Source: Roseibacillus persicicus (GTDB taxonomy: Bacteria; Verrucomicrobiota; Verrucomicrobiia; Verrucomicrobiales; Akkermansiaceae). Taken from it: 64,000 nucleotides of DNA. Below the pieces are notes generated by a model that did not search any database, was not told the DNA's origin, and was given only the letters and a program-made list of their open reading frames with translations. This document shows, piece after piece, positions 1 through 64,000 of this stretch. The DNA is taken from assembly GCF_014651675.1 (NCBI RefSeq), contig NZ_BMXI01000010.1:62001-126000 (forward strand). The letters are read 5' to 3'. How positions within the stretch are numbered: position 1 is the stretch's first letter; the number at the start of each line of letters is the position of its first letter. A program made the translations under genes and the position numbers.

Positions 1-414
1 GTGGGCGAGGTCGGGGGTGGGGGCGATGGCTTGTTGTAGAGGGAGGCTGGTGAGGGCGGAGAGAGTCGGGGGAGTGTTTTTTTTCCAGCCTAAGAGCAGG
101 GTGTCGGGGCGAGTGACTTCGAGGTCGGGGGAGAGGTTGCGGGCGACGTGAAGTAATTCTTGGCGAAGGAGGATTTCGTTCTCAGGTTTGGGTTCAAGGA
201 TTTGTAAGGTTGGGCAGCGGGCCAAGGCTCGTGGAGTGGGAATGCCGATGAAGAGCCCCCATTGCAGGGCCGCGGAATTGAGGCAGGTGAGCTGAGATTT
301 TTTTGCGGCGAGATCGTGGCCGTTGCTGAGGGCCAGGGGGTGTTCCCAAGCGTCGGGTAATCCCCAAGTCGCAGCCCGGAGGGGAAGGGCGGGGAGATGG
401 AGGGCGAGGAACAT
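1..414 (-). CDS. imuB: ImuB-like Y-family polymerase homologue (partial)
   Basis: Seen: an open frame of 138 codons runs from the ATG at 414 off the left edge. It opens FLALHLPALPLRA, then has GLFIGIPTPRALARCP, then LLRQELLHVARNLSPDLEV and TLLLGW, in the order found at the N-terminus of ImuB/DinB-type proteins. Where active Y-family polymerases have an acidic DxD-type motif near the N-terminus, this chain has none, as expected of ImuB, the non-catalytic partner that connects ImuA, the sliding clamp and DnaE2 in mutagenic repair. The gene follows imuA on the same strand after a 637-base repeat-filled gap. The rest of the gene, and probably dnaE2, would lie to the left. The assignment rests on pattern and context. 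Confidence 0.72.
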   Translation of the reverse strand, partial: MFLALHLPALPLRAATWGLPDAWEHPLALSNGHDLAAKKSQLTCLNSAALQWGLFIGIPTPRALARCPTLQILEPKPENEILLRQELLHVARNLSPDLEVTRPDTLLLGWKKNTPPTLSALTSLPLQQAIAPTPDLAH

Positions 415-470
415 GGGGGGTGGTTGTCGGTTGTCAGTTGTCAGTTGGGCAGGAGGCAGTTTTGGTTGTT

Positions 471-534
471 ATTGGGTGATTGGGTGATTGGGTGATTGGG
501 TGATTGGGTGATTGGGTGATTGGGTGATTGGGTT
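471..534. repeat. 8-bp tandem repeat, 8 units
   Basis: Eight consecutive copies of ATTGGGTG, the last ending in T, with no spacers. This is a simple-sequence tract of the kind that changes copy number by slippage. It starts 57 bases upstream of the imuB start codon. Confidence 0.95.
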
Positions 535-537
535 ATG

Positions 538-564
538 GACGTGGGACGTGGGACGTGGGACGTG
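538..564. repeat. 7-bp tandem repeat, about 4 units
   Basis: GACGTGG is repeated three times, followed by a partial fourth unit, directly after the 8-bp array. Confidence 0.9.
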
Positions 565-596
565 TTTTGTTAGAATTAGAGAAAGAGGCGTTCCGT

Positions 597-642
597 CAGC
601 CCCAACGGGGCGAAAGAGCAAAGCCCGGGGTGAAACCCCGGG
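597..642 (+). repeat. GC-rich palindromic intergenic repeat, copy A
   Basis: Begins with GCCCCAACGGGGC (599-611), itself nearly palindromic, and ends in a hairpin with a 7-bp stem CCCGGGG (624-630)/CCCCGGG (636-642) around TGAAA. A near-identical copy lies inverted at 858-901. It resembles dispersed REP-like hairpins seen in gaps of this kind of genome; I cannot check how many copies exist. Confidence 0.8.
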
Positions 643-857
643 ACAAAGGCTGAACCGATGATTGAGCGAGGTAGTGATCCGAAAGTTCTGAGGGGTGGAC
701 ACGAAGCGAGAGGAGGTTGCGTTGGGGTTGGCAGGGTTGGGTGTTGAGAGGTCGGTCGCAGGCTGGCGCTGGGGCGGGAGTTTTTGAACAGACTTCGAGA
801 AGGGGAATGAACTGTCGGATCATTGGCTCGTCTGGAATTTCTGGGTGGGTGAGATCT

Positions 858-901
858 CGGGGTTGCACCCCGGGCTTTGCTCTCTCGCCCCGTTGGGGCT
901 G
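858..901 (-). repeat. GC-rich palindromic intergenic repeat, copy B (inverted)
   Basis: The reverse complement matches copy A at 597-642 apart from a few substitutions, including the CCCCAACGGGG core and the CGGGGT...ACCCCG hairpin. The two copies face opposite directions about 215 bases apart, an arrangement seen for paired REP elements. Confidence 0.8.
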
Positions 902-950
902 GGGGAGGTTGCGGTATTTGGGCTGGGGCTGCTTGAGCTGGGGCGATTGG

Positions 951-1034
951 TCTTTGGTCTTTGGTCTTTGGTGATTGGTGATTGGTGATTGGTGATTGGT
1001 GATTGGTGATTGGTGATTGGTGATTGGTGATTGG
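951..1034. repeat. 7-bp tandem repeat, 12 units of two types
   Basis: Three copies of TCTTTGG (951-971) run directly into nine copies of TGATTGG (972-1034) in the same register. The array ends 17 bases past the imuA stop codon. The unit resembles the 8-bp unit at 471-534 but has period seven. Confidence 0.95.
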
Positions 1035-1051
1035 ATCTTCTTTCCCGGTTT

Positions 1052-1678
1052 TCATCCATGACTTGTTAGGATGGTTTGGGTTTTGAGGGGGTGGCTTTGG
1101 AGTTTGGTGAAGAGTTGGTTTCGCAGTTGGCTCAGGTCGTGGAGGGAGAAGCTGTTTTCCAATTCATATCGAGCGGCAGCGGCGGCGATGAGCGGGGCGG
1201 GAGTGAGGGCGAGAAGGGAGGTTCCCGAGCTTTCCGCCAAGGTGCGGAGGCGATACCAGGAGGAGGAGGGAATCTGACGGAGTTCGCGCAAAGGGGTGAG
1301 CGAGCAGTCGAGCAAGACGAGGGGAATGTTACCGTCGCGAACTAACAAGTCGGCGGCTTGAAGTGATTTTTTGGGATTGGCCGAACGGAGCCAGAGCAAG
1401 GGCCGTCGCGGGCGATAGGAGGCGGGGTCGAAGTGATCGCCGGGGTCGATGAGGGCGAGAGGGAGTTCGCGGTTTTCCGGTTCGTCTTCCAGTAACTGCG
1501 AAAGGAGTAAGGAGGATCCCGAAACCGAAGGTGGGGTTACCAATTCGGTAATTGTTCCCTTTGGTAACGGGGGCATTCCCCGGAGTTGGTAGCTTTCCGC
1601 TGCCGGGCGATCCTCGTGCGCAGCCGGAAAACGCTCGCGCAATTGGCGGCGCAGCTCGGAAATGGGCACGGCAGACAT
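1052..1678 (-). CDS. imuA: ImuA-like SOS mutagenesis protein
   Basis: A 208-residue protein with the layout of ImuA/SulA-like RecA-fold proteins: a basic N-terminal helix (ISELRRQLRERFP), then LPKGTITELVTP where relatives have the P-loop-like GxxTEL turn, a strand LPLALIDPGDHFDP, then RPLLWLRSANPKKSLQAADL, the usual 'hWhR...dALWA.E..LR' region. Known: ImuA works with ImuB and DnaE2 in damage-induced mutagenic DNA synthesis. The start is the ATG at 1678, and the LexA-type palindrome at 1680-1693 lies immediately before it, leaving no room for a Shine-Dalgarno site, so the mRNA may be leaderless or the true start may be internal. imuB follows on the same strand. Confidence 0.78.
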   Translation of the reverse strand: MSAVPISELRRQLRERFPAAHEDRPAAESYQLRGMPPLPKGTITELVTPPSVSGSSLLLSQLLEDEPENRELPLALIDPGDHFDPASYRPRRPLLWLRSANPKKSLQAADLLVRDGNIPLVLLDCSLTPLRELRQIPSSSWYRLRTLAESSGTSLLALTPAPLIAAAAARYELENSFSLHDLSQLRNQLFTKLQSHPLKTQTILTSHG

Positions 1679-1679
1679 G

Positions 1680-1693
1680 TGTTCAAAAGAACA
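1680..1693. promoter_or_regulatory. LexA-type SOS operator
   Basis: A perfect 14-bp palindrome, TGTTC-AAAA-GAACA. The arrangement TGTTC-N4-GAACA is the one I recall being described for the Verrucomicrobia LexA protein. It lies one base upstream of the imuA start codon, and imuA-imuB is a typical SOS operon, so binding here would block transcription. No second copy of this arrangement was noticed in the window. Confidence 0.82.
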
Positions 1694-1938
1694 TTTAAAG
1701 AGGGGGTAGTCAAGAGGATTTCAAGGGGGGAGTTGCTTTGAAATTGGACCAGGATTGATGAGATAGATTAGATTTGGGTGGCCGAATTGAGAAGGGGGCT
1801 TGGCAATAAGCTGGGGTTGTTTATTGGAGCGGTGGGGGCTGGGTTCGTTTCCGCTTGGTTAGGGCCCGGGTGTGTTGGGCCTGTGATTTCGTGACGACTG
1901 AAGTCGACACTCCGTGACGGTGTTAGGTGGGGGGCGCG

Positions 1939-2943
1939 CTAGAGGCCGGGTAGTTGCGTTTTGCCCAATTCTTCTTCGATGATCGCTTCGCAGATGCGGA
2001 TCTGTTCTTGTCTGCGTTTGCGGGCTTCGGCGGCGAGGACCTGGAGGCCGTCGACGTCGTAAAGATAGACTTCGTCGATGTCACCGACGAGGGGATCGAT
2101 GTCGCGGGGGACGGCGATGTCGACCATTAGAATGGGGCGGTATTTGCGGCGGCGGCGCACCTTTTCGATGTGCTCGGGCTTGATCACGTGGTGGGGCGCG
2201 CCGGTGGAGGAGATGATGATGTCGACCTTTTGCAAGGACTCTTCCCAATCGTCGAAGCGGATGGCAGAACCCCCCATTTCGTCGGCGAGCGCGACGGCTT
2301 TGTCGTAGGAACGGTTGGTGACGAACATGCTGTGTGCGCCGCGCGAAAGGAGGGACTGGGCCGTGGTGCGCGACATTTCGCCCGCCCCAATGACCATGAC
2401 CTGGGAGTCCCGCAGGTGGCCGAAAATCTTTTCCGCCAAGTCGACCGCGACACTGCCGACCGAAGTCTGGCCTTCCTGAATGCCGGTGGAGTTGCGCACT
2501 TTTTTCCCGACCGAAAAGGCGCGCTGAAAGAGTCGGTTGAGGACCCCACCGGTGACTCCGGCTTCCAGTGCGGCGGCATAGCCTTTCTTCACTTGGCCAA
2601 AGATTTCGGTTTCGCCGAGGACCATGGAGTCCAGTCCACTGACCACGCGGCAGAGGTGGAAGGCGGCTTCGCGAGCGTGCTTTTCGTAAAAATGCTCGTC
2701 GGTGGTGAGCCCGAAGCGGGTCTGCAGGTGGTCGGCGAGGGCGACGGCGGCAGCCTCGATGGACTCGGCAGCGAGGTAGAACTCGGTGCGGTTGCAGGTC
2801 GAGATCACGACCCCTTCCGCGATGGTGTCACAGGCGACCAGCGCGGTGGATTCCTCCCCGAGGTGGGTGTTGGCGATGGAGACTTTTTCCCGTAGCTCGA
2901 CGGGAGCGGTCTCGTGGTTCAGGCCCAAGCAGAAGAGTTTCAT
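1939..2943 (-). CDS. hemA: Glutamyl-tRNA reductase, short form
   Basis: Reduces glutamyl-tRNA(Glu) to glutamate-1-semialdehyde with NADPH, the first step of C5-pathway tetrapyrrole synthesis. Start chosen at the ATG at 2943 because MKLFCLGLNHETAPVELREK is the family's N-terminus. Seen: catalytic Cys50 in STCNRTEFY, the GLDSMVLGETEIFGQVKKGY block, a Rossmann NADPH site (MVIGAGEM) and PILMVDIAVPRDIDP. At 334 residues it is about 80-90 shorter than the E. coli enzyme. It stops soon after entering the long spinal helix (AEARKRRQEQIRICEAIIEE), so the C-terminal dimerisation domain is missing. It lies 10 bases after a HemX/CcsA-like membrane protein gene, on the same strand. Confidence 0.95.
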   Translation of the reverse strand: MKLFCLGLNHETAPVELREKVSIANTHLGEESTALVACDTIAEGVVISTCNRTEFYLAAESIEAAAVALADHLQTRFGLTTDEHFYEKHAREAAFHLCRVVSGLDSMVLGETEIFGQVKKGYAAALEAGVTGGVLNRLFQRAFSVGKKVRNSTGIQEGQTSVGSVAVDLAEKIFGHLRDSQVMVIGAGEMSRTTAQSLLSRGAHSMFVTNRSYDKAVALADEMGGSAIRFDDWEESLQKVDIIISSTGAPHHVIKPEHIEKVRRRRKYRPILMVDIAVPRDIDPLVGDIDEVYLYDVDGLQVLAAEARKRRQEQIRICEAIIEEELGKTQLPGL

Positions 2944-2953
2944 GGTCGTGCTG

Positions 2954-3721
2954 CTAGAGGATGCCAAAGGCGAAGATGGAGACGAGGAAGAGGACCACCG
3001 ATGAGAAGGCGAGCTTGTGGGGGGGCAAACCGCGAACGTAGGCGAGGGAGACCAGAACCGCATAAGCGATCCAGACAATCGAGGCGACCACGAGGTGGAC
3101 GTTGAAGCCCAAGTTCGGCGTCAGGAAGCCGGCCACGATCCCAATGGTGAGAATGACGAGGCCGATCAGCAACAGGCGTTTGGTGGAGTCGATGAGGTTG
3201 TGGACCGAGGGGAGGTTGTTGAAGAGGTTGCCGGTGAGCTTCTTCTCCTTCAGCAAGTGGTCGAGAATCACGAACATGATGCCCGAGACGGCCGCGAGGG
3301 TGAGGGAGCCGAAGGAGAGGACGGAAAGGGCGGCATGAGCCTCGCGCCAGGCATCGGTGCTTTCGACGTGCGGGGGATTGGGCGTCATGAGCTCCGGGAT
3401 GAGAGCGATGAGCTGCAGAATCACCACCAGAGGGGCGGTGAAAAGGCCGAGCAGGGACAGGCGATAGGTCGGGCCGACCATCAGGTAGAAGAGAACGAGG
3501 GACCAGGAGAGAAAGGCCAGAATTTCGCCCGGGTCGGAGAGAGGGCAGGCGCCTCGCATCTCGCCCCGCAGACCGAGAGCCATCAATTGGGCGATAAAGG
3601 TGAGGCCCAGCAGGGGCAAAGTCCATCGGCTGCGGTGCCCGCCGAGAAGGGAGCGCCAGGCGTTAACAGCCGCAAAGGCAGCGAAGGCGGTAGCAAGGGC
3701 AAGAAGCCAGCGTTCGGTCAT
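2954..3721 (-). CDS. HemX/CcsA-like cytochrome c assembly membrane protein
   Basis: A 255-residue integral membrane protein with about eight hydrophobic helices, resembling the cytochrome c assembly family (CcsA/CcmC/HemX). A central HAALSVLSFGSLTLAAVSG helix carries a histidine where relatives bind haem, and a second histidine lies in SVHNLIDSTKRL. The WWD tryptophan-rich loop typical of true haem lyases is not evident, which favours the HemX-type subgroup. Known: HemX-like proteins are often encoded beside hemA, and in Bacillus HemX affects HemA level. Here hemA follows after 10 bases, so co-transcription is likely. The exact role is inferred. Confidence 0.75.
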   Translation of the reverse strand: MTERWLLALATAFAAFAAVNAWRSLLGGHRSRWTLPLLGLTFIAQLMALGLRGEMRGACPLSDPGEILAFLSWSLVLFYLMVGPTYRLSLLGLFTAPLVVILQLIALIPELMTPNPPHVESTDAWREAHAALSVLSFGSLTLAAVSGIMFVILDHLLKEKKLTGNLFNNLPSVHNLIDSTKRLLLIGLVILTIGIVAGFLTPNLGFNVHLVVASIVWIAYAVLVSLAYVRGLPPHKLAFSSVVLFLVSIFAFGIL

Positions 3722-3742
3722 GGGTAAAGGCGCTAGGAGGGG

Positions 3743-3946
3743 TTAGTCGAGACTGAGGGAGGGTTTTCCCTGCGTCCGATACTGGGCGCGTCGCTCTCTT
3801 TTCTCACGAGAGTCACTGTAGTAGTGATCGTCTTTGTCGCGATCATAGCCAAAAAGACCTTCGACGGCGGATTCCGCAATGGCAGCGCAACTGGTTAGGA
3901 AAAAGGGCAGAGCCATCGAGCAGGAGAGTAAGAGAATTCTTTTCAT
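3743..3946 (-). CDS. Small lipoprotein
   Basis: A 67-residue protein with a lipoprotein signal (MKRILLLSCSMALPFFLTSC, lipobox LTSC). The mature part is short and charged with many Asp, Arg and Tyr, and no domain is recognised. It is first in line with the HemX-like gene (21-base gap) and hemA, so it probably belongs to that transcript. Function unknown. Confidence 0.6.
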   Translation of the reverse strand: MKRILLLSCSMALPFFLTSCAAIAESAVEGLFGYDRDKDDHYYSDSREKRERRAQYRTQGKPSLSLD

Positions 3947-4071
3947 CCGAAGGGCGAGGGAGCGAAGCTAACATGGCGCGAAGTTAGGTGCAACCGATGG
4001 AAGCGATTAGATTTCAGTCCTCACTGGTGAACTCTCTTTAGCGTTTTGGGATGGGGAGGAGGCTGCTAGGG

Positions 4072-6021
4072 ATGGAGGTGATGACCCCTTCCTACCCCGA
4101 CTATCCCACCGCATTGCGCGAGGTCTTCGGCTTTGATTCCTTGCGTGGGGGGCAGCAGGAAGTGGTGGAGACTTTGTTGGAGGGGCGCTCGGCCCTGGCG
4201 ATTTTTCCCACCGGGGGTGGCAAGAGCCTGTGTTATCAGTTGCCGGCGCTGATGTGGCCGGGATTGACTCTGGTGGTCTCGCCCCTGATGGCATTGATGC
4301 GCGAGCAGGTCGATGTGTTGCGGGGACGGGGAGTGGCGGCGGAGCGGTTGGACAGCTCGCTGGATAGGGACGAAGTGCAGGAAGTCTATCGCAAGCTGGG
4401 CGCGGGGGAGATTCAGCTGCTCTACGTGGCGCCCGAGCGTTTTGCCAACGAGCGCTTCCGGAATGCGCTCAAGGGAAGCTCCATCGAGCTGCTTGCGGTG
4501 GATGAAGCCCACTGTATCTCGGAGTGGGGCCATAATTTTCGACCCGATTATCTGAAGCTGGCGGAAGCGGCGGTCCAGTTCGGGATCAAGCGTTGTCTGG
4601 CCCTCACCGCGACCGCGACCCCCGAGGTGGCCAAGGATATTCAGAGGGCCTTCGGGATTGCGAAGGAAGACGCGGTGCAGACCGGTTTTCGCCGCGAGAA
4701 CCTGGCGCTCCATGTCACCCCGTGTTCCTTGGCCGAAAGAGACGAGCTGATTGCGGAAAGAGTCGCGGCCACCGAGGGCCCGGCCATTGTCTATGTGACG
4801 CTGCAGCAGACCGCCGAGATAGTCTCGGGGATTCTTCAGCGGGCGGGGATTTCCGCACGGGCCTACCATGCGGGGATGCGGGCGGAGGCTCGCGAAGAAG
4901 TTCAAAGCGGCTTCATGGAGGATAAAGTGCGTGTCGTGGTAGCCACCATCGCCTTCGGGATGGGGATCGACAAAAGCGGGATTCGTGCGGTCTTTCACTA
5001 CAACCTGCCCAAGACCTTGGAGAATTATGTGCAAGAGGTCGGACGGGCGGGGCGTGATGGCCAGCCAGCCCACTGCGAGGTGCTCGCCTGTCTGAATGAC
5101 CTCATCGTCTTGGAGAATTTCATCTATGGAGACACTCCCGACCAAAAGGCGATCAAGAGCGTGGCCGAACACGTTCTCCTGGTAGGGGAGCATTTTGACC
5201 TCAGTCTCTACGACCTCAGCCGCAGCTGTGACGTCAAGCCCGTGGTGATGGAGACCTTTTTGGCCTATCTCGAGCTGGAGGGCTGGATTGAGGCCTTGGG
5301 AGCCTTTTACGCTGAGCGGGCGGTGCGTTTTCTCCGTGGGCAGGCGCAGACTCTCTCCGGACACAGCCCGGAGCGGCAGGAATTCTTGCAAAAGCTCTTC
5401 GTGACTGGTCGGGAAGGCCGTAGCTGGTTGTCGTTCTCGCTGGAGGACTCGGCAAATACGCTCGGGGAGCCTGTCGACAAAATCGCCAAGACCTTCGATT
5501 GGCTCGAGTCCCATGGCGACATCATCGTGAAACCCTCCAAGGTCCGCAAACGCTACCGCCGCTTGAAGGAGGCGAATGCGACCATCGTGCGTGAGCTTGC
5601 AGAGAAAATGGCCCGAGTCTTCACCGGACGGGAAGAACGCGATGTCGCCCGCCTCGAGAGTGTCGTTGACTTTCTGGGAGAGACCGAGTGCCTCACGACC
5701 CACCTCTTGGGTTACTTCGGAGAGAAAGATGCTGAGCGTTGTGGAAAGTGTAGCGCGTGTCTCGGCCTGGCCCAGCCTTTGCCGGAGAGAGCCTATCCGG
5801 AGCTCAGTTTGGAAGATTTGGAACTGATTCAAACTCTGATGGCAGAGCGGCAGGCGGCTTTGCGAAATCCGAAACAGATGGCTCGCTTTCTGTGCGGAAT
5901 TGCCAGTCCGGCGAGTGCAGGAACGGGTCTCAAGAGGCATCGAGCCTTCGGGATTTTCGCAGATTTGCCCTTTCAGGAGGTATTTCTTGCGGTGGAAGCA
6001 CTTGGGAATCGACGAATATAA
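4072..6021 (+). CDS. recQ: ATP-dependent DNA helicase RecQ
   Basis: A 3'-5' superfamily 2 helicase for recombination and fork repair. Seen: motif 0 FDSLRGGQQEVV, Walker A TGGGKS (47-52), DEAH (144-147) followed by the aromatic-rich loop HCISEWGHNFRPDY, motif VI VGRAGRDG, and a zinc-binding C-terminal region (Cys in ETECL, then CGKCSACLG). No HRDC domain is evident; the tail YPELSLEDLELIQTLM onward is a different C-terminal module ending in EALGNRRI. Start: an ATG exists at 4051, but 4072 is preferred because GGGGAGGAGG lies nine bases before it. It is divergent from the lipoprotein-hemA operon. Confidence 0.93.
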   Translation: MEVMTPSYPDYPTALREVFGFDSLRGGQQEVVETLLEGRSALAIFPTGGGKSLCYQLPALMWPGLTLVVSPLMALMREQVDVLRGRGVAAERLDSSLDRDEVQEVYRKLGAGEIQLLYVAPERFANERFRNALKGSSIELLAVDEAHCISEWGHNFRPDYLKLAEAAVQFGIKRCLALTATATPEVAKDIQRAFGIAKEDAVQTGFRRENLALHVTPCSLAERDELIAERVAATEGPAIVYVTLQQTAEIVSGILQRAGISARAYHAGMRAEAREEVQSGFMEDKVRVVVATIAFGMGIDKSGIRAVFHYNLPKTLENYVQEVGRAGRDGQPAHCEVLACLNDLIVLENFIYGDTPDQKAIKSVAEHVLLVGEHFDLSLYDLSRSCDVKPVVMETFLAYLELEGWIEALGAFYAERAVRFLRGQAQTLSGHSPERQEFLQKLFVTGREGRSWLSFSLEDSANTLGEPVDKIAKTFDWLESHGDIIVKPSKVRKRYRRLKEANATIVRELAEKMARVFTGREERDVARLESVVDFLGETECLTTHLLGYFGEKDAERCGKCSACLGLAQPLPERAYPELSLEDLELIQTLMAERQAALRNPKQMARFLCGIASPASAGTGLKRHRAFGIFADLPFQEVFLAVEALGNRRI

Positions 6022-6363
6022 AGGCCGGTTTTCGCCCTTTGTTCTTCAAAGATGGGCTCCCAATCGGGGTGAGAAGGCCTCTGTTTTTTCTCGGGAGAGT
6101 TCGTGTGGTTGGCTCTTAACTCTCTGTTTTTCAGCTTATTGCTCTTCTTTTTGAGAGGAAGTTGACTGGGAGAAATTATTTAAGATTAATTAAATGTCAT
6201 GATATTTAGAACCTTAATCTTATAAAATTAATAAGAGCGCGTTATTAAGAATTTATAAAAACTACTTCCCTTTCCGGATAATTTTTATAAAACAGATGTG
6301 GCCTTTGGAACGAAACACTGCTCTAAAGCGCCGAACACCCGTTCAACCCGTTCACCCTGTTTA
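6022..6363. other. AT-rich intergenic region before the sugar transferase
   Basis: 342 bases without a credible gene. About 6176-6296 is strikingly AT-rich, with TTAAGATTAATTAAATG and several TTATAAAA-like blocks, in a GC-rich neighbourhood. A possible sigma-70 promoter is listed separately. No clear terminator for recQ is visible. Confidence 0.7.
6162..6190 (+). promoter_or_regulatory. Possible sigma-70 type promoter
   Basis: TTGACT at 6162-6167 and ATTAAT at 6185-6190 are separated by 17 bases, about 170 bases upstream of the sugar transferase start. The -10 match is only four of six, and other A/T-rich hexamers lie nearby, so this is a weak call. Confidence 0.3.
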
Positions 6364-7857
6364 ATGAATTCTGCGAAAATTGTTCCCTTCGAGGCCGCGT
6401 GTCCCGAACCCGAGGAGAAGCCGCTCTATGAGCTTCGGTCTCGGAAGCGGCCGGGCATGGCTCATCAGAAGTTAGTCGTCACCAGCTTCATGGGCGATCT
6501 GTTGGCGATCATCCTGGCGCTTTGTGTGGGCTATCTCATCCGTTTTGAAACCGTTTTGGGCTCGATTGGAGTCGAAGACTTGAGCCTGACGTTGAAAAGT
6601 TACGTTGGGCACTTGGTCTTTGGAACCGTGGTGATGATGGCTCTGGCGATCAACTATCGTCTCTATGACCCCAAGCGCTTTTTGACCTTCCGTCCAATGG
6701 TGAAAGCGATCTTTCAGGTCTGTGTTTCCTGGTCTGTTCTTTTCCTTTCGTTGGCTCTGGTGCTGAAGATTGACCCTGCGATTAGCCGGATTTATTGCGT
6801 AGTTGCCGGCAATGCTGCGATGGTGGCCCTTTTGGGATGGCGCTATGTTTTCCACACCGTCATTCGCTCTTGTGCATGGGGCAAAGCGCTTCGCCAGAAA
6901 GTCGTATTCCTCGGATGGAACGAGGAGTGTGAGGCCGCTGTGAGCCGCATGACTGGTGGAAGCACGGAGTTGATTCAGGTCGCTGGAGTGATTCGCCCGC
7001 AGGACGGCAAGTTCGAAAGCGAGCCTCCATTCAATGTTCCGGTTCTGGGTGAGTTCGCGGACTTGCGTCAGGCGATTCGCGCTGAAGACGCTGACATGCT
7101 TATCGCCGTTAACGGGGCCGCTGACCGTGTTACTTTGATGGAGGTTTCCGAAATCTGTGGTCGCGAGTTCATCGATTTCAAGCTGGTTCCGAGTTGCTTC
7201 CAGGTTCTTGTTTCCAGCCTCAAGCTCGAGACCGTCAACGGCATGCCACTTCTCGGAGTGGGCCAGCTTCCTCTTCACCATGCCTTGAACAGCATCATCA
7301 AGCGTGCCTTCGATATCGTGGGAGCACTTGCTGGTCTCGCAATCTTTGGCCCAGTGATTGGTCTTTTCATGGCCATGGTGCGTGCCGAATCCAAGGGACC
7401 CCTCATCTACAAGCAGGTTCGCCTTGGATTGGACGGAAAGCCCTTTGAAATCCTGAAAATTCGCAGCATGAAAATCGACGCCGAGGCCAGTGGTTCTCCC
7501 GGTTGGACCGTCAAGGACGACCCTCGCTGCCTGAAGGTCGGAGCCTTCATGCGCCGTTGGAACATCGACGAGCTGCCTCAGTTCTGGAACGTTCTTCGTG
7601 GCGACATGAGCCTGGTCGGTCCTCGTCCCGAACGCCCTGAGTTGATTCAGGACTTCAAAGAAGAAATTCCGCACTACAACTTGCGCCACAACATCAAGCC
7701 AGGCCTGACCGGCTGGGCTCAAATCAACGGCCTTCGCGGTGATACCTGCCTGAAAACCCGTATCAAGTTCGACCTCCACTACATGGAGAACTGGAACTTC
7801 CTCTGGGACCTTCGCATCATGGCCCTGACCTTCTTCAAGCGCAGCGGAGCCTGTTAA
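6364..7857 (+). CDS. Polyprenyl glycosylphosphotransferase (exopolysaccharide initiation)
   Basis: Transfers a sugar-1-phosphate to undecaprenyl phosphate at the inner membrane to start an extracellular polysaccharide repeat unit. Seen: four to five N-terminal membrane segments, a central Rossmann-like CoA_binding_3 region (KVVFLGWNEECEAAVSRM), and a C-terminal bacterial sugar transferase domain with the membrane-entry segment FDIVGALAGLAIFG, ILKIRSMK, NIDELPQFWNVLRGDMSLVG and GPRPERPE. About 497 residues, usual for WcaJ/PssY-type proteins. The ATG at 6364 is preferred; a GTG at 6298 would add 22 unremarkable residues. It is monocistronic and closed by a good terminator. Such enzymes often accompany exosortase/PEP-CTERM systems, but no exosortase is in this window. 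Confidence 0.88.
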   Translation: MNSAKIVPFEAACPEPEEKPLYELRSRKRPGMAHQKLVVTSFMGDLLAIILALCVGYLIRFETVLGSIGVEDLSLTLKSYVGHLVFGTVVMMALAINYRLYDPKRFLTFRPMVKAIFQVCVSWSVLFLSLALVLKIDPAISRIYCVVAGNAAMVALLGWRYVFHTVIRSCAWGKALRQKVVFLGWNEECEAAVSRMTGGSTELIQVAGVIRPQDGKFESEPPFNVPVLGEFADLRQAIRAEDADMLIAVNGAADRVTLMEVSEICGREFIDFKLVPSCFQVLVSSLKLETVNGMPLLGVGQLPLHHALNSIIKRAFDIVGALAGLAIFGPVIGLFMAMVRAESKGPLIYKQVRLGLDGKPFEILKIRSMKIDAEASGSPGWTVKDDPRCLKVGAFMRRWNIDELPQFWNVLRGDMSLVGPRPERPELIQDFKEEIPHYNLRHNIKPGLTGWAQINGLRGDTCLKTRIKFDLHYMENWNFLWDLRIMALTFFKRSGAC

Positions 7858-7881
7858 TCTAATCTCAAGGAACAAGTAGCA

Positions 7882-7914
7882 AAAAAGGGGCGGTCTGGGT
7901 AGGCCGCCCTTTTT
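7882..7914 (+). terminator. Rho-independent terminator after the sugar transferase
   Basis: Stem GGGCGG (7888-7893)/CCGCCC (7904-7909), extended by A:T pairs on both sides and followed by a T-tract. Confidence 0.85.
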
Positions 7915-8074
7915 GTGTCCGAGAAAAAATCCAGGGCCGAAGAGTTTCAAACCCAGACAACAAGGGGATTTTGCAGCTTCTCTGCCGAACTTTTCGATTG
8001 TCATTACATGGTTTTGGGGCCATCTTATCGACGCGCGCCGCTCTGGCCGCAGTTTAACTAACCAAAGGAAAATT

Positions 8075-8392
8075 ATCGCAGGACCGCCAAGAAGACGAGG
8101 AGGGGGAGGCCGCAGACGCGGCGGAAGAGGCCGTGGAGGCCCGGGGTTTAAGAAAGACAACATCCGCGCCAAGGATGGTGAAGCTAAGGCCGTGGAGGTC
8201 GAAGGAACCGTTAGCGCGGTATTGGCTGGCACCATGTTCAAGGTGGAGTTGCCGAGCGGTCACGAAGTTCTCGCCCATATCTCGGGCAAAATGCGCAAGC
8301 GATTCATTCGTCTGGTCATCGGGGACAAAGTCAAAATGGAGATGTCTCCCTACGACACCTCCAAAGCCCGTATCGTCTACCGATTGGGTTGA
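8075..8392 (+). CDS. infA: Translation initiation factor IF-1 with Arg/Gly-rich N-terminal extension
   Basis: IF-1 occupies the ribosomal A site during initiation. The C-terminal 66 residues are a standard IF-1 OB fold: [58 protein letters not shown]. Upstream, the open frame reads [17 protein letters not shown] and then [15 protein letters not shown], where KKDNI echoes the usual IF-1 N-terminus. No in-frame ATG, GTG or TTG exists between the terminator and GTG 8192. AAAGGA at 8064-8069 lies five bases before ATC 8075, giving (M)AGPPRRRGG, so I start there (105 residues). GTG 8192 would give a 66-residue IF-1 lacking the first residues of the family. The protein identity is certain; the start is inferred. 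Confidence 0.85.
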
Positions 8393-8483
8393 TAGAGGCG
8401 AGGCGGCTTCCGCTGGTCCTCACGACTTCTTCAGAATTGAACTGACGAAAAGAGCAGTTCCAGGTTAAGACTGAAGCTATCGA

Positions 8484-10298
8484 ATGCCGCAACACTGGGA
8501 ATACTGGTTTCTGGCGATCCTGATTGCGGTCGTCTTTCTTTCTTTCATCAAAGAATGGGTGGCCGTGGAGGTCGTTGCCATTCTGGGGATGTTCCTTTGC
8601 GTTGCCGTTGGCATCCTTCCATTGCAGGGGATTGCGGGGGCGTTGAGTGTCTTTTCCCACCCCGCGCCGCTGGCCATTGCCTGCATGTTTGTGCTTAGCG
8701 CCGCGCTGGAGCGAACCGGTGTGATCGAAACTCTGGGGGACTGGTTTGAGGAATTGGCAGGCAAGACGGAGAAGACGATGTTGCTCTGGCTCATTGTCAT
8801 TGTCGCCTTGCTCTCCGGCTTCGTGAACAACACGCCGGTTGTAGTGGTGTTCATGCCCATCATTTTGGGAATCTGTCGGCGAAAGGAGTGGAAGGCTTCC
8901 CGCTTCCTCATTCCGCTGAGCTATGCGGCGATTGTGGGTGGGACGGTGACCATCATTGGAACTTCGACCAATCTCATCGCAGCAGGCATAGCCGAGGGAC
9001 AGGGATTGGAGACCTTTGGAATGTTCGAGGTCACCAAGATGGGAGTGATCTACTGCGTCATCACTGCGGTCTATCTCTACTTTTTCGGTCGCAAGCTCCT
9101 CCCTGATCGGACGACCTTGGCCTCGCTCATCGACACCGAGAGTTCCCGCGAGTTCATCACCCATGCTTACCTCAGCAAGGGTTCTCCCTTGGTCGGGAAA
9201 GAATTTGGCGAGACTCCCTTTGCCAAGATTAAGAAGCTCAGGCTCATTGAGGTGCGCCGCAACGGTCTGCGGGTTCGTGTTCCGCTGAAGGAGATACGCT
9301 TCCGCGAGCTCGACGAATTGTTCTTCAAGGGAAGCCCGGATGGTGTGCTTGACGTCTCCAAGACCGAAGGGATCGAAGTGAAGGGGAGCCAGGATGAATT
9401 CGGGCTCGAGGGGGTTCAGACTGAGTCCGCCATGCTGATGGAGGGAATTGTGGGCCCGGAATCGACCTTGGTTGGCAAGTCTCTTTCCGAAATCAAGTTT
9501 CGCCAAAAGTTCGGGGTCATTATCCTGGCGGTGCACCGCCGCGGAAAAAACCTGCAGGAGAAGTTCGAGGATACGAAGCTGGCCTTTGGTGATACTCTCC
9601 TGGTCCAGGGATCTGCGGAAAAGATGCGGCGCCTCTTCGAGCAGCGTGACTTTGTCAACTTGAGTGCTCCGACGACCAAGGAGTTTCGGACCAAGAAGGC
9701 TCCTTGGGCCATTGGTTCTTTGCTGGTTTTCGTTCTTTTGGGGGCTCTGGGTGGCTTTGGAGTCATTGACAAGATCCCGACGGTGCAGCTGGCCCTGGGT
9801 GCGGTTATCTTTGTGATGCTAACGGGCTGCTTGGATCCCAAGGAGGCATATGAGTCCATCGACTGGCGCATCATCTTTCTGATCATGGGCATGCTGGGAA
9901 TCGGTCTGGCGATGATCAACTCCGGTCTTCTGGGGGCAATCGCCACTCAGGTTGAAGCCATCTGCGGAGGGATGGATCCACGCTTGATCATCGCGTTGAT
10001 CTATCTGCTGGCTGCGGTTCTCACCGAGTTGGTTAGCAACCAGGCGGTGGCGGTCTTGCTGACTCCTCTGGCAATGCAATTGGGAGTTCAAATGGGGATC
10101 GAGCCCCGGGCGCTCGTAGTTGCAGTGATGTTTGGGGCCTCGGCCAGCTTCTCGACCCCGATTGGTTATCAAACCAACACCTATGTCTTCGGGGCTGGGG
10201 GATACAAGTTTGGCGACTTTTTCCGGATAGGATTCCCGCTGGCCGTCATCCTCTGGATCACCGCCAGCTTCCTGATTCCAATTTTCTGGGGGATCTAG
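8484..10298 (+). CDS. SLC13/DASS-type transporter with two TrkA-C domains
   Basis: A 604-residue membrane transporter of the citrate/sulfate/dicarboxylate:sodium symporter type. Seen: N-terminal membrane helices with LLSGFVNNTPVVVVFMP, and a C-terminal half containing TELVSNQAVAVLLTPLA; these inverted-repeat SNT-like motifs bind sodium and anion in the family. Between them are two cytosolic RCK-C (TrkA-C) domains, HAYLSKGSPLVGKEFGE and GIVGPESTLVGKSLSEIKF. Bacterial members with this layout are annotated as sulfate or dicarboxylate permeases, but the substrate cannot be read from sequence. It follows infA by 91 bases and overlaps by four bases the end of the convergent lyase-like gene. Confidence 0.85.
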   Translation: MPQHWEYWFLAILIAVVFLSFIKEWVAVEVVAILGMFLCVAVGILPLQGIAGALSVFSHPAPLAIACMFVLSAALERTGVIETLGDWFEELAGKTEKTMLLWLIVIVALLSGFVNNTPVVVVFMPIILGICRRKEWKASRFLIPLSYAAIVGGTVTIIGTSTNLIAAGIAEGQGLETFGMFEVTKMGVIYCVITAVYLYFFGRKLLPDRTTLASLIDTESSREFITHAYLSKGSPLVGKEFGETPFAKIKKLRLIEVRRNGLRVRVPLKEIRFRELDELFFKGSPDGVLDVSKTEGIEVKGSQDEFGLEGVQTESAMLMEGIVGPESTLVGKSLSEIKFRQKFGVIILAVHRRGKNLQEKFEDTKLAFGDTLLVQGSAEKMRRLFEQRDFVNLSAPTTKEFRTKKAPWAIGSLLVFVLLGALGGFGVIDKIPTVQLALGAVIFVMLTGCLDPKEAYESIDWRIIFLIMGMLGIGLAMINSGLLGAIATQVEAICGGMDPRLIIALIYLLAAVLTELVSNQAVAVLLTPLAMQLGVQMGIEPRALVVAVMFGASASFSTPIGYQTNTYVFGAGGYKFGDFFRIGFPLAVILWITASFLIPIFWGI

Positions 10299-11428
10299 TT
10301 TTGAACGGCTGGGCCGGGATTGTTGGCATACATCAATGTGCACCAGGGCAGGCAGCCGCCAGCTCTGGATTCAGGACGATTTTTGAGAGCGGCTTTCTTT
10401 GTCCAAGGCGCATCGAGAGATCGGCGGTTATGATAGTGGTTATAGACCTTCTCATACATTTTGCGGAGACGGCCGCGCGAGTCGTCAGAGATTTTCTTGT
10501 AGTGATATCGACCCTCGAAGCTCTTGTAGGGCTCGTAGGGGACCTCTTCGCCCAAGTTGTATTTGGCGGTGTATTCGAAGCCCTTGAGTAATCGGTTGTC
10601 TGCTTCGCCGTAGAGGTCGACTCCTTGAAGCCATGCAGTCTCGGCGGTGTTGGCAAGGAACTCGAGACCCATTTGGGTGTGACCCTGATCGCGGCCACTT
10701 TCCTGACATTGCCCGGATTCCTTGAAATAGTTGCGGATTGCTCCATTTCCCTGACCCTTCCGGTAGTAATCGACGGCGCGGTCAAAGTATTCTTGGTCGT
10801 CGAGGTAGACGCCCATCGCGATCATAGTTTGCATCATGGAGGCATCCCAATTGCCATTCGCGGAGGGGTAGAAGTCTTGAATGATAGGATAGAAAATCTC
10901 GCGAAGCATTCTGGAGAACTGCTGCTGATTACTCTCAGGCCAACCGTCCCAAGTGTGCTTGAGTAATTCGGCGGCATTGACGAACTGATGACCTGACATC
11001 CCAACGAGGAGGCGGGCGTCCTTGTTGGAGATCGACTCGAGAGTAGACGACCAAGCGTCTAGAATCTCGGCAGCTTTCTTGGCGTGGGCGGCCTCGCCCG
11101 AAAGGGTCCATTGAAGGGCGTGGGTGTAGGCGGCGGAGCCATCGGAGGTGAAGTCGCTGGAGCCGATGTTTGGGTTGTTATAGGAGCCCCGCTCGACGTG
11201 GGGGTAGGGCTGCGGCTTCCAAGCGAGACTGGCAAAACGCGAATCCTCGAGCTCCTCCCAGGCCTGCTTCCATGGTTGTTTCTCTTCCGCGATCATGCGG
11301 CGGACAAAGTCGAGGCTATCCTGACTGTGAGCGACCCCGGGATGGGTAAAGTTGGCCTTGGCCAGAGTAGAAAACAGGAAAACGCAGAGAAGGCAGCGGA
11401 TTGGGGTGATGCAGAAGCGAGCGGACAT
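10295..11428 (-). CDS. Secreted alginate-lyase-superfamily protein
   Basis: 377 residues with an N-terminal signal peptide (CLLCVFLFSTLAKA). The body resembles the alpha/alpha-toroid alginate lyase family (Pfam Alginate_lyase): FTHPGVAHSQDSLDFVRRMI at the start, NGNWDASMMQ (191-200) and CQESGRDQGHTQMG (241-254). The latter two are the segments usually supplying the catalytic Asn/His/Tyr and acidic residues. It probably acts in the periplasm or outside on uronate-containing polysaccharide. The exact PL family is uncertain. No SusC/D pair or sugar permease is adjacent. Confidence 0.7.
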   Translation of the reverse strand: MSARFCITPIRCLLCVFLFSTLAKANFTHPGVAHSQDSLDFVRRMIAEEKQPWKQAWEELEDSRFASLAWKPQPYPHVERGSYNNPNIGSSDFTSDGSAAYTHALQWTLSGEAAHAKKAAEILDAWSSTLESISNKDARLLVGMSGHQFVNAAELLKHTWDGWPESNQQQFSRMLREIFYPIIQDFYPSANGNWDASMMQTMIAMGVYLDDQEYFDRAVDYYRKGQGNGAIRNYFKESGQCQESGRDQGHTQMGLEFLANTAETAWLQGVDLYGEADNRLLKGFEYTAKYNLGEEVPYEPYKSFEGRYHYKKISDDSRGRLRKMYEKVYNHYHNRRSLDAPWTKKAALKNRPESRAGGCLPWCTLMYANNPGPAVQN

Positions 11429-11483
11429 GACGGGTCGCCATGTCTACGTCTCTTCTCAAAAAATCTCGCAGGAGCCGCTCTTT

Positions 11484-12500
11484 TTATGGCCGAACGACAA
11501 AAAGCAGAGCGCGGTGATCGGAGGCTTCGCCCCAGCGAGGATCGTCTACGATGCCGCAGGCCTTGCCATCCAATTTGGACTTCAGGCTTTCAGAGAAAAG
11601 AACGTAGTCGAAGCGAGAATAGACGTCCTGATAGTCCCAAAAGTGGGTCCACAATTCACCGCGCGAGTCCTTGAAGTAGAAGTCCGGCATGTGAGTCTTG
11701 GAATTGCGCCTCCCACGCACGATGGAGAGGGTTTTCGAGCCAATGGTATCGTTGAAGTCGCCGTAGGCGATGAGCATGGTCTCTGGTTTCTCTCGCAGAA
11801 TGGCGTCGGCGTGTTCGCGCAGAAGGCGTCCCTCCGCCTGGCGGATCAGCTCTTGGTCCGCATCTTCAATTTCGCGCTTGGACTTCAGGTGGGCTCCGAG
11901 GAATCGCAGTTCACTGCCGCCAATATCGACCGTAGCATCCAAGATTCCACGACCAATGACCCGGGACTGACCAGTCAGTTCGAAGCTGAGGTCGCTCTGC
12001 GAATCGGTCGCGACAATCGGGTAGCGGGATAGGAGCGCGAGGTGGCGGGTATCGTCGGCTCCGCCGGTGTGTTCATAGTGAGGGAGGTCGATCCCGACAT
12101 TTTTGAGGCGGGTTTGTAGGTCGAGAAGGTCATCTTCTTTGCCAATCTCACAAATGCCCAGAATGTCCGGCTTTTGGCGGGCAATAATGCCGATCAGGGC
12201 GTCGATTTCTTTCTCAGGCTTGGGCAAATACGATTTGCCACGGCGCATCGTCAGATAGTTCTCCAAATTGTAGGACAAAAAGCGAACGGTCTCTTCGCCA
12301 GGCGCAGTCTCTGGAGCCGCTTCCTCAGCCTTTTCCACTTGTTCAGTGGGAGAAGCGGCGAGCTCTTTTTCGTCCGGTTTACTGATCCATTTGTCGGTTT
12401 GCCCGGACTGTTCCTTGCAGCCAACATTGGAAAAAAGCAAAAAAAACGCCCCAGCCATGAGGGGGGCGTTTTTGAAAAATGGAATCAAGGAAGAGCGCAT
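11484..12500 (-). CDS. Endonuclease/exonuclease/phosphatase-family lipoprotein
   Basis: 338 residues. The first 28 form a lipoprotein signal (lipobox FSNVGC), so the protein is exported. The EEP fold is clear: VRFLSYNLENYL, PDILGICEIG (catalytic Glu), HLALLSRYPI, LRFLGAHLKS, YGDFNDTIG (Asp/Asn), and EASDHRALLFVV (Asp-His). Relatives are extracellular DNases, phosphodiesterases or lipid phosphatases; the substrate is unknown. It begins one base after the tatA stop codon. A strong terminator hairpin (12442-12473) lies inside its signal-peptide codons, and the alternative ATG at 12458 is in that hairpin's loop. Confidence 0.85.
   Translation of the reverse strand: MRSSLIPFFKNAPLMAGAFFLLFSNVGCKEQSGQTDKWISKPDEKELAASPTEQVEKAEEAAPETAPGEETVRFLSYNLENYLTMRRGKSYLPKPEKEIDALIGIIARQKPDILGICEIGKEDDLLDLQTRLKNVGIDLPHYEHTGGADDTRHLALLSRYPIVATDSQSDLSFELTGQSRVIGRGILDATVDIGGSELRFLGAHLKSKREIEDADQELIRQAEGRLLREHADAILREKPETMLIAYGDFNDTIGSKTLSIVRGRRNSKTHMPDFYFKDSRGELWTHFWDYQDVYSRFDYVLFSESLKSKLDGKACGIVDDPRWGEASDHRALLFVVRP
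12442..12473 (-). terminator. Terminator hairpin inside the EEP lipoprotein signal-peptide codons
   Basis: On the minus strand an 11-bp perfect stem, AAAAACGCCCC/GGGGCGTTTTT, with a 10-base loop is followed by further Ts. It lies 29 bases downstream of the tatA stop and covers codons 10-20 of the EEP gene. It is placed to end the tatA transcript yet is also coding sequence. Confidence 0.75.
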
Positions 12501-12501
12501 C

Positions 12502-12726
12502 TTAGCTTTGGCGAGGTTCGCTTTTTGCTGGAGAATCAGATTTCTTGTCGAGATCCACATCGTCCGCAGCGCGCTTGATTTCGTCCTCGAACTCTTCACG
12601 AGCTTTCTTGAATTCGCCCATCGACTTTCCAAGTCCACGTGCAAGTTCAGGAATCTTCTTCGCTCCAAAGAGAAGAAGCACGATCACGAAAATGATCAGA
12701 ATTTCAGGTCCACCTAGGTTTGGCAT
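12502..12726 (-). CDS. tatA: Sec-independent protein translocase TatA
   Basis: Pore-forming subunit of the twin-arginine translocase in the inner membrane. 74 residues: a short periplasmic N-terminus (MPNLGGPE), one transmembrane helix ([20 protein letters not shown]), the FGxxKxPE hinge, an amphipathic helix ([17 protein letters not shown]) and a charged tail. No tatB or tatC is adjacent. The EEP lipoprotein gene starts one base after its stop. Confidence 0.93.
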
Positions 12727-12841
12727 GTCGGTAAGTTAGCTGGGGGTTGACCAGCTTGCAAAACAATAAACGGATTCGTGGCGGTGCCCCTTTCAGGCGA
12801 TTTGGTTTTAGAAAGCCAACTGCTTTCGTTCTTCGCTAGCC

Positions 12842-13417
12842 TCAACAAGAGGCCGGCGCGAGAATTCGCTCGATCTGCTTGCGGTGCAGGTCTTGGTGAA
12901 AGGCGATGAGCCGGAGCCAGTCGAGGGAGGTGAGTTCGCCGAACCACGGGTGATGGTGGGTGGCTTGGGAAGTGAACTCGAACTGTGCAATCTTTTTGGG
13001 AGTTTCTTCCAAATACTGTCCAAAGGAGCGCAAGCGGTCCAACCCGATGCCGCCGGACGGCTTGACGTCCTGCGTGCGGACCGGCAAGTCGAGCGGGCGA
13101 TTGGATTCGAGTTTTTTGATGATGTAGAGCGCAGCCGCGGTGACGATCTGAATGTGCTCGAGGGTTTGCTCGACGGACCAGTTGCGCGAGGAGTCTTCTA
13201 ATCCAGGCAATCGCTTGATGAGAACCGGCGTGGTGAAGGTCGTCAAATCCAGGTCACTCACGAGCGGGAGAATGGTTTCGCCTGATTTCTTGAAAAGCTC
13301 CAGCGAGCGAGATTTGGAGAGTCGCATCTGCAGGACTGGAAAAACCAACCGGCGAATGACGAAGGCTTCTGGTGCTGGCAGGCCTGCGCCGGGCGGGGCG
13401 AGGGTGGGTTCGCTCAT
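12842..13417 (-). CDS. DinB-like (DUF1569) four-helix protein
   Basis: About 191 residues resembling the DinB/YfiT metalloprotein superfamily: NWSVEQTLEHIQIV with one histidine, then HHHPWFGELTSLDWLRLIAF and HQDLHRKQIERIL carrying the histidines that usually bind a divalent metal. Members are thiol-dependent or stress-related enzymes; no specific function can be assigned. The start at 13417 (MSEPTLAPPG) is preferred to 13453, because the latter lies inside the preceding gene's terminator. Confidence 0.7.
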   Translation of the reverse strand: MSEPTLAPPGAGLPAPEAFVIRRLVFPVLQMRLSKSRSLELFKKSGETILPLVSDLDLTTFTTPVLIKRLPGLEDSSRNWSVEQTLEHIQIVTAAALYIIKKLESNRPLDLPVRTQDVKPSGGIGLDRLRSFGQYLEETPKKIAQFEFTSQATHHHPWFGELTSLDWLRLIAFHQDLHRKQIERILAPASC

Positions 13418-13451
13418 TGCCAGAGTCTGGCACAGAAAGCGGTCGTTCGGC

Positions 13452-13484
13452 AAAAAAAATGCGCCCTCGCGTGAGGACGCATTT
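13452..13484 (-). terminator. Terminator after the first PEP-CTERM gene
   Basis: On the minus strand, an inverted repeat AATGCG..CCTC / GAGG..CGCATT is followed by a run of eight Ts (complement of 13452-13459), just downstream of the PEP-CTERM stop at 13510. Confidence 0.8.
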
Positions 13485-13509
13485 CTGGAAGGAGCAAATG
13501 TTTGCGATG

Positions 13510-14277
13510 CTATCGGCGTCGACGCAGCATGCCCAGGAAGGCGAGTCCGCCCAAAAGCGCCGTAGAGGGCTCGGGGATGACATTCAGGCGAACATCATCG
13601 ACTAGAACTCGAGTGCTGCCAGAGGAGTTCCCAAGCCGCATGGTGAGATTGACGGTGCTGTAGGAGCCGGTGGAAATGTAGCTCTCGGAGATGGTGTTTG
13701 CTCCGGTGCGTGAGGTTCCGGCAAGAGACCGTGTGGTGAAGGTAATGGCCTGTTCGCTGGCCAGACCACTGTCGAGAGTGAGAGTGGCAGTGGATATGCC
13801 GCCGGCGCTGTCGGAGCCCAGCAGATAGGTCAGATCGAAGGCGTCCCCAGCTCCACCAGTGTGATTGATGGTATCTGCAACGAGGTCAATAGTGGCATTG
13901 GAGTTTCCGTTTTGAAAAGCCTGCCCGGAGCCTGTGTTGGCGGGCTCGAAGGTCGCGTCATCGAATCCGAAATTACCGTCCAAACCAAAGGCATTGTTTC
14001 CTCCACTGTAGGAGACGCGGACAAAGGTCCAGCCGGAGATCGTGATGCTTTGTCCAGTGGTAGGGGTGCCAATCAAAGCTCGATCGCGGGGAATGTTCTC
14101 GTTCACCGTAAGAGAGCTCGGATTGGTGGTAGCTCCTCCCGCATAGTTGAAGTCGCCGTTGCCTGCTCCAATTTCTGCCCCGATTAAGACCGCGCCTGAC
14201 GCTTGGGGTAAGGTGGAGAGGGCGCATAGGGCCACGAAGGCGGTAAGCTGGGACTGGGTTTGTGGTTTTTTTTTCAT
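13510..14277 (-). CDS. PEP-CTERM sorting-domain protein
   Basis: 255 residues: a signal peptide (LTAFVALCALSTLPQASG), a secreted beta-rich body with many Gly, Thr and Asn, and a C-terminal PEPSTALLGG-LAFLGML-RRRR tripartite signal. Known: exosortase processes such proteins for surface display, typically with exopolysaccharide production. The body (ITISGWTFVRVSYSGG, STRVLVDDVRLNVIPEPS) looks like a jelly-roll/LamG-type surface domain. Start taken at 14277, where a Lys-rich n-region begins; longer upstream frames lack sense. Function unknown. Confidence 0.85.
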   Translation of the reverse strand: MKKKPQTQSQLTAFVALCALSTLPQASGAVLIGAEIGAGNGDFNYAGGATTNPSSLTVNENIPRDRALIGTPTTGQSITISGWTFVRVSYSGGNNAFGLDGNFGFDDATFEPANTGSGQAFQNGNSNATIDLVADTINHTGGAGDAFDLTYLLGSDSAGGISTATLTLDSGLASEQAITFTTRSLAGTSRTGANTISESYISTGSYSTVNLTMRLGNSSGSTRVLVDDVRLNVIPEPSTALLGGLAFLGMLRRRR

Positions 14278-14336
14278 GGTTTGATGTTTTGTAGGTCGGA
14301 GTTCTTGACCCCTGCGCCCGGGAGTGAACCGAGGTG

Positions 14337-14365
14337 CGCGCTGAAAAAATATTATCTCCAGCGCG
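14337..14365. other. Palindrome with AT-rich loop upstream of the PEP-CTERM gene
   Basis: CGCGCTG (14337-14343) and CAGCGCG (14359-14365) form a perfect 7-bp inverted repeat around a 15-base A/T-rich loop, 60 bases before the PEP-CTERM start. It could be an operator or an mRNA 5' structure. Nothing else identifies it. Confidence 0.4.
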
Positions 14366-14551
14366 AGGGTTAGGATGTCTCCTTCTAAGTAACTGACGTT
14401 CAGGTGTTTTTTTGCCCAAATTTCTTGCGGGAGATTTTTTCGTGCCCTGAGAAGTGTGCAAGAAAGATGGAGGAACGGATTTTTCTGGCTGTTAGAAACT
14501 CTTGGTCTTTTTTTGGACGATTTCGCTTTTGCGGTGGAGTAGAGAGACGGA

Positions 14552-15631
14552 GTGAAATTTTTACCAAGAACATTCAGCTGTGGAGCCCTCATCTTGGGGG
14601 CGGTATTTTTCGGGGGAGTGCACCAGTCTTTCGGAGAGGTTAAGCCTGGGGATCCATTTGATTATCCTGCCATGGCTTTTTATCCCGAGAGATGGGAGGC
14701 CAAGGGGCTGAATGTTCCTATGATTCCGTGGGCCAGTGAACGAGTGACCTTGGTCACTACCGAAGGCGATTTTGATCGCGAGACCTTGACGGCATTTCTT
14801 GGCCACTTGGACGACGGCTGGGCGCTCTACGAAAAGTTGACGGCTGGCAAGCCACGGCCGCTGAAGGTTCATGAGGGCAAGCCCACGATTGTCGCTCTGC
14901 CTGCCAACGACCTGAGTTGCGGCTATGGCTGTGGTTATGTGGGAGCGACCGGAATTGAGATGACCCGCTTCTACGATGGTCACTATCCGGCTTTGCAGAA
15001 GAACCCGAAAGCTGTTCCGCACGCCTACTTCTATGAAATGGGGCGGAATTTCTATACTTTCGGCGACCGGCACTCTTGTTTCACCACCGGTTTCGCGGTC
15101 TTTATGCGTTATGTGTGCGTGGAGACCCTCGGGTTGGTCGATAACGACAAGCGGACCAGGGACATCATTGTGGGAGCCGTCGATGGATACGAAAAGAGTG
15201 ACTTGGACTTCGTTGAGGCATTCACCACCCATGGTGGTCTCTCGGAGAAAGTGAACCGATTGAAGGATGAAAACGGGAAGGCCATTGGTCCCACCGATCA
15301 GAATGTGATCTACGCCTCCTTGTTGCTGAAGTTGCGGAAGGAAAATGGCGGGAACGATTGGGTGGCCGCTTTCTTCAAAAATCTGCGAACCATACAACCC
15401 GAAAGAGCGAAAGATGGTGATGGCGCCCTGCGGCAGTGTGTTTCGATGTTGGTTTGCTCATCGGTCGCGGCCAAGAAGGACTTGAGCCCGCTCTTCTGTG
15501 ACCGATATCGTCTGCCCTTGGACGGGGAAGCGAGAGAGGTTTTGTCAAAGGTCGACTGGTCGGCAGGGAAGGCGAATGCGGGGGAGATCATCTCTCTTCT
15601 TCCGAAAAAGTATCAACAAGGGGCGAAATAG
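14552..15631 (+). CDS. Secreted protein with degenerate gluzincin-like motif
   Basis: 359 residues with a signal peptide (CGALILGAVFFGGVHQSFG). The chain VTLVTTEGDFDRETLTAFLG, then ALYEKLTAGKPRPLKVHEGK, then AYFYEMGRNFYTFG resembles secreted M60-like or other gluzincin peptidases, which have HExxH-N at this place. Here the segment is YEMGRN (161-166), so both zinc histidines are replaced by Tyr and Arg. TTGFAVFMRYVCVETLG follows as in those families. Either the protein is an inactive relative or the resemblance is structural only. It starts at a GTG; no ATG lies near the signal peptide. It is followed 39 bases later by the beta-helix protein gene on the same strand. Confidence 0.6.
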   Translation: MKFLPRTFSCGALILGAVFFGGVHQSFGEVKPGDPFDYPAMAFYPERWEAKGLNVPMIPWASERVTLVTTEGDFDRETLTAFLGHLDDGWALYEKLTAGKPRPLKVHEGKPTIVALPANDLSCGYGCGYVGATGIEMTRFYDGHYPALQKNPKAVPHAYFYEMGRNFYTFGDRHSCFTTGFAVFMRYVCVETLGLVDNDKRTRDIIVGAVDGYEKSDLDFVEAFTTHGGLSEKVNRLKDENGKAIGPTDQNVIYASLLLKLRKENGGNDWVAAFFKNLRTIQPERAKDGDGALRQCVSMLVCSSVAAKKDLSPLFCDRYRLPLDGEAREVLSKVDWSAGKANAGEIISLLPKKYQQGAK

Positions 15632-15670
15632 GGGACGGGCGGCAGTAGTTTTCCCGAACTACACCGACCC

Positions 15671-17878
15671 ATGAAAACCCCTCTATTTCTCATCCTTTCA
15701 GCTCTCACCCTTATCCCTGCGGAAGGTCGCTTCCGCGTGGGACCGGAGGTGTTTCCGAGCCTCGAAGCCGCCCGCGACCATGTGCGGAGCCTTCCCAAAA
15801 CCAGTCCCATCGAGGTTCTGGTAGACGGAGGGAACTACCAGATTGACCGTCCCATCACATTCGGTCCACAAGATAGCGGGACCTCCGACGCCCCGATTAC
15901 CTACCGTGCGACCGGTCCGGTGACTTTCGGTGGTTCGCAGGCGCTTTCTTTGGAGGGGCTTTCGTTGGTCAAGGAAGAGTCCGAGCTGGCCCGACTTTCC
16001 GAAGAAGCCCGTGGAAAGGTCGTGCGATTGCCCATTCGCGACGAGGTAGCGATTCGGACCTTGCAGAAGGCTTCGCCGACTTCTTGTCTTCTAACGCAGG
16101 GAGAGGAGCTTCTTCATCTTTCGCGCTTTCCCAACGTGGGCTTCGCTCACGCCAAGGAGCTGTTAGAGGCTGATGAAGGCACCCGCTTTCAGAAAAATCC
16201 GGTGATGGGGACTTGGGATGAACCCAAAGGGGCCCTGATCACTCTCCGGGAAAAGCCGGCTGGAAGTTTTTCCCAGTGGGCGAAGGAGTTGGAGGAGAGC
16301 CGCAAGGTGATGACCTACGGCTACCTTTCCGCGCAGTGGTATCGCTCCCAGCTACAAGTCCGCTCGGTGGACCCGGCGACGGGGGCCATCCGCTTCGTGC
16401 GCCAATCCCGCTACGGATTGGACGAAATGGTGCACAAGTTTCAGTCCCGTCAGGCCTACTATCATCTACTCTGCGAAATCGATGAGCCTGGAGAATGGTA
16501 CTATGATTCTAGTAGCAAGGCTCTCTACCTTTGGCCGGTCGATGAGATTTCCCCCGAGACCCGTCTCGCCATCAGTGCGGGGAGCGGTTTCCTCCATTTG
16601 GAAAATGCCAGTCATCTCAGATTCCTGGGATTCAGCGCGCAAGGCTTCGCCAGTGGTCATATTGTCAAGATTGCGGGCGGAACCGACAATCTGGTTGCGG
16701 GCGGTAAGCTCTTCAACTCCACCGCTTCTGCGATTTCCGTGAATGGACAAAACAACACCGTAACCGGCTATGATGTCTTTGACGTCACTCGATTCGTAAG
16801 CTTGTCGGGAGGCGTCGCCAGTCCGACTGAGATCACTCCGGCGGGCAATGAGGTCTCGAATTGCCACTTCTATCTCGACGCTCTCAATGGAGTTTCTCCG
16901 GCGGCTGGGATTAGTGGAGTGGGGAATGTTTTTCGGAACAACCTGATGCACAATATTCCGGGGCAGGCGATTGTCTTCCGGGGAAATGATCACCTCATTG
17001 AGCGCAACGAACTTTTCAACATCGGTTTCGAAGAAGGGGATGGTGCGACCATTTATTCTGGGGCGGAGTTTTGGGGCTATGGGGTGCAGTTGAAGCACAA
17101 CTTCCTTCATCACATCATGTCGACAGATGGTCTCATGACTCGTTCAGGCATCATGCTCGACGACCATCAGTCAGGAACGGAAGTCATCGAAAACATTTTC
17201 TATAAAACCGGGCATGGCTCGCTCGCCATCAACGGGGGCACCGGTCTGAAGGTGTATGGAAACATCTTTCTCCATGGGAACTATGGAGTGTGGGTGCGGA
17301 TCATTGGGGATTGGAAGGGAAGGGTGAAGAACCTGGCCCGCTTTGACTCGGGGGAGCTGAAGCGTGGTGACAAGCATGATTACATTTGGCGCTGCGAGCA
17401 GGTCGTTGGAAAGGAGGGCTGGAATCAGGAGCCTTGGATCAAGTACCCCACCTTCGCCAAAGTGATGAACCAGCCCAATGAGTGGCGTTTTCTTCCAATC
17501 GAAAATGATGTGCGCGGCACCTTGGGGCATGGGATGCGCAATCAATTGACCTATCGTCATCCCCAGATTCCAGAGGACCGCTTGCAGTTCCATGATACTC
17601 GTGAGATCGAGCCACGGGAGATCTTCGCGGATGTGGACGAGTTGGACTTTTCCTACAGAGGCGAGCGCGAAGATTGGATGCCTGCGATTCCATTTGCGGA
17701 AATCGGTTTGGTGGCGGACCAGTATCGCCATGCGGTTCCTGACAAGTCGAAATACCGAAAGCTAGTGAAGGAAAGATTTGAGGAAAGGCCGTCCTCCGAA
17801 CCACGCGCGAAATACGATTTCGATCACGTCAACGAGACCATCTACTGGAATAGTGGATCTGTCTTGAAAAAGCTCTGA
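15671..17878 (+). CDS. Secreted right-handed beta-helix protein, probable glycan-active enzyme
   Basis: 735 residues with a signal peptide (FLILSALTLIPAEG). The N-terminus PSLEAARDHVRSL and DSGTSDAPITYRATGPVTFG match pectate-lyase-fold carbohydrate enzymes of the type assigned to GH141, GH120 or PL6-like families. The centre (about 310-560) contains parallel beta-helix coils with recurring N-x-h-x-N turns (NNTVTGYDVFDV, NVFRNNLMHNI, NHLIERNELFNIG, EVIENIFYKTG). It probably acts on plant or algal polysaccharide outside the cell. The exact family and substrate cannot be settled by eye. Confidence 0.72.
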   Translation: MKTPLFLILSALTLIPAEGRFRVGPEVFPSLEAARDHVRSLPKTSPIEVLVDGGNYQIDRPITFGPQDSGTSDAPITYRATGPVTFGGSQALSLEGLSLVKEESELARLSEEARGKVVRLPIRDEVAIRTLQKASPTSCLLTQGEELLHLSRFPNVGFAHAKELLEADEGTRFQKNPVMGTWDEPKGALITLREKPAGSFSQWAKELEESRKVMTYGYLSAQWYRSQLQVRSVDPATGAIRFVRQSRYGLDEMVHKFQSRQAYYHLLCEIDEPGEWYYDSSSKALYLWPVDEISPETRLAISAGSGFLHLENASHLRFLGFSAQGFASGHIVKIAGGTDNLVAGGKLFNSTASAISVNGQNNTVTGYDVFDVTRFVSLSGGVASPTEITPAGNEVSNCHFYLDALNGVSPAAGISGVGNVFRNNLMHNIPGQAIVFRGNDHLIERNELFNIGFEEGDGATIYSGAEFWGYGVQLKHNFLHHIMSTDGLMTRSGIMLDDHQSGTEVIENIFYKTGHGSLAINGGTGLKVYGNIFLHGNYGVWVRIIGDWKGRVKNLARFDSGELKRGDKHDYIWRCEQVVGKEGWNQEPWIKYPTFAKVMNQPNEWRFLPIENDVRGTLGHGMRNQLTYRHPQIPEDRLQFHDTREIEPREIFADVDELDFSYRGEREDWMPAIPFAEIGLVADQYRHAVPDKSKYRKLVKERFEERPSSEPRAKYDFDHVNETIYWNSGSVLKKL

Positions 17879-17893
17879 AGAGCAGAGTTGATG

Positions 17894-17922
17894 AAAAAAG
17901 ACCGGCTTGTCGCCAAGCCGGT
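17894..17922 (-). terminator. Terminator of the M16 peptidase gene
   Basis: A 9-bp perfect stem ACCGGCTTG/CAAGCCGGT (17901-17922) with loop TCGC. On the minus strand it is followed by six Ts. It lies just past the stop at 17939 and may also act weakly on the converging beta-helix transcript. Confidence 0.8.
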
Positions 17923-17938
17923 TTCGATGCGAAAGCTC

Positions 17939-20473
17939 TTAGGCCTTGTTGTCGTCGGGCCTAACGATCGTGGTTACGGTTGTCTGGCTCAGGAGCTCCT
18001 TGGTGAAGGCATTGACTTCCTCCAGTGGGATAGACTTCAGTTTTTCCAAGCTTTCCTTCGAGTGCTCCAAGCCCAGCCCGAGAACGCTGTCCAGGGCGGC
18101 TTGACGTGCTTGTGAGGAGATCGATTGTTCATCCAAAGCGTGTCCGGAGAGTGCCGCGGTGCGGGAACGTTCCAGCTCCTCGCAGGAGAGGCCTTGTTCG
18201 CCAATCTGCTCCAGGGTGGCTACCAACTCGCGGTGGGCGAGGTCGAGTTGATCCGGCGAGGTTCCCAGGTAGGTCGCGAACATCCCGGTTCCTAGTCCAT
18301 GGAATTGGCTACTAGACACATAGTAGGCCAAGCCCAATTCCTCACGAATACGGGTGAAGAGAGGTCCGGCCATGTTGGAGGTGTGCTCTTGCAAAAGCTC
18401 CGCCGCAACCGCTTGAGGAGAATCAAAGGAGAGACCGGGAACCGCCATCGCGAGAACGGCCTGTTCACGGTCAAGTCGGTGGATGTGTTCACCCGCCGCG
18501 AAGGGGATCCGTGCGATCTCGGGGGAGAAGGCGAGTTTTTCTCCTTTGGGAATGGCGGCGAGGTTTTCTTCCAAGAGAGCAAGCACCACCTCGTCTTCGG
18601 GCAAATCCCCATAAAGCGCCATGACGGTATTCTGGGCGTGGAAGGCCCGCTCGTGATGGGCTATGAGGTCGTCGCGACCGATTCCGGCAACCGATTCTTC
18701 CAAGCCGAGCTTGGGGATACCGTAATGCTGTTCGCCAAAGAGATGCTTCCGCAGGTGGTAGAATGCCATGCGGGCGGGATCTTCCTTGGCCTCTTGAATC
18801 GCTGCGATCTGAGCTGCCTTTTCCCGTTCGAGGGCTTCGGCGGGGAAGAGGGGCTGGCAGAGGCTTTCCCCTGTCAGCGAAAGGAAATCCGGCAAGTCCA
18901 TACTGAGACAGAAACCCGAGAGGATGGAGGTGTTGTTGCCGGTTGAGAGCCTGAGCTTGGCACCCAGTGATTCCAGTGAGCGGTTGAACTCAAGGGCGCT
19001 CTGCTTGCTCGTGCCCTTCAGAAAGTTGCTGGCATGAAGCTGCCCCAAGCCTGCCTTGGACATGGTTTCGCTCGGAAGGCCGGCTAGGAAGGGGCTTTGT
19101 AAGAAGACTGCCGGAATCCGCTTGTCACGCTTTAGCAGGACTCGCAGGCCATTGCTGAGAGTGTGTTCCGAGATTGGCTCGGCGGCCGCGCCGGTGATGA
19201 CGTGGAGATCGCGTTCGAGTTCTTTTTCAGGATCCAGGGATGTGACCGTGAGGAGTTCTTCGCGGAGATATTTGCGGGCTACGTTCTTCAGGTCGGCAAG
19301 GGTGACCTTCGAAAGAGCGGTGAGGTAATCGCGGGTCAGATCCAAGTTGCGGCCTTCGTGCCAGTTGGAGCCCAAGTCTGATGCCCGCCCCGAGGCCGTG
19401 GTGAGTGAACGGAACTGGGCAGCCGCGATTTGGCGAAACGCCTTCGAGAGATCCGCTTCGGTTAGATTCTCGATCATCGCTGGCAATTCGGCGAGAATCT
19501 CCTCCTCGGTCTGGTCCCGCTTTTCCAAATCGACTTCTGCCGAGATGGCAAAGAGCCCGGGCGGGTCCTTGGGGGTCCAAGCCCAAATCCCGATGTGGTG
19601 GGTGAGACCGCTTTCCTCGCGGAAGCGCTGATAGAGCGGACTGGAAACCCCGCCGCCGACTGCCTGGGCGAGGAGTTCCAAGGCCGGACACTCGGGATCG
19701 GCACTGGTCGGAATGGGCCAGGAAAGGGTGAGGTGGGAGACTGCGGTTGAGAAGGTCTTCCGTTCCGTGCGACGACCTAGCGCGCGGACTTCGGTGGCGT
19801 CATGGAACTCGTCCACCGGCAGATTGGGGATATCCGAGGTGAGCTCGGTGAGCTTTTCCAGAATCGCTTCGGTTTCAAAGTTACCAGAGAGAACGAGGAA
19901 GGCGTTGGACGGGCGATAGCGCGCGGCATGGTAGGCCACCATCTCGGTGTGGGTGATGGAATTGAAGCGGTCGAGATGCCCGATGACAGGGAAGCGCCGG
20001 TGATCGTGTTGGAAGGCGGTGGAGAAGAGCAGCTGGGAGGCCACGCTATCGGGGTCGTCGAGCCCCATATCGATCTCGCGTCGGATGACATCTTTCTCGG
20101 TTTCGAAGTCTTCCAGAGGGAAGGTGGGAAAGAAGACGAGTTCGGTGAGGGCCTGGAGGAAAAACTCCGTCGAGCTATCCGGTCCATCGATGTAGTAGAC
20201 GGTGCGGTCGAATGAGGTGTAGGCATTCCAGTGTCCGCCCTTTTCCTGCACGGATTGGGCGAGAGTCGCACAATCAAAGGACTTGGTGCCTTTGAAGACC
20301 ATGTGCTCCAGTAGGTGGGAGATTCCTCCGCCCGCGTGCTGACGCTCCCGGCGGGAGCCTGCTTCGATCCAGATTTGGGCCGAGACGACTGGCGCGCTGG
20401 CATTGGGATCGAGGATTACGGTCAGGCCGCATGGCAGAGTATGGCGGGTGGCGGAAGTGGCGGGAAAGGTCAT
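17939..20473 (-). CDS. M16-family zinc peptidase, two-domain
   Basis: 844 residues made of two M16 (insulinase/processing peptidase) halves. The first half has the inverted zinc motif HLLEH (53-57) and the downstream acidic segment ESVQ/EIDMGLDDPDS supplying the third ligand. The second half (from about 425, AAEPISEHTLSNGLRVLLKRD) lacks HxxEH, as usual for the non-catalytic domain. No signal peptide is evident, so it is cytoplasmic or exported by an unrecognised route. Relatives degrade short peptides. Monocistronic, with its own terminator. Confidence 0.9.
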   Translation of the reverse strand: MTFPATSATRHTLPCGLTVILDPNASAPVVSAQIWIEAGSRRERQHAGGGISHLLEHMVFKGTKSFDCATLAQSVQEKGGHWNAYTSFDRTVYYIDGPDSSTEFFLQALTELVFFPTFPLEDFETEKDVIRREIDMGLDDPDSVASQLLFSTAFQHDHRRFPVIGHLDRFNSITHTEMVAYHAARYRPSNAFLVLSGNFETEAILEKLTELTSDIPNLPVDEFHDATEVRALGRRTERKTFSTAVSHLTLSWPIPTSADPECPALELLAQAVGGGVSSPLYQRFREESGLTHHIGIWAWTPKDPPGLFAISAEVDLEKRDQTEEEILAELPAMIENLTEADLSKAFRQIAAAQFRSLTTASGRASDLGSNWHEGRNLDLTRDYLTALSKVTLADLKNVARKYLREELLTVTSLDPEKELERDLHVITGAAAEPISEHTLSNGLRVLLKRDKRIPAVFLQSPFLAGLPSETMSKAGLGQLHASNFLKGTSKQSALEFNRSLESLGAKLRLSTGNNTSILSGFCLSMDLPDFLSLTGESLCQPLFPAEALEREKAAQIAAIQEAKEDPARMAFYHLRKHLFGEQHYGIPKLGLEESVAGIGRDDLIAHHERAFHAQNTVMALYGDLPEDEVVLALLEENLAAIPKGEKLAFSPEIARIPFAAGEHIHRLDREQAVLAMAVPGLSFDSPQAVAAELLQEHTSNMAGPLFTRIREELGLAYYVSSSQFHGLGTGMFATYLGTSPDQLDLAHRELVATLEQIGEQGLSCEELERSRTAALSGHALDEQSISSQARQAALDSVLGLGLEHSKESLEKLKSIPLEEVNAFTKELLSQTTVTTIVRPDDNKA

Positions 20474-20592
20474 GGAGGATCTTGGTGGGCGGGAGGCTGG
20501 ACGACTTCCGGACGAAATTGAAGCCGTTTTCTTGCCGCGCTCGGCAAAGGAATCGCTTTACCTCAGGTTGGGGCCGGCCTTAAAACAATTCC

Positions 20593-21009
20593 GTGAAGGC
20601 ATTTATCGCGTTTGTTGTTCTACTGCTGCTGGTTCTCGGTGGAGTGGGAGGCTATCTATTCTTGGGAAAGATGAACCGGATTGAACCTCGCGGGGTGGGC
20701 CTGACTCTTTCCAATCCCATTCCATCCGAGGAGATCGAGTTTCAAAAGCAGCGCTATAACGAAATTCTGGATCGCGATGAGGTTTTGCTGAATACCGTTA
20801 CGAAGCATGGCTTGAAAGACTACTACGGGGTTGCCAGTGATGAGAAAGCGCTCGAACTGTTTCGCGATGACTCTTTCATCGAACTGCCCGGAGGAAAGAA
20901 TCTCCATGTCTTGTTCCGTGGCAAGCGTTCGACACGGAAAGAGCGTGAATCGGCAACGCGCACTCTGGCGGAAGACTTCGTGAAAGCCGCCCAACTGATG
21001 GGGAACTAG
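20593..21009 (+). CDS. Membrane-anchored protein of unknown function
   Basis: 138 residues: a single N-terminal transmembrane helix (FIAFVVLLLLVLGGVGGYLF) followed by a mostly helical, charged extracytoplasmic part (SEEIEFQKQRYNEILDRDEV, LHVLFRGKRSTRKERESATR). No known domain recognised. It starts at a GTG and lies between the divergent M16 gene and the convergent der gene, 12 bases from the der stop. Confidence 0.6.
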   Translation: MKAFIAFVVLLLLVLGGVGGYLFLGKMNRIEPRGVGLTLSNPIPSEEIEFQKQRYNEILDRDEVLLNTVTKHGLKDYYGVASDEKALELFRDDSFIELPGGKNLHVLFRGKRSTRKERESATRTLAEDFVKAAQLMGN

Positions 21010-21021
21010 ACGGGGGAAGCC

Positions 21022-22398
21022 CTAACCCTTCTTATCAGGCCTCCGTCGTGAGCGAGCCGACAAGTTGAGCGGTACTCCGGGGTGGGGGTAGCGTTCGCGA
21101 ATCTGGTTTTCCAAATACTGGGAGTAGTTGTCGGAAAGCAGCCTTTTGTCGTTCACGAACAAAATGATCTCCGGAACGGGAATCGCGCGGTATTTATCGT
21201 TCACGGCCGGGGTCGCATATAGGATCTTGAGTCGCTTCTTCAGCGACTTGTTCTGCGGTGGAGCGTTCTTGAGCAGGGCATCTCCGAGTAGACGATTGAG
21301 CTGTCCGGTGGTGATGTGCTTCTGGGCCTCGCGGCGGATCTCGTTGATCATCTTGAAGACCAGACCGAGGGACTGGTTCTTCATTGCGGAGACACAGGTG
21401 AAGGGCGCGTAGTGGAGAAAGAAAAGTTCGCGTTTGATGTGGTCGGTCGCCTTTTCCAAGCGCTCGTGCTTGGGGAGGTCGGGGTGATAGAGGTCCCACT
21501 TGTTGGCCACAATCAGGCAGGGCTTGTTTTCCTTCTGGATGGTGCTCGCGATTTTGCGGTCCATGGCCGTGATGCCGGCATCCAGATCGATGACCAGGAG
21601 GCAAAGGTCGGCCCGTCGGATAGAGCGCTCGCTGCGCATGGCGGAAAAGACTTCGACCGAGGTGTCCATCTTCGACCGCTGCCGCAGTCCGGCGGTGTCG
21701 ATTAGGGTGTGGCGTTCGCCGTCGCGCGAGTAGGGGATGTCTACTGCGTCGCGGGTGGTGCCGGCGATGTCCGAGACGATGGTGCGCTCGTCTTTCAAAA
21801 TGGCATTGATCAGCGAGGATTTGCCCGCATTAGGCCGTCCTACCACGGCGATCTTGAGTCCATCGCGTTCGGTGGATTCCGCAACTTCCTCGATCTTCTC
21901 CTGGATGGGGGAAAGGTGTTCGTCGACTAGATCGGCGAGGGCCTGAATATTACGTCCATGCTCGGCCGAGGTCCGGAGACCGGTTCCGAAGCCCAAGCGT
22001 GCGAATTCGCTGCCGTCGTCTTCTTGGGCGTCGGTGTCGGACTTGTTGATGATCAGCTCGATGGGAGTTTGGGTTTTGCGCAAGACCCGCCCGAGAGCTT
22101 CGTCGACCGAGGTCAAGCCCGAGCGGGCGTCGACGACGAAGAGAATGAGGTCCGCCGAAGCCATCGCCAATTCCGCCTCGGTCTGCACGGCATCGGAGAA
22201 TGAGGCATCAGCGCCTTCACCGATTCCGCCGGTATCAATCAGCTCGCAGGGAGTCTGTGGCAGAGAAGCCGGCGCAGAAATGCGGTCCCGCGTCACACCC
22301 GGTTGGTTATGGACGATCGCGATCCGGCGACCAGCCAAGCGGTTGAAGAGGGCGGATTTGCCGACGTTGGGTCGGCCTACGATAGCAACAGTGAGCAC
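21022..22398 (-). CDS. der: Ribosome-associated GTPase Der (EngA)
   Basis: Tandem-GTPase factor for 50S subunit maturation, 458 residues. First G domain: GRPNVGKS (8-15), DTGG, NKSD. Second: GRPNAGKSSLIN, DTAGLRQRSKM, NKWD. The KH-like C-terminal domain follows (LLKNAPPQNKSLKKRLKI, NDKRLLSDNYSQYLENQIRE), ending in a basic tail. Starts at a GTG. It lies downstream of dacB on the opposite side of a 95-base gap with the same orientation. Confidence 0.97.
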   Translation of the reverse strand: MLTVAIVGRPNVGKSALFNRLAGRRIAIVHNQPGVTRDRISAPASLPQTPCELIDTGGIGEGADASFSDAVQTEAELAMASADLILFVVDARSGLTSVDEALGRVLRKTQTPIELIINKSDTDAQEDDGSEFARLGFGTGLRTSAEHGRNIQALADLVDEHLSPIQEKIEEVAESTERDGLKIAVVGRPNAGKSSLINAILKDERTIVSDIAGTTRDAVDIPYSRDGERHTLIDTAGLRQRSKMDTSVEVFSAMRSERSIRRADLCLLVIDLDAGITAMDRKIASTIQKENKPCLIVANKWDLYHPDLPKHERLEKATDHIKRELFFLHYAPFTCVSAMKNQSLGLVFKMINEIRREAQKHITTGQLNRLLGDALLKNAPPQNKSLKKRLKILYATPAVNDKYRAIPVPEIILFVNDKRLLSDNYSQYLENQIRERYPHPGVPLNLSARSRRRPDKKG

Positions 22399-22493
22399 GG
22401 TGGGAGAGGGGTTGGGGCCATGGAGCGGCCGGACCCCTAGCCTTTATCAAGGAAGACTCTTTTGTCGAACCTTTTACCGAGAGCCCCCGCCAA

Positions 22494-23876
22494 TCACTCT
22501 TCGCATAGTTTCGCGAGAAAGCGGGAAGCAGCGCTCCGGACCGCGGAGTCGGATCCGTTGTAGTGGTTGATGAGGAGGGCAAAGGCAAATCTCTTGTTCG
22601 ACTCGGTTTTCAGATAACCCGCCCAGGCCCTTACGCGTTCCATCGAGCCGGATTTGGCCATGACGCGTCCTTCCGCAGCGGTTCCCCGGCCAAAGCCACG
22701 CATGGTGCCCGTGCGGCCCGCAATGGGAAGAGAGGCTCGAAAGGTGGCGGCGTGCTCGGACTCATTGGTGAGCTTGAGAATCGCTGCCACCTGTCGCGCG
22801 GTGAGGGTGTTTTGTGGCGAAAGTCCGGAGCCGTCGTGGGCGAGGAAGCCAGTGAGGTCCACTCCCTGCTCTTTCCAATGGGTATGGAGGGCCTTCTGTG
22901 AGGACGTGGTCTTTCCCTCTGGGGTCAGCGCTTTGAATAGGCACTCCGCGTTCAAGTTGACGCTCTTCATGTTGGTCGGGACGATGATTTTCGCGAGAGA
23001 GGGGCTTTCCACCGCGAGCAAAAGGTCCTCTTCCTTTGGGGCTGTTCCCCGCTTCACTTCGATGTCATTGACGGGAAAGTCTTTCTTTTTCAGATAGGAG
23101 CGAAAGGCCGAAAGGCAGGAGAGCGCCGGATTGGGGAGGGAGCCCTTGATGGAAAACTGACCACCTGCGGGAACTGTCCCGCGGAGGGTGATGAGGTCGC
23201 GCTCCGGACCACTGTAGGCGTAGCCTTGGTCGCCGCTGCCGCTGGTTCCGGTCTTCATGTGGTTCCGGAAGGTCACCCGGGGCGGCCGGGGATAGGCCGA
23301 GAGCATCTTCGCTTCCTGTCCCACTTCGCCAGGCTGGAATGTGATCTCGAAGCTGTTTCGGTGAAAGCATAGTCCACAGGCGCCAGCCCCGTAGTAGTTG
23401 CCGATATCTCCCCAGAGCCACTGATTGGGGGTGGTGCAGTCTTCAAAGAAAGAAGGGTCGGCGATGAGCGAGCCTTCAATGCTGGTCATTCCGGCATCTA
23501 ACAGGGCTTGGTGCCAGGCGGGGAACTCGGCGTCGAGACTGGTGGAAGCCAGCAAGGGGTCGCCCCCACCCATGATGATGACATCGTCGCCCGAGCGATA
23601 GAGTTTGGTGACGAAGCGGTAGTCCGGACCCAAAATTTGCAGGGCGGTCGCGGTAGTGATCGCTTTTTGCACCGACGCCGGGGTTAGGGCCTGATCGGGA
23701 TTGTGCAGAACCTCGGACAAGGGATCTTCTCCTTCTTCCGGGGGATCCAGGGGGACCATGGCGAAGCCAACCGAAGCCGTCTTGAGGGCAGGCGACTTCA
23801 GAAAGTCATCCAGCGGTTCCGCGGCGCCGATTCCGTTGAGAGCGAACGAGGCGATGAATCCTAAAAGTCTATTCAT
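22494..23876 (-). CDS. dacB: D-alanyl-D-alanine carboxypeptidase/endopeptidase, PBP4 family
   Basis: Periplasmic serine peptidase of family S13 that trims or opens peptidoglycan peptides. 460 residues: signal peptide (FIASFALNGIGAAE), SVQK (Ser68, Lys71), the DGSGLSPQN block and KSGSM as the KTG-equivalent, all intact. The large insert domain between motifs typical of PBP4 is present. Its start overlaps the end of pgsA by eight bases, so the two are translationally coupled. Contrast the motif-less PBP-like lipoprotein at 29625-30608. Confidence 0.92.
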   Translation of the reverse strand: MNRLLGFIASFALNGIGAAEPLDDFLKSPALKTASVGFAMVPLDPPEEGEDPLSEVLHNPDQALTPASVQKAITTATALQILGPDYRFVTKLYRSGDDVIIMGGGDPLLASTSLDAEFPAWHQALLDAGMTSIEGSLIADPSFFEDCTTPNQWLWGDIGNYYGAGACGLCFHRNSFEITFQPGEVGQEAKMLSAYPRPPRVTFRNHMKTGTSGSGDQGYAYSGPERDLITLRGTVPAGGQFSIKGSLPNPALSCLSAFRSYLKKKDFPVNDIEVKRGTAPKEEDLLLAVESPSLAKIIVPTNMKSVNLNAECLFKALTPEGKTTSSQKALHTHWKEQGVDLTGFLAHDGSGLSPQNTLTARQVAAILKLTNESEHAATFRASLPIAGRTGTMRGFGRGTAAEGRVMAKSGSMERVRAWAGYLKTESNKRFAFALLINHYNGSDSAVRSAASRFLAKLCEE

Positions 23877-24456
23877 GGTTGGATGGCGCTTTGCGGATGA
23901 GGGTGAGCCCCAACTGGAAGTAGGAGACCCCGGACCAGATGGTGAAGATGGAGGCGAGGACCGCAGGATAGAGAGGTGAAAAGGGGACCCACTTCAGCAT
24001 CACCCAACCCAGCGCGATCATTTGGGTCACGGTGCAGACCTTGCCCGACCAGTGAGGCTTGATTTGAACGCCGGTTTGGTAGTGGTGGAGAATCCAGAGT
24101 CCCCCGACGATGATGATGTCGCGCACGACTACGAGCACAATGAACCATACCGGCAAGCGCCATCCTTCCGGTCCCCATGGAAAGACTGCCAAGGTCGTCA
24201 AGGCGAAGAGCAAGAGGCACTTGTCGGCCAAGGGATCGAGGAAGGCACCGAGCTTCGAGAATTGCTTGAGCTTTCGCGCGAGATAACCGTCGAGGGCATC
24301 GGAAACCGAGGCGATGATGAAGATGGCTACAGCAGACCAACGCAGAGTTTCGTCCGCCGCTCCATCCTTAACACTCAGGCTGTAGCAAATGGCCAGAGCG
24401 ACGAAAAACGGAATACACAGAAGCCGAAAGATGGTGATGTAGGTGGGAATGGTCAC
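23869..24456 (-). CDS. pgsA: CDP-diacylglycerol-glycerol-3-phosphate 3-phosphatidyltransferase
   Basis: Makes phosphatidylglycerol phosphate from CDP-diacylglycerol and glycerol-3-phosphate in the inner membrane. 195 residues with several membrane helices and the CDP-alcohol phosphotransferase signature D-G-x2-A-R-x8-G-x3-D-x3-D (SDALDGYLARKLKQFSKLG, then FLDPLADK). Starts at a GTG. It overlaps dacB, its downstream partner, by eight bases. Confidence 0.9.
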   Translation of the reverse strand: MTIPTYITIFRLLCIPFFVALAICYSLSVKDGAADETLRWSAVAIFIIASVSDALDGYLARKLKQFSKLGAFLDPLADKCLLLFALTTLAVFPWGPEGWRLPVWFIVLVVVRDIIIVGGLWILHHYQTGVQIKPHWSGKVCTVTQMIALGWVMLKWVPFSPLYPAVLASIFTIWSGVSYFQLGLTLIRKAPSNHE

Positions 24457-24609
24457 CGGGAGAAGTGGTAAGGGGCGGAGCGAAATTCCTGCTCAATATG
24501 TCGATGAAAGCGAGGGAGGACAAGAGCGGGCTTTAGCCAAAGAGCTCGGGTTTCCCATGCTCCGGAGCGGAGGAGTAAGGGAAGTAGCTTGTCCAACGAG
24601 ATACTCGAT

Positions 24610-25926
24610 TCAGTCGCGGGAACCCCGGTTGACAAACACGCGGGCACCAGGCTTGTCGACGAGGTAAGCATAGGCCCACTGGAGCAAGACAAAGAGTTTT
24701 GCCCGGAATCCCACGAGGAAAGCCACGTGCACCAGAAGCCAAGAAATCCAAGCGAAAAGGCCTTTCATTCGGATTCGTTGGGTTTGCATCACCGCGACGT
24801 TCTTGCCGATGATGGCCATCGTGCCTTTGTCCCAATAGGCGAACTTCGGACGGAGAGAAACCTTGCGACCGGCGTGGGTGGTGGTCTCGAGCCGGGCCTC
24901 CTCTTTCAGGAGCTTGGCGATGTGCTTGCCCGCTTGGGCGGCGGCCGGGGACAGCCCCGGGACCTGCACTCCGTTCTTGTCCACCAGGTTGATGATATCT
25001 CCGGCCGCGAAAAGGTCGGGGTGACCGGGGATGGAAAGGTCGGGTTTGACCGAGATTCGGCCGCCGCGATCGGTCTCGACACCGATTTGCCTCGTGAGGT
25101 CGTTGGCCTGCACTCCGGCGGCCCAGATGATGGTCTCCGCCTCGATCCAATTGTCGTCCGATACCAGAGGAGAGCTGGAGCCCTCGTTGAGGTGGGCGCG
25201 GCCGGGTTGAATATCATCCACGCGCGGCCCCAGCAAGATCTCCACCCCGAGGTCTTGAAGGCGGTGTTTTGCATAGGCCGAGAGCTGGGGGTCGAAGGGC
25301 TTGAGCAACCGATCGCCGGATTGAACGAGAATGATGTTGAGCTCGGCGGGGTCGATGTTGCGAAAGTCAGAGCGCATGGCGCGACGCACCAGGTCGGAAA
25401 AGGCACCGGCCAACTCAACGCCCGTGGGACCGCCTCCGACTAGGAGGATGGTCATCAGGCGTCGTCGTTCGGCCAGATCGGTCGTGATCTCGGCACGTTC
25501 CAGAGCGGAGAGGACCCGCGCCCGAATGCGATGGGCATCTCCGAGGCTTTTGAGTCCAATGGTGTGTTCGGCCCATTCGTCTTTCCCGAAAAAAGAGGTC
25601 CTCGCCCCACAGGCCAGCACGAGATAGTCGAAGGGGTATTCCCGCCGGTCGGAATAGGCGATCTTGGCATCGGGATCGACCTTGTTGATCGAATCCATGA
25701 GGACCTTCACGTTCTCAGCTTTGGACAGAATGCCCCGCAGCGAACGGGCAATGTCCGGGGCGGCGAGGGAGGTGGTCGCCACCTGATAGAGCAGGGGCTG
25801 GAAGAGGTGATGGTTCTCGCGATCGATGAGGGTGACGCGAAATCGCGGGTCATCAGCCAGCTTTTGGGCACAGGCGAGTCCGGCAAAACCGCCACCGATG
25901 ATGAGAATTTGTTTAGGGCCAGGCAC
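24610..25926 (-). CDS. ndh: Type II NADH dehydrogenase (NDH-2)
   Basis: A single-subunit, non-proton-pumping NADH:quinone oxidoreductase on the inner face of the membrane. 438 residues: FAD-binding IIGGGFAGLACAQKLA at the N-terminus, DYLVLACGARTSFFG, NADH-binding ILLVGGGPTGVELAGAF, ETIIWAAGVQAN, and the second FAD segment DLFAAGDIINLVD. The C-terminal amphipathic/hydrophobic stretch FAWISWLLVHVAFLVGFRAK fits membrane attachment. Starts at a GTG; monocistronic. Confidence 0.92.
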   Translation of the reverse strand: MPGPKQILIIGGGFAGLACAQKLADDPRFRVTLIDRENHHLFQPLLYQVATTSLAAPDIARSLRGILSKAENVKVLMDSINKVDPDAKIAYSDRREYPFDYLVLACGARTSFFGKDEWAEHTIGLKSLGDAHRIRARVLSALERAEITTDLAERRRLMTILLVGGGPTGVELAGAFSDLVRRAMRSDFRNIDPAELNIILVQSGDRLLKPFDPQLSAYAKHRLQDLGVEILLGPRVDDIQPGRAHLNEGSSSPLVSDDNWIEAETIIWAAGVQANDLTRQIGVETDRGGRISVKPDLSIPGHPDLFAAGDIINLVDKNGVQVPGLSPAAAQAGKHIAKLLKEEARLETTTHAGRKVSLRPKFAYWDKGTMAIIGKNVAVMQTQRIRMKGLFAWISWLLVHVAFLVGFRAKLFVLLQWAYAYLVDKPGARVFVNRGSRD

Positions 25927-25993
25927 GGCGGAGCATAACGTATTTTGAGAAGAAAGAAAGGGCCTGTCGTCGCACCCGTCCTGATGGCTGATT

Positions 25994-28204
25994 CTAGATG
26001 GCTTCCTCGACTGCGTTGATCACGGAGGAGGCTTGGGGAGGGTGCAGTAAAATCGTGCGGAGGATGCCGCGGAGGTTCCAATCCTTCACCAGAACATCAC
26101 GCGCGAGATAATCCAGGAGCGCGGGGTCGGCAGGGACCTGCCACGGGTCGGAGATGTCTTTCTCGGGCAAGAGGTTCACTCCGTGAATCATTTGATAGAG
26201 CCGCGCGGCCATTACGCGGGGGGTGATTGGGTTGCGATCGTCAAAGAGCCATTGCGCGAAACCCAGGCGGTCGGGGTCCGCCGTGAGAGGGAGTGGGTAG
26301 AAGGGCAAGGTGGGACGAACTTCAGGGGAGGGAGTCGCCTCGGCCACGGGCACCAGGAGGGCGGTGTCTTGCAATGTCGCCACCTCATTGGAGGCCGAAA
26401 CCGCTCGTTGGCGGTTGCTTCGGGCGGCCTGACTCTTGCTACGCAGATAGTAGTTGAAGAGCAGGTCCTCGCGCGGAAATTCGTCCCTCACCGCCTCCAG
26501 CAGGGCGCGGCCATCCCGGAGGTGCGCGATTTCGATTTCACTCAAGACATCGCGATAGACTTGTAGCTCGTCGATAACGGTGGGGGCAAGTTCCTCCATC
26601 GCCGGGAACTGAAAGCGCATTTCACCGCCCTTGGCTCGTGCGATGCCGTAGAGCTCGTCGTGCACGATGGTCAGGGGAATCGGCTTGGCATCGATCCAGA
26701 GCTGCAGTCCCTTTGCCTGCCGGGAGCCGTCGTATCCGATTGCCAAGTGATGCCAGTGGCCCGGCTGAGGCAGAGTGAGGGCGTCGACGGCCAGGCAGTT
26801 GGTGGCCGAGCCTTTTAGCAGCGCGATCTCGAGGCCCCGGGTCGAGATATCCAGGCGAAACCCTACTGGAGCACCCTGTTCTGTCTGAGCCGAAAAAAGA
26901 GCAGTGGGGTGCTCGGGCAAGTGCGAGAGCTTGAGAAAAAACGAAAGCAGGAAGGCCTGGGCCGAGGCCAGGGGGAGACCTTCAAAGACTGCTGGGGCCG
27001 CCAGCCCCATTCCTTGCACCCCTTCCGCAAGAGCGAAGGGGGCTCGCAGTCTCGCCACGGGAGCAGGACTGTGGTCACCGGGCTCCGCTTCATCGAAGGC
27101 GAAAGCCACCGCGAGGTCGGGAATCTCGACCGCAGGCGTTTCTTCCGCAAACCACGCGGCAAAGTTCGCGGTTGCAGTTTCCGGGGCGGTCTCTGTGGCC
27201 GCCCACGCATCGGGCTCTTTGGTGAGAGCCTCTTTGAGCGCTTCGCGTTGTATCGGGGTGTGCACGGGGAGGAAGGGGGGATTGGCAATCTCGCCCCGGG
27301 CAGCAGGAGGGAAGTCGGGTAGGAACAGCGGCAAAGTCTCACTCGCATTGGCCCAGAGATCATTGGGGCTGTCAGGTCGGGTCAGGTCGATTGCCAGGAG
27401 ACCGTGCGCAACCCGTGCCGCGAGGGAATCAAGGCCCGCACGATGGGGCAGGCGGACCCAAGCGGTCGCGATCGTTCCCTGCTGGCCAGCTTCCGAAATC
27501 AGGTCGCCCGCTAAAGAATCGGTGAAGAAGTCGTTGAGGGAAAAGCTGGGGTTGCTGATTTGCGTCTCCAGCCAACGCAGATAGGGCGCGAAAGGTCCTT
27601 TCGGTGAAACCGGGCTGGCACCCGATAGGAGCAAGAGACGGGTTCCGAAGTTTTGACCGAAGTCGCGGTGGCGCATCATGCTGTCGATCAGGTCGCCCCG
27701 TGCCGGCTGGTGCTGCTTGCAGTATGCCATTTCCGCAGCGGTGGCCTCGCGCCCAAAGAGAGAACGGGCGAGAAAGGCCAGCTCGCTGTCGGTTACGGGT
27801 TCGCCGGGTTTGAGAGAGGGAGGAATCAGGGAGGTGGAGGGGTCGGTCAGCGGAAGGGCCGCCCAGTGACCCTCCGTGGGAGTACCTTGCTTGATCCAGC
27901 GCCACAGGATTGCCTGCTCGCTATTGGGAAGCGCCACGGGATGGTTCTCGACGATCTTTTCCCAGAGGCGGGACTTTTTCGGGCTATTGTCGCTGGTCAC
28001 CGAAGCGACTCCCGACGGCCGATCCAGGCGGAGCCCGCCATCTGCTCTTTCTGCCCCATGGCACTGGAGACACTCGCGGGTGAGCAGCGGCCGGATGTGT
28101 TGATTGAAGGAGATGGTCTGCGGGACCGAGGGATCTCCGGCCCACGGGTCTTTCTCCCGACAGGAGGTCAGGCAGAGCAGACTGAGTAAGAATAACCAAC
28201 GCAC
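25994..28204 (-). CDS. Planctomycete-type cytochrome/LamG/PSD1 lipoprotein
   Basis: About 736 residues. The lipoprotein signal MRWLFLLSLLCLTSC begins at GTG 28204; a longer frame from 28276 would start inside a terminator and put 24 odd residues before the signal. The PSCyt1 haem motif CLQCH (45-49) is followed by GAERADGGLRLDRPSG. A PSCyt2/DUF1549-like segment, a LamG/concanavalin-like domain (LTLPQPGHWHHLAIGYDG) and a PSD1/DUF1553 C-terminus (RLGFAQWLFDDRNPITPRVM, WNLRGILRTILL) follow. Known: this family is abundant in Planctomycetes and Verrucomicrobia, often beside DUF1501 sulfatase-like proteins; none is here. Function unproven, likely electron transfer linked to polysaccharide metabolism. 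Confidence 0.82.
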   Translation of the reverse strand: MRWLFLLSLLCLTSCREKDPWAGDPSVPQTISFNQHIRPLLTRECLQCHGAERADGGLRLDRPSGVASVTSDNSPKKSRLWEKIVENHPVALPNSEQAILWRWIKQGTPTEGHWAALPLTDPSTSLIPPSLKPGEPVTDSELAFLARSLFGREATAAEMAYCKQHQPARGDLIDSMMRHRDFGQNFGTRLLLLSGASPVSPKGPFAPYLRWLETQISNPSFSLNDFFTDSLAGDLISEAGQQGTIATAWVRLPHRAGLDSLAARVAHGLLAIDLTRPDSPNDLWANASETLPLFLPDFPPAARGEIANPPFLPVHTPIQREALKEALTKEPDAWAATETAPETATANFAAWFAEETPAVEIPDLAVAFAFDEAEPGDHSPAPVARLRAPFALAEGVQGMGLAAPAVFEGLPLASAQAFLLSFFLKLSHLPEHPTALFSAQTEQGAPVGFRLDISTRGLEIALLKGSATNCLAVDALTLPQPGHWHHLAIGYDGSRQAKGLQLWIDAKPIPLTIVHDELYGIARAKGGEMRFQFPAMEELAPTVIDELQVYRDVLSEIEIAHLRDGRALLEAVRDEFPREDLLFNYYLRSKSQAARSNRQRAVSASNEVATLQDTALLVPVAEATPSPEVRPTLPFYPLPLTADPDRLGFAQWLFDDRNPITPRVMAARLYQMIHGVNLLPEKDISDPWQVPADPALLDYLARDVLVKDWNLRGILRTILLHPPQASSVINAVEEAI

Positions 28205-28278
28205 GGAAAGAGAGGGAAGCAGGCTCGGGCCGGGGAGAGAAGGGGGCTTTGAGTCAGTGTGTCCGCTTGGTCTCAACG

Positions 28279-28317
28279 AAAAAACCTCCCCCAGCGTGAG
28301 CCAGAGGAGGTTTTTTT
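28279..28317. terminator. Terminator after the RRM protein gene
   Basis: AAAAAACCTCC (28279-28289) pairs with GGAGGTTTTTT (28305 onward) around a 15-base loop, with T-tracts on both strands. It lies just beyond the RRM stop at 28344. Confidence 0.8.
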
Positions 28318-28343
28318 GAGAAATGACAAGAGTGGGAAGCCCC

Positions 28344-29192
28344 TTACTCCTTGTCGGGGGCCAGAGAGTGAACTTCCTCTTCAGCGGGGACCTCGGCCGG
28401 GGCCTCGGTTGCTGCAGGCTTGGCTTCCTCTTGGGCCTGTGGTTGGGGGGAGTCTCCTCCCTCTACCTTCTTCTTCGCTCCATCATTGGGTCCCTTGGAG
28501 CGTGCTCCATTGACGATGAGCTTGCGTCCCATGAAGGGCTGGTCATGGAGGACCTCCACCGCGCGTTCGGCTTCTTCCATATTGGCCATGTTGACAAAGC
28601 CGTAGCCCTTGGACTTGTGGGTGTGGCGGTTGTAGACCAATTCCACTTTCCGCACCGATCCTACGCCTTTGAAGAGTTCTTCCAGATCATACTCGGTGGT
28701 GTCATAGGACAGATTGCCCACGTAGAGTCGGGGAGTCTCCACCTTGGTGGGGGGCGCCGGCTTGCGCTCGCGACGAGGCTTTTGACCGCTCTTCTTGGCG
28801 GTGCCGCCTTTTTGGTCGACCCGTCCGCCGCCTGCCACGCGTCCGGACTTCTTAGCTGCGGTTTTTTTCGCGGGGCCGCGCTGGTTGCCTCCGGCGGGCT
28901 TTGCGGTTGGCTCCTTGTAGATACCGATCGCTTTCAGGATTTTCTGCCAAAAGGTCAGCGGTTTGGGCTTTGCGCGGCGACCTCGGGAGGGCTGCAGCTC
29001 ATTGCGCTGTTGGCTCGGGCTTCGGTCTCCTCCGCCATTCCCACCGCCGCCATTGCGATTGCGGTTCTTTCCGTTTCCGTTGCGGCCGTTGCCATTGCGG
29101 TTGCGTTGACCTCCATTCCCGCCACTGCGGTTTCGGTTCCGGTTCCCGCCATTGCGGTTCCGACTGTTTCGATTTTCGTTTTGTTCAGACAT
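28344..29192 (-). CDS. RRM RNA-binding protein with Asn/Arg/Gly-rich N-terminus
   Basis: 282 residues in three parts. Residues 1-60 are low-complexity Asn/Arg/Gly repeats (NRNGGNRNRNRSGGNGGQ). Residues 70-150 are basic Lys/Pro/Ala-rich and contain a short hydrophobic helix (LTFWQKILKAIGIYK). Residues 155-230 form one RRM with RNP2 LYVGNL (156-161) and RNP1 KGYGFVNM (195-202). An acidic Glu/Ala/Pro tail ends the chain. Bacterial single-RRM proteins of this type bind RNA and are often cold-induced, but usually lack such a long disordered extension. Own terminator; divergent from the PBP-like lipoprotein gene. Confidence 0.9.
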   Translation of the reverse strand: MSEQNENRNSRNRNGGNRNRNRSGGNGGQRNRNGNGRNGNGKNRNRNGGGGNGGGDRSPSQQRNELQPSRGRRAKPKPLTFWQKILKAIGIYKEPTAKPAGGNQRGPAKKTAAKKSGRVAGGGRVDQKGGTAKKSGQKPRRERKPAPPTKVETPRLYVGNLSYDTTEYDLEELFKGVGSVRKVELVYNRHTHKSKGYGFVNMANMEEAERAVEVLHDQPFMGRKLIVNGARSKGPNDGAKKKVEGGDSPQPQAQEEAKPAATEAPAEVPAEEEVHSLAPDKE

Positions 29193-29624
29193 TGTCTTGT
29201 TTCGGTTCGTTCGTTCGAACCGGGAAGACTGCCTCAGGACAAGCTAGGAAAAGGCGTAGCCGTCGAATCCCCACTGGCCCCGGATGCCCCACAGGACCTC
29301 CGGGTGCGGTTCTTTCGGCGGAAGAATTTCCAGAAAATTGGCAGCGATCCCGGCGAACGGATCGTGGGTATGTCGTTGACCTATTGGGTGCGAATCCAGC
29401 AGTTCCCGCTGCGACTTTCTCCCCGACTGGGGGCGCGGGCATCCTGACAGATAGAAACGACTCCAGCGGAGCAAAAGTGCTTGGGTAGTCGTTATTTTGC
29501 ATCAATCTTAGTCTTCCGACAGCGCGACGCTAGGCCAAGAACGCTCACCCGGCAAGGGTGTAATCGGCGCGGGGAGGCATCATTTTTCTTGCGAAAAAAT
29601 GCTGGTAACCTTGCATTCGCCCCG
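29193..29624. other. Gap between divergent RRM and PBP-like genes
   Basis: 432 bases. It contains the weak reading frame at 29244-29474 and upstream regions for both flanking genes. GGTTCGTTCGTTCGAACC (29204-29221) is nearly palindromic and sits 12 bases before the RRM start. I could not fold the region into a recognised RNA gene. Confidence 0.5.
29244..29474 (-). CDS. Possible small protein, unrecognised
   Basis: A 76-codon frame from a TTG start whose codons favour G or C in the third position like real genes nearby. The end reads HDPFAGIAANFLEILPPKEP and then WGIRGQWGFDGYAFS. The last phrase faintly recalls glycoside hydrolase family 3, but nothing else does. It may be a small gene, a fragment or chance. 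Confidence 0.25.
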   Translation of the reverse strand: MLRWSRFYLSGCPRPQSGRKSQRELLDSHPIGQRHTHDPFAGIAANFLEILPPKEPHPEVLWGIRGQWGFDGYAFS

Positions 29625-30608
29625 ATGAAAAAAGTTTTTCAAGTGTGCACATTGGGACTGCTGGCCCTCTTGACCTGCAGCTGTGCCGGCCTGGGTGGAA
29701 GCAGAATGGGGGGCGGACCGGACTCCGGTGGCGAGGCCTACATTGCGGTGGAGGCTCACTCGGGGAAAATCCTAGCCAACCGGAATTCCCGTGCCACCCG
29801 TTCGGTGGCGAGTCTCAGTCAAGTCGCCACTGCGGTTGTCGCCTTCGATTGGTCCACCGCGACGGGAATCAGCCTGGCGCAACAAGCGATCGTGCCTCCG
29901 GATGTCGCCACTTTGACCGGCCCCAACCCGATGGGCCTGCAACCCGGTGACCAGATTGCTCTGCGCGACGCCCTTTATTCCATGCTGATGGGCTCGGATA
30001 CCGCCTCTGCTCAGACCGTAGCCGTCTTCATTGGCAACGAGCTTCAGCAGAGACGTGGTTCTCGCTACGGTTCCGTCAGTGGGACCTTCGTCAATGAGAT
30101 GAATGAGCTCGCCCGCGCTCTGGGCATGTCCCGCACCCGCTTTGCCAACGCCCACGGCAGCGACGGGGGAACCTCAACTGCCGAGGACATGGCTCGCCTC
30201 GCCATCTATGCCATGCGTCATCCTGGCATGGCCTTTTACACCAAGCAAAAGTCCCGTCAGATCGGATTTCAGCGGGCCGGGCAGGCGGTTAGCTTTCGGG
30301 TCTCCAACACCAATCAACTGGTTGGCACGCAGCGTATCGATGGACTGAAGGCAGGCCAAACCCCACTCTCGGGACCCTGCATCATGATTTCCGCCGAACG
30401 GGATTCCATTGTGGAAAAGCTTCCCGATGGACAAGCACGCATCACTCCGCAACGAATGATCGTCGTAGTGCTCAACAGTGCTGAGCGCGAAGGGCGGGCG
30501 CTAGGGCTGCTCAACGCCGGCTGGGCTGGTTATGATCAGTGGCGCACGATGGGGGGCGCTGCCATCAGTCAACCAGAAGAAATCCTTTCCGTACCCAATC
30601 TTCAATGA
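29625..30608 (+). CDS. PBP5-like lipoprotein pseudoenzyme (S11 family)
   Basis: 327 residues with a lipoprotein signal (MKKVFQVCTLGLLALLTCSC) and an overall S11 D-Ala-D-Ala carboxypeptidase fold: AYIAVEAHSGKILANRN, IALRDALYSMLMGS, LARALGMSRTRFANAHGSDG, RIDGLKAGQT. All three active-site boxes are altered: SxxK is SLSQ (Ser63, Gln66), SxN is SDT (124-126) and KTG is KAG (242-244). Without the lysine of SxxK, acylation by the usual route is not expected. Inference: a murein-binding or regulatory protein rather than a peptidase. The longer upstream frame from 29481 is not credible. pfkA follows 44 bases later. Confidence 0.85.
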   Translation: MKKVFQVCTLGLLALLTCSCAGLGGSRMGGGPDSGGEAYIAVEAHSGKILANRNSRATRSVASLSQVATAVVAFDWSTATGISLAQQAIVPPDVATLTGPNPMGLQPGDQIALRDALYSMLMGSDTASAQTVAVFIGNELQQRRGSRYGSVSGTFVNEMNELARALGMSRTRFANAHGSDGGTSTAEDMARLAIYAMRHPGMAFYTKQKSRQIGFQRAGQAVSFRVSNTNQLVGTQRIDGLKAGQTPLSGPCIMISAERDSIVEKLPDGQARITPQRMIVVVLNSAEREGRALGLLNAGWAGYDQWRTMGGAAISQPEEILSVPNLQ

Positions 30609-30652
30609 TTGGATGCGGTCTCACACCAAACTTTTACACAAAATAGCAAAAC

Positions 30653-31723
30653 ATGCGCATTGGAATTCTAAATAGCGGAGGCGACTGCCCTGGGTTGAAC
30701 GCGGTCATTCACGGAGTCGTTGGAGCTGCCAGCGAGAGAGGTTGGGAAACGGTTGGATTCCGTGACGGCTTCGAAGGTCTTTTGCCTCCCGGCGACTTCA
30801 AGTTTCTCAAACGTTCCGACACCGCTGGCATCCTGAAGCTGGGCGGAACCATTCTTGGGACCACCAACAAGGGTAACTTTGCGGCGAAAGTCGGTGCCGG
30901 CGATGTCGCCAAAGTGCCGCAAGAAATCATTGATAAGGCCAAGAAGACCCTCGACCAGCTCGAAATCGGGGCCCTTGTCATTGTGGGGGGGGACGGCTCT
31001 CTCACGACCGCGCATCAGCTCTTCGAAGATGGCTGGCCCGTTATCGGCGTGCCCAAAACCATTGATAACGACCTACAGGCCACGGCGATGACCTTCGGTT
31101 TTGACAGTGCCGTGACTTCCGTCGTGGATGGGCTCGACCGTCTCAACACCACTGCCTCCAGCCACAAGCGCGTCATGGTCCTCGAGGTCATGGGTCGTCA
31201 TGCCGGTTGGATCGCCCTTTGGGGTGGCATGGCTGGCGGTGCGGACGTGGTCCTTCTTCCCGAGATGCCCTTCAGCATGGAGAAGGTCGCCGACTTCATC
31301 AAGCTACGCGAAGCTCAGGGTCATCACAGCTCCCTCATAGTGGTAGCCGAAGGAGCCAAGATGCCCGAAGGCCTAATTGCCAAGGAGAACGAGCACGGCG
31401 GCGAACTCCGGCTCGGTGGAATTGGAGCCATGGTTGCCGAACAAGTGGAAAAATTGACCGGCAAAGAGACCCGCTCCTGCACCCTCGGACACCTCCAGCG
31501 GGGCGGGGGACCAACCGCTCTCGACCGCATCCTCGGATTGCGTTTCGGCGTGATGGCAGTGAAGCTCGCCAGCGAAGGCAACTTCGGCCAAATGGTGAGT
31601 TATCAATCCTACCACGTGGGCTCCGTCCCCATCCTGGACGCCGTGCACAAAATCCGGACCGTTGACCCCGACGGCGAGGTCGTCAACGCTGCCAAGGCGA
31701 TCGGCATCTGCTTCGGTCAATAG
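30653..31723 (+). CDS. pfkA: 6-phosphofructokinase
   Basis: Phosphorylates fructose-6-phosphate in glycolysis. 356 residues: GILNSGGDCPGLNAVI, FRDGFEGLL, GTTNKGNF, VGGDGSLTTA, GVPKTIDNDL, EVMGRHAGWIAL, LGHLQRGGGPTALDR. The phosphoryl-donor positions read GGDGS (Gly, typical of ATP users) and PKTIDND (Lys, typical of PPi users). That is the mixed combination of group III enzymes, many of which use ATP. It lies behind the PBP-like lipoprotein on the same strand, with its own terminator. Confidence 0.95.
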   Translation: MRIGILNSGGDCPGLNAVIHGVVGAASERGWETVGFRDGFEGLLPPGDFKFLKRSDTAGILKLGGTILGTTNKGNFAAKVGAGDVAKVPQEIIDKAKKTLDQLEIGALVIVGGDGSLTTAHQLFEDGWPVIGVPKTIDNDLQATAMTFGFDSAVTSVVDGLDRLNTTASSHKRVMVLEVMGRHAGWIALWGGMAGGADVVLLPEMPFSMEKVADFIKLREAQGHHSSLIVVAEGAKMPEGLIAKENEHGGELRLGGIGAMVAEQVEKLTGKETRSCTLGHLQRGGGPTALDRILGLRFGVMAVKLASEGNFGQMVSYQSYHVGSVPILDAVHKIRTVDPDGEVVNAAKAIGICFGQ

Positions 31724-31755
31724 GCGAAACCCAATCTTTCGCCAGAAATCATTTC

Positions 31756-31788
31756 CAAGGCCGACGGATTCACCCCGCGGCCTTTTTT
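31756..31788 (+). terminator. Terminator of pfkA
   Basis: AAGGCCG (31757-31763) pairs with CGGCCTT (31778-31784), then a T-tract. Confidence 0.8.
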
Positions 31789-32001
31789 GTGCACTCCAGT
31801 CTCAACCAAATGAGTGGGGGAGTGGTGCCGAACAATGCAAAATACCAAAGGGTCTGTGGCAAAGGCTTACTGGCGCTTGACTGGAATGAAAGCAGTGGTA
31901 GGGGTGACAAAGGCGCGCTGAGTTGATGAGATTGAGTGGGCTGGAATGTCATTCAAGATGCAGCTGAAAATTCAATCGAGAACCAGTCTCCTAGTATCAC
32001 T

Positions 32002-32523
32002 ATGTTCGTAGAGGAACCAACTATAGATTTATTCGTGCGCGGATTTGCCCTTACTGCGTTGGGGATGCTCTGGGTGGTCGTCTTGGTGCGAATCAATGGA
32101 CTGAGGTCGTTTTCGAAGATGACCAACTTTGATTTTGTGATGACTGTGGCGGTTGGGTCTTTGCTTGCAGGGGCAAGCCAGTCGACGAGTTGGGAATCCT
32201 TCGGCCAAATCTGTGCCGCGATGACCGGTCTCTTTCTCGTTCAATATACAACCGCTCGCCTCCGGCAAGCTTCCGACCGCTTCGAAAACCTGATGCAGAA
32301 CGAACCAGTCATTTTGATGCGTGATGGTCAAATTATTGAAGAGGCTCTTTCCCGGACCCGGGTGGCGCGAAGTGACTTGTTCGCAAAACTCCGTGAAGCG
32401 AATGTGCTCAATCTGTCCAAAGTTCGAGCTGTGGTTCTCGAAACAACAGGAGACATCTCTGTTCTTCATGGAGATGAGTGTGCGGAGAACCTCTTGTCTG
32501 GAACCAAGCGCATCGACCAATAG
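32002..32523 (+). CDS. DUF421/YetF-type membrane protein
   Basis: 173 residues. N-terminal membrane helices (LFVRGFALTALGMLWVVVLV) are followed by RINGLRSFSKMTNFDFVMTV, the signature entry of DUF421, then AVGSLLAGAS, a further helix, and a cytosolic domain with ENLMQNEPVILMRDGQIIEE and ARVARSDLFAKLREANVLNL-like text. YetF relatives are membrane proteins linked to spore or stress physiology; the mechanism is unknown. Start at ATG 32002. A gap of about 280 bases separates it from pfkA. Confidence 0.85.
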   Translation: MFVEEPTIDLFVRGFALTALGMLWVVVLVRINGLRSFSKMTNFDFVMTVAVGSLLAGASQSTSWESFGQICAAMTGLFLVQYTTARLRQASDRFENLMQNEPVILMRDGQIIEEALSRTRVARSDLFAKLREANVLNLSKVRAVVLETTGDISVLHGDECAENLLSGTKRIDQ

Positions 32524-32606
32524 GACTCGGTTGCCATGATGGGCGAATGAGAGTTTTCTGATGAATAGTGCCGACAGTTCATGTGGTCTACTCCGTTTTA
32601 GAGTCA

Positions 32607-32996
32607 ATGAATGCTCAAGAAATTGTTTTTGCGCAGTGCCTCTGTCTCCCTGGATTCTTGTTTGATGGCTGTCGGTCGGATGTGACTGCAAATGAGATGT
32701 CCGAAATGCTGGTTGGGGGAGTTTCCGCAAAGGTGAGAGAATACGAACTCTTGTGTGGTGAACTTCCTTCCGAGGAAGATGGTTTGTCGGCCTTAGTGAC
32801 GAGACCAGAATCCTTGGCTGAGGATGCGAAATGGATGCAGCTGTATCCTGAAGTTCCCACAGACCCTTGGGGTGCGCCTGTTAGGTATTTTGTCGATGAG
32901 GAGCTTCCACAAGGATTTGGAGTCTATGTCTGTGGTCGCGATGGAATCACTCGTTCGAGGGGGAACGACCCGGATGACAGCAACAATTGGGACTAA
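32607..32996 (+). CDS. GspG-like pseudopilin C-terminal domain protein, start damaged or unclear
   Basis: The C-terminal part matches the end of type II secretion major pseudopilins: GELPSEEDGLSALVTRPESL, WMQLYPEVPTDPWGAPVRYF, GFGVYVCGRDGITRSRGNDP, DDSNNWD, a calcium-binding-type loop. There is no prepilin cleavage site or long N-terminal helix. In the other frame, ATG 32611 begins MLKKLFLRSASVSLDSCLMA, which looks like an export signal but stops after 24 codons. A one-base shift there would join it to this frame. So the gene may be a lipoprotein with a natural frameshift, a pseudogene, or a protein starting at 32568 or 32607. Confidence 0.55.
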   Translation: MNAQEIVFAQCLCLPGFLFDGCRSDVTANEMSEMLVGGVSAKVREYELLCGELPSEEDGLSALVTRPESLAEDAKWMQLYPEVPTDPWGAPVRYFVDEELPQGFGVYVCGRDGITRSRGNDPDDSNNWD

Positions 32997-33281
32997 GTGG
33001 GTCCCCGATGATGGGGTGGAGTTGCGACGGTCTCCCGGCAACGGGAAATACGAACTGGTAACGTGGCTTCAAGCGGCGACTGGGCTCCCAGTCACGGTGG
33101 AGACCAACCCGGGCTAGCCCTTGTGGTGTTTCATTTCGAAGATCGGATTTTCTGCCTCAGCCTGCTTTGTTGCTGAGGAAGGGGTGATTGTTCTTCTGCA
33201 GTTGTGCGGACCACCCGGGGCTGTTCTTTCGAGCTATGCTGACTTGGAATTGGGGACGTTACGATAAAGGTAGGTGCCCTT

Positions 33282-33839
33282 TTATTGAATCAATTCTGCT
33301 TTGCCGTAGACGCTGACGACTTCCACGCCGCGTGCTTCGATGACTTCTTTGGCGCCTTCCTGACGGTCGACGAGGATGAGGACGAAGGCGACTTTGCCTC
33401 CTTCGGCTTCAATTGCGTCCATGGCCTTGATAGTGGAGCCGCCGGTAGTAGCGGTGTCTTCTACTAGAATGATAGTATCTCCCGAATTGAAGTTGCCTTC
33501 GACTCGTTTGCCGGTGCCGTATTTCTTGGCTTCCTTTCTTACCGAGAACATTTGGAGAGGATTGTTCTGGCGGGAGGACTCCATGGCGATGGCGAGAGAA
33601 ATAGGATCGGCACCCATGGTCATGCCTCCGATGGCAACCGGCTTTTCAGAGAGTTCGGCAATCATTTCCGTCACTGCAGCATAGCCGACTTCACCGACGA
33701 GAATGGCTCCGCGGCAGTCCATGGTGGTGACCCGGCAGTCCACATAGAAGTCACTCTTTTTACCGGAGGCGAGGGTGAAGTCACCGGTTCGGATGGATTT
33801 TTTTTGGAGAATGGCTTTGAGCTCGTCGCGTGCGGTCAT
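33282..33839 (-). CDS. pyrE: Orotate phosphoribosyltransferase
   Basis: Converts orotate and PRPP to orotidine-5'-phosphate in pyrimidine synthesis. 185 residues: FTLASGKKSDFYVDCRVTTM, VAIGGMTMGADPISLAIAME, KKYGTGKRVEG, and the PRPP-binding loop TIILVEDTATTGGSTIKAMD. Start at ATG 33839 (MTARDELKAIL); the frame continues upstream without sense. Alone on its strand. Confidence 0.93.
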   Translation of the reverse strand: MTARDELKAILQKKSIRTGDFTLASGKKSDFYVDCRVTTMDCRGAILVGEVGYAAVTEMIAELSEKPVAIGGMTMGADPISLAIAMESSRQNNPLQMFSVRKEAKKYGTGKRVEGNFNSGDTIILVEDTATTGGSTIKAMDAIEAEGGKVAFVLILVDRQEGAKEVIEARGVEVVSVYGKAELIQ

Positions 33840-33963
33840 GGGGCCAGTCAATCGTTCGGTCTGGGCGAGGGCCAACAAAATTTTCGGTCGGGAGACGAAT
33901 TTTGTTTGAGGCCGGCGGCGGGGGCGCGGGTTGCTTCTGGATGAAGTCGGGCTAGTCTTGGAC

Positions 33964-34677
33964 ATGGCTGAAATCTCGATTGTCATTCCGGCGCACAATG
34001 AGGAGCGCTTTCTCCCGAAGTGTCTGGCGGCCTTTCGCAGAGCAGAGGCTTATGCCGGGATCTCGATTGAAGTGATTGTGGTGCTCAACCGTTGCAGCGA
34101 CGGCACTGCCAAGTTGGCGGAAAAGGCTGGCGCGGTCTTGGTCCATGAAGATGAGGCGAATTTATCGAAGATACGAAATGCGGGGGCGGCGGTTGCGTCG
34201 GCTCCGGTGCTCTTGACTTGTGATGCCGATAGCGTGCCGCACGAGCGGGTTCTGGCGGTCATCTTGCGCCGGCTCCAGTCAGGGAAAGTGGTCGGGGGAG
34301 GGTGTCTCACCTTGCCGGAGCGTTGGTCGCTGGGGATTGTCTGCAGTGTGGGTGCGGTGATGCCGTATTTGATTTGGCATGGGGTGTCCTTTGGTTTGTT
34401 CTGGTGTCGCACCGAGGACTTTCGGGCGATTGGAGGCTTCAATGAAGCGCTGGCGTCCATTGAGGATCTGGATTTCGCCAAGCGCTTGAAAGCTTTGGGG
34501 AAGCAAAGGGGGCAAAGATTTGGGACTGTGCTGCGGGCTCCTTTGGTGACCTCGTGTCGCAAATTTGATCAGTTTGGCGACTGGTATCTCTTCCTGAATC
34601 CGCGTTTCGTGTGGAGGGTATTTCGAGGGACGGATCGCGCGGCAGCGGATCAGTTCTGGTATGAGGTGGGGAGGTAG
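33964..34677 (+). CDS. Family 2 glycosyltransferase
   Basis: 237 residues with a GT-A fold: ISIVIPAHNEERFLPKCLAA, VVLNRCSDGTAKLAEKAG, LLTCDADSVPHERVLAVI (DxD metal site), GGFNEALASIEDLDFAKRLK (acceptor-side ED). A hydrophobic stretch LGIVCSVGAVMPYLIWHGVS may contact the membrane. It probably adds a sugar to a lipid or polysaccharide. It diverges from pyrE, and its end is seven bases from the convergent membrane protein gene. Confidence 0.85.
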   Translation: MAEISIVIPAHNEERFLPKCLAAFRRAEAYAGISIEVIVVLNRCSDGTAKLAEKAGAVLVHEDEANLSKIRNAGAAVASAPVLLTCDADSVPHERVLAVILRRLQSGKVVGGGCLTLPERWSLGIVCSVGAVMPYLIWHGVSFGLFWCRTEDFRAIGGFNEALASIEDLDFAKRLKALGKQRGQRFGTVLRAPLVTSCRKFDQFGDWYLFLNPRFVWRVFRGTDRAAADQFWYEVGR

Positions 34678-34684
34678 GGCTCTG

Positions 34685-35050
34685 TTAGAGAGGACCCTCG
34701 GCCCACTTCAGGTCACGGGGCTCGGCGGCGAGGTCGGGCCAGATGGCCTTGGTCAAGAGCATGGACCCGGTGACTGTGATGATGGTAACGAGAATAACGG
34801 CCAGAAAGGGCATTACGAGCTTGGCTGCAAAGCGGAGACCACCGAGAAAGCCCTTTTCATCCTCATCTTTTTCCAGAACGCGGATTCGAATCTGGTTTTG
34901 AACAATCGCAGAAATCAGACCAATGAAGAGGCCGGCAATTCCCAAGAGGGGCCAGGCCCACCATGGCGCACGAAAGGTATAGCCGCCAGCGACAGCTCCT
35001 CCCAACCCTGCGATTAGGGTGAGGACAACAGCGACATTCAGACTACTCAC
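34685..35050 (-). CDS. Small membrane protein, unknown
   Basis: 121 residues with three hydrophobic helices: VAVVLTLIAGLGGAVAGGY, WPLLGIAGLFIGLISAIV, MPFLAVILVTIITVTGSML. A charged hinge RIRVLEKDEDEKGF separates the second and third. No family recognised. Confidence 0.6.
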   Translation of the reverse strand: MSSLNVAVVLTLIAGLGGAVAGGYTFRAPWWAWPLLGIAGLFIGLISAIVQNQIRIRVLEKDEDEKGFLGGLRFAAKLVMPFLAVILVTIITVTGSMLLTKAIWPDLAAEPRDLKWAEGPL

Positions 35051-35118
35051 GGTGGGGAGCCTAAGGAAATTGAGAAAATAGCGGTAGATCCTTTTCTGCC
35101 ATGACTGTTTCAGACACC

Positions 35119-35153
35119 AAAAAAACCGATCAACGGACGGGCCGCTGATCGGT
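35119..35153 (-). terminator. Terminator of pgk
   Basis: ACCGATCAACGG (35125-35136) pairs with CCGCTGATCGGT (35142-35153) with one mismatch, followed on the minus strand by seven Ts. Confidence 0.88.
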
Positions 35154-35176
35154 TGGAGATCTGAGGGAGGGCGAGA

Positions 35177-36376
35177 CTATGCTTCGCTGAGCGCGGCTAC
35201 GCCTGGGAGTTCCTTGCCTTCGAGGAGTTCGAGGCTGGCACCGCCTCCGGTCGAAATGAAGGTCATGTCGTCCGCAACGCCGAACTTGACCGCGGCCGTA
35301 ACCGAGTCCCCGCCACCGACGATGCTGAGGGAGTCGCTAGCAGCCACTGCTTCAGCAAGCTCCTTGGTTCCGTTGGCGAAGCTGTCGATTTCGAAGACGC
35401 CCATTGGACCGTTCCAGAGAATGGTTTTGGCTTCGGCGACCACTTTCTTGAATTCCTCAATCGCGACCGAACCGATATCGATTCCTTCCCAGTCGTCGGG
35501 GATTTCTCCGCCTTCGGCATAGGGGGCGATGTTCTTGGTCTCGGCCCCGTTCTTGAATTCCTGGGTGATGAGGGTGTCGGCGGGGAGGAGGAACTTGACG
35601 CCTTTTTCCTCGGCCTTCTTCAGAATGTCAAGGGCGAGCTCCTGCTTGTCGTCTTCCACGAGGCTCATGCCTACCTTGTGGCCCTGGGCCTTGCGGAAGG
35701 TGTAGGCCATGGCGCCACCGATGAGGAAGGTGTCGGCCTTGTCGAGCAGGGCGGTGATGACCTGAATCTTGTCGCTGACTTTAGCTCCGCCCATGATGAC
35801 GAGGAGGGGACGCTCCGGGTTGCCGACCTTGCCGACGAGGTATTCGAGCTCACGCTCCATGAGGAAGCCCATGGCGCTCTGGCTGACGTGGTGGGTGACG
35901 CCCTCGGTTGAGGCGTGGGCGCGGTGAGCGGTGCCGAATGCGTCATTGACGAACACTTCGGCGGTTGCGGCGAGGGCTTCGGCGAAAGAAGCGTCATTGT
36001 CGGTCTCAGCCGCGTGGAAGCGGGTGTTTTCCAAAAGGAGGATGTCGCCATTGCCGAGGGCGGCGCGAGCGCTGGTGGCAGCTTCGCCAATGCAGTCGCT
36101 GGCGAAAGCAACCTCGCAACCGAGCAACTCGCTCAGGCGGGTGGCGACGGGCTGGAGAGAATACTTGCTGTTCGGCTCACCCTTGGGGCGACCCATGTGC
36201 GAGCAGAGGACCAGCTTGACTCCCATTTCCTTGAGATGCTGGATGGAAGGGAGGGCGGCCCGAATGCGGGTGTCGTCCGTGATCTCACCAGCATCATTCA
36301 AAGGGACGTTGAAATCTGCCCGCATCAAAACTTCCTTTCCTGCCGCGTCTAGATCGCGAATCGATAGTTTGTTCAT
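35177..36376 (-). CDS. pgk: Phosphoglycerate kinase
   Basis: Glycolytic kinase making ATP from 1,3-bisphosphoglycerate. 399 residues: LMRADFNVPLNDAGEI, LCSHMGRPKGEPNSKYSL, LLENTRFHAAE, FVNDAFGTAHRAHASTEGV, LVIMGGAKVSDKIQVI, ILWNGPMGVFEI, GGGDSVTAAVKFG. Complete and normal in length. Monocistronic with a strong terminator. Confidence 0.97.
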   Translation of the reverse strand: MNKLSIRDLDAAGKEVLMRADFNVPLNDAGEITDDTRIRAALPSIQHLKEMGVKLVLCSHMGRPKGEPNSKYSLQPVATRLSELLGCEVAFASDCIGEAATSARAALGNGDILLLENTRFHAAETDNDASFAEALAATAEVFVNDAFGTAHRAHASTEGVTHHVSQSAMGFLMERELEYLVGKVGNPERPLLVIMGGAKVSDKIQVITALLDKADTFLIGGAMAYTFRKAQGHKVGMSLVEDDKQELALDILKKAEEKGVKFLLPADTLITQEFKNGAETKNIAPYAEGGEIPDDWEGIDIGSVAIEEFKKVVAEAKTILWNGPMGVFEIDSFANGTKELAEAVAASDSLSIVGGGDSVTAAVKFGVADDMTFISTGGGASLELLEGKELPGVAALSEA

Positions 36377-36539
36377 CAGGGCGTGGTATCGCCCCAGCTC
36401 CGCCTGACTGTCAAGAGTGGGTTCGTTTCAAACCGGTCGTCGGTTAGGAACTCCTTAATATTACGTGGTCTTCATGGTTTGAACATCCGTTGTTCAATCT
36501 GATTGTGATGACCCAGCTTTGTCGATTTAGTGTCATTTA

Positions 36540-36881
36540 ATGTTACCTCAATTTGCAGACTATCTGGAAGTGTTCGGCTCCGATGAGCGCTTTTTCGTCT
36601 TTGCAAGTTCGTCCTTTGTTCTCGCCCTGGTGATTTGCCTGTTTCTGAAAGGGGCGTGTCCTGCCACTCGGCTGCTTTTGCTCAGTGCTGCTTTCTTGAT
36701 CGCTTTCGCCTTTGTGGTCCTGGCTCCTCTGGCCGCCCTATCCACCGTTCAGCAGACTGCAGAGCTGAGTCCGGTGAATTTGAATTTTAACTTTGGCTTT
36801 TTGGCCCTCGGGCTGGGATTGATGCTGAAGTTCCGCGACCTGCCCAAGAGCAAAACCCCAACCCCCGTAGAAAACGACTAA
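36540..36881 (+). CDS. Small membrane protein, unknown
   Basis: 113 residues, three predicted membrane helices (FVFASSSFVLALVICLFL, LLLLSAAFLIAFAFVVLAPL, FNFGFLALGLGLMLKF) and a short Pro-rich tail. Its stop overlaps the next gene's start (TAATG), so the two are coupled. No family recognised. Confidence 0.6.
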   Translation: MLPQFADYLEVFGSDERFFVFASSSFVLALVICLFLKGACPATRLLLLSAAFLIAFAFVVLAPLAALSTVQQTAELSPVNLNFNFGFLALGLGLMLKFRDLPKSKTPTPVEND

Positions 36882-37231
36882 TGGAACATCTTTTGAATTC
36901 GGGTAACCTCGCTGGTATCTGTGGGCTCCTGCTGATGGTGGGAGTTGGTTTTCGCCTGGTGCGGCATGGGCATCGGGGAGGGTGGTTCCTATCGATGGGC
37001 GCGAGTTTGATTTGTTTCTCCATTATCTTCCGCCTCTATCTGGAGCCACTTTTGGAGAAGCCTTTGCATCTCACCTTCGGGCGTTCGTTGATTACCATCG
37101 TCACGATGACTCCGACGATGACCCTTTCGCTGGGATTCATTCTGATTCCGCTGGGGCTCCTAATGGTGGCGGCCCGGCAACAGGCTGAGCAGAAGATGAT
37201 CCCGGTGCGGAACCGCTACTCGGAGAAGTAG
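36881..37231 (+). CDS. Small membrane protein, unknown
   Basis: 116 residues with about three membrane helices (LAGICGLLLMVGVGFRLV, FLSMGASLICFSIIFRLYL, MTLSLGFILIPLGLLMVA). It shares a TAATG junction with the preceding small membrane protein, so the pair probably forms one complex or pathway. Its 3' end overlaps the convergent SRPBCC gene by 16 bases. Confidence 0.6.
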   Translation: MEHLLNSGNLAGICGLLLMVGVGFRLVRHGHRGGWFLSMGASLICFSIIFRLYLEPLLEKPLHLTFGRSLITIVTMTPTMTLSLGFILIPLGLLMVAARQQAEQKMIPVRNRYSEK

Positions 37232-37668
37232 TCGGTGAGGACCTGCTTGCGGTGCTCGAAGATTGCGAGGGTCCTGGGTTTGACGAATAGGGCTTTCACC
37301 GGAGCGGAAAAGGGCTCGAACGGAGCCTTCCAATGAACCTCGTCGCGAATGAGAACCCCTCCCTCGGTCTCTTCGAATGAATGACGATGGTGCCAGAAGC
37401 GATAGGGGCCGAAGCGTTGCTCATCGACAAAAGAAAAGCCCTCGTCCACCGCTTTGATCTCGGTGACCCAAGGGATGGCGAGGAAAGGAGCGAGCTGGAG
37501 GCGGTGAATAATGATTGCGCCAGGGTAAATGGCACCGTCGGGACAGCTGGCGGTTGAAAAGCCGAGTTCGTCAGGGGTGATCTTGTCGAGATTGAGCGGG
37601 TGGGAGAAAAATTCCCAAGCTTCGGCACGGGAGATGGGGAGAAACTGTTCCTGAACGATGTGTTCCAT
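37216..37668 (-). CDS. SRPBCC-family ligand-binding protein
   Basis: 150 residues in the START/Bet v1 fold: HIVQEQFLPISRAEAWEFFS, HPLNLDKITPDELGF, FVDEQRFGPYRFWHHRHSFE, GVLIRDEVHWKAPF. Close relatives are cell-division-inhibitor-like or cyclase-like proteins often linked to lipid or pigment metabolism, but no ligand can be inferred. Start at ATG 37668. Confidence 0.8.
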   Translation of the reverse strand: MEHIVQEQFLPISRAEAWEFFSHPLNLDKITPDELGFSTASCPDGAIYPGAIIIHRLQLAPFLAIPWVTEIKAVDEGFSFVDEQRFGPYRFWHHRHSFEETEGGVLIRDEVHWKAPFEPFSAPVKALFVKPRTLAIFEHRKQVLTDYFSE

Positions 37669-37707
37669 GGTGAGGCAGTCTCGCCCTGAAACGCTGAAAT
37701 GCAACGA

Positions 37708-38211
37708 CTACCATTTCTCCTGCAAGAGGATGGGGGGGAGCTCCGGGGACTCGCAGAGCTCCAATAGAAAGGATACAGGATTGGCGTGTGTGGGCGGCAC
37801 GAGTGTGGGGGCGAGGTCGCGGAGGGGAAAAAGTACGAAAAGTCGTTCGTGGAGTCGGGGGTGGGGCAGGGTCAGTTCACTTGTCGCACGGATTTCCTCG
37901 TCGCAGATCAGTAAATCGATGTCGACTGGGCGGGGGGAGTTGCGGGCCCGTGTATCTTGGGATTCGCGACCTAGTTCTTGTTCGATTTCCTGGCTCTTCG
38001 TGAGAAGTTCCTCGGGAGAGAGAGCGGTCTCAAAGGCGATTGCGGTGTTGAGAAAGGCTGGGGAATCAGGAGGGCAGTCGAAGGGATCGGTTTCGTAGAG
38101 ACCTGCTGATTGGATCGGGTTGAGCGCGAGGGAAGACAGGAGTTCTCGAGCTTGCCGCAGGTTGGCAAGCCGGTCGCCAAGATTGGAGCCGAGGGCGAGG
38201 AAGACTTTCAT
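37708..38211 (-). CDS. folK: 2-amino-4-hydroxy-6-hydroxymethyldihydropteridine pyrophosphokinase
   Basis: Pyrophosphorylates the pterin precursor in folate synthesis. 167 residues: FLALGSNLGDRLANLRQA, SAGLYETDPFDCPPDSPAFL, ELGRESQDTRARNSPRPVDI (ATP/Mg site with RPxDIDLL), LTLPHPRLHERLFVLFPL. Its start lies nine bases from the left end of the RAYT-REP element. Confidence 0.94.
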   Translation of the reverse strand: MKVFLALGSNLGDRLANLRQARELLSSLALNPIQSAGLYETDPFDCPPDSPAFLNTAIAFETALSPEELLTKSQEIEQELGRESQDTRARNSPRPVDIDLLICDEEIRATSELTLPHPRLHERLFVLFPLRDLAPTLVPPTHANPVSFLLELCESPELPPILLQEKW

Positions 38212-38220
38212 AGCGGATTC

Positions 38221-38342
38221 GGAGCGTGGCTTTGTAAGCCGCTGGGGTTGATATCGTGAGTGGGGTGGTGGAGACGTGGGTCTGAAGCTTAGAAGAGGTC
38301 TGTCTTTGACGGGGATCTATGCGGCTTACAAAGCCACGCTCC
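38221..38342 (+). repeat. REP-type repeat, left copy, bounded by a 22-bp inverted repeat
   Basis: Begins at 38221-38242 and ends at 38321-38342 with sequences that are perfect reverse complements over 22 bases (left arm GGAGCGTGGCTTTGTAAG... onward). The interior matches the right-hand copy at 38952-39087 in the same orientation. It lies five bases from the RAYT stop codon. Confidence 0.95.
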
Positions 38343-38347
38343 GTAGT

Positions 38348-38947
38348 CTAGGGCCTCTGGTAGATTTTGTATGTTTGGGGAGGGAGTTTTTTGGGATTTC
38401 GTTCGATGTAGCTGCGAGCCCAAAGGAAATGATCATGATTTCGGATGAGTCGGTCCCAGTATTCTGGTTGCCAGAGCGACCCTGTGGTTTTGTTGCGTTT
38501 GTTGATTTCGCGGGCGGAGAAGCGCTTCCAAGAGTGGATCACCTGGGAAATAGATTCATTCTCGAAGAGAGAAAAGAGGATGTGCACGTGGTTGGGCATG
38601 ACGATGAAGCTATCGATGAGATATCGTTTTTCGTCAAAGTGTCGGAAGGCATTTGCCACTATTGATGAGTTCTCAGGATCTCTAAGGCAGCAGCATCCAT
38701 GTCCAGCATCGAGCCATTCGTCAACTTTGCTCCCGAAAAATCGATGGAACTCCTCTTCCTGTCGCTCATTCCAAGGTTTGGGATTGTGATGAAGCCATGC
38801 TTCGCGATGTTCTTTTAGTTCGGATAGAAGGTGTTTTGGAAGCGAGTCCGAAAGGCGGTAAGTGACAAAGGTCCAAACCTGTTCTTGCTGCCAGTGAGGA
38901 AGTTTATGAGAGGTTTGGAGCTTCTCTTTCTCAGGTTCGTAGAACAT
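38348..38947 (-). CDS. REP-associated tyrosine transposase (RAYT)
   Basis: A 199-residue single-domain HUH nuclease of the IS200/Y1 superfamily, TnpA_REP branch. Seen: HKLPHWQQEQVWTFVTYRLS at the N-terminus, the metal-binding HUH motif in VMPNHVHILFSL, SQVIHSWKRFSAREIN, GSLWQPEYWDRLIRN, and the catalytic tyrosine in RSYIERNPKKLP. RAYTs recognise and cleave REP hairpins as single strands and are usually single-copy domesticated genes. This one is flanked at 4-5 bases by two copies of a palindrome-ended repeat and appears intact. Confidence 0.93.
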   Translation of the reverse strand: MFYEPEKEKLQTSHKLPHWQQEQVWTFVTYRLSDSLPKHLLSELKEHREAWLHHNPKPWNERQEEEFHRFFGSKVDEWLDAGHGCCCLRDPENSSIVANAFRHFDEKRYLIDSFIVMPNHVHILFSLFENESISQVIHSWKRFSAREINKRNKTTGSLWQPEYWDRLIRNHDHFLWARSYIERNPKKLPPQTYKIYQRP

Positions 38948-38951
38948 GTCA

Positions 38952-39087
38952 GGAGCGTGGCTTTGTAAGCCGCTGGGGTTGATGTCGTGAGTGGGGTGGT
39001 GGAGACGTGGGTCTGAAGCTTAGAAGAGGTCTGTCTTTGACGGGGGGTTCTTGACGGGGCTCTATGCGGCTTACAAAGCCACGCTCC
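38952..39087 (+). repeat. REP-type repeat, right copy, bounded by a 22-bp inverted repeat
   Basis: The same unit as the left copy: arms at 38952-38973 and 39066-39087 are perfect reverse complements. It is 14 bases longer because TTGACGGGG and flanking bases are duplicated near 39038-39060. Its last base is also the last base, in gene direction, of the dapB stop codon. Confidence 0.95.
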
Positions 39088-39821
39088 TAAGATAGTCCGA
39101 GGACATCTTGCATCGAGTAGAGGCCGGCGGGCTTGCCTTGCAGCCAGAGAGCGGCGCGCACTGCACCGGAGGCGAAGGTCATGCGGGAAGAGGCTTTGTG
39201 GGTGAGCTCAACTCTTTCGCCATCGGCGGCAAACATTACGGTATGATCTCCGACAACATCACCTCCGCGCAGGGTGTGCATGCCGATCCGGCCTTGGGGA
39301 CGGGGGCCGGTTTCGCCAACTCGCCCGTGGTCGATGTCGTTGTTGTAAGAGGTGTTGGTTTCTTCGTTGAGGATTTCCAACAGGGTGCGGGCGGTTCCGG
39401 AGGGGGCGTCGACCTTGTGGCGGTGGTGCATCTCCGTGACCTCGATGTCGAAGGTCTCGTTGCCCAGAATGCGGGCCGCGTGGCGGGTGAGCCAGAAGAG
39501 GGTATTGACGCCGACCGAGTAGTTGGAGGCAAAGACAATGGGGAGAGTTTCCGCAGCTTTGGCAATGGCCGCGCGTTGCTCGTCACTGTGGCCGGTGGTG
39601 CCGATGACGAGTGGAGTGCCCGCGGCGAGGGCTTTTTCGAGAAGGTCGTCGGTCAGCGAGGGCAGGGTGAAGTCGATCACGCCCTCCGAGCCCTGCAGCG
39701 CGGCCACGAGGTCCTCGCCCTTGTCGTGCGAGGAATGAAGCTCGGCATTGGCCTCTGCCTCGATGGCTGCGATTACCGATTGGCCCATGCGGCCGGAACG
39801 TCCTGTGACTGTCAAGTTCAT
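39087..39821 (-). CDS. dapB: 4-hydroxy-tetrahydrodipicolinate reductase
   Basis: Lysine/diaminopimelate pathway reductase, supplying meso-DAP for peptidoglycan. 244 residues: nucleotide-binding TGRSGRMGQSVIAAIE, DFTLPSLTDDLLEKAL, PLVIGTTGHSDEQ, ASNYSVGVNTLFWLTRHAA, and the catalytic MHHRHKVDAPSGTARTLLEI. Its stop codon touches the RAYT-REP element. alr lies 70 bases upstream on the same strand. Confidence 0.95.
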   Translation of the reverse strand: MNLTVTGRSGRMGQSVIAAIEAEANAELHSSHDKGEDLVAALQGSEGVIDFTLPSLTDDLLEKALAAGTPLVIGTTGHSDEQRAAIAKAAETLPIVFASNYSVGVNTLFWLTRHAARILGNETFDIEVTEMHHRHKVDAPSGTARTLLEILNEETNTSYNNDIDHGRVGETGPRPQGRIGMHTLRGGDVVGDHTVMFAADGERVELTHKASSRMTFASGAVRAALWLQGKPAGLYSMQDVLGLS

Positions 39822-39891
39822 GGCTTCCTTCTAGCGGGGATTTGAGAATCTAAAAACGAAAAATCCAAAAACGAAGACCCTGCGAAAGGCG

Positions 39892-40992
39892 CTAGGTGGA
39901 GTAGATGCGGGTGACCCGCGGGGTGATGCGGGTGAGGACTTCCCAAGGGATGGTGTCAGCCCATTGCGCCACCTGGGTGACGGACAGGTTGGGTCCAAAG
40001 AGCTCGACCTCGTCTCCCGGTTGGCAGTCGGGCAGATGGGAGACGTCGGCCATGATTTGGTCCATCGTGACTCTGCCGAGAATTGGGGCCGCCTTTCCGT
40101 TGATAAGGATATGGGCTCCTTTGCCAGAGATATTGCGGGGATAGCCGTCACCATAACCGACCCCGATGGTGGCAACGGCACTGTCTTTCTCCAAAATACT
40201 AGTGCGACCGTAGCTGACGCCGTGGCCCTTGGGCAAGTTGCGGACGAGCGAGACCCGGGACTTGAGGGTCATCACCGGTTGCAGTTGGTCTTGCCATTCC
40301 GCGAGAGGGGAAACGCCATACATGAGGAGCCCGGGGCGAACCAGATTGGTGGTGGTGGAGCGGTAGTCGAGAAGGCCTGCGCTATTGGCGAGATGGACAT
40401 GGAAGTTCTCGCGTTGCGCAAAGTGCTCCCGGACGAGATGGTCGAAGGCCGCGAACTGGCTTTTGGTAAAGTCCTCATCCTCGTCGGCAGAAGGAAGATG
40501 GGAGCCGATTCCTTTGAGTTCTATCGACTTGTTCTGCGGTAGTGCGAGGTGATTGAGGGCGGAGGGGATCTGGTCGGGTAGAAAGCCTCCCCGACCCATC
40601 CCGGTGTCGACCGACAGATGGGCTGTTAGGCTGCGGTTGTGCTTCGCGCAGAGGCGGACGAAGTCGTCAATCTCACTCAAAGAGGAAAGGCAAGGCGTCC
40701 ATCCGCATTGCACGATTTCCTCCCGCTCTTCGGGAAAGGTGGCTCCCAATAGGTAGATGGGAGTTTGGATTCCAGCATCGGACAATTGTCGTGCTTCGTA
40801 GACGTTGGCGACTCCGAAGTAGGGCAGGCCCTTGCTATCGAGATGGCGCGCAAAGTTGACCAAGCCATGTCCGTATGCCCCCGCCTTGAGGATCGCCATC
40901 GTTTGTTGCCCCGAGTGCTGGCGGGCAAAGGATAGATTGTGGTCGAGGGCCTGAAGGTTGATCTCGGCGCAAGCGCGGGGGGGGGATGGCAT
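39892..40992 (-). CDS. alr: Alanine racemase
   Basis: PLP enzyme making D-alanine for peptidoglycan. 366 residues: CAEINLQALDHNLSFARQHS, PLP lysine in AILKAGAYGHGLVNFA, HLSVDTGMGRGGF, catalytic tyrosine of the second domain in GHGVSYGRTSIL, then IGVGYGDGYPRNISGKG and GRVTMDQIMADVS. Start at ATG 40992 (MPSPPRACAEIN). With dapB it forms a cell-wall precursor pair. Confidence 0.95.
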   Translation of the reverse strand: MPSPPRACAEINLQALDHNLSFARQHSGQQTMAILKAGAYGHGLVNFARHLDSKGLPYFGVANVYEARQLSDAGIQTPIYLLGATFPEEREEIVQCGWTPCLSSLSEIDDFVRLCAKHNRSLTAHLSVDTGMGRGGFLPDQIPSALNHLALPQNKSIELKGIGSHLPSADEDEDFTKSQFAAFDHLVREHFAQRENFHVHLANSAGLLDYRSTTTNLVRPGLLMYGVSPLAEWQDQLQPVMTLKSRVSLVRNLPKGHGVSYGRTSILEKDSAVATIGVGYGDGYPRNISGKGAHILINGKAAPILGRVTMDQIMADVSHLPDCQPGDEVELFGPNLSVTQVAQWADTIPWEVLTRITPRVTRIYST

Positions 40993-41113
40993 TTCTGGGC
41001 GGCAGTGGTTCGATTCGGAGTCGAAGCTTAACCACGGAACCGCCAAGGTCACGGAGTATCAAAGGGCTGACGAGATTAGTCGAGCCCGGGCGGTGGAAGT
41101 CAACCAGGCGGCG

Positions 41114-42799
41114 CTATTTTCGCGAAAGGGAGGGCGGCCTGTTCCAGTCGAGGAGAATATTCCAGCGATACTGCTTGTCGGCAGGGAGGGACTCGGTGGT
41201 CTCGTTGTCGACCTGTTGAAAGACGTTCTTGGGCGGGACGACGGTGGCGTCCTTGCCGTAGATGTAGTCCTGGTCCTCGACGATGCACTTGTATGCCTTG
41301 TTGAGCATGAGGGCCCGCTCCCGCGAGGGGGTGATGAGCTCGTAGACATCTTTGGCTTGCGCGATTTTCTCATGGTCGACGGAGCCATCGGGCTTGAACC
41401 AGCGTTCCAGCATTTCGGGATTGTGGCGGAATTCGCTGCCTCCTCCCACGCGCTCCAGATAGGTTGCGATTTCGCCTTTTTGTTCTCCTTGGGTCGGTAC
41501 GTCGGGCATGCCTTTCAGGTCGAGGTAGCCCCAGCCGGCGGCACCGTCGACTTTGCGGGGAAAGCTGAAGGTCTTGTCGATGGTGGAACCGATGGAGTTG
41601 TGGCAGCCCATGCAGGAGAAGTTCTCCTCGTGGGTGAGGGCGCGGAGACGTCCGTTGTAGCTTTCGATGAAACCCGAAATCGACCAGCCATTGCCGTTGT
41701 CGAGACCGTGTTCCCGCAGGTTCATGTAGGCGGGCAAATTGCCGGCTTCTTTCTCGAAGCCTTCCAGTTCGTATTGACGGCCGTAGACGGGCTTGCTGTA
41801 GGCGCGCCATTTTTTCATATAGCGCACTTCCTTCATCCGGGTGGAGGGCTGGATTTGTCCTTCATCGTCGATTCCAAGATAGCGAACGGTGTGGAGGAAT
41901 TCCGTGCCGGCTGGGTAAAGGTGGGTCTCGATTCGGTCCTTGGAAGCGGAGCCCACATACTGGTTGATGCGGGTGACTTTGTGAATGGTGGTCAGCTCGC
42001 CGTCTCCATTGAGGTCTTCGCCTACCGCTTTTTCATCGACGGGGAGGCAGGTGATTTCGGAGAGGCCCTTGAGGTTGGCTTCCACGATGGCGAGATTGGC
42101 GCGGTAGGTGTCGGCGCAGGGCGAGCCTTCCAGATTGGAGCGAAAGGGTTCCGCGAGGCGAATCATGACGTCGTCAGTCGCTCCATTGGTGGGCCAAAAA
42201 GTGGAGGGAAAAGGTTTGTATTGAAAGGCCACCCATTGACTGCCGTCCTTGGCAAACCCCTGTTCATCGAAGGCTTCCGCACCAAGCTGAAGATTCGCGA
42301 GCTCGGGAATCCAGCCTTTGAACTCGGCCTCTTTCAAGCGACCGGCAAGCTCGCTGTAGTTGTCTTCGTTGACGTAATTGGTGATCTCCTCGTCGGTGAT
42401 CTTTTCCACCCGACTGCTTCGGTCCTCGAAGAGATTTTTCCAGTGATTGGCCAGTCCGACATCGGAGAAGCTATAATCGGCCTGAAGGTCGTCGTCGTTC
42501 ATCACATTTTCCCGGCCGGGAATAGCTGCTTGGTGGCAGACGTAGCAGGCGTTGTAGGTTTGGTCGTGGCGGGTGTAGCACTGGGGTGGAATGACGGCCT
42601 CGCGGTTGGACATGTTGCCGCGAGGAAGTCCTTCGGGAGCGGGAGGAATCACCGCGTCGGTCTCACGGAGCTGGGCGATGAGTTCCTCGTGGACGGGGAG
42701 GGACGCAGTCTTGTCCGAAGAGTGTTTGGGTGAATTGTTTGCCAGAGAGTAGGCCACGAGCAAAGAGGAGAGGAAAAAAAGCGGTTTTCGCGGAGTCAT
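41114..42799 (-). CDS. Exported di-haem cytochrome c-type protein
   Basis: 561 residues with a signal peptide (LFFLSSLLVAYSLANNS). Two haem c motifs, CYVCH in the N-terminal third and CMGCH in the C-terminal half (HEENFSCMGCHNSIGSTIDK). The intervening domain (YKPFPSTFWPTNGATDDVMI, GDGELTTIHKVTRINQYVG) is typical of a family of proteobacterial and verrucomicrobial multihaem proteins of unknown role. It probably transfers electrons in the periplasm. The PhoX-like gene lies 117 bases upstream on the same strand. Confidence 0.75.
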   Translation of the reverse strand: MTPRKPLFFLSSLLVAYSLANNSPKHSSDKTASLPVHEELIAQLRETDAVIPPAPEGLPRGNMSNREAVIPPQCYTRHDQTYNACYVCHQAAIPGRENVMNDDDLQADYSFSDVGLANHWKNLFEDRSSRVEKITDEEITNYVNEDNYSELAGRLKEAEFKGWIPELANLQLGAEAFDEQGFAKDGSQWVAFQYKPFPSTFWPTNGATDDVMIRLAEPFRSNLEGSPCADTYRANLAIVEANLKGLSEITCLPVDEKAVGEDLNGDGELTTIHKVTRINQYVGSASKDRIETHLYPAGTEFLHTVRYLGIDDEGQIQPSTRMKEVRYMKKWRAYSKPVYGRQYELEGFEKEAGNLPAYMNLREHGLDNGNGWSISGFIESYNGRLRALTHEENFSCMGCHNSIGSTIDKTFSFPRKVDGAAGWGYLDLKGMPDVPTQGEQKGEIATYLERVGGGSEFRHNPEMLERWFKPDGSVDHEKIAQAKDVYELITPSRERALMLNKAYKCIVEDQDYIYGKDATVVPPKNVFQQVDNETTESLPADKQYRWNILLDWNRPPSLSRK

Positions 42800-42916
42800 A
42801 TCGGCAGAAAGTGAAAAGGTGAAAAATTGGGAAAGGGTAGGGTGAAACAGGGAAATGCGGGGAAGAGCACGAAGCCCCTCCCCGCATACATCGAGCAGCT
42901 ATGGGAAAGCAGATGA

Positions 42917-44482
42917 CTACTTGGCGCTGGCGTGCGCGTAACGAAGCTGGTTGAGGAACTGCTCGTTAGGAATGTTGGTTAGGTTGAACATCCACACGGC
43001 ATCACCCAGACCGTTGGGGACGTTGGAGAGGTTGGTGCTGTCGGGGTGCTGAACCGCGATCACGAACTCCTCGGGATAAGCTGGGTTGAAGACCATTCCT
43101 GTCGCTTCGGAACCATCGACACGGAGGCTGAGGAAGTGGTCGTAGGACTCGGCCACGCCATCGTTGTCGGTGTCGCGAGCGAACCAGATGTCACCACCAG
43201 TTGTGCTGCCATTGGGAGCGTCTTCGATGATGTAGATGTTGCCGAGAGCATCCTGCGCGAGGTTGTCGGGAGAGCTCATGGTTCCAGTGGTCGGTTCGAA
43301 GCCGAGGTTCTTCGGAGTGCCGTCATTGTTGCCGTTGACGAAGGTGCGGACGATGGTTTTGTCCATGGAGGTGTGGGCAGGAGTCCAGACCCAACGACGT
43401 CCTACGCGGTTCCAGCGAGCGGGAACGGTGGTTTCCAAGATCTCGATGGTGTAGACGGTTTTCTCGGAAGTAGCGGCGAAGTAGACCACCTCATTGCCGT
43501 TGGCGAGGGTGCCGATTTCCATGTCCTCGGGGCGGCCATACGGGGTCGCGTTGACGTCGTCCGCTGCAGGGCGCCCGCCGCGACAAGTTGGATCGGTGCG
43601 AGGATCGGAGGTCGGGCCATTGCGGAAGGGATCCGTCACACCGGGAAGAGGAGTGCCATAGGTGTCGGTCAAAGGAACCCAGGTAGCGGCTCCTACGCGG
43701 GTCGCGCTGGCATTGGCTCCCTCGTTGTAGTTCAACTCGGCATTCCCGCCGGTCGAAGCGAAGTCATCGACTGAGAGAGCAAAGGTCTGGCCAGTGGTGT
43801 AGACACCAGGAGTGCTCATGACGAATTTGTAGAGCGACCCTGAATTGTACTCGTCGACGAAGTAGACGGTGTCGTTGTATTTCTTGGAGAAGGAGATTCC
43901 TTCGTGAGCCACGTTGGCGATGCTGTCGAGCTCGCGGATCTCGATTTCCTCGGGCTCGGCATAGGGGTTCATGATCTCGATGATCCGGCCTTCAGCAGTC
44001 CACTCTTCCCCGGCGATGACGGTGCCGTTGGGAGTGAAGCGGCAGGGGTCGAAAGCACCGTAGTCATTGCTCCAGTCGCCGACGGATCCACGATTGTCCC
44101 CGCTGAAGAGAATTTGGCTCTCGCAGCTGTAGAGGTTGAGGCGGGTGACGCCGGCGCCATAGGGCGATTCGTGTGGAATGAACAGGAAGTTGCCCGAAGG
44201 ATCGTAGTCGATCATGTCGAACATGGAGGCCGAGGTGCCCGCGCCAGGCGCACGCACGATGCTCTGACCGGGGCTGAGGACCGCGTCCTCAACCTCACGG
44301 AGGCTCAGAATATTCTTCTGGTGGATTCCTTCGGGGGCGACCCAAGGCTGGCTGAGCTCCTCGATGGAATTGGGAGTGGTTACAGGTGCTGATTCAGTCA
44401 AGGGAGTGAACCAGGTGTCGGTGCCAGCTTGCGCGGAAGTGGCGTAGGCGGCGAGTGCGAATGATATAGATAGCTTTTTCAT
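42917..44482 (-). CDS. PhoX-like DUF839 secreted protein
   Basis: 521 residues with a signal peptide (MKKLSISFALAAYATSAQAG). A beta-propeller of the DUF839/PhoX type: MIDYDPSGNFLFIPHESPYG, AFDPCRFTPNGTVIAGEEWT, VAHEGISFSKKYNDTVYFVD, RPEDMEIGTLANGNEVVYFA, SSPDNLAQDALGNIYIIEDA, EATGMVFNPAYPEEFVIAVQ. PhoX enzymes are Ca/Fe alkaline phosphatases exported by Tat; no twin-arginine is present here, so Sec export is likely and phosphatase activity is uncertain. Start at ATG 44482. Confidence 0.8.
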   Translation of the reverse strand: MKKLSISFALAAYATSAQAGTDTWFTPLTESAPVTTPNSIEELSQPWVAPEGIHQKNILSLREVEDAVLSPGQSIVRAPGAGTSASMFDMIDYDPSGNFLFIPHESPYGAGVTRLNLYSCESQILFSGDNRGSVGDWSNDYGAFDPCRFTPNGTVIAGEEWTAEGRIIEIMNPYAEPEEIEIRELDSIANVAHEGISFSKKYNDTVYFVDEYNSGSLYKFVMSTPGVYTTGQTFALSVDDFASTGGNAELNYNEGANASATRVGAATWVPLTDTYGTPLPGVTDPFRNGPTSDPRTDPTCRGGRPAADDVNATPYGRPEDMEIGTLANGNEVVYFAATSEKTVYTIEILETTVPARWNRVGRRWVWTPAHTSMDKTIVRTFVNGNNDGTPKNLGFEPTTGTMSSPDNLAQDALGNIYIIEDAPNGSTTGGDIWFARDTDNDGVAESYDHFLSLRVDGSEATGMVFNPAYPEEFVIAVQHPDSTNLSNVPNGLGDAVWMFNLTNIPNEQFLNQLRYAHASAK

Positions 44483-44640
44483 CTTCTTTGGTTTCGCTGA
44501 AGAAAGGATGGTGAGATGCCTTTGTTTCAACGCTTCTACGAGTTATACTTTCGGGTGGGGTTTTGAAGGGTGAAAAGGTGACGAGTCCGTGACTCGGTGA
44601 CAGCTTCGTTTCGAAAAAAGAGTTCCGGTTTTTTGAAGCG

Positions 44641-44671
44641 AAAAAAAGCCGTCTCCGCAGCGGGAGACGGC
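44641..44671 (-). terminator. Terminator of the second PEP-CTERM gene
   Basis: A 9-bp perfect stem GCCGTCTCC (44648-44656)/GGAGACGGC (44663-44671) followed on the minus strand by seven Ts. Confidence 0.9.
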
Positions 44672-44702
44672 CTCATTGGAAGGTCGATTGGAGAGTCGGT
44701 GC

Positions 44703-45215
44703 CTAGCGGCGACGATAGAGAGTGGCAAGTCCCAAGCTGCCAAGAAGCAGGAGGGCGGAGCTGGGCTCGGGGACGACTGTGGCAGTCAGGGTTGCAGGGT
44801 AAGAGGGTTGACCGCTGGCTGCAGGCGCGATGTCGATCATGAATTCGACGATGCCGGGGGCATTGATGGTGATCGGATTGCTGGTTGTAGGTAACTCGCT
44901 GGCAATGAATGTGAAAGCCAGTTCGCCGGTTGGGGCGAAAGAAATCACAGGGAAGAAGCCAAACTCGGATTCGTCCAGCTGGGTGAAGGTCTGTCCGAAG
45001 ACCTCGAGGGTGAAGGTGGCATCGGGAGAGAAGAGGTCATTGGGCGCCCCGTTGATGAGAAGGCTTTCGTCATAAGTAAGTGTTCCCGTGGCAGAGGAGC
45101 CATCGTAGGGAGTGCCGGTGCCAACCACTGGAGCCGTGAAGTCAAAGGTGGTGACGGCTTGGGTCGTGGCGAGAGAAAATCCGAGTGCGGCTGAAATGAG
45201 AGCAGTGAGTTTCAT
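44703..45215 (-). CDS. PEP-CTERM sorting-domain protein
   Basis: 170 residues: signal peptide (LTALISAALGFSLATTQAV), a secreted beta-rich body (GTLTYDESLLINGAPND, FTLEVFGQTFTQLDESEFG), and a C-terminal VPEPSSALLLLGSLGLATLYRRR, the PEP motif, helix and basic end. Start at ATG 45215. An exosortase must be encoded elsewhere. Function unknown. Confidence 0.87.
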   Translation of the reverse strand: MKLTALISAALGFSLATTQAVTTFDFTAPVVGTGTPYDGSSATGTLTYDESLLINGAPNDLFSPDATFTLEVFGQTFTQLDESEFGFFPVISFAPTGELAFTFIASELPTTSNPITINAPGIVEFMIDIAPAASGQPSYPATLTATVVPEPSSALLLLGSLGLATLYRRR

Positions 45216-45440
45216 GAGATGGTTTCTAGTTCCGCGAGGGTTCTGGCTAGGCATCGAAAATAAATCGATAAAATATAGAGTTCGAGAGGTGACGATTTCG
45301 TCAGGAGAGATGATGGTTTTTATCCTTGTAAGAAGCCGAAGGGAAATTGGGCGATTGGAGGAGGCGGTATTTCTCGCAAGCGAGGAAAAATTTTTCCAAA
45401 AAGTTGGTAATGTCTTCCCAGAGTCAGGCTAGTCCCTGAT

Positions 45441-46943
45441 ATGATGGACAAACGCGTGGCGAAATTTGGGGTAATTGGCATGGTGGCTTCGGTCTGCTTG
45501 GCGCCAATTGGAGAGTCAGCCTTCCTGCCGGAGGATGTGCACTGGTTCTACAAGATGGGAGGACCTCGGCCCGAGCCTTTTGCTTTTGCGCAGCAAGGAC
45601 GCTATCTCTACACAGGCGGCATCTTTACCGATACAGATGGACTGACTAATGGGAAGAATCTGGTTCGATTTGATATGGTCACCGAGGCTTGGCAGGAACT
45701 CCCTGGCTTGAGTCCTGAAATCAATGGCAGTGTGAGAGCGCTGCATGCCGGAGACGACGGCCGAATCTATGTCGGGGGCAACTTTTCCAATGTGGCTGAG
45801 GTGCCGTCTTCGCGGGTCGCTGCCTACGATCCCCAGACTGGAACCTTTGAGGGGCTGGTCGGAGGAGTGGGGGACCTCGTGTCAGTCGGGCAGGAGAATG
45901 GACCGACCAATGGCGATGTGCGGGCGATCCTAAAGGTGGATGATTTGGTCTATGTGGGAGGATTCTACACTGGGCCTTCCGGGTCGCCGGCCAATGAGAA
46001 ATACATTCGAGCCTTCAATCTGGATACCAACACTTGGCTGCGACTAGGCGATGGATTGGATGGGCAGGTGAACGCGCTCAAGTTGCTACCGGATGGCAGC
46101 ATTCTGGCTGGAGGAGAGTTCAGTGAAGGTCTAGCCCGTTGGGACGGGGTGTCATGGGCCGCCTACGGGGGCGGGGTCGGGGGAGAAGGGGTCGTGCGCG
46201 ACATTGAACTGACTTCTTCCGGACGAGTTTACATCGGGGGCAGCTTCAATGAAGTCGGGTCGGGAGCGAATCAGATTTCGGCCAATTTTATAGCCTACTA
46301 TGAACCTAGTAGTAACAGCTGGAACGACATGGCGGGAGGCTTCGACGACGAATACATCCAGTCCAATAACACAAACTTCTCTGCAGATGGGGTCTATGAC
46401 TTGGCGTTGGCGGGCGATGGAACCCTCTATGTTGGCGGGGACTTTCAAGCCGATGTTACCCGGACTAATACGAATCTCGACCATGTGGCTTGTTGGGATA
46501 GCACCGGCACCTGGCAGTCTTTGGGCTCAGGTGCCGGTACTAGCGGAAGTCAGATCGTCAATTGCGTTGCAGTGGGGCCGCGTGGCGAGGTCTATGTGGG
46601 CGGGACCTTTTCCGAAGGTTATCGCAATGCTTCCTCCGCGAACTCACAGTTTGCAGTTTGGGATTCGACGATTGACTTTCGTGGCGAAGCGTCGGAGCGC
46701 AACTATGACTACGTTCCCGGAGCACGAAACAATACGACGGTGGAATTTGTCCCCGGCGCTTCTCCAAAATTCCAATTTGAGAGTCGTCCCGGGACGGATT
46801 ATCGTCTGGAAGTGACCACTGATTTGGCTTCTTCGCTCTGGACCCCGACCGGGCCAACGGTGGCGGGTGATGGCGGGGTGAAAACTCTGGACGTGACGAT
46901 GAGTGGGGAAGCAGAGTTCTACCGCCTGCGAGCAATAGACTAG
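45441..46943 (+). CDS. Secreted beta-propeller protein with YVGGxF repeats
   Basis: 500 residues with a signal peptide (VIGMVASVCLAPIGESAF). At least six blades end in a phrase like 'G.lYvGG.F': YLYTGGIFTD, RIYVGGNFSN, LVYVGGFYTG, SILAGGEFSE, RVYIGGSFNE, TLYVGGDFQA, EVYVGGTFSE. This delta-60/kelch-like propeller is common in verrucomicrobial surface proteins. The C-terminus (FQFESRPGTDYRLEVTTDL) resembles a cell-surface autotransporter-like end module. Role unknown, likely surface binding. Confidence 0.7.
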   Translation: MMDKRVAKFGVIGMVASVCLAPIGESAFLPEDVHWFYKMGGPRPEPFAFAQQGRYLYTGGIFTDTDGLTNGKNLVRFDMVTEAWQELPGLSPEINGSVRALHAGDDGRIYVGGNFSNVAEVPSSRVAAYDPQTGTFEGLVGGVGDLVSVGQENGPTNGDVRAILKVDDLVYVGGFYTGPSGSPANEKYIRAFNLDTNTWLRLGDGLDGQVNALKLLPDGSILAGGEFSEGLARWDGVSWAAYGGGVGGEGVVRDIELTSSGRVYIGGSFNEVGSGANQISANFIAYYEPSSNSWNDMAGGFDDEYIQSNNTNFSADGVYDLALAGDGTLYVGGDFQADVTRTNTNLDHVACWDSTGTWQSLGSGAGTSGSQIVNCVAVGPRGEVYVGGTFSEGYRNASSANSQFAVWDSTIDFRGEASERNYDYVPGARNNTTVEFVPGASPKFQFESRPGTDYRLEVTTDLASSLWTPTGPTVAGDGGVKTLDVTMSGEAEFYRLRAID

Positions 46944-47027
46944 TCAGGTGGAGCCACGAAATGAAGTGGGGGAGGCGATTTTCGAAAATAATCTGAATAG
47001 AAGACCAGCTTCGACCGTCCTCCCGTC

Positions 47028-47444
47028 ATGGCCAACAATCGTCACCATCCGCTATTGCTCGCTTTTCTTTCCGCATTCTTCCTTGCTGGTTCGCTGGTGG
47101 GGTCGGAACTTACCCGTAGTCCGCTCAATCCGCCGGCCACTCCGTCTAAAGATCTGGCGGTAGAATTGCTTAGCCTTCGGGATGAGCGGTTTGCCAAGGA
47201 CTACACCGTGGCGCTCATTGTGCCGGGCGAGGCGAAGTTCAAGGACATCACAGTCAGCAATGCGGCCAGCGTCACCTACTTTGGCCCTGAGATTGAGAAT
47301 GGGAAAAAGAAGCGGCAGCTTCTTTCCGAGACGTTCCTCTGGAATGAGGAGTATGGCTGGTTCCTCTACGAATTCGGCGAGCGTCTGAGTCTGACGACCG
47401 TCTTCATCTGGAGCGAGTTGAAAGGGGAAGTCGAAATCGACTGA
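47028..47444 (+). CDS. Exported protein, unknown
   Basis: 138 residues with a signal peptide (LLLAFLSAFFLAGSLVGSE). The mature part is a small beta-rich domain (DYTVALIVPGEAKFKDITVS, LLSETFLWNEEYGWFLYEFG). No family recognised. trpB starts 83 bases downstream on the same strand. Confidence 0.55.
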   Translation: MANNRHHPLLLAFLSAFFLAGSLVGSELTRSPLNPPATPSKDLAVELLSLRDERFAKDYTVALIVPGEAKFKDITVSNAASVTYFGPEIENGKKKRQLLSETFLWNEEYGWFLYEFGERLSLTTVFIWSELKGEVEID

Positions 47445-47527
47445 CCCCGATCTTTATGCGTTTCGATTGATTTTGGGTTTTGCCTTTTCCAAAGACGTGG
47501 CATCTTGCGCGCGTGACTTTGGAAGAG

Positions 47528-48712
47528 ATGAAAGCATTGCCGGATACCACCGGTCATTATGGTGATTTCGGTGGAATGTTCGTGCCCGAGACGCTGATGG
47601 CTCCCCTGCGGGAGCTGTCGGAGGAATACGCGAAGGCGAAGGCTGATCCAGAGTTTCAGAAGGAACTTGATGGCTTGCTGAAGGATTTTTGTGGGCGCGA
47701 AACTCCTCTCTATTTTGCCGAACGCCTGACGGAAAAGCTCGGAGGCGCGAAAATTTATCTCAAGCGGGAGGATCTTCTCCATACTGGAGCGCACAAGATC
47801 AACAATGCTCTCGGGCAAGTGCTGATTGCCAAGCGGCTCGGCAAGACCCGCATCATCGCGGAGACCGGCGCGGGCCAGCACGGGGTAGCGACCGCCACGG
47901 TCTGCGCCCGGTTCGGCATGGAATGTGTGGTCTACATGGGCGCGGTGGATATGGAGCGGCAGGCGCTCAACGTGGCTCGCATGGAATTAATGGGCGCGGA
48001 GGTCCGCGGGGTCGAGGCGGGGCAGCGGACGCTGAAGGAAGCGGTCAACGAGGCCATGCGCGACTGGGTCGCTTCAGTGGAGAACACCCACTACATCATT
48101 GGCTCCGCCCTGGGGTCGCATCCTTTTCCGATGATGGTGCGGGACTTTCACCTCGTGATCGGCCGCGAAGCTCGCAAACAGATTTTGGAGAAAGAAGGCC
48201 GCTTGCCGGACCTGTTGGTAGCTTGCGTGGGGGGAGGATCGAATGCGATCGGACTTTTCCACCCCTTCCTCGATGCGCCGGACGTGCGCATGGTGGGTGT
48301 GGAAGCTGGTGGCGATGGCATCATCCCGGAACGTCATGCGGCACGCTTCCAAGGTGGCAAGCTGGGAGTGCTCCAGGGAACCAAGACATGGTTGCTGGCC
48401 AACGATGATGGTCAAATCGAGCTCACCCACTCGGTGAGTGCGGGTCTCGACTACGCTGCGGTGGGGCCGGAACACGCTTTTCTTCAGCACGAAGGTCGGG
48501 TGGAATACACCTACGCCACCGACGACGAAGCCTTGGCTGCCTTTAAGGAGTTGGCCCAGACCGAGGGGATTCTTCCCGCGTTGGAGACCAGCCACGCCAT
48601 TGCCTACGGGATCAAGATTGCGGGGAGTCTGCCGAAGAGCGACATCATCGTGATCAACTGCTCTGGCAGGGGAGACAAGGATGTCGCGACTGCGGCGAAG
48701 CATCTGCTTTAG
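47528..48712 (+). CDS. trpB: Tryptophan synthase beta subunit
   Basis: PLP enzyme joining indole and serine. 394 residues from ATG 47528: [47 protein letters not shown] (PLP lysine), [66 protein letters not shown] at 47513 would add five residues. trpA is not adjacent, so the alpha subunit must be elsewhere. Confidence 0.96.
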
Positions 48713-48751
48713 CACTGCACTTCGAGGAAATTCTCGCAGGCTTTTTCGGGT

Positions 48752-49255
48752 CTACTTCGTCGAGGTGGTCCACCCCGTCTCGCTCGCTGAATAGTTCATC
48801 TGATGAGGGGGGATGCTCACGAATCCCTCTTGAGAGACTGACTCCAGGGTTACTTCTAGAGCACCTCTGTTTTGGACGATTTTGACGGCTCCTGTGACAA
48901 CGAAGCTCTTCTGTTTGGGCGAATACCTGAGGTCTTCGCCTGTAATGACAGTGCCGTCGGGGCTAATCACCTTGAGAGCGCCTTCCGCACTGCTCGGGGT
49001 GATACGCGTGGCCGAAATCTTAAAGCCGAAGTCGCGGAGGTGCTGGAGAGAGAAGTTTGTCTGGTTTAGTGGCTGATTGCTTCGGCCTCCGTTTTTTTCC
49101 TGAGAGTAGAAGCCCGCAGCTTTTTGATTGGCGGGGTCTTTCTGTCGGGACTTACTTAGGGTAAGGGGAAAAGCTTCTCGTTTGAGAAAGGTCAGGAATA
49201 CTGCGGCTAGACACAAAAAAACCGCGACTACGGAGTAGGCACGGTTTTTTGACAT
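48752..49255 (-). CDS. Membrane-anchored OstA/LptA-like protein, unknown role
   Basis: 167 residues: one N-terminal membrane helix (YSVVAVFLCLAAVFLTFL), a polar linker, then GALKVISPDGTVITGEDLRY and SFVVTGAVKIVQNRGALEVT, which echo the beta-jellyroll strands of LptA/LptC (OstA) proteins. If the likeness is real it may take part in lipopolysaccharide transport. It follows ndk by 18 bases. A terminator-like hairpin lies in codons 2-14. Confidence 0.55.
   Translation of the reverse strand: MSKNRAYSVVAVFLCLAAVFLTFLKREAFPLTLSKSRQKDPANQKAAGFYSQEKNGGRSNQPLNQTNFSLQHLRDFGFKISATRITPSSAEGALKVISPDGTVITGEDLRYSPKQKSFVVTGAVKIVQNRGALEVTLESVSQEGFVSIPPHQMNYSASETGWTTSTK
49215..49250 (-). terminator. Terminator-like hairpin inside the first codons of the OstA-like gene
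   Basis: On the minus strand AAAAAACCG pairs with CGGTTTTTT (49242-49250/49216-49224), with an inner CTAC/GTAG stem, ending in a T-run. It lies 23 bases beyond the ndk stop and starts two bases after the next gene's ATG. Confidence 0.65.
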
Positions 49256-49273
49256 TTGAGAATCGGTTGAAAC

Positions 49274-49708
49274 TTAGGCAAACACTTCGCCTTCGCCGAA
49301 GAAGCGCTTGATCTCAGCGGCGGCTGCTTCCGTGCTGTCGGAGGCGTGACAAACGTTGCGCATCTTGGAGTCTCCGGATTTGTCGCCGAAGTCGCCACGG
49401 ATAGTTCCGGCGGCAGCTGCGGTGGAGTCGGTTGGTCCGAGGAGGTCGCGCACCTTGGCGATGACGTCTTCGCCTGCGAGGGCGAGGGCGATCACGGGAG
49501 TCTCCTGCATGAAGCCACGCACCTCAGGGAAGAATGGCTTGTCAGCGATGTGGGAGTAGTGCTCGGCGAGAATCTCGTCGGAAAGGGTCATCATCTTGAT
49601 GCCTTTGATCTGGAAGCCAGCAGCCTCGTAGCGAGCAAGGACAGTTCCGACATTGCCCTTCGCTACTGCGTCGGGCTTGAAAAGGATAAGTGTGGTTTCT
49701 TGTGCCAT
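49274..49708 (-). CDS. ndk: Nucleoside diphosphate kinase
   Basis: Balances nucleoside triphosphate pools by ping-pong phosphotransfer. 144 residues: TLILFKPDAVAKGNVGTVLA, EHYSHIADKPFFPEVRGFMQ, GPTDSTAAAAGTIRGDFGDK, and the phosphohistidine in RNVCHASDSTEAAAAEI. Usual length. The OstA-like gene follows after 18 bases. Confidence 0.96.
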   Translation of the reverse strand: MAQETTLILFKPDAVAKGNVGTVLARYEAAGFQIKGIKMMTLSDEILAEHYSHIADKPFFPEVRGFMQETPVIALALAGEDVIAKVRDLLGPTDSTAAAAGTIRGDFGDKSGDSKMRNVCHASDSTEAAAAEIKRFFGEGEVFA

Positions 49709-49834
49709 GTGATGCGGGAGGTAGCGGGAAAATGTCCTGCTGGCAAGGCTGGGATCCCCGATTTTTTACGATTCTGCCGCGATGAACGGACCCGGCGCGA
49801 GTGATTGCACCGCGCGGTTCCTCTCGTCCGATTC

Positions 49835-50665
49835 CTACAATGGCTGGGCGTAGGTCGCGCAACGGTTTTGCCAACCGGCGTGCCAGCGCTGGTCCTTTCC
49901 GCCGGAATTGGCGACTCGGCGAGCCATCACGCGCATGGCGGCTTGGGAGAATTCCACTGCGGCTGCCTTGCCGGTGGCGGTGCCATTCATCTCCTGGAGG
50001 ACCTGAAGGAGTCCCCAGCCCTGACCATTGTAGCGCTCGTTGGGGTTGATGCCTTCGCCCTTGAAGTTCACGTAGTCGATGAGCGCATATTGGCCACTCG
50101 CGCTGGTGGCGGTGCGATTGTAGTTGGCCTGCACCCTGGCGGCGTCGCTGCCGGCTGCTTTGAGGATCTTGGGAAGGGAGGCCCGAGACTTGGCGATGAT
50201 GAAATCGGTTTGCAGAGAGACATTGCTCGCGAGCCAGTCACGCAGGGAGGTCATCGCCGCGCTATTGAATTCGCGCTGGAAGGCGATGCGGGTGGGCCAT
50301 GGACATCCCCGGTTGGAGGCGATGGCCGGGGGATTGGCGCCGCGCTGTTTGGCGAAGGCGATGAACTGGGGAAAGGATTCGGTATAGGGGCCAGTGGTGC
50401 CGGTAGGATACCAGATGAAGTGACCGATCCCGAGGGAAGGGAAGGCTTCGCCCGCATTCCACGCGGTGAGGCCATTGCGTGAGCCGCCGGACTCGTTTTG
50501 CCAGATTTTTTGGCCGATGGCTGCTTTTTGCGCAGCACTCAAAGAGCTTTGTGAAGTGGCCACCGCGGCCGGGCGATTTCCGGTTGGGGACTGGCCCATG
50601 CGGGGCTCGTCGACGGGGGTGCAGGCCGCGAGACTGGCGAGGGGGAGGAGGAAAAGAGCTTTCAT
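49835..50665 (-). CDS. Lysozyme-like lipoprotein
   Basis: 276 residues with a short lipoprotein signal (MKALFLLPLASLAAC). The mature domain begins IGQKIWQNESGGSRNGLTAW and AFPSLGIGHFIWYPTG, where the Glu of NESGG is placed like the catalytic Glu of lysozyme-fold enzymes. Later blocks are YALIDYVNFKGEGINPNERY, GQGWGLLQVLQEM and KDQRWHAGWQNRCATYAQPL. Similar lipoproteins occur in many Gram-negatives as uncharacterised 'secreted proteins'. It probably binds or cuts peptidoglycan. Confidence 0.7.
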   Translation of the reverse strand: MKALFLLPLASLAACTPVDEPRMGQSPTGNRPAAVATSQSSLSAAQKAAIGQKIWQNESGGSRNGLTAWNAGEAFPSLGIGHFIWYPTGTTGPYTESFPQFIAFAKQRGANPPAIASNRGCPWPTRIAFQREFNSAAMTSLRDWLASNVSLQTDFIIAKSRASLPKILKAAGSDAARVQANYNRTATSASGQYALIDYVNFKGEGINPNERYNGQGWGLLQVLQEMNGTATGKAAAVEFSQAAMRVMARRVANSGGKDQRWHAGWQNRCATYAQPL

Positions 50666-50747
50666 CGTTTGAACAGTAGCAGAAGGAAATCTGCCTGTAG
50701 AGTCAAGACGGCTTGAGGACAGTCATTATTCAGCTAGATTCCTGCCC

Positions 50748-51146
50748 ATGAAGATTGATTGGGCGGCACTGGGCCGTGAATTGACGACGTGGAGTTGGAT
50801 GGACGGGGCCAAGCTTTTTCTAAGTGCCCTGATTATCGTGCTGGTCACCAAGGTGCAGGTCGTGAACGACAAACTCTCGGCCCTCTTAATTGCACTGCCT
50901 CTGACCTCATTGTTAGCAATGATTTGGATGAATGCCGAAAAGCAAAGCAATGAGCGCATTGCCAATCATGCGGAGGGGACCTTCTGGTTCGTGCTGCCGA
51001 CTCTACCTATGTTTTTGGTTTTACCCTGGATGTTGCGCAAGGGCTGGAGCTTTGGGTGGTCTTTGGCGGCCAATTGCCTGCTCACTGCCATTCTTTTTTG
51101 GGTCACCGTCTGGTTTCTACGCAAGGCTGGGCTCAAGGTGATTTAG
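50748..51146 (+). CDS. DUF3147-like membrane protein
   Basis: 132 residues with four membrane helices (GAKLFLSALIIVLVTKV, LSALLIALPLTSLLAMIW, FVLPTLPMFLVLPWML, LAANCLLTAILFWVTVWFL). The pattern fits small DUF3147-type inner-membrane proteins; function unknown. Confidence 0.6.
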   Translation: MKIDWAALGRELTTWSWMDGAKLFLSALIIVLVTKVQVVNDKLSALLIALPLTSLLAMIWMNAEKQSNERIANHAEGTFWFVLPTLPMFLVLPWMLRKGWSFGWSLAANCLLTAILFWVTVWFLRKAGLKVI

Positions 51147-51151
51147 GTTTA

Positions 51152-51180
51152 TCGCCTAGTCTGCCAATTCGCAGGCGATA
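51152..51180 (+). terminator. Hairpin after the DUF3147-like gene, possible terminator
   Basis: ATCGCCT (51152-51158) pairs with AGGCGAT (51174-51180); the following sequence has only scattered Ts, so termination may be weak. Confidence 0.4.
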
Positions 51181-51271
51181 TCATCTCTTTCTCTGGGCAG
51201 TTATAATCTGCCTTTAAATTTCGAAGGCGAAGTTCTTGTCCTTGGGGGTGGGACTGCTATGCCTCAATGCG

Positions 51272-53392
51272 ATGAAAAAATTAGCATTTTCGCTATGGGG
51301 GGGGCTTTTCTTAACCTTGTGTTCCGGGGCGCAGGGGGACGACAACACGTTTGCTAAATATCTGCCTGGCGATAGCGCGGTCTATTTCGAGGCGTTCAAC
51401 GAGCAAGGGGTTTTGCCTGATTCTTTGGTGGGGCTAGTCCTCAACCAAGCAACGATTACGCTCGATGAAGCGGGGAATGCGGAAAACGAGGAGATTCCGG
51501 AAGAAATGGAAAACTTCTCCGAGCTGATTAGTAGCCTCGGAAACCATATCGCAATTGGGATTGGGAACGAGGCCAATGGTTTCGTGCGTGAGAGCGGCAA
51601 AGTGTTCCAAGAGTTCAGTGGAGTGTTGGCGGGGGCCCAACTGGATATGTTGCTTTCTTTTGTGGATACTTTGCAAGAGAGCGGAGAGTTCTCTCCTGAG
51701 GCGATAGAAGACTTGGACGATCCGGGAGAATTTTTTCAAGGAATCAACAAGTTTGAGTTAAGTGGTTTGCTGGATACTTTGGCCGAGGAAGGCCAGTTGG
51801 CGATGCCGTCCGCATACCTAGCCGTCAAGCCGTCAGCTGAAGGGATGGCCGAAGGTTGGACCTCCTTGAATGAATTACTGGAGTTGGCCCTGGAGGAGGA
51901 GGGAATGGAGCGAGTGGTGACAGCTGGCAAGTGGCCTGCCAAGGGCTTTGCGCTCGCGGGCGACGAGACTATGGCCAGCGAACTCGAGGAGTGGTGGCAG
52001 AATGCGAGCGAGGACGAGCGCGGACCTTTGGATGAAAAGCGTTTTGAAAAGCTGAAGACCGCCTTGGCCAACTTCAAGCTCACCGTGATGTGGGCGAAGG
52101 TAGATGGTTGGCTGGTCTTCTATCTGGGGAATGGGAAGGAGGGATTCCGCTTGGTTGAGGATGTTGCGGACTCGGTTGCCGCCGATGGCAAGTTGGCCGA
52201 GTTGACCGAAAACGGCAGCAAGGGTTCGGGTTGGATGCGGTGGCGAGTGAGTGAGGACTTTCTGAATGGGCTTCCGGTTTGGTTAAATGATTCTCCATCC
52301 GTGAGAGCCCAGGCGATAGCGATGTCCAAGCATGTCGAGCTGAAGAAGCAAAAGGAGATGACGGATGCGCTCTACGAAATGGCGAAGACCCGGAGTTTGC
52401 TTTCCCGTCGTGAGGTGACCGGGGACTGGTATGGTGTCGGGTGGCTGGAGGACGGAGTGCGAATCGAGACCGTAGGCGGAATGCGTATGCCCGGGGTGGA
52501 CTATGAAACAGAGTGGACTCTGGGCGGAGGGGCCGCGGCAGCGGGAACCTTTTTCAAGGCCCATTGGGTCGCGGACAAGTCGCGCGTGCGGTGGAATTGG
52601 GAGCAGGGGGAAGCGATCGTCGAACTGGTTGCGGCAGGATTAGCGGAGTGGATGCCGGAGGAGTTGCCACTTTCCCGTGACTTTGTGACTGAGGGGGTCT
52701 CCTCTTGGGCCAAAGAGATGATGTCTCTGGGCAAAGAGATGCAATTGGAGGGCTTGGGTGGTGAACGGGTAGTGGCTATCGATTTGTTAGGAGAGATGCC
52801 TCAAGTGCCGGACGCGCCCAGCGCGGTGCTTCGCGATGGTCGCATTCCAAGAGTTCTGATGGCTTATACCGTGGAGGACCGGCCCAAGGTCGAAGAGTCA
52901 GGAAAGGCGATGTGGGCGAGCACGGAAAATCTTTTCAAGAAGTTGGAGGCTGAGTTGGGAGAGGGGATTCCCTTGCCCGGGGTGATGACGAGTGAGGACG
53001 AGGGATTGAATTCGTCTTTCATCTTACTTCCTTTCTCGAACGATGATTTCGTCTTGAATGCAGGTTTGAATGATGAGGTATTCATTCAAGGAACCTCCCG
53101 CACACAGGCCCGTCTCTTTGAGTTGGGGCGCAAGCGGAAGGGAGAGAAGATGACTGGCTACCTCTTCGAAATGGATCTCAAGCGAGGGGGCAATTATCTC
53201 AAACTCTGGAATCAGTTGAGCGACTCGGCTTTGCTTCCCTTTGGGCAAGCGGAGATGCTCTTGGATGATGCGGGTCTGGGCGGTGAGGAAAAGCTGGAAG
53301 ACCAAATGGCAAAGGTCGGGAAGCTGCGTTACCACCATCGGGAAGAGGGCGGCGAATTGCGCTCCTCCTTCGTTCTGGAAATTGCCAAGTAG
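51272..53392 (+). CDS. Large exported protein, unknown
   Basis: 706 residues from ATG 51272, with a signal peptide (LAFSLWGGLFLTLCSGAQG). The mature chain is acidic and contains recurring Phe/Leu/Glu-rich helices (YFEAFNEQGVLPDSLVGLVL, ENFSELISSLGNHIAIGIGN, ALANFKLTVMWAKVDGWLVF). It recalls the DUF3352-like proteins of Verrucomicrobia and Planctomycetes, but I would not assign a function. Two small membrane protein genes follow on the same strand within 20 bases. Confidence 0.6.
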   Translation: MKKLAFSLWGGLFLTLCSGAQGDDNTFAKYLPGDSAVYFEAFNEQGVLPDSLVGLVLNQATITLDEAGNAENEEIPEEMENFSELISSLGNHIAIGIGNEANGFVRESGKVFQEFSGVLAGAQLDMLLSFVDTLQESGEFSPEAIEDLDDPGEFFQGINKFELSGLLDTLAEEGQLAMPSAYLAVKPSAEGMAEGWTSLNELLELALEEEGMERVVTAGKWPAKGFALAGDETMASELEEWWQNASEDERGPLDEKRFEKLKTALANFKLTVMWAKVDGWLVFYLGNGKEGFRLVEDVADSVAADGKLAELTENGSKGSGWMRWRVSEDFLNGLPVWLNDSPSVRAQAIAMSKHVELKKQKEMTDALYEMAKTRSLLSRREVTGDWYGVGWLEDGVRIETVGGMRMPGVDYETEWTLGGGAAAAGTFFKAHWVADKSRVRWNWEQGEAIVELVAAGLAEWMPEELPLSRDFVTEGVSSWAKEMMSLGKEMQLEGLGGERVVAIDLLGEMPQVPDAPSAVLRDGRIPRVLMAYTVEDRPKVEESGKAMWASTENLFKKLEAELGEGIPLPGVMTSEDEGLNSSFILLPFSNDDFVLNAGLNDEVFIQGTSRTQARLFELGRKRKGEKMTGYLFEMDLKRGGNYLKLWNQLSDSALLPFGQAEMLLDDAGLGGEEKLEDQMAKVGKLRYHHREEGGELRSSFVLEIAK

Positions 53393-53412
53393 CAGGAGAA
53401 AGAGAAGCGGTT

Positions 53413-53799
53413 ATGGACGAAGAGACTATCTACAAGATTCTATTCTTTTTTGTGGTCGTTGCATCGGGCGTCTTTATGGCGAGCGGCATGAAGGCTGATT
53501 CCGGTCAATCGACTTGGGCCACCAAGTGTCAGCTCTTCGGGGGGCTGGGGCTCTTTGGCCTCATGGGGCTTGTCTTTTTGCTGGTTATCGGAGAGGAGTT
53601 TTTTGACGAAGCGGGAAGTATCGCGCTCGCCTGCGGGGTCGCGGCGTCAGCTTTGGTCTTCACCATTGGCCTCTTTGGATTCTGTGCGCGTTACGGGGCG
53701 ACTTGCCGGAGAGTGACCCAGTTGGAGGAAATCGAGAGCGCTTTGGAAGCCGCAGTAGCTCACTCCCAGGCTCAAGACAGGGGAATGGGGAGTCAATGA
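53413..53799 (+). CDS. Small membrane protein, unknown
   Basis: 128 residues with three to four membrane helices (ILFFFVVVASGVFMASGM, LFGGLGLFGLMGLVFLLVIG, IALACGVAASALVFTIGLF) and a C-terminal coiled stretch (CRRVTQLEEIESALEAAVAH). Its stop overlaps the next start (ATGA). The similar helix-plus-coil plan of the next protein suggests they are related. Confidence 0.6.
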   Translation: MDEETIYKILFFFVVVASGVFMASGMKADSGQSTWATKCQLFGGLGLFGLMGLVFLLVIGEEFFDEAGSIALACGVAASALVFTIGLFGFCARYGATCRRVTQLEEIESALEAAVAHSQAQDRGMGSQ

Positions 53800-54233
53800 A
53801 CACTCAGATTATTTTTTCGATCCTCGTGTTGCTCGGGTTCATTATCGTTCCCATCGTGCCACCCTTGCTGATTCTGCGTGGACAGCGCTTTTGGGCTCCT
53901 TGGTTGATGTTGGGGTCTGTTGGTCTTTTTATTTTGGCGGCGGGGACGAATCTTGGGCTTCAATATTACTTTAGCCAGCAGATCCAAAAGATTACGGCTG
54001 CTTCAGCGACGGGGGCTCTCATCATGGATTCGCCTGAATGGGGGAAAATCTTCGCGCAAATGAGGCTGACTGCTGTTCTTTGTGGGGGAACCAGCGTCCT
54101 TTCGCTTCTCACTTATAGTGCGGGCTTGTGGGGTGTTGCTTCGCGATGGGGAGCACTTTCGCGACGAGCCAAGAGCTTGGAGGCCGTGACCGCGAACTTG
54201 GCGCAACGTCGCGAAGGGGTTGCGAGTCGCTGA
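53796..54233 (+). CDS. Small membrane protein, unknown
   Basis: 145 residues, membrane helices (FSILVLLGFIIVPIVPPLLI, WLMLGSVGLFILAAGTNLGL, LTAVLCGGTSVLSLLTYSAG) and a C-terminal coil (SRRAKSLEAVTANLAQRREG). Coupled to the preceding gene through an ATGA overlap. It converges on the vWA gene with a 35-base gap. Confidence 0.6.
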   Translation: MNTQIIFSILVLLGFIIVPIVPPLLILRGQRFWAPWLMLGSVGLFILAAGTNLGLQYYFSQQIQKITAASATGALIMDSPEWGKIFAQMRLTAVLCGGTSVLSLLTYSAGLWGVASRWGALSRRAKSLEAVTANLAQRREGVASR

Positions 54234-54268
54234 GCAGGCTGTCCTCGCGGGCGAGCTGTTTCTGCAGG

Positions 54269-55903
54269 CTACGAACTGGCTCGTTTCAACTCGGAGAATT
54301 TCGCTTTTTTGACGAGTGAGATTAACTCCTTGCGCATGCCATTCGGATCGTAGTTCAGGCCTGGTCGGGCCCATTGCAATACGTTCTCCCGAGTGGCGCT
54401 TCCTTTGTGGCCGGAGTCACGGAGAAGCATTCCGAAGGCGGCGACCGAGGAGGCGAACTGGAATTCGCCCGAGGCTTCGCGAAAGGTCTTTCCGGTGTCC
54501 ACGATGGGCACGGTTTGCAGCTGGCTGCGGGTTGATTTGGGGGCTTTGTGGCGAATCTTCAGGGTGAAGAGTTTGCCGGTCGCTTGCTCTCTGGGTTCGA
54601 TTTCGTAGAGGGCGGTGACGCGGTGTCCGGCCCCCATCTCGCCGGCATCCTTGCGGTCGTTGCTGAAGTCGACGTTGGTGAGGAGCCGGGTTTCGTAGCC
54701 GATGAGACGGTAGCTTTTGACCTTTGTGGGATCGAAGACCACCTGAATCTTCACGTCCTTGGCCACGGTTTGCAGCGTGGCGCCCAGTTCGGTGACGAGA
54801 ACTTTTTTGGCTTCTAACAAGGAGTCGATGTAGGCGGCCTGACCATTCCCGTTCTGGGCGAGGGTCTGCATGGTGTCGTCGCGATGATTGTTCATTCCGA
54901 ATCCCAGCGCGGTGAGATAGATTCCGCTTTGGGCCTCTTTCTTGATGAAGGTTTTCAATTCGTCTTGATCGCTGAGACCGACGTTGAAGTCTCCGTCGGT
55001 GGCGAGAATAATGCGATTGATTTTCTCGGGGCTAAACTCGCTTCGCGCAATGCGGTAAGCTCTCTTCAAGCCCCCTTCGCCATTGGTCGATCCCGCAGTC
55101 TCCAGGTCGTCCAGGGTGCGGAGAATCTTGTTGCGTTCCGAACAAGAGGTGGACTTTAAAGCCACTCTATCATCTCCAGCGTAGGTCACGATGGCCACCC
55201 GATCGCGGTCATCGAGTTGGTCGAGTAGGAGACGGAAGGATTTCTTGAGAAGGGGAAGCTTGTTGGGATTATCCATCGAGCCCGAGATATCGAGGAGAAA
55301 GACCAGATTGGCTGGGGGACGCTCAATCGCGGGAACTTCCGCCGCACGGAGACCGATTAGGGCTATCCGGTTGTTAGCCCGCCAGGGGCACGCGGCAACT
55401 TCTGCGGCGATGGCGAAAGGAGCATCGCCCTTTGGCAGGGGATAGTTGTAGTCAAAGTAGTTCACCATTTCCTCAATTCGAATGGCGTCCGCAGGGGGGG
55501 CCTGCTTGCGCTTCACGAAATTGCGCAGGTTGGAGTAGGAAGAAGTGTCCACATCAACGGAGAAGGTGGAGGTCGATTCTTTGTTGGCTTCGATGAAGGG
55601 GTTTTCCTGAATCTTGGGATATGAGCCTCTCTCCGGAGAATCCAAGGGAACTCCCATCGAACCGATGAAGTCGCCGCCGTGCCGGTTGGGATTGTTGAGG
55701 ATGGCATCGATACTATTTCTTGAGACCGCATAGTCACCTGACCGCAGACCAGAAGTGATCGTCCCTCCTACTGTTATCGAGGGAGCCGGAGCCACCGATG
55801 CGGGCACTGGAACGCTGGCCGGGGTGTAGCCTCCCGTGGTTCCATTTTGCGAACAGCTGGTGGCGAAGAGTATGGCAACAAGAGGAAGGCGCTGAAAGTT
55901 CAT
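54269..55903 (-). CDS. YfbK-like von Willebrand factor A lipoprotein
   Basis: 544 residues from ATG 55903. Lipoprotein signal (LVAILFATSC), an N-terminal vWF_A_N-type region (PFIEANKESTSTFSVDVDTS, SYSNLRNFVKRKQAPPADAI), a vWA domain with complete MIDAS (NLVFLLDISGSMDNPNKLPL; later TDGDFNVGLSDQDELKTFIK), and a DUF3520-like C-terminal domain. Known: this architecture is widespread in Bacteroidetes and Verrucomicrobia envelopes. Presumed metal-dependent adhesion or assembly protein; the partner is unknown. Confidence 0.85.
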   Translation of the reverse strand: MNFQRLPLVAILFATSCSQNGTTGGYTPASVPVPASVAPAPSITVGGTITSGLRSGDYAVSRNSIDAILNNPNRHGGDFIGSMGVPLDSPERGSYPKIQENPFIEANKESTSTFSVDVDTSSYSNLRNFVKRKQAPPADAIRIEEMVNYFDYNYPLPKGDAPFAIAAEVAACPWRANNRIALIGLRAAEVPAIERPPANLVFLLDISGSMDNPNKLPLLKKSFRLLLDQLDDRDRVAIVTYAGDDRVALKSTSCSERNKILRTLDDLETAGSTNGEGGLKRAYRIARSEFSPEKINRIILATDGDFNVGLSDQDELKTFIKKEAQSGIYLTALGFGMNNHRDDTMQTLAQNGNGQAAYIDSLLEAKKVLVTELGATLQTVAKDVKIQVVFDPTKVKSYRLIGYETRLLTNVDFSNDRKDAGEMGAGHRVTALYEIEPREQATGKLFTLKIRHKAPKSTRSQLQTVPIVDTGKTFREASGEFQFASSVAAFGMLLRDSGHKGSATRENVLQWARPGLNYDPNGMRKELISLVKKAKFSELKRASS

Positions 55904-55973
55904 GGCTAGAGAACTAGCATTTAACGAAGCTGTGAAAAGCTGAAAATTTAGCATTTTCGAGTTGGGTTCTTTC

Positions 55974-56504
55974 TCAGCTTTTAGTCGGGGTGATCCGATC
56001 GTAGAGGCGAGTCATCGGCAGTGAAACGTCAATCTCGGGGAGGGGAATTTCAGTTTCGAGGGATTTGAAAACCTCTATCGTAAACTCGCCGGAGGAGTTG
56101 CGACGATGAAGTGTGACGTGAGGGAAATCGGGTTCGATTAGAAGAATCGCTCGGAGAGAAGGAAGGGAGAGGTAGGCCTCAAGTTTTTCTCCCAAGTCGA
56201 CTCGGCGGGTTGAAGGCGAGAGAATCTCGGCAACAACGATGGGATTGTCCAAGTAAGTAGAATCTCCTTCAATCTGATCGCATGAGACCATTGCGTCAGG
56301 GTAATAGAATCGAGTCTGAGACTTGAGGTCGATTCGGACCTTAAAGTCGCAATTGAAGGGGCGGTATCTCTTTCCACTCAGTTTTGCATAAAGCTCGCCA
56401 GTCAAATTGATTCCCAAGGTAGAGTGATTTGCGCTTCCTGTCCTTGCTGGTTCCTCGTGACCTAGAGCCCTTGAAAGGCCAGCTTTCGCGCTTCGGGCTT
56501 GCAA
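55974..56504 (-). pseudogene. Uma2-family endonuclease, N-terminally truncated
   Basis: 176 codons. The core matches Uma2 (DUF820) PD-(D/E)xK-like proteins: GSANHSTLGINLTGELYAKL, FNCDFKVRI, RFYYPDAMVSCD, NPIVVAEILSPSTRRVD, EKLEAYLSLPSLRAILLIEP. Family members have about 45 residues before this, including the E..dGE segment, but here the frame's first 25 residues (QARSAKAGLSRALGHEEPAR) look unrelated and run toward thrS. So the 5' end is probably lost and the gene non-functional, though the rest is intact. Confidence 0.6.
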
Positions 56505-56539
56505 GAGAGGCGGTGGAATGGTTTTTCGGCGGGAGCAAG

Positions 56540-58420
56540 ATGGCAGACGAGAAACAGCGGAAAACTTTGGAAGAACGGCATGGCATGTCGGACTTGGAGC
56601 GATTGCGGCATTCCTGCGCCCACGTGTTGGCGACCGCGATCGCGCGAATTTGGCCTGATGTGCAGTTCGCAGCGGGGCCTCCGGTCGACGGAGGGTTCTA
56701 CTATGATATGCAGTTGGAGCACCGCATCTCGCCCGATGACTTTGAACAGATCGAGGCGGAGATGAAGAAGATCGTGAAGGAGAATCAGACCTTCGAACGC
56801 ATCGTGGTTTCCCGTGACGAGGCTATGGCCATGGCCAAGAGCGGTCGGTTGGCGGCGAATGGCGAGCGCGAGGTGGAGTCGATTTTCAAGGTGGATTTGC
56901 TCAATAGCATTCCCGACGGGGAAGAGATTTCGATCTTCAAGAACGGCGACTTTTGGGACCTTTGTGCCGGACCTCACGTGGGACGGACTGGCAACTGCAA
57001 GGCCCACAAGCTGATGAGCGTCGCCAGTGCCTTTTACAAAGGGGACAAGGACAATCCCCAGCTTCAGCGAGTTTATGGAACTTGTTTCCCGAACAAGACC
57101 CAGCTCAATGAGCACCTCGAGCGCCTGGAGGAGGCCAAGAAGCGTGACCACCGCAAACTGGGTCGCGAGATGGGTCTCTTCACTTTCGACGAAATGGTGG
57201 GGCAGGGGCTTCCGCTGTGGAAGCCGAAGGGTGGTCTCGTGCGTCGCGAGTTGCAGAACTTCATTACGGCGGAGCTCGACAAGCAAGGTTACTCGCAGGT
57301 CTTCACTCCGCATATAGGTAAGCTGGACCTCTACCGCACCAGCGGACACTTTCCCTACTACGAGGACAGCCAGTTCCCGCCCATGGCCGACCGTGATGTC
57401 TGGCAGAAACTGGCGGAGGAAAAATCCGATTGCGGAACTTTGCTGAACGGTCTGCGCGATGGCGAGATTGACGGCTTCATGCTGAAGCCCATGAACTGCC
57501 CGCACCACATCAAGATCTACGCCAGCGACCGTCACAGTTACCGCGACCTGCCGATCCGTCTGGCGGAGTTCGGCACGGTTTATCGCTGGGAGCAAAGTGG
57601 CGAGCTCGGGGGACTGACCCGCGTGCGGAGCTTCACCCAGGACGACGCCCACCTTTTCTGCACGCCCGACCAAGTGGCGGCAGAGATTCAGGGATGTCTG
57701 GGACTCGTGAAGACCGTCCTCGGCACTCTCGGGATGGAGGATTACACCGTGCGCCTTTCGCTGCGCGACCCGGATTCCGACAAATACATCGGCGACCCGG
57801 CGAATTGGGACAAGGCTGAAGATGCCTTGCGCGAAGCGGTCAAGGTGATGGGAGTCGAGGCCATCGAGGAGCCGGGAGAAGCGGCCTTCTACGGGCCGAA
57901 AATCGACTTCGTGGTCAAAGACGTCATCGGTCGCGAGTGGCAGCTAGGCACCGTGCAGGTGGACTACAACTTGCCCGAGCGCTTTGACCTTTCCTACATC
58001 GGAAGCGATAACAAGCCGCACCGCCCTGTCATGATCCACCGCGCGCCCTTCGGTTCGCTGGAGCGCTTCACCGGATTGCTCATCGAGCACTTCGAAGGGA
58101 AGTTCCCGACGTGGTTGGCGCCGGAGCAAGTTCGCGTTTTGCCCATCTCCCAGCAGTTCAATGAGGAGGCGGAAAAGATAGTGGAAAAGCTCGCTGAGAT
58201 TGGCGTTCGGGTGAAGCTGGACGGCAGCGGCGACAAGGTGGGGGCCAAGATTCGCCTTGCGAGGCTGGATCGAGTGCCTTATATGTTGGTCCTAGGTGCA
58301 CGCGAGGTTGAGAATAATCAAGTGAGTGTGCGCCACCGGGACCGCGAGGACCTCGGAACCCAATCGGTGGATGACTTTGTTGCAAGTATACAAAAAGAAA
58401 TTTCTGAACGGTCACTTTGA
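56540..58420 (+). CDS. thrS: Threonyl-tRNA synthetase without TGS domain
   Basis: Class II synthetase charging tRNA(Thr). 626 residues from ATG 56540, preceded by GGGAG at the right distance; the longer frame from 56429 lacks sense. The editing domain begins almost at once (LRHSCAHVLATAIARIWPDV, with GGFYYD and DLCAGPHVGRTG), so the usual 60-residue N-terminal TGS domain is absent. The catalytic core is complete: TSGHFPYYEDS, LKPMNCPHHIKIYASD, YRWEQSGELGGLTRVRSFTQ, DDAHLF, FYGPKIDF. About 30 extra residues (after SQFPP to DGFM) lie before the KPMNC motif. The anticodon domain FPTWLAPEQVRVLPISQQF follows. infC lies 141 bases downstream. Confidence 0.95.
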   Translation: MADEKQRKTLEERHGMSDLERLRHSCAHVLATAIARIWPDVQFAAGPPVDGGFYYDMQLEHRISPDDFEQIEAEMKKIVKENQTFERIVVSRDEAMAMAKSGRLAANGEREVESIFKVDLLNSIPDGEEISIFKNGDFWDLCAGPHVGRTGNCKAHKLMSVASAFYKGDKDNPQLQRVYGTCFPNKTQLNEHLERLEEAKKRDHRKLGREMGLFTFDEMVGQGLPLWKPKGGLVRRELQNFITAELDKQGYSQVFTPHIGKLDLYRTSGHFPYYEDSQFPPMADRDVWQKLAEEKSDCGTLLNGLRDGEIDGFMLKPMNCPHHIKIYASDRHSYRDLPIRLAEFGTVYRWEQSGELGGLTRVRSFTQDDAHLFCTPDQVAAEIQGCLGLVKTVLGTLGMEDYTVRLSLRDPDSDKYIGDPANWDKAEDALREAVKVMGVEAIEEPGEAAFYGPKIDFVVKDVIGREWQLGTVQVDYNLPERFDLSYIGSDNKPHRPVMIHRAPFGSLERFTGLLIEHFEGKFPTWLAPEQVRVLPISQQFNEEAEKIVEKLAEIGVRVKLDGSGDKVGAKIRLARLDRVPYMLVLGAREVENNQVSVRHRDREDLGTQSVDDFVASIQKEISERSL

Positions 58421-58561
58421 CCGTGTCGTCCACTTTTGCGCTCAACGATGAACACTCTATTGTTAATCGGGTAGCCTTTCGAAATCCTGCAGGGTTACGT
58501 TTTTCTTAAAAAGAGGAACATATCCTGCGGTTTCAACAACTGAACCAAAACCACAAAAGCC

Positions 58562-59242
58562 ATAGCTAAGAAAAAGAGACCGAAAAGACAGCGGAGAGAA
58601 ATCATCCGGATTAACGACAAGATCCGCGCCAACCGGGTGCGAGTACTTGCCCCCGATGGAGCTCAGCTGGGAGTGATGGACCTGCGCGATGCCGTGAAGG
58701 CGGCGAAAGAACGGGGTCTAACTTTGGTGGAAGTGGCAGGAAAAGTAGATCCTCCGGTCTGCCAAATCGTTGACTACGGCAAGTGGCGCTACGATCAGTC
58801 CAAGCGGAAGAAGAAAAAGGATACCACCACCAAGATGAAGGAGGTGAAGTTCCGCGTCCGGACCGAAGAGCACGACTACAATATCAAGATGGGTCGCCTC
58901 GAGGAGTTCTTGGATTCTGGTTTCAAAGTTCGGGTTCAGCTGCAATTCCGTGGTCGCGAAAACGCGCACAAGGAGTTGGGTGTGGAAGTTCTCAAGAAGG
59001 TTAAAGAAGATGCCAAGCTGATGGGCAACTGCGACCAAGAGCCCCGGATTGCGGGACGAGCGGTCAATATGGTGCTTTCTCCCTTGCCGAAAGGGCAGCG
59101 CAAGCGCCGCTTCAAGCTCATCCACGGTGACCTCATCGATCCTGATGAAGACTACGAGGATGAGGATGAAGATTTCGAAGATGACGACCACGCTGACGAC
59201 GATCACGCGGAGGACGCCGATCACTCCGACGACGAGGATTAG
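58562..59242 (+). CDS. infC: Translation initiation factor IF-3, probable ATA start
   Basis: IF-3 binds the 30S subunit and rejects non-canonical start codons. The IF-3 N-domain INDKIRANRVRVLAPDGAQL, the LGVMDLRDAVKAAKERGLTL region and the C-domain KEVKFRVRTEEHDYNIKMGR are all present. The frame is open from 58511, but the only ATG/GTG/TTG before the core is GTG 58637, which would delete INDKIRA. ATA 58562 gives (M)AKKKRPKRQRREI, a common IF-3 beginning, so I place the start there. E. coli infC likewise uses AUU, allowing self-repression. The C-terminus carries a 35-residue Asp/Glu/His tail. The HAD gene follows two bases later. Confidence 0.88.
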   Translation: MAKKKRPKRQRREIIRINDKIRANRVRVLAPDGAQLGVMDLRDAVKAAKERGLTLVEVAGKVDPPVCQIVDYGKWRYDQSKRKKKKDTTTKMKEVKFRVRTEEHDYNIKMGRLEEFLDSGFKVRVQLQFRGRENAHKELGVEVLKKVKEDAKLMGNCDQEPRIAGRAVNMVLSPLPKGQRKRRFKLIHGDLIDPDEDYEDEDEDFEDDDHADDDHAEDADHSDDED

Positions 59243-59244
59243 TC

Positions 59245-59931
59245 ATGGCCGCGAGCGACCGGCTCTTACTTTTCGACATTGACGGCACTCTGGTTGATAC
59301 CGGAGGGGCCGGAATGGCGGCCTTGGTGGATGCCACCCGTGAGATCTTTGGAGACGATGGTCCTCAACTGGATTTGGCGGGGGCCACCGATAGCGGCTTG
59401 TTGAAAAACATCTATCGGGCCTTTGGTCGCGAAGAGGATGAGGTGACCACCGCGCGCTTCTTTGACCTTTATCTCGCTCGACTGGAGCTCAATCTGCAGG
59501 ACGCTTGCTTCGGCGGGCGGGTCTTGGATGGGGTAATCGAGATCCTGAAGGAGGTCGAGGCGGCGAAAGTCAGCAAAGGTCTTCTAACCGGGAACATCGC
59601 TGCCGGTGCCGAGGTGAAAATGAGGCACTATGGGATGGATGGGCACTTCGCCTTTGGCGCCTACGGCGACGATCATCACGATCGCAATTTGCTGGGGCCT
59701 ATCGCTCTTGAGCGGGCGAAAAGTCTCTTGAGGCGAGAGTTCGATGCGAGCGAGACCATCGTGGTGGGGGACACGCCGAAGGATATTTGGTGCGCTCAAG
59801 CGTTTGGCGCCAAGTCGATCTGCGTGGCCACCGGCAGTTTCACCGCTGAGGAGTTGGAAAAAGAGGGAGCGGATGTCGTCTTTGAGGATTTTTCAGAAGT
59901 AGAACCGGTTCTATCCCAGCTGTTAGGGTAG
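59245..59931 (+). CDS. HAD-family phosphatase
   Basis: 228 residues of haloacid dehalogenase phosphatase, phosphoglycolate-phosphatase type: motif I LLLFDIDGTLVDTGG, motif II GLLTGNIA, motif III lysine in LERAKSLLRREFD, motif IV IVVGDTPKDIWCAQAFG. Cap domain between 18 and about 85. Substrate unknown. It starts two bases after infC, so it is probably co-transcribed with it. Confidence 0.88.
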   Translation: MAASDRLLLFDIDGTLVDTGGAGMAALVDATREIFGDDGPQLDLAGATDSGLLKNIYRAFGREEDEVTTARFFDLYLARLELNLQDACFGGRVLDGVIEILKEVEAAKVSKGLLTGNIAAGAEVKMRHYGMDGHFAFGAYGDDHHDRNLLGPIALERAKSLLRREFDASETIVVGDTPKDIWCAQAFGAKSICVATGSFTAEELEKEGADVVFEDFSEVEPVLSQLLG

Positions 59932-59996
59932 CCCAGTCGATTTTCAAATTCACGGTGCCTCTTGCCGGCGAAAAAACTTGGCAATCACCCTAGGCT

Positions 59997-61190
59997 CTAA
60001 AGCAATCCTGTCATCTGGATGTTGCCGGTGTGGCGGGCACCTTCTTCGATGGAGAGGGAGGCTACGGTGAGATCTCCGTCGAGAGTAGCGCGCTTCTTGA
60101 GGGTGAGTTTTTTACAGGCGACTGAGCCGGTGACATGGCCATCGATGATGACTTCGCGGGCGGTGACGGTGCTCATGAAATCCACCTCGGCGCGGCGCTC
60201 GATGATCACTCGGTCGCTGGTTACAGGGCCATTGATTTTGCCCGTTTTCCGCACGATGAAGTCGCCCGAACACTCGGCTCCTCCCTGGATTTCTCCTTCA
60301 ATGGTGAGATTGTGGCACTGGATGGTGATGCCGGTGATGTAGCCCTTCTTGTGAACAAAGACGTTGCCCCGCGTTTGGATGCGCGAGTTCACTTGATCCT
60401 TGATGTCGTAATGCTTGAGGCCGATGTAGGCGCCACAATGAGGACAAAGGGCTGAGGTCGAATCGGCTAAGATTTCATGTTCCTGGTCGCACTCAAAGCA
60501 CCTCACGCTGCGTTTCTTCTCGCGATTGATGAGCGGGACGATGGCAGGCTTGGAGGGTTCAGGAGGGGCTGCGGCCGGACGGTAGCGTTCGGTCGGAGGA
60601 GGGGTTGGGACAGGTTTAGCTGCTTCGACCGGAGTGCGCTCTTCCGACTCCTGAGGAGGGAGGGGGGCCGGCTTGGGAGGGGGAGGCGGAGCCTTCGGTT
60701 TGTTAGGTTTCCTGCGAAGCGGGTTGCGAGGTCCAGTCTGCGGGATGCTTGCGGCGGGAGCAGCTTCCTTATTCGGCGAAGTGGCCGGGACAGGGGGGAG
60801 TGGTGTTTTGGGACCGGGCTTCTCCTTGGCTGGTGCTTCGTTTGTTGGCGGAAGAGTAGTTAGGCTGGGCTTGGAAGCTGGTTTCGCTGCCGGTTGGCTG
60901 CTCTTTTTTACTTCAGGCTTCGGTTGGGTCGCCTTCTTCGACTGAGTGGGGCGGGCGGTTGGTGGAGAAGTCTCCGTCTTTGGCAAGGCTCTGCTTGCTT
61001 CCGTGTTTGGGAGGTAACGAGGCTGCTCGTGATTGACTGAAGGCGAGATGGCCTGCCCTTTTTCGATCTTGAGGTAGCTATGACAGCCCCGGCAGTTGGT
61101 CGACTGCACCAACGAAGACTCCCGCTGTGTATGCCCACAATTGGGACAGCTGAGATCAATGAATTCAGGAGCTCGACGTTTACCGAACAG
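59997..61190 (-). CDS. Zinc-ribbon bactofilin, start uncertain
   Basis: The C-terminal ~120 residues are a bactofilin beta-helix (RIQTRGNVFVHKKGYITGIT, NLTIEGEIQGGAECSGDFIV, DGDLTVASLSIEEGARHTGN). Before it lie a four-Cys ribbon (CFECDQEHEIL, CPHCGAYIG) and a long Pro/Lys-rich linker. The N-terminus is a second zinc ribbon: CPNCGHTQRESSL, then CRGCHSYL. The first usable start codon, TTG 61112, would cut off CPNCG, yet the frame is open and sensible to about 61235. I give CTG 61190 as a compromise; ATC 61205 or ATA 61235, or a one-base frameshift from ATG 61233, are alternatives. It follows another bactofilin gene, so both are probably co-transcribed. Confidence 0.8.
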   Translation of the reverse strand: MFGKRRAPEFIDLSCPNCGHTQRESSLVQSTNCRGCHSYLKIEKGQAISPSVNHEQPRYLPNTEASRALPKTETSPPTARPTQSKKATQPKPEVKKSSQPAAKPASKPSLTTLPPTNEAPAKEKPGPKTPLPPVPATSPNKEAAPAASIPQTGPRNPLRRKPNKPKAPPPPPKPAPLPPQESEERTPVEAAKPVPTPPPTERYRPAAAPPEPSKPAIVPLINREKKRSVRCFECDQEHEILADSTSALCPHCGAYIGLKHYDIKDQVNSRIQTRGNVFVHKKGYITGITIQCHNLTIEGEIQGGAECSGDFIVRKTGKINGPVTSDRVIIERRAEVDFMSTVTAREVIIDGHVTGSVACKKLTLKKRATLDGDLTVASLSIEEGARHTGNIQMTGLL

Positions 61191-61237
61191 AGAGGTGGGG
61201 CGGATGGTGGTTGAGGCGCTCTGCGAGCGCCATATCC

Positions 61238-61810
61238 TTAAGCGCTTTTAGCGACTTCCTTTTGTTGGCCGTTGGATTGCGGCTTGCTGGCACCCTGCTG
61301 GGGAGCCTTGGTCGAATTGGCAGGCTTGGCGCTTGGCTGGCTGGAGGGAGCTCCAACTTCAGACTTACCTACAAAGATTGCGCCCGCTTCCATCGTGAGG
61401 ATAGCGGCCTTGATGTCGCCGACGACTTCGGAACCCGCACGGAGTTCGACCGTGGAGGTTGCGGTGATGTTGCCGTGGACCTTGCCTTGGATAACTACGG
61501 AGCCGACTTTGACTTCAGCTCGGATGCGAGCATTTTCCTGGATGGTCAATGCGCCGGTAGAGGTGATTTCACCCTCAACTTTGCCGTCGACGATCAACTC
61601 GTCCTTGAAGCGGATCGAGCCCTTGATCTCCACATCGGATGAGAGGCGGTTACGATGTCCACCACCGGATTGCGGCTGGGGTGCAGCAGCGGGTCGCTGA
61701 GGTGCAGCGGCAGGCTGGGCTGCTTGTGGAGCTTGCGGGCGATTGGGGAGGTGCGGGGGCTTGTCCGCATTCGCATTCGCTTCGTCGTTATTGATGATCT
61801 TTTGAAACAT
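61238..61810 (-). CDS. Bactofilin
   Basis: 190 residues: a Pro/Ala/Gln-rich N-terminal linker (PQAPQAAQPAAAPQRPAAAP), the DUF583 beta-helix (SSDVEIKGSIRFKDELIVDG, KVEGEITSTGALTIQENARI, VHGNITATSTVELRAGSEVV, GDIKAAILTMEAGAIFVGKS), and a polar tail. Bactofilins polymerise without nucleotide into membrane-linked cytoskeletal sheets that position wall enzymes or chromosomes. It lies 40 bases after a TPR membrane protein and just before a second, zinc-ribbon bactofilin. Confidence 0.93.
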   Translation of the reverse strand: MFQKIINNDEANANADKPPHLPNRPQAPQAAQPAAAPQRPAAAPQPQSGGGHRNRLSSDVEIKGSIRFKDELIVDGKVEGEITSTGALTIQENARIRAEVKVGSVVIQGKVHGNITATSTVELRAGSEVVGDIKAAILTMEAGAIFVGKSEVGAPSSQPSAKPANSTKAPQQGASKPQSNGQQKEVAKSA

Positions 61811-61850
61811 TTGGTTAATAGAATAAATTTAGAATTCAGGTGTCAACGCC

Positions 61851-62813
61851 TTACTCTGCATCCGTGCCCAATTCTTCGGTCTCATTGGAAGCGTCGCCGT
61901 CGGTCTCGGAAGTGGAACTTTCTTCCTCTTTTTGTGTCTCGTCAACTGGAGCTTCGAAGGTGGGAGTTTCTCCTTCCGGAGAGGAGGGGGGAGTGGACTC
62001 GGCTGGAGTTTCTTCCGCGGGAGTTTCGACCGCTGGCGCAGCGGGTGCGGGAGGGGTTACGGGGGAAGCGACTGGAGGTGCGATCGGTGTGGTGAAAGAT
62101 GATGGCATTCCGCTTTCCGCTCCGGGAGCAGTGGGCTCGGGTGCTGGTGGCGGAGAAACTTTTTCGGGGGCGTCAACTCCAACTAGGTTGAGGCGGGTGA
62201 CGGCAATTCCCTGGTCGGCGTATTCCTGATAGTCGTCAATCTTGCGCTGGTAGTATTCCTTTGCCTTTTCTTCTTCGCCGGCAGCCTTGGCGATATCGCC
62301 GAGGGCGATGAGCGAGAGAGGATGCAAGTATTTGGCGGAGCTGTCGGCTACGATCGCTTCGTAGCTTGCTTTGGCTTCCTCGACTTTCCCTTGTTTGAGG
62401 AGGATGCTGGCGAGGGAGAATTTCGCCTGCATGGCGGCGGGGTGATCGCTGTCGCTGGCGAGGGACTTGAGGGTCTCGATCGCTTCGCTTTCTTTTCCTT
62501 CTTCCCAGAGCTGTCCAGCCATGAGGATTTGGGCGGAACCGGAGGCAGCACTGCCGGGATAATCGGCAGCGACTTTCTTGTAATCAGCAGGGCTCTCGGC
62601 TTGGGAGAGGGCGTTGCCGGCTTCGCGGTGCTTGGCCTCCTTCAGCTGGCTGGTGATAACAAAGGCGGCAACCGCGACCACGATGAGAAGAGCGAGAAGA
62701 ATCAGCTTCTTCATGTTCTTCTCCATGAATTGATCGAATTTTGAGGGGCCGTGCTCAATTTCGCCGAGCGGCGAGGGAGTGGCGTCTGAGATGGACTTTG
62801 ATTCTTCCGACAT
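61851..62813 (-). CDS. TPR membrane protein, YfgM-like
   Basis: 320 residues: a short cytoplasmic N-terminus, one membrane helix (KLILLALLIVVAVAAFVITS), then TPR-like helix pairs (AQILMAGQLWEEGKESEAIE, KFSLASILLKQGKVEEAKAS, SLIALGDIAKAAGEEEKAKE), and a long Pro/Glu/Ser/Thr-rich acidic tail. The plan resembles YfgM, a periplasmic chaperone partner of the Sec translocon. It is first in a TPR-bactofilin-bactofilin transcript and could tether the bactofilins to the membrane. It diverges from lpxB with a 79-base gap. Confidence 0.82.
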   Translation of the reverse strand: MSEESKSISDATPSPLGEIEHGPSKFDQFMEKNMKKLILLALLIVVAVAAFVITSQLKEAKHREAGNALSQAESPADYKKVAADYPGSAASGSAQILMAGQLWEEGKESEAIETLKSLASDSDHPAAMQAKFSLASILLKQGKVEEAKASYEAIVADSSAKYLHPLSLIALGDIAKAAGEEEKAKEYYQRKIDDYQEYADQGIAVTRLNLVGVDAPEKVSPPPAPEPTAPGAESGMPSSFTTPIAPPVASPVTPPAPAAPAVETPAEETPAESTPPSSPEGETPTFEAPVDETQKEEESSTSETDGDASNETEELGTDAE

Positions 62814-62892
62814 GCGAGGTGTGGAATTAACGTGTCAGAGGACAGGACGCAAGCTCTTGTCGGTGCGTGTTTACAGGTTATTGTCGCCGTGG

Positions 62893-63999
62893 ATGGCGTT
62901 GATTTATCTGGTAGCAGGGGAAGTGAGTGGTGATTTGCACGGGGCGGAGTTGGTCTCGGCGCTGAAAAGTGGCGGCAAACATGAGTTTGCAGGCTGGGGC
63001 GGTCCTCGCATGGCGGAAGTGGGGGGCACGCGCGATTGGGTGGAAAAGGCGGGGGTGATGGGGGTCTGGGATGTCTTGAAGCAGTATTCATGGTTCAAAG
63101 CCAGGTTTCGTGAAGCTATGGAGGAAATCGAGCGATTGAAGCCGGCAGTCCTCGTGCTCATTGATTACCCGGGCTTCAATCTTCGCTTGGCGAAGGCTGT
63201 GCGGGCGCGTTTTCCCGAGGTCCGAATTTTGCAATATGTTTGTCCGCAGGTTTGGGCTTGGAAGCAGAGTCGCATTCCGAAAATGGCCAAATGGCTGGAT
63301 CAGGTCGTCTGTCTTTTCCCCTTTGAGGTCGAGGTGCTGGCGAAGGGTGGGTGCCCGGGTATCTATTTGGGTCATCCCATTGTGGAGGAGTTGCGGGAGA
63401 AGGAGGAGGACCTTGTCCGTGAGGAGAATCTCATCGGCCTTTTTCCCGGTAGCCGGGGACGTGAGGTGGATCGGCTCTTTCCGGTTCTGGTTGAGGCGAG
63501 TCGCCTTCTGCGAAGAAGTCATCCAGAGCTGCGCTTCGAGGTTCCCGCGATTTCGGAAAAGCTTGCCGAGACCATGAGGGGCATGCTGGGGGAGGGGGAC
63601 GACATCACAATCAAGGTCGGATCCAGCCAGAACCTGATGCAGCGGGCGACTTGTGCGGTGATGGCCAGTGGAACCGCGACGCTGGAAGCTGCTTGGTTTG
63701 GGCTGCCGTATTGTGTGATTTATCGGGTGGCTCCCTTGACCTGGCAGGTGGCCAAGATGGTGGTGAAGGTGGAGCACATTGGGATCGTCAATATTCTAGC
63801 TGGTCGTCAGGTGGTGCCAGAGTATCTCCAGCATGACTTGAGCGCTGAAAAGCTGGCGCAGTGGGTAGTTGGTCAGATGGAAGACCCGGCAGGCAGGGAG
63901 AATCTGAGTCAGGACTTGCTTGCGGTTGCGGCAGAGCTGGGCGATGGAGGGGTGCATCAGCGGGTCGCCGGTGAGGTGGAGAAATTACTAGAAATATAG
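62893..63999 (+). CDS. lpxB: Lipid-A-disaccharide synthase
   Basis: GT19 enzyme joining UDP-diacylglucosamine and lipid X in lipid A synthesis at the inner membrane. 368 residues from ATG 62893: IYLVAGEVSGDLHGAELVSA, AGWGGPRMAEVG, LIDYPGFNLRLAK, YVCPQVWAWKQSRIPKMAK, FPFEVEVLAKGGCP, GLFPGSRGREVDRLFPVLVE, VMASGTATLEAAWFGLPYCV. It ends at the window edge with its own stop codon. Confirms a lipopolysaccharide outer membrane. Confidence 0.95.
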   Translation: MALIYLVAGEVSGDLHGAELVSALKSGGKHEFAGWGGPRMAEVGGTRDWVEKAGVMGVWDVLKQYSWFKARFREAMEEIERLKPAVLVLIDYPGFNLRLAKAVRARFPEVRILQYVCPQVWAWKQSRIPKMAKWLDQVVCLFPFEVEVLAKGGCPGIYLGHPIVEELREKEEDLVREENLIGLFPGSRGREVDRLFPVLVEASRLLRRSHPELRFEVPAISEKLAETMRGMLGEGDDITIKVGSSQNLMQRATCAVMASGTATLEAAWFGLPYCVIYRVAPLTWQVAKMVVKVEHIGIVNILAGRQVVPEYLQHDLSAEKLAQWVVGQMEDPAGRENLSQDLLAVAAELGDGGVHQRVAGEVEKLLEI

Positions 64000-64000
64000 T

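What the first reader, a model, noticed from the sequence alone, without database searches (positions are those of the whole stretch)
58511..58640. infC appears to start at ATA
The conserved IF-3 N-domain (INDKIRA) precedes the first GTG. The frame is open from 58511, and within it ATA 58562 is followed by GCT AAG AAA AAG, matching the usual MAKKK beginning. Known: E. coli infC starts at AUU so that IF-3 represses itself. A switch to AUA would be the same logic evolved with another codon.
Basis: partly seen in the sequence, partly recalled or inferred. Interest (0 to 1): 0.72.

Follow-up and report, generated by a model that had tools for sequence, protein, structure and literature searches.

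The report
Translation factor gene starting at ATA
The gene for initiation factor IF3 in this bacterium very probably begins at the rare codon ATA instead of ATG, and its relatives keep the same habit with ATA, ATC or ATT, a known trick by which IF3 most likely limits its own production.

Summary
infC in this window (58562-59242, +) very probably begins at ATA 58562. The claimed open frame is wrong: an in-frame TGA lies at 58541-58543, six codons before the ATA. It is neither a sequencing error nor peculiar to this genome. Of 138 genomes of the order searched I read 109: ATA 39, ATC 29, ATT 21, GTG 20, ATG 0. Where a GGAGG lies upstream, an in-frame ATA/ATC/ATT sits 5-10 nt behind it in 107 of 161 loci, against 11 and 7 in the other frames. 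ATA is 1.9% of Ile codons in these genes but 39 of 89 non-GTG start sites. At least 19 third-base changes occurred, none to G. Against: in the window the ATA has no Shine-Dalgarno, while ATC 58604 has an SD-like GGAGA 7 nt upstream; coding-type variation ahead of that ATC favours the ATA. Best explanation: translational self-repression by IF3, as in E. coli (AUU); Streptomyces has AUC, and S. aureus infC was mapped to AUA (PMC13009471). Autoregulation was not tested. Fresh parts: the habit spans much of the phylum, and the window's genus keeps it without a normal SD. A new member of a known kind.

The parts
58562..58564 (+). ATA, proposed start codon of infC
   Evidence: only codon one base from ATG between in-frame TGA 58541 and GCT 58565; homologous codon is ATA/ATC/ATT/GTG and never ATG in the 109 genomes of the order that were read
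58562..59242 (+). infC, translation initiation factor IF-3, 226 aa, with an acidic C-terminal tail
   Evidence: TIGR00168 178.6 bits against a cut-off of 60; PF05198 and PF00707; single copy
58541..58543 (+). in-frame TGA upstream of the start; bounds the open frame
   Evidence: translation; two of three congeners have TAA 4 and 6 codons before their ATA, the third is open for longer
58544..58561 (+). A-rich stretch ACCAAAACCACAAAAGCC directly before the start; no Shine-Dalgarno at normal spacing
   Evidence: duplex energy with the anti-SD +2.2 kcal/mol, and +0.4 to +2.2 in the four genomes of the genus; 49 of 89 ATA/ATC/ATT genomes of the order have -6 or better
58511..58516 (+). AAGAGG, SD-like but 45 nt from the ATA; similar purine blocks in two of three congeners; role unknown
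   Evidence: sequence; leaders
58601..58606 (+). ATC ATC, rival near-cognate starts inside the tail, with GGAGA before them (GGAG ends 7 nt before ATC 58604)
   Evidence: duplex energies -5.4 (58601) and -6.6 (58604)
58610..58630 (+). INDKIRA, conserved start of the IF-3 N-domain, before the first in-frame canonical start (GTG 58637)
56540..58420 (+). thrS, threonine-tRNA ligase, upstream neighbour as in E. coli (its own start codon not examined)
   Evidence: TIGR00418 E 2.4e-204; E. coli order thrS-infC

Best explanation
infC is translated from AUA at 58562 by initiator tRNA. The first two bases pair with the CAU anticodon and the third (A against C) does not. IF3 disfavours 30S complexes with such a third-base mismatch, so when free IF3 is plentiful its own mRNA is started poorly, and when IF3 is scarce the AUA start is used more: a homeostatic loop. 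What is under selection is the class 'AUN, not AUG', which is why A, C and T interchange over evolution. Supported here by comparison: the place of the start, the conservation of the class and the exclusion of AUG within the order. Inferred from E. coli and other bacteria: the repression by IF3.
For: In-frame TGA six codons upstream, and in that gap only ATA is one base from ATG; two congeners have TAA 6 and 4 codons before the ATA. Coding evidence right behind the ATA and ahead of the rival ATCs: over 12 codons the six pairs of congeners sum to 19 synonymous and 4 non-synonymous codon differences (pairs not independent), where about 22-24% synonymous would be expected; just upstream of the ATA a 2-nt indel separates window and R. 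ishigakijimensis. A GGAGG was found before the N-domain in 161 of 265 unique loci (E. coli among the 265): in-frame ATA/ATC/ATT at 5-10 nt in 107, ATG in 2; ATA/ATC/ATT in the other frames 11 and 7. ATA is 20 of 1027 Ile codons in the infC bodies but 39 of 89 ATH start sites. Tree: minimum 20 changes of start codon, 19 among ATA/ATC/ATT, one to GTG, none to ATG; if the third base could become any other base, 19 changes without G would have chance (2/3)^19, about 0.0005 (simple arithmetic). Outside the order, choosing among ATN and NTG codons by SD energy alone, 50 of 90 loci give ATT/ATC/ATA and 0 give ATG. E. coli control: TTGGAGGAATAAGGT then ATT.
Against: I saw no experiment on a member of this phylum. 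In the window and its three congeners no SD stands before the ATA (+0.4 to +2.2 kcal/mol), while ATC 58604 and ATC 58601 inside the tail have -6.6 and -5.4; by SD alone those ATCs would win in the window. In 34 of 89 ATH genomes of the order an ATG lies at the place of ATC 58601 (four codons before the conserved Asn); in 14 of the 34 it has the better duplex energy of the two, though all 14 are weaker than -6. R. ishigakijimensis has a TTG 13 codons before its ATA in an open frame with duplex energy -7.8. Sister families have ATG and genus g3 has GTG, so a non-AUG start is not indispensable. The start sites were assigned by a score that I wrote, with nine overrides by hand.
Confidence: 0.78

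Rival explanations
1. The ATA is the start, but it only sets a fixed low rate of synthesis; IF3 does not feed back on it in this group.
For: No test of feedback in this phylum was seen. Sister lineages have ATG and genus g3 GTG. The window's genus also lacks an SD, as if the site were simply weak.
Against: IF3 is the factor that screens start codons, and the same gene carries a near-cognate start in E. coli (control), Streptomyces (PMC5472188, passages) and S. aureus (PMC13009471, passages). A merely weak start could equally be AUG with a poor SD, yet AUG is absent from the 109 genomes read.
Confidence: 0.12
2. The protein starts further down, at ATC 58604 or 58601 (also near-cognate codons), or at GTG 58637, and the basic tail is not translated or is made only as a minor long form.
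For: GGAGA stands just before ATC 58604 at SD spacing (-6.6 kcal/mol; 58601: -5.4). 34 of 89 ATH genomes have ATG at the place of 58601. GTG 58637 is the first standard start.
Against: Coding-type substitution in the 12 codons ahead of ATC 58601 within the genus (19 synonymous, 4 not); over 48 within-genus pairs of the order (genera g3 and g23 left out) 148 synonymous and 108 not. Of the 34 genomes with that ATG, 2 have an SD of -6 or better before it and 14 before the upstream ATH codon, the 2 among them. In the other 55 genomes the place of 58601 is ATC in 7, ATT in 1, CTG in 1 and otherwise not start-like (CAA, CAG and others). GTG 58637 would cut off INDKIRA and has -0.7.
Confidence: 0.08
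3. A sequencing error: the true codon is ATG, or an upstream ATG is lost by a frameshift.
For: The window's genome is a draft (92 contigs).
Against: Three congeners, among them R. ishigakijimensis KCTC 12986 (L210), read ATA at the same place, and 39 of 109 genomes of the order have ATA.
Confidence: 0.01
4. The site is an ordinary conserved Ile inside a longer protein that starts upstream.
For: ATA, ATC and ATT all code for Ile, and some relatives have long open frames upstream.
Against: The in-frame stop lies 1-8 codons upstream in 66 of 109 genomes, and 93 of 109 have no ATG/GTG/TTG upstream of the site. ATA is 39 of 89 at the site against 20 of 1027 elsewhere in the gene.
Confidence: 0.01

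Closest known systems
E. coli infC with AUU start and IF3 autorepression (Butler 1986/1987, Sacerdot 1996: seen only in the reference list of PMC5472188)
   Same: Same gene behind thrS, near-cognate AUN start in place of AUG, same factor encoded.
   Different: AUA not AUU; no SD at normal spacing in the window's genus, while E. coli has GGAGG. The next gene in the window is a HAD-like hydrolase, not rpmI-rplT.
Staphylococcus aureus infC with AUA start (PMC13009471; passages read)
   Same: Same codon for the same gene; the authors write that it likely enables autoregulation.
   Different: There the start was seen by retapamulin ribosome profiling and has a predicted extended SD; here it rests on comparison and has no SD at normal spacing.
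Streptomyces infC with AUC start, and sigR with a GTC start repressed by IF3 (PMC5472188; passages read)
   Same: Near-cognate start; infC start said to be misannotated in most Streptomyces species.
   Different: Different codon and phylum.

Membership tests
translation initiation factor IF-3 (infC) | both IF3 domains over curated cut-offs | tested here: met
   TIGR00168 178.6 bits against 60; PF05198 94.5 against 26.9 and PF00707 99.2 against 34.8
infC genes with a near-cognate (AUN, not AUG) start | no standard start codon at the beginning of the frame; AUN at the conserved start | tested here: met
   by comparison, not by experiment
infC genes with a near-cognate (AUN, not AUG) start | Shine-Dalgarno at normal spacing, as in E. 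coli | tested here: not met
   window ATA +2.2 kcal/mol; -6 or better in 49 of 89 ATH genomes of the order; as I see it not a strict requirement of the kind
IF3-autorepressed infC | expression falls with extra IF3, and AUG in place of the native codon removes this | not testable with these tools
   needs a reporter
IF3-autorepressed infC | AUG excluded at the start over evolution | tested here: inconclusive
   Met within the order: 0 of 109 genomes read with AUG, 19 changes among A, C, T and none to G. Not met in sister families of the class, which have ATG

The most novel reading that the evidence does not exclude
In the window's genus (that of Roseibacillus ishigakijimensis) infC is started at AUA with no Shine-Dalgarno at normal spacing, in an A-rich leader: a self-limiting gene that depends on a near-cognate codon alone, with initiation helped by something else such as ribosomal protein S1, the distant purine block or the ribosome terminating at the upstream TGA. 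A further twist not excluded is a second near-cognate start at ATC 58604 with its own SD-like GGAGA, giving a short form without the basic tail. Across the phylum the class of start codon, not the codon, is what selection keeps.
Probability: 0.5. Interest if true: 0.45.

Novelty: new member of a known kind. Interest (0 to 1): 0.33.

Why it matters
It adds a phylum to those in which IF3 seems to police its own start codon, and shows by comparison that AUA, AUC and AUU replace each other within an order while AUG is avoided, a natural test of the autoregulation idea. It also suggests that gene callers which allow only ATG, GTG and TTG will place infC starts wrongly in these genomes (I did not look at their annotation). 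Sister lineages with ATG, GTG or apparently CTG give matched contrasts.

Tried and rejected
Rfam over the window (gathering) and over 58300-58750 (permissive) gave no leader element, only a chance snoRNA match at E = 4. RNA folding gave z = -1.16 for the window leader, -0.08 (L209) and 0.67 (L028); the L210 piece in the same call was placed too far downstream and says nothing about the leader. A small GGTT...AACC hairpin between the distant AAGAGG and the ATA can be drawn by eye in the four genomes of the genus, but the folding gives no support beyond shuffles and I do not claim it. A first leader alignment used the wrong strand of L060 and was repeated with L209.

I tried to see whether genes of this window generally use an SD. 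The first test equalled its control (25 against 26 of 50 at -6), and a positional count gave only a slight excess at -18 to -7 in 43 ORFs. So I cannot say that an SD is the rule in this genome; its lack before infC may be ordinary. In one search I labelled position 58598 as ATC; it is GAA. The ATC codons are 58601 and 58604, and one search gives their energies, which speak against my reading and are reported. My confidence was lowered from 0.83 to 0.78 for that reason.

My first anchoring regex missed many loci (66 without anchor) and was replaced by a profile built from alignment A1. Start assignment used a score of SD energy and following codons, nine overrides by hand (L009, L042, L048, L053, L059, L062, L079, L203, L208) and, for loci dropped as duplicates of others, a pattern of the codons behind the site. 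L048 (genus g3) has both a GTG shared with its genus and an ATA with a better-placed SD; I counted it as GTG. L061 (same genome as L028) was dropped before the count. 29 of the 138 genomes were not read (not fetched, or without a full match). The tree is a FastTree of IF3 alone with midpoint root, so the number of changes is approximate. The 80 named loci were looked at and used, but are not in the count of 109.

Full report
What is there. The window lies in a draft genome of 92 contigs (G000:C10:62001-126000). Its genus g1 includes G001, whose contig of 52,192 bases has the same length as, and infC at the same place as, record NZ_JAENIO010000029.1, Roseibacillus ishigakijimensis KCTC 12986. 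The gene at 58562-59242 is infC, present once. Upstream is thrS; downstream, at 59245, an ORF with resemblance below cut-off to HAD-type phosphatases.

The frame. Read in the frame of infC, 58511 gives K R N I S C G F N N stop: a TGA at 58541-58543. The statement that the frame is open from 58511 is wrong. From 58544 the codons are ACC AAA ACC ACA AAA GCC ATA GCT AAG AAA AAG. No ATG, GTG or TTG occurs in frame before GTG 58637, which lies behind the conserved INDKIRA. Of the codons between TGA and GCT 58565 only ATA differs from ATG by one base. Further in, ATC 58601 and ATC 58604 do so too.

Is the tail translated? Over the 12 codons between the ATA and ATC 58601, the six pairs among the four genomes of genus g1 differ synonymously in 19 codons and non-synonymously in 4 (sum over pairs, not independent), where random change would give about 22-24% synonymous. 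Over 48 within-genus pairs of the order (genera g3 and g23 left out, pairs of equal tail length only) the sums are 148 and 108. Single pairs vary: L005/L025 have 0 and 8, and the long low-complexity extensions of genus g23 show no such excess. Upstream of the ATA the leaders of window and R. ishigakijimensis differ by a 2-nt indel.

Relatives in the order. infC was found in 57 of 58 relatives and 111 of 112 genomes drawn from the order, 138 different genomes together. I read the start region of 109 of these: ATA 39, ATC 29, ATT 21, GTG 20, ATG 0. All 20 GTG are one genus, g3; one of its contigs has the length that I recall for the Akkermansia muciniphila type strain, but the name comes from no call. 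Distances from the in-frame stop to the site run from 1 to 84 codons, 8 or fewer in 66. 93 of 109 have no ATG/GTG/TTG upstream of the site, and 22 of 109 have none between stop and the conserved Asn. 34 of the 89 ATH genomes have an ATG four codons before that Asn, where the window has ATC 58601; 2 of these 34 have an SD of -6 or better before the ATG, and 14 (the 2 included) before the upstream ATH codon.

Shine-Dalgarno test. Without regard to the codon I took every GGAGG within 130 codons before the conserved Asn in 265 unique loci (all fetched loci, E. coli included). 161 had one with in-frame codons behind it. An in-frame ATA/ATC/ATT 5-10 nt behind it was present in 107 (spacing mostly 8 or 6), ATG in 2, GTG/TTG/CTG in 9. 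In the two other frames ATA/ATC/ATT were present in 11 and 7. The loci are related, so these are not independent counts. E. coli infC, the positive control, reads TTGGAGGAATAAGGT-ATT. Within the order 49 of 89 ATH sites have a duplex energy of -6 or better.

Not an ordinary Ile codon. In the bodies of these 109 genes ATA is 20 of 1027 Ile codons; in 50 long ORFs of the window 45 of 902. At the start site it is 39 of the 89 ATH codons.

Evolution. On a tree of the 109 IF3 domains the start codon changes at least 20 times (shuffled labels 49-66): 19 times among ATA, ATC and ATT, once to GTG, never to ATG. If the third base could become any other base, 19 changes without G would have probability about 0.0005.

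The rest of the phylum. infC was found in 154 of 154 genomes drawn from the phylum. In 90 loci from outside the order I chose among ATN and NTG codons by SD energy alone (-6.4 or better, at least 7 codons before the Asn): 50 gave ATT (25), ATC (19) or ATA (6), 2 CTG, 2 TTG, 0 ATG; 29 had no such SD but an ATG in frame, 7 neither. 23 of the 29 belong to families f7, f9, f13, f14, f16 and f17 of the window's class. Several loci titled Chthoniobacterales or Spartobacteria, and L132 of family f10, have CTG CAA before the conserved Ile-Arg, apparently a CTG start; others of that kind have ATT or ATA there. So the trait is widespread and has been left several times.

The window's own genus. In its four genomes no SD stands at normal spacing (+0.4 to +2.2 kcal/mol); the region is A-rich. 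A purine block (AAGAGG in the window, AAGGAGAG and GGGGAG in two congeners) stands about 45 nt upstream of the ATA. In R. ishigakijimensis a TTG follows this block in an open frame (-7.8), which could be an alternative start in that species. In the window GGAG ends 7 nt before ATC 58604 (-6.6) and 4 nt before ATC 58601 (-5.4). By SD alone these ATCs would be preferred; the variation ahead of them and the homology with SD-bearing relatives favour the ATA. A minor short form from the ATC is not excluded. Folding gives no convincing structure.

How it works. That IF3 represses near-cognate starts, including that of its own gene, is established for E. coli and used for sigR in Streptomyces (PMC5472188, passages read). 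S. aureus infC starts at AUA by ribosome profiling and its authors write that this likely enables autoregulation (PMC13009471, passages read). Listeria infC starts at ATT, and a reporter for another Listeria gene gave ATG > ATA > ATT (PMC13068326, passages read). E. coli and B. subtilis infC start at AUU (PMC1805508, passages read). The same mechanism is the most economical reading here; it is inferred.

Is it new? AUA for infC is in print for S. aureus. A search for Verrucomicrobia with infC and start codon gave one paper, on heat shock in Chlamydia (listing only); infC with noncanonical start and phyla gave none; 'AUA start codon' with infC gave only the S. aureus paper. Other searches listed no survey of infC starts in this phylum that I recognised from titles and abstracts. 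The library holds open-licence papers only. I file it as a new member of a known kind, with the drift among AUA, AUC and AUU and the SD-less version as the fresh parts.

Noticed in passing
L129, L131, L133, L135, L137, L138, L141, L143, L145-L152, L154, L156-L162 (families f7, f9, f13, f14, f16, f17): These sister families of the class have an in-frame ATG and no SD-placed ATA/ATC/ATT start before the IF3 domain, in several directly behind the stop of the upstream frame: an apparent loss of the non-AUG start.
   Followed up: partly
L265, L269, L271, L273, L276-L279, L281, L283, L286-L288, L132: In these Chthoniobacterales-like genomes infC seems to start at CTG (CTG CAA), with the codon before it varying and an SD-like GGAG about 11-12 nt upstream.
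   Followed up: partly
L002, L012, L032-L034, L036-L038, L040-L042, L044-L048, L052, L053, L055, L096 (genus g3): 20 of 20 genomes of genus g3 have GTG CC at the start of infC, with little or no SD before the GTG; L048 also has an ATA with a better-placed SD.
   Followed up: partly
L021, L026, L031, L043, L049-L051, L054, L056, L057, L194, L197, L198 (genus g23): IF3 of this genus carries about 80-109 residues, rich in Pro, Gly and Asn, between an SD-spaced ATA/ATT start and the conserved Asn of the IF3 N-domain (17 in the window).
   Followed up: no
window 59138-59239: The window's IF3 ends in a strongly acidic tail (DPDEDYEDEDEDFEDDDHADDDHAEDADHSDDED) beyond the part matched by TIGR00168.
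   Followed up: no
window 59240-59247: infC is followed after 2 nt by a HAD-like hydrolase gene, not by rpmI-rplT as in E. coli.
   Followed up: no
G183:C69 and G183:C54: One genome of the phylum (G183) has two infC matches, one scoring far above the other listed matches (274.9 bits); possibly a contaminant.
   Followed up: no
L108 (start region): A tandem ATT ATG at the start of infC, so that either codon could be used.
   Followed up: no
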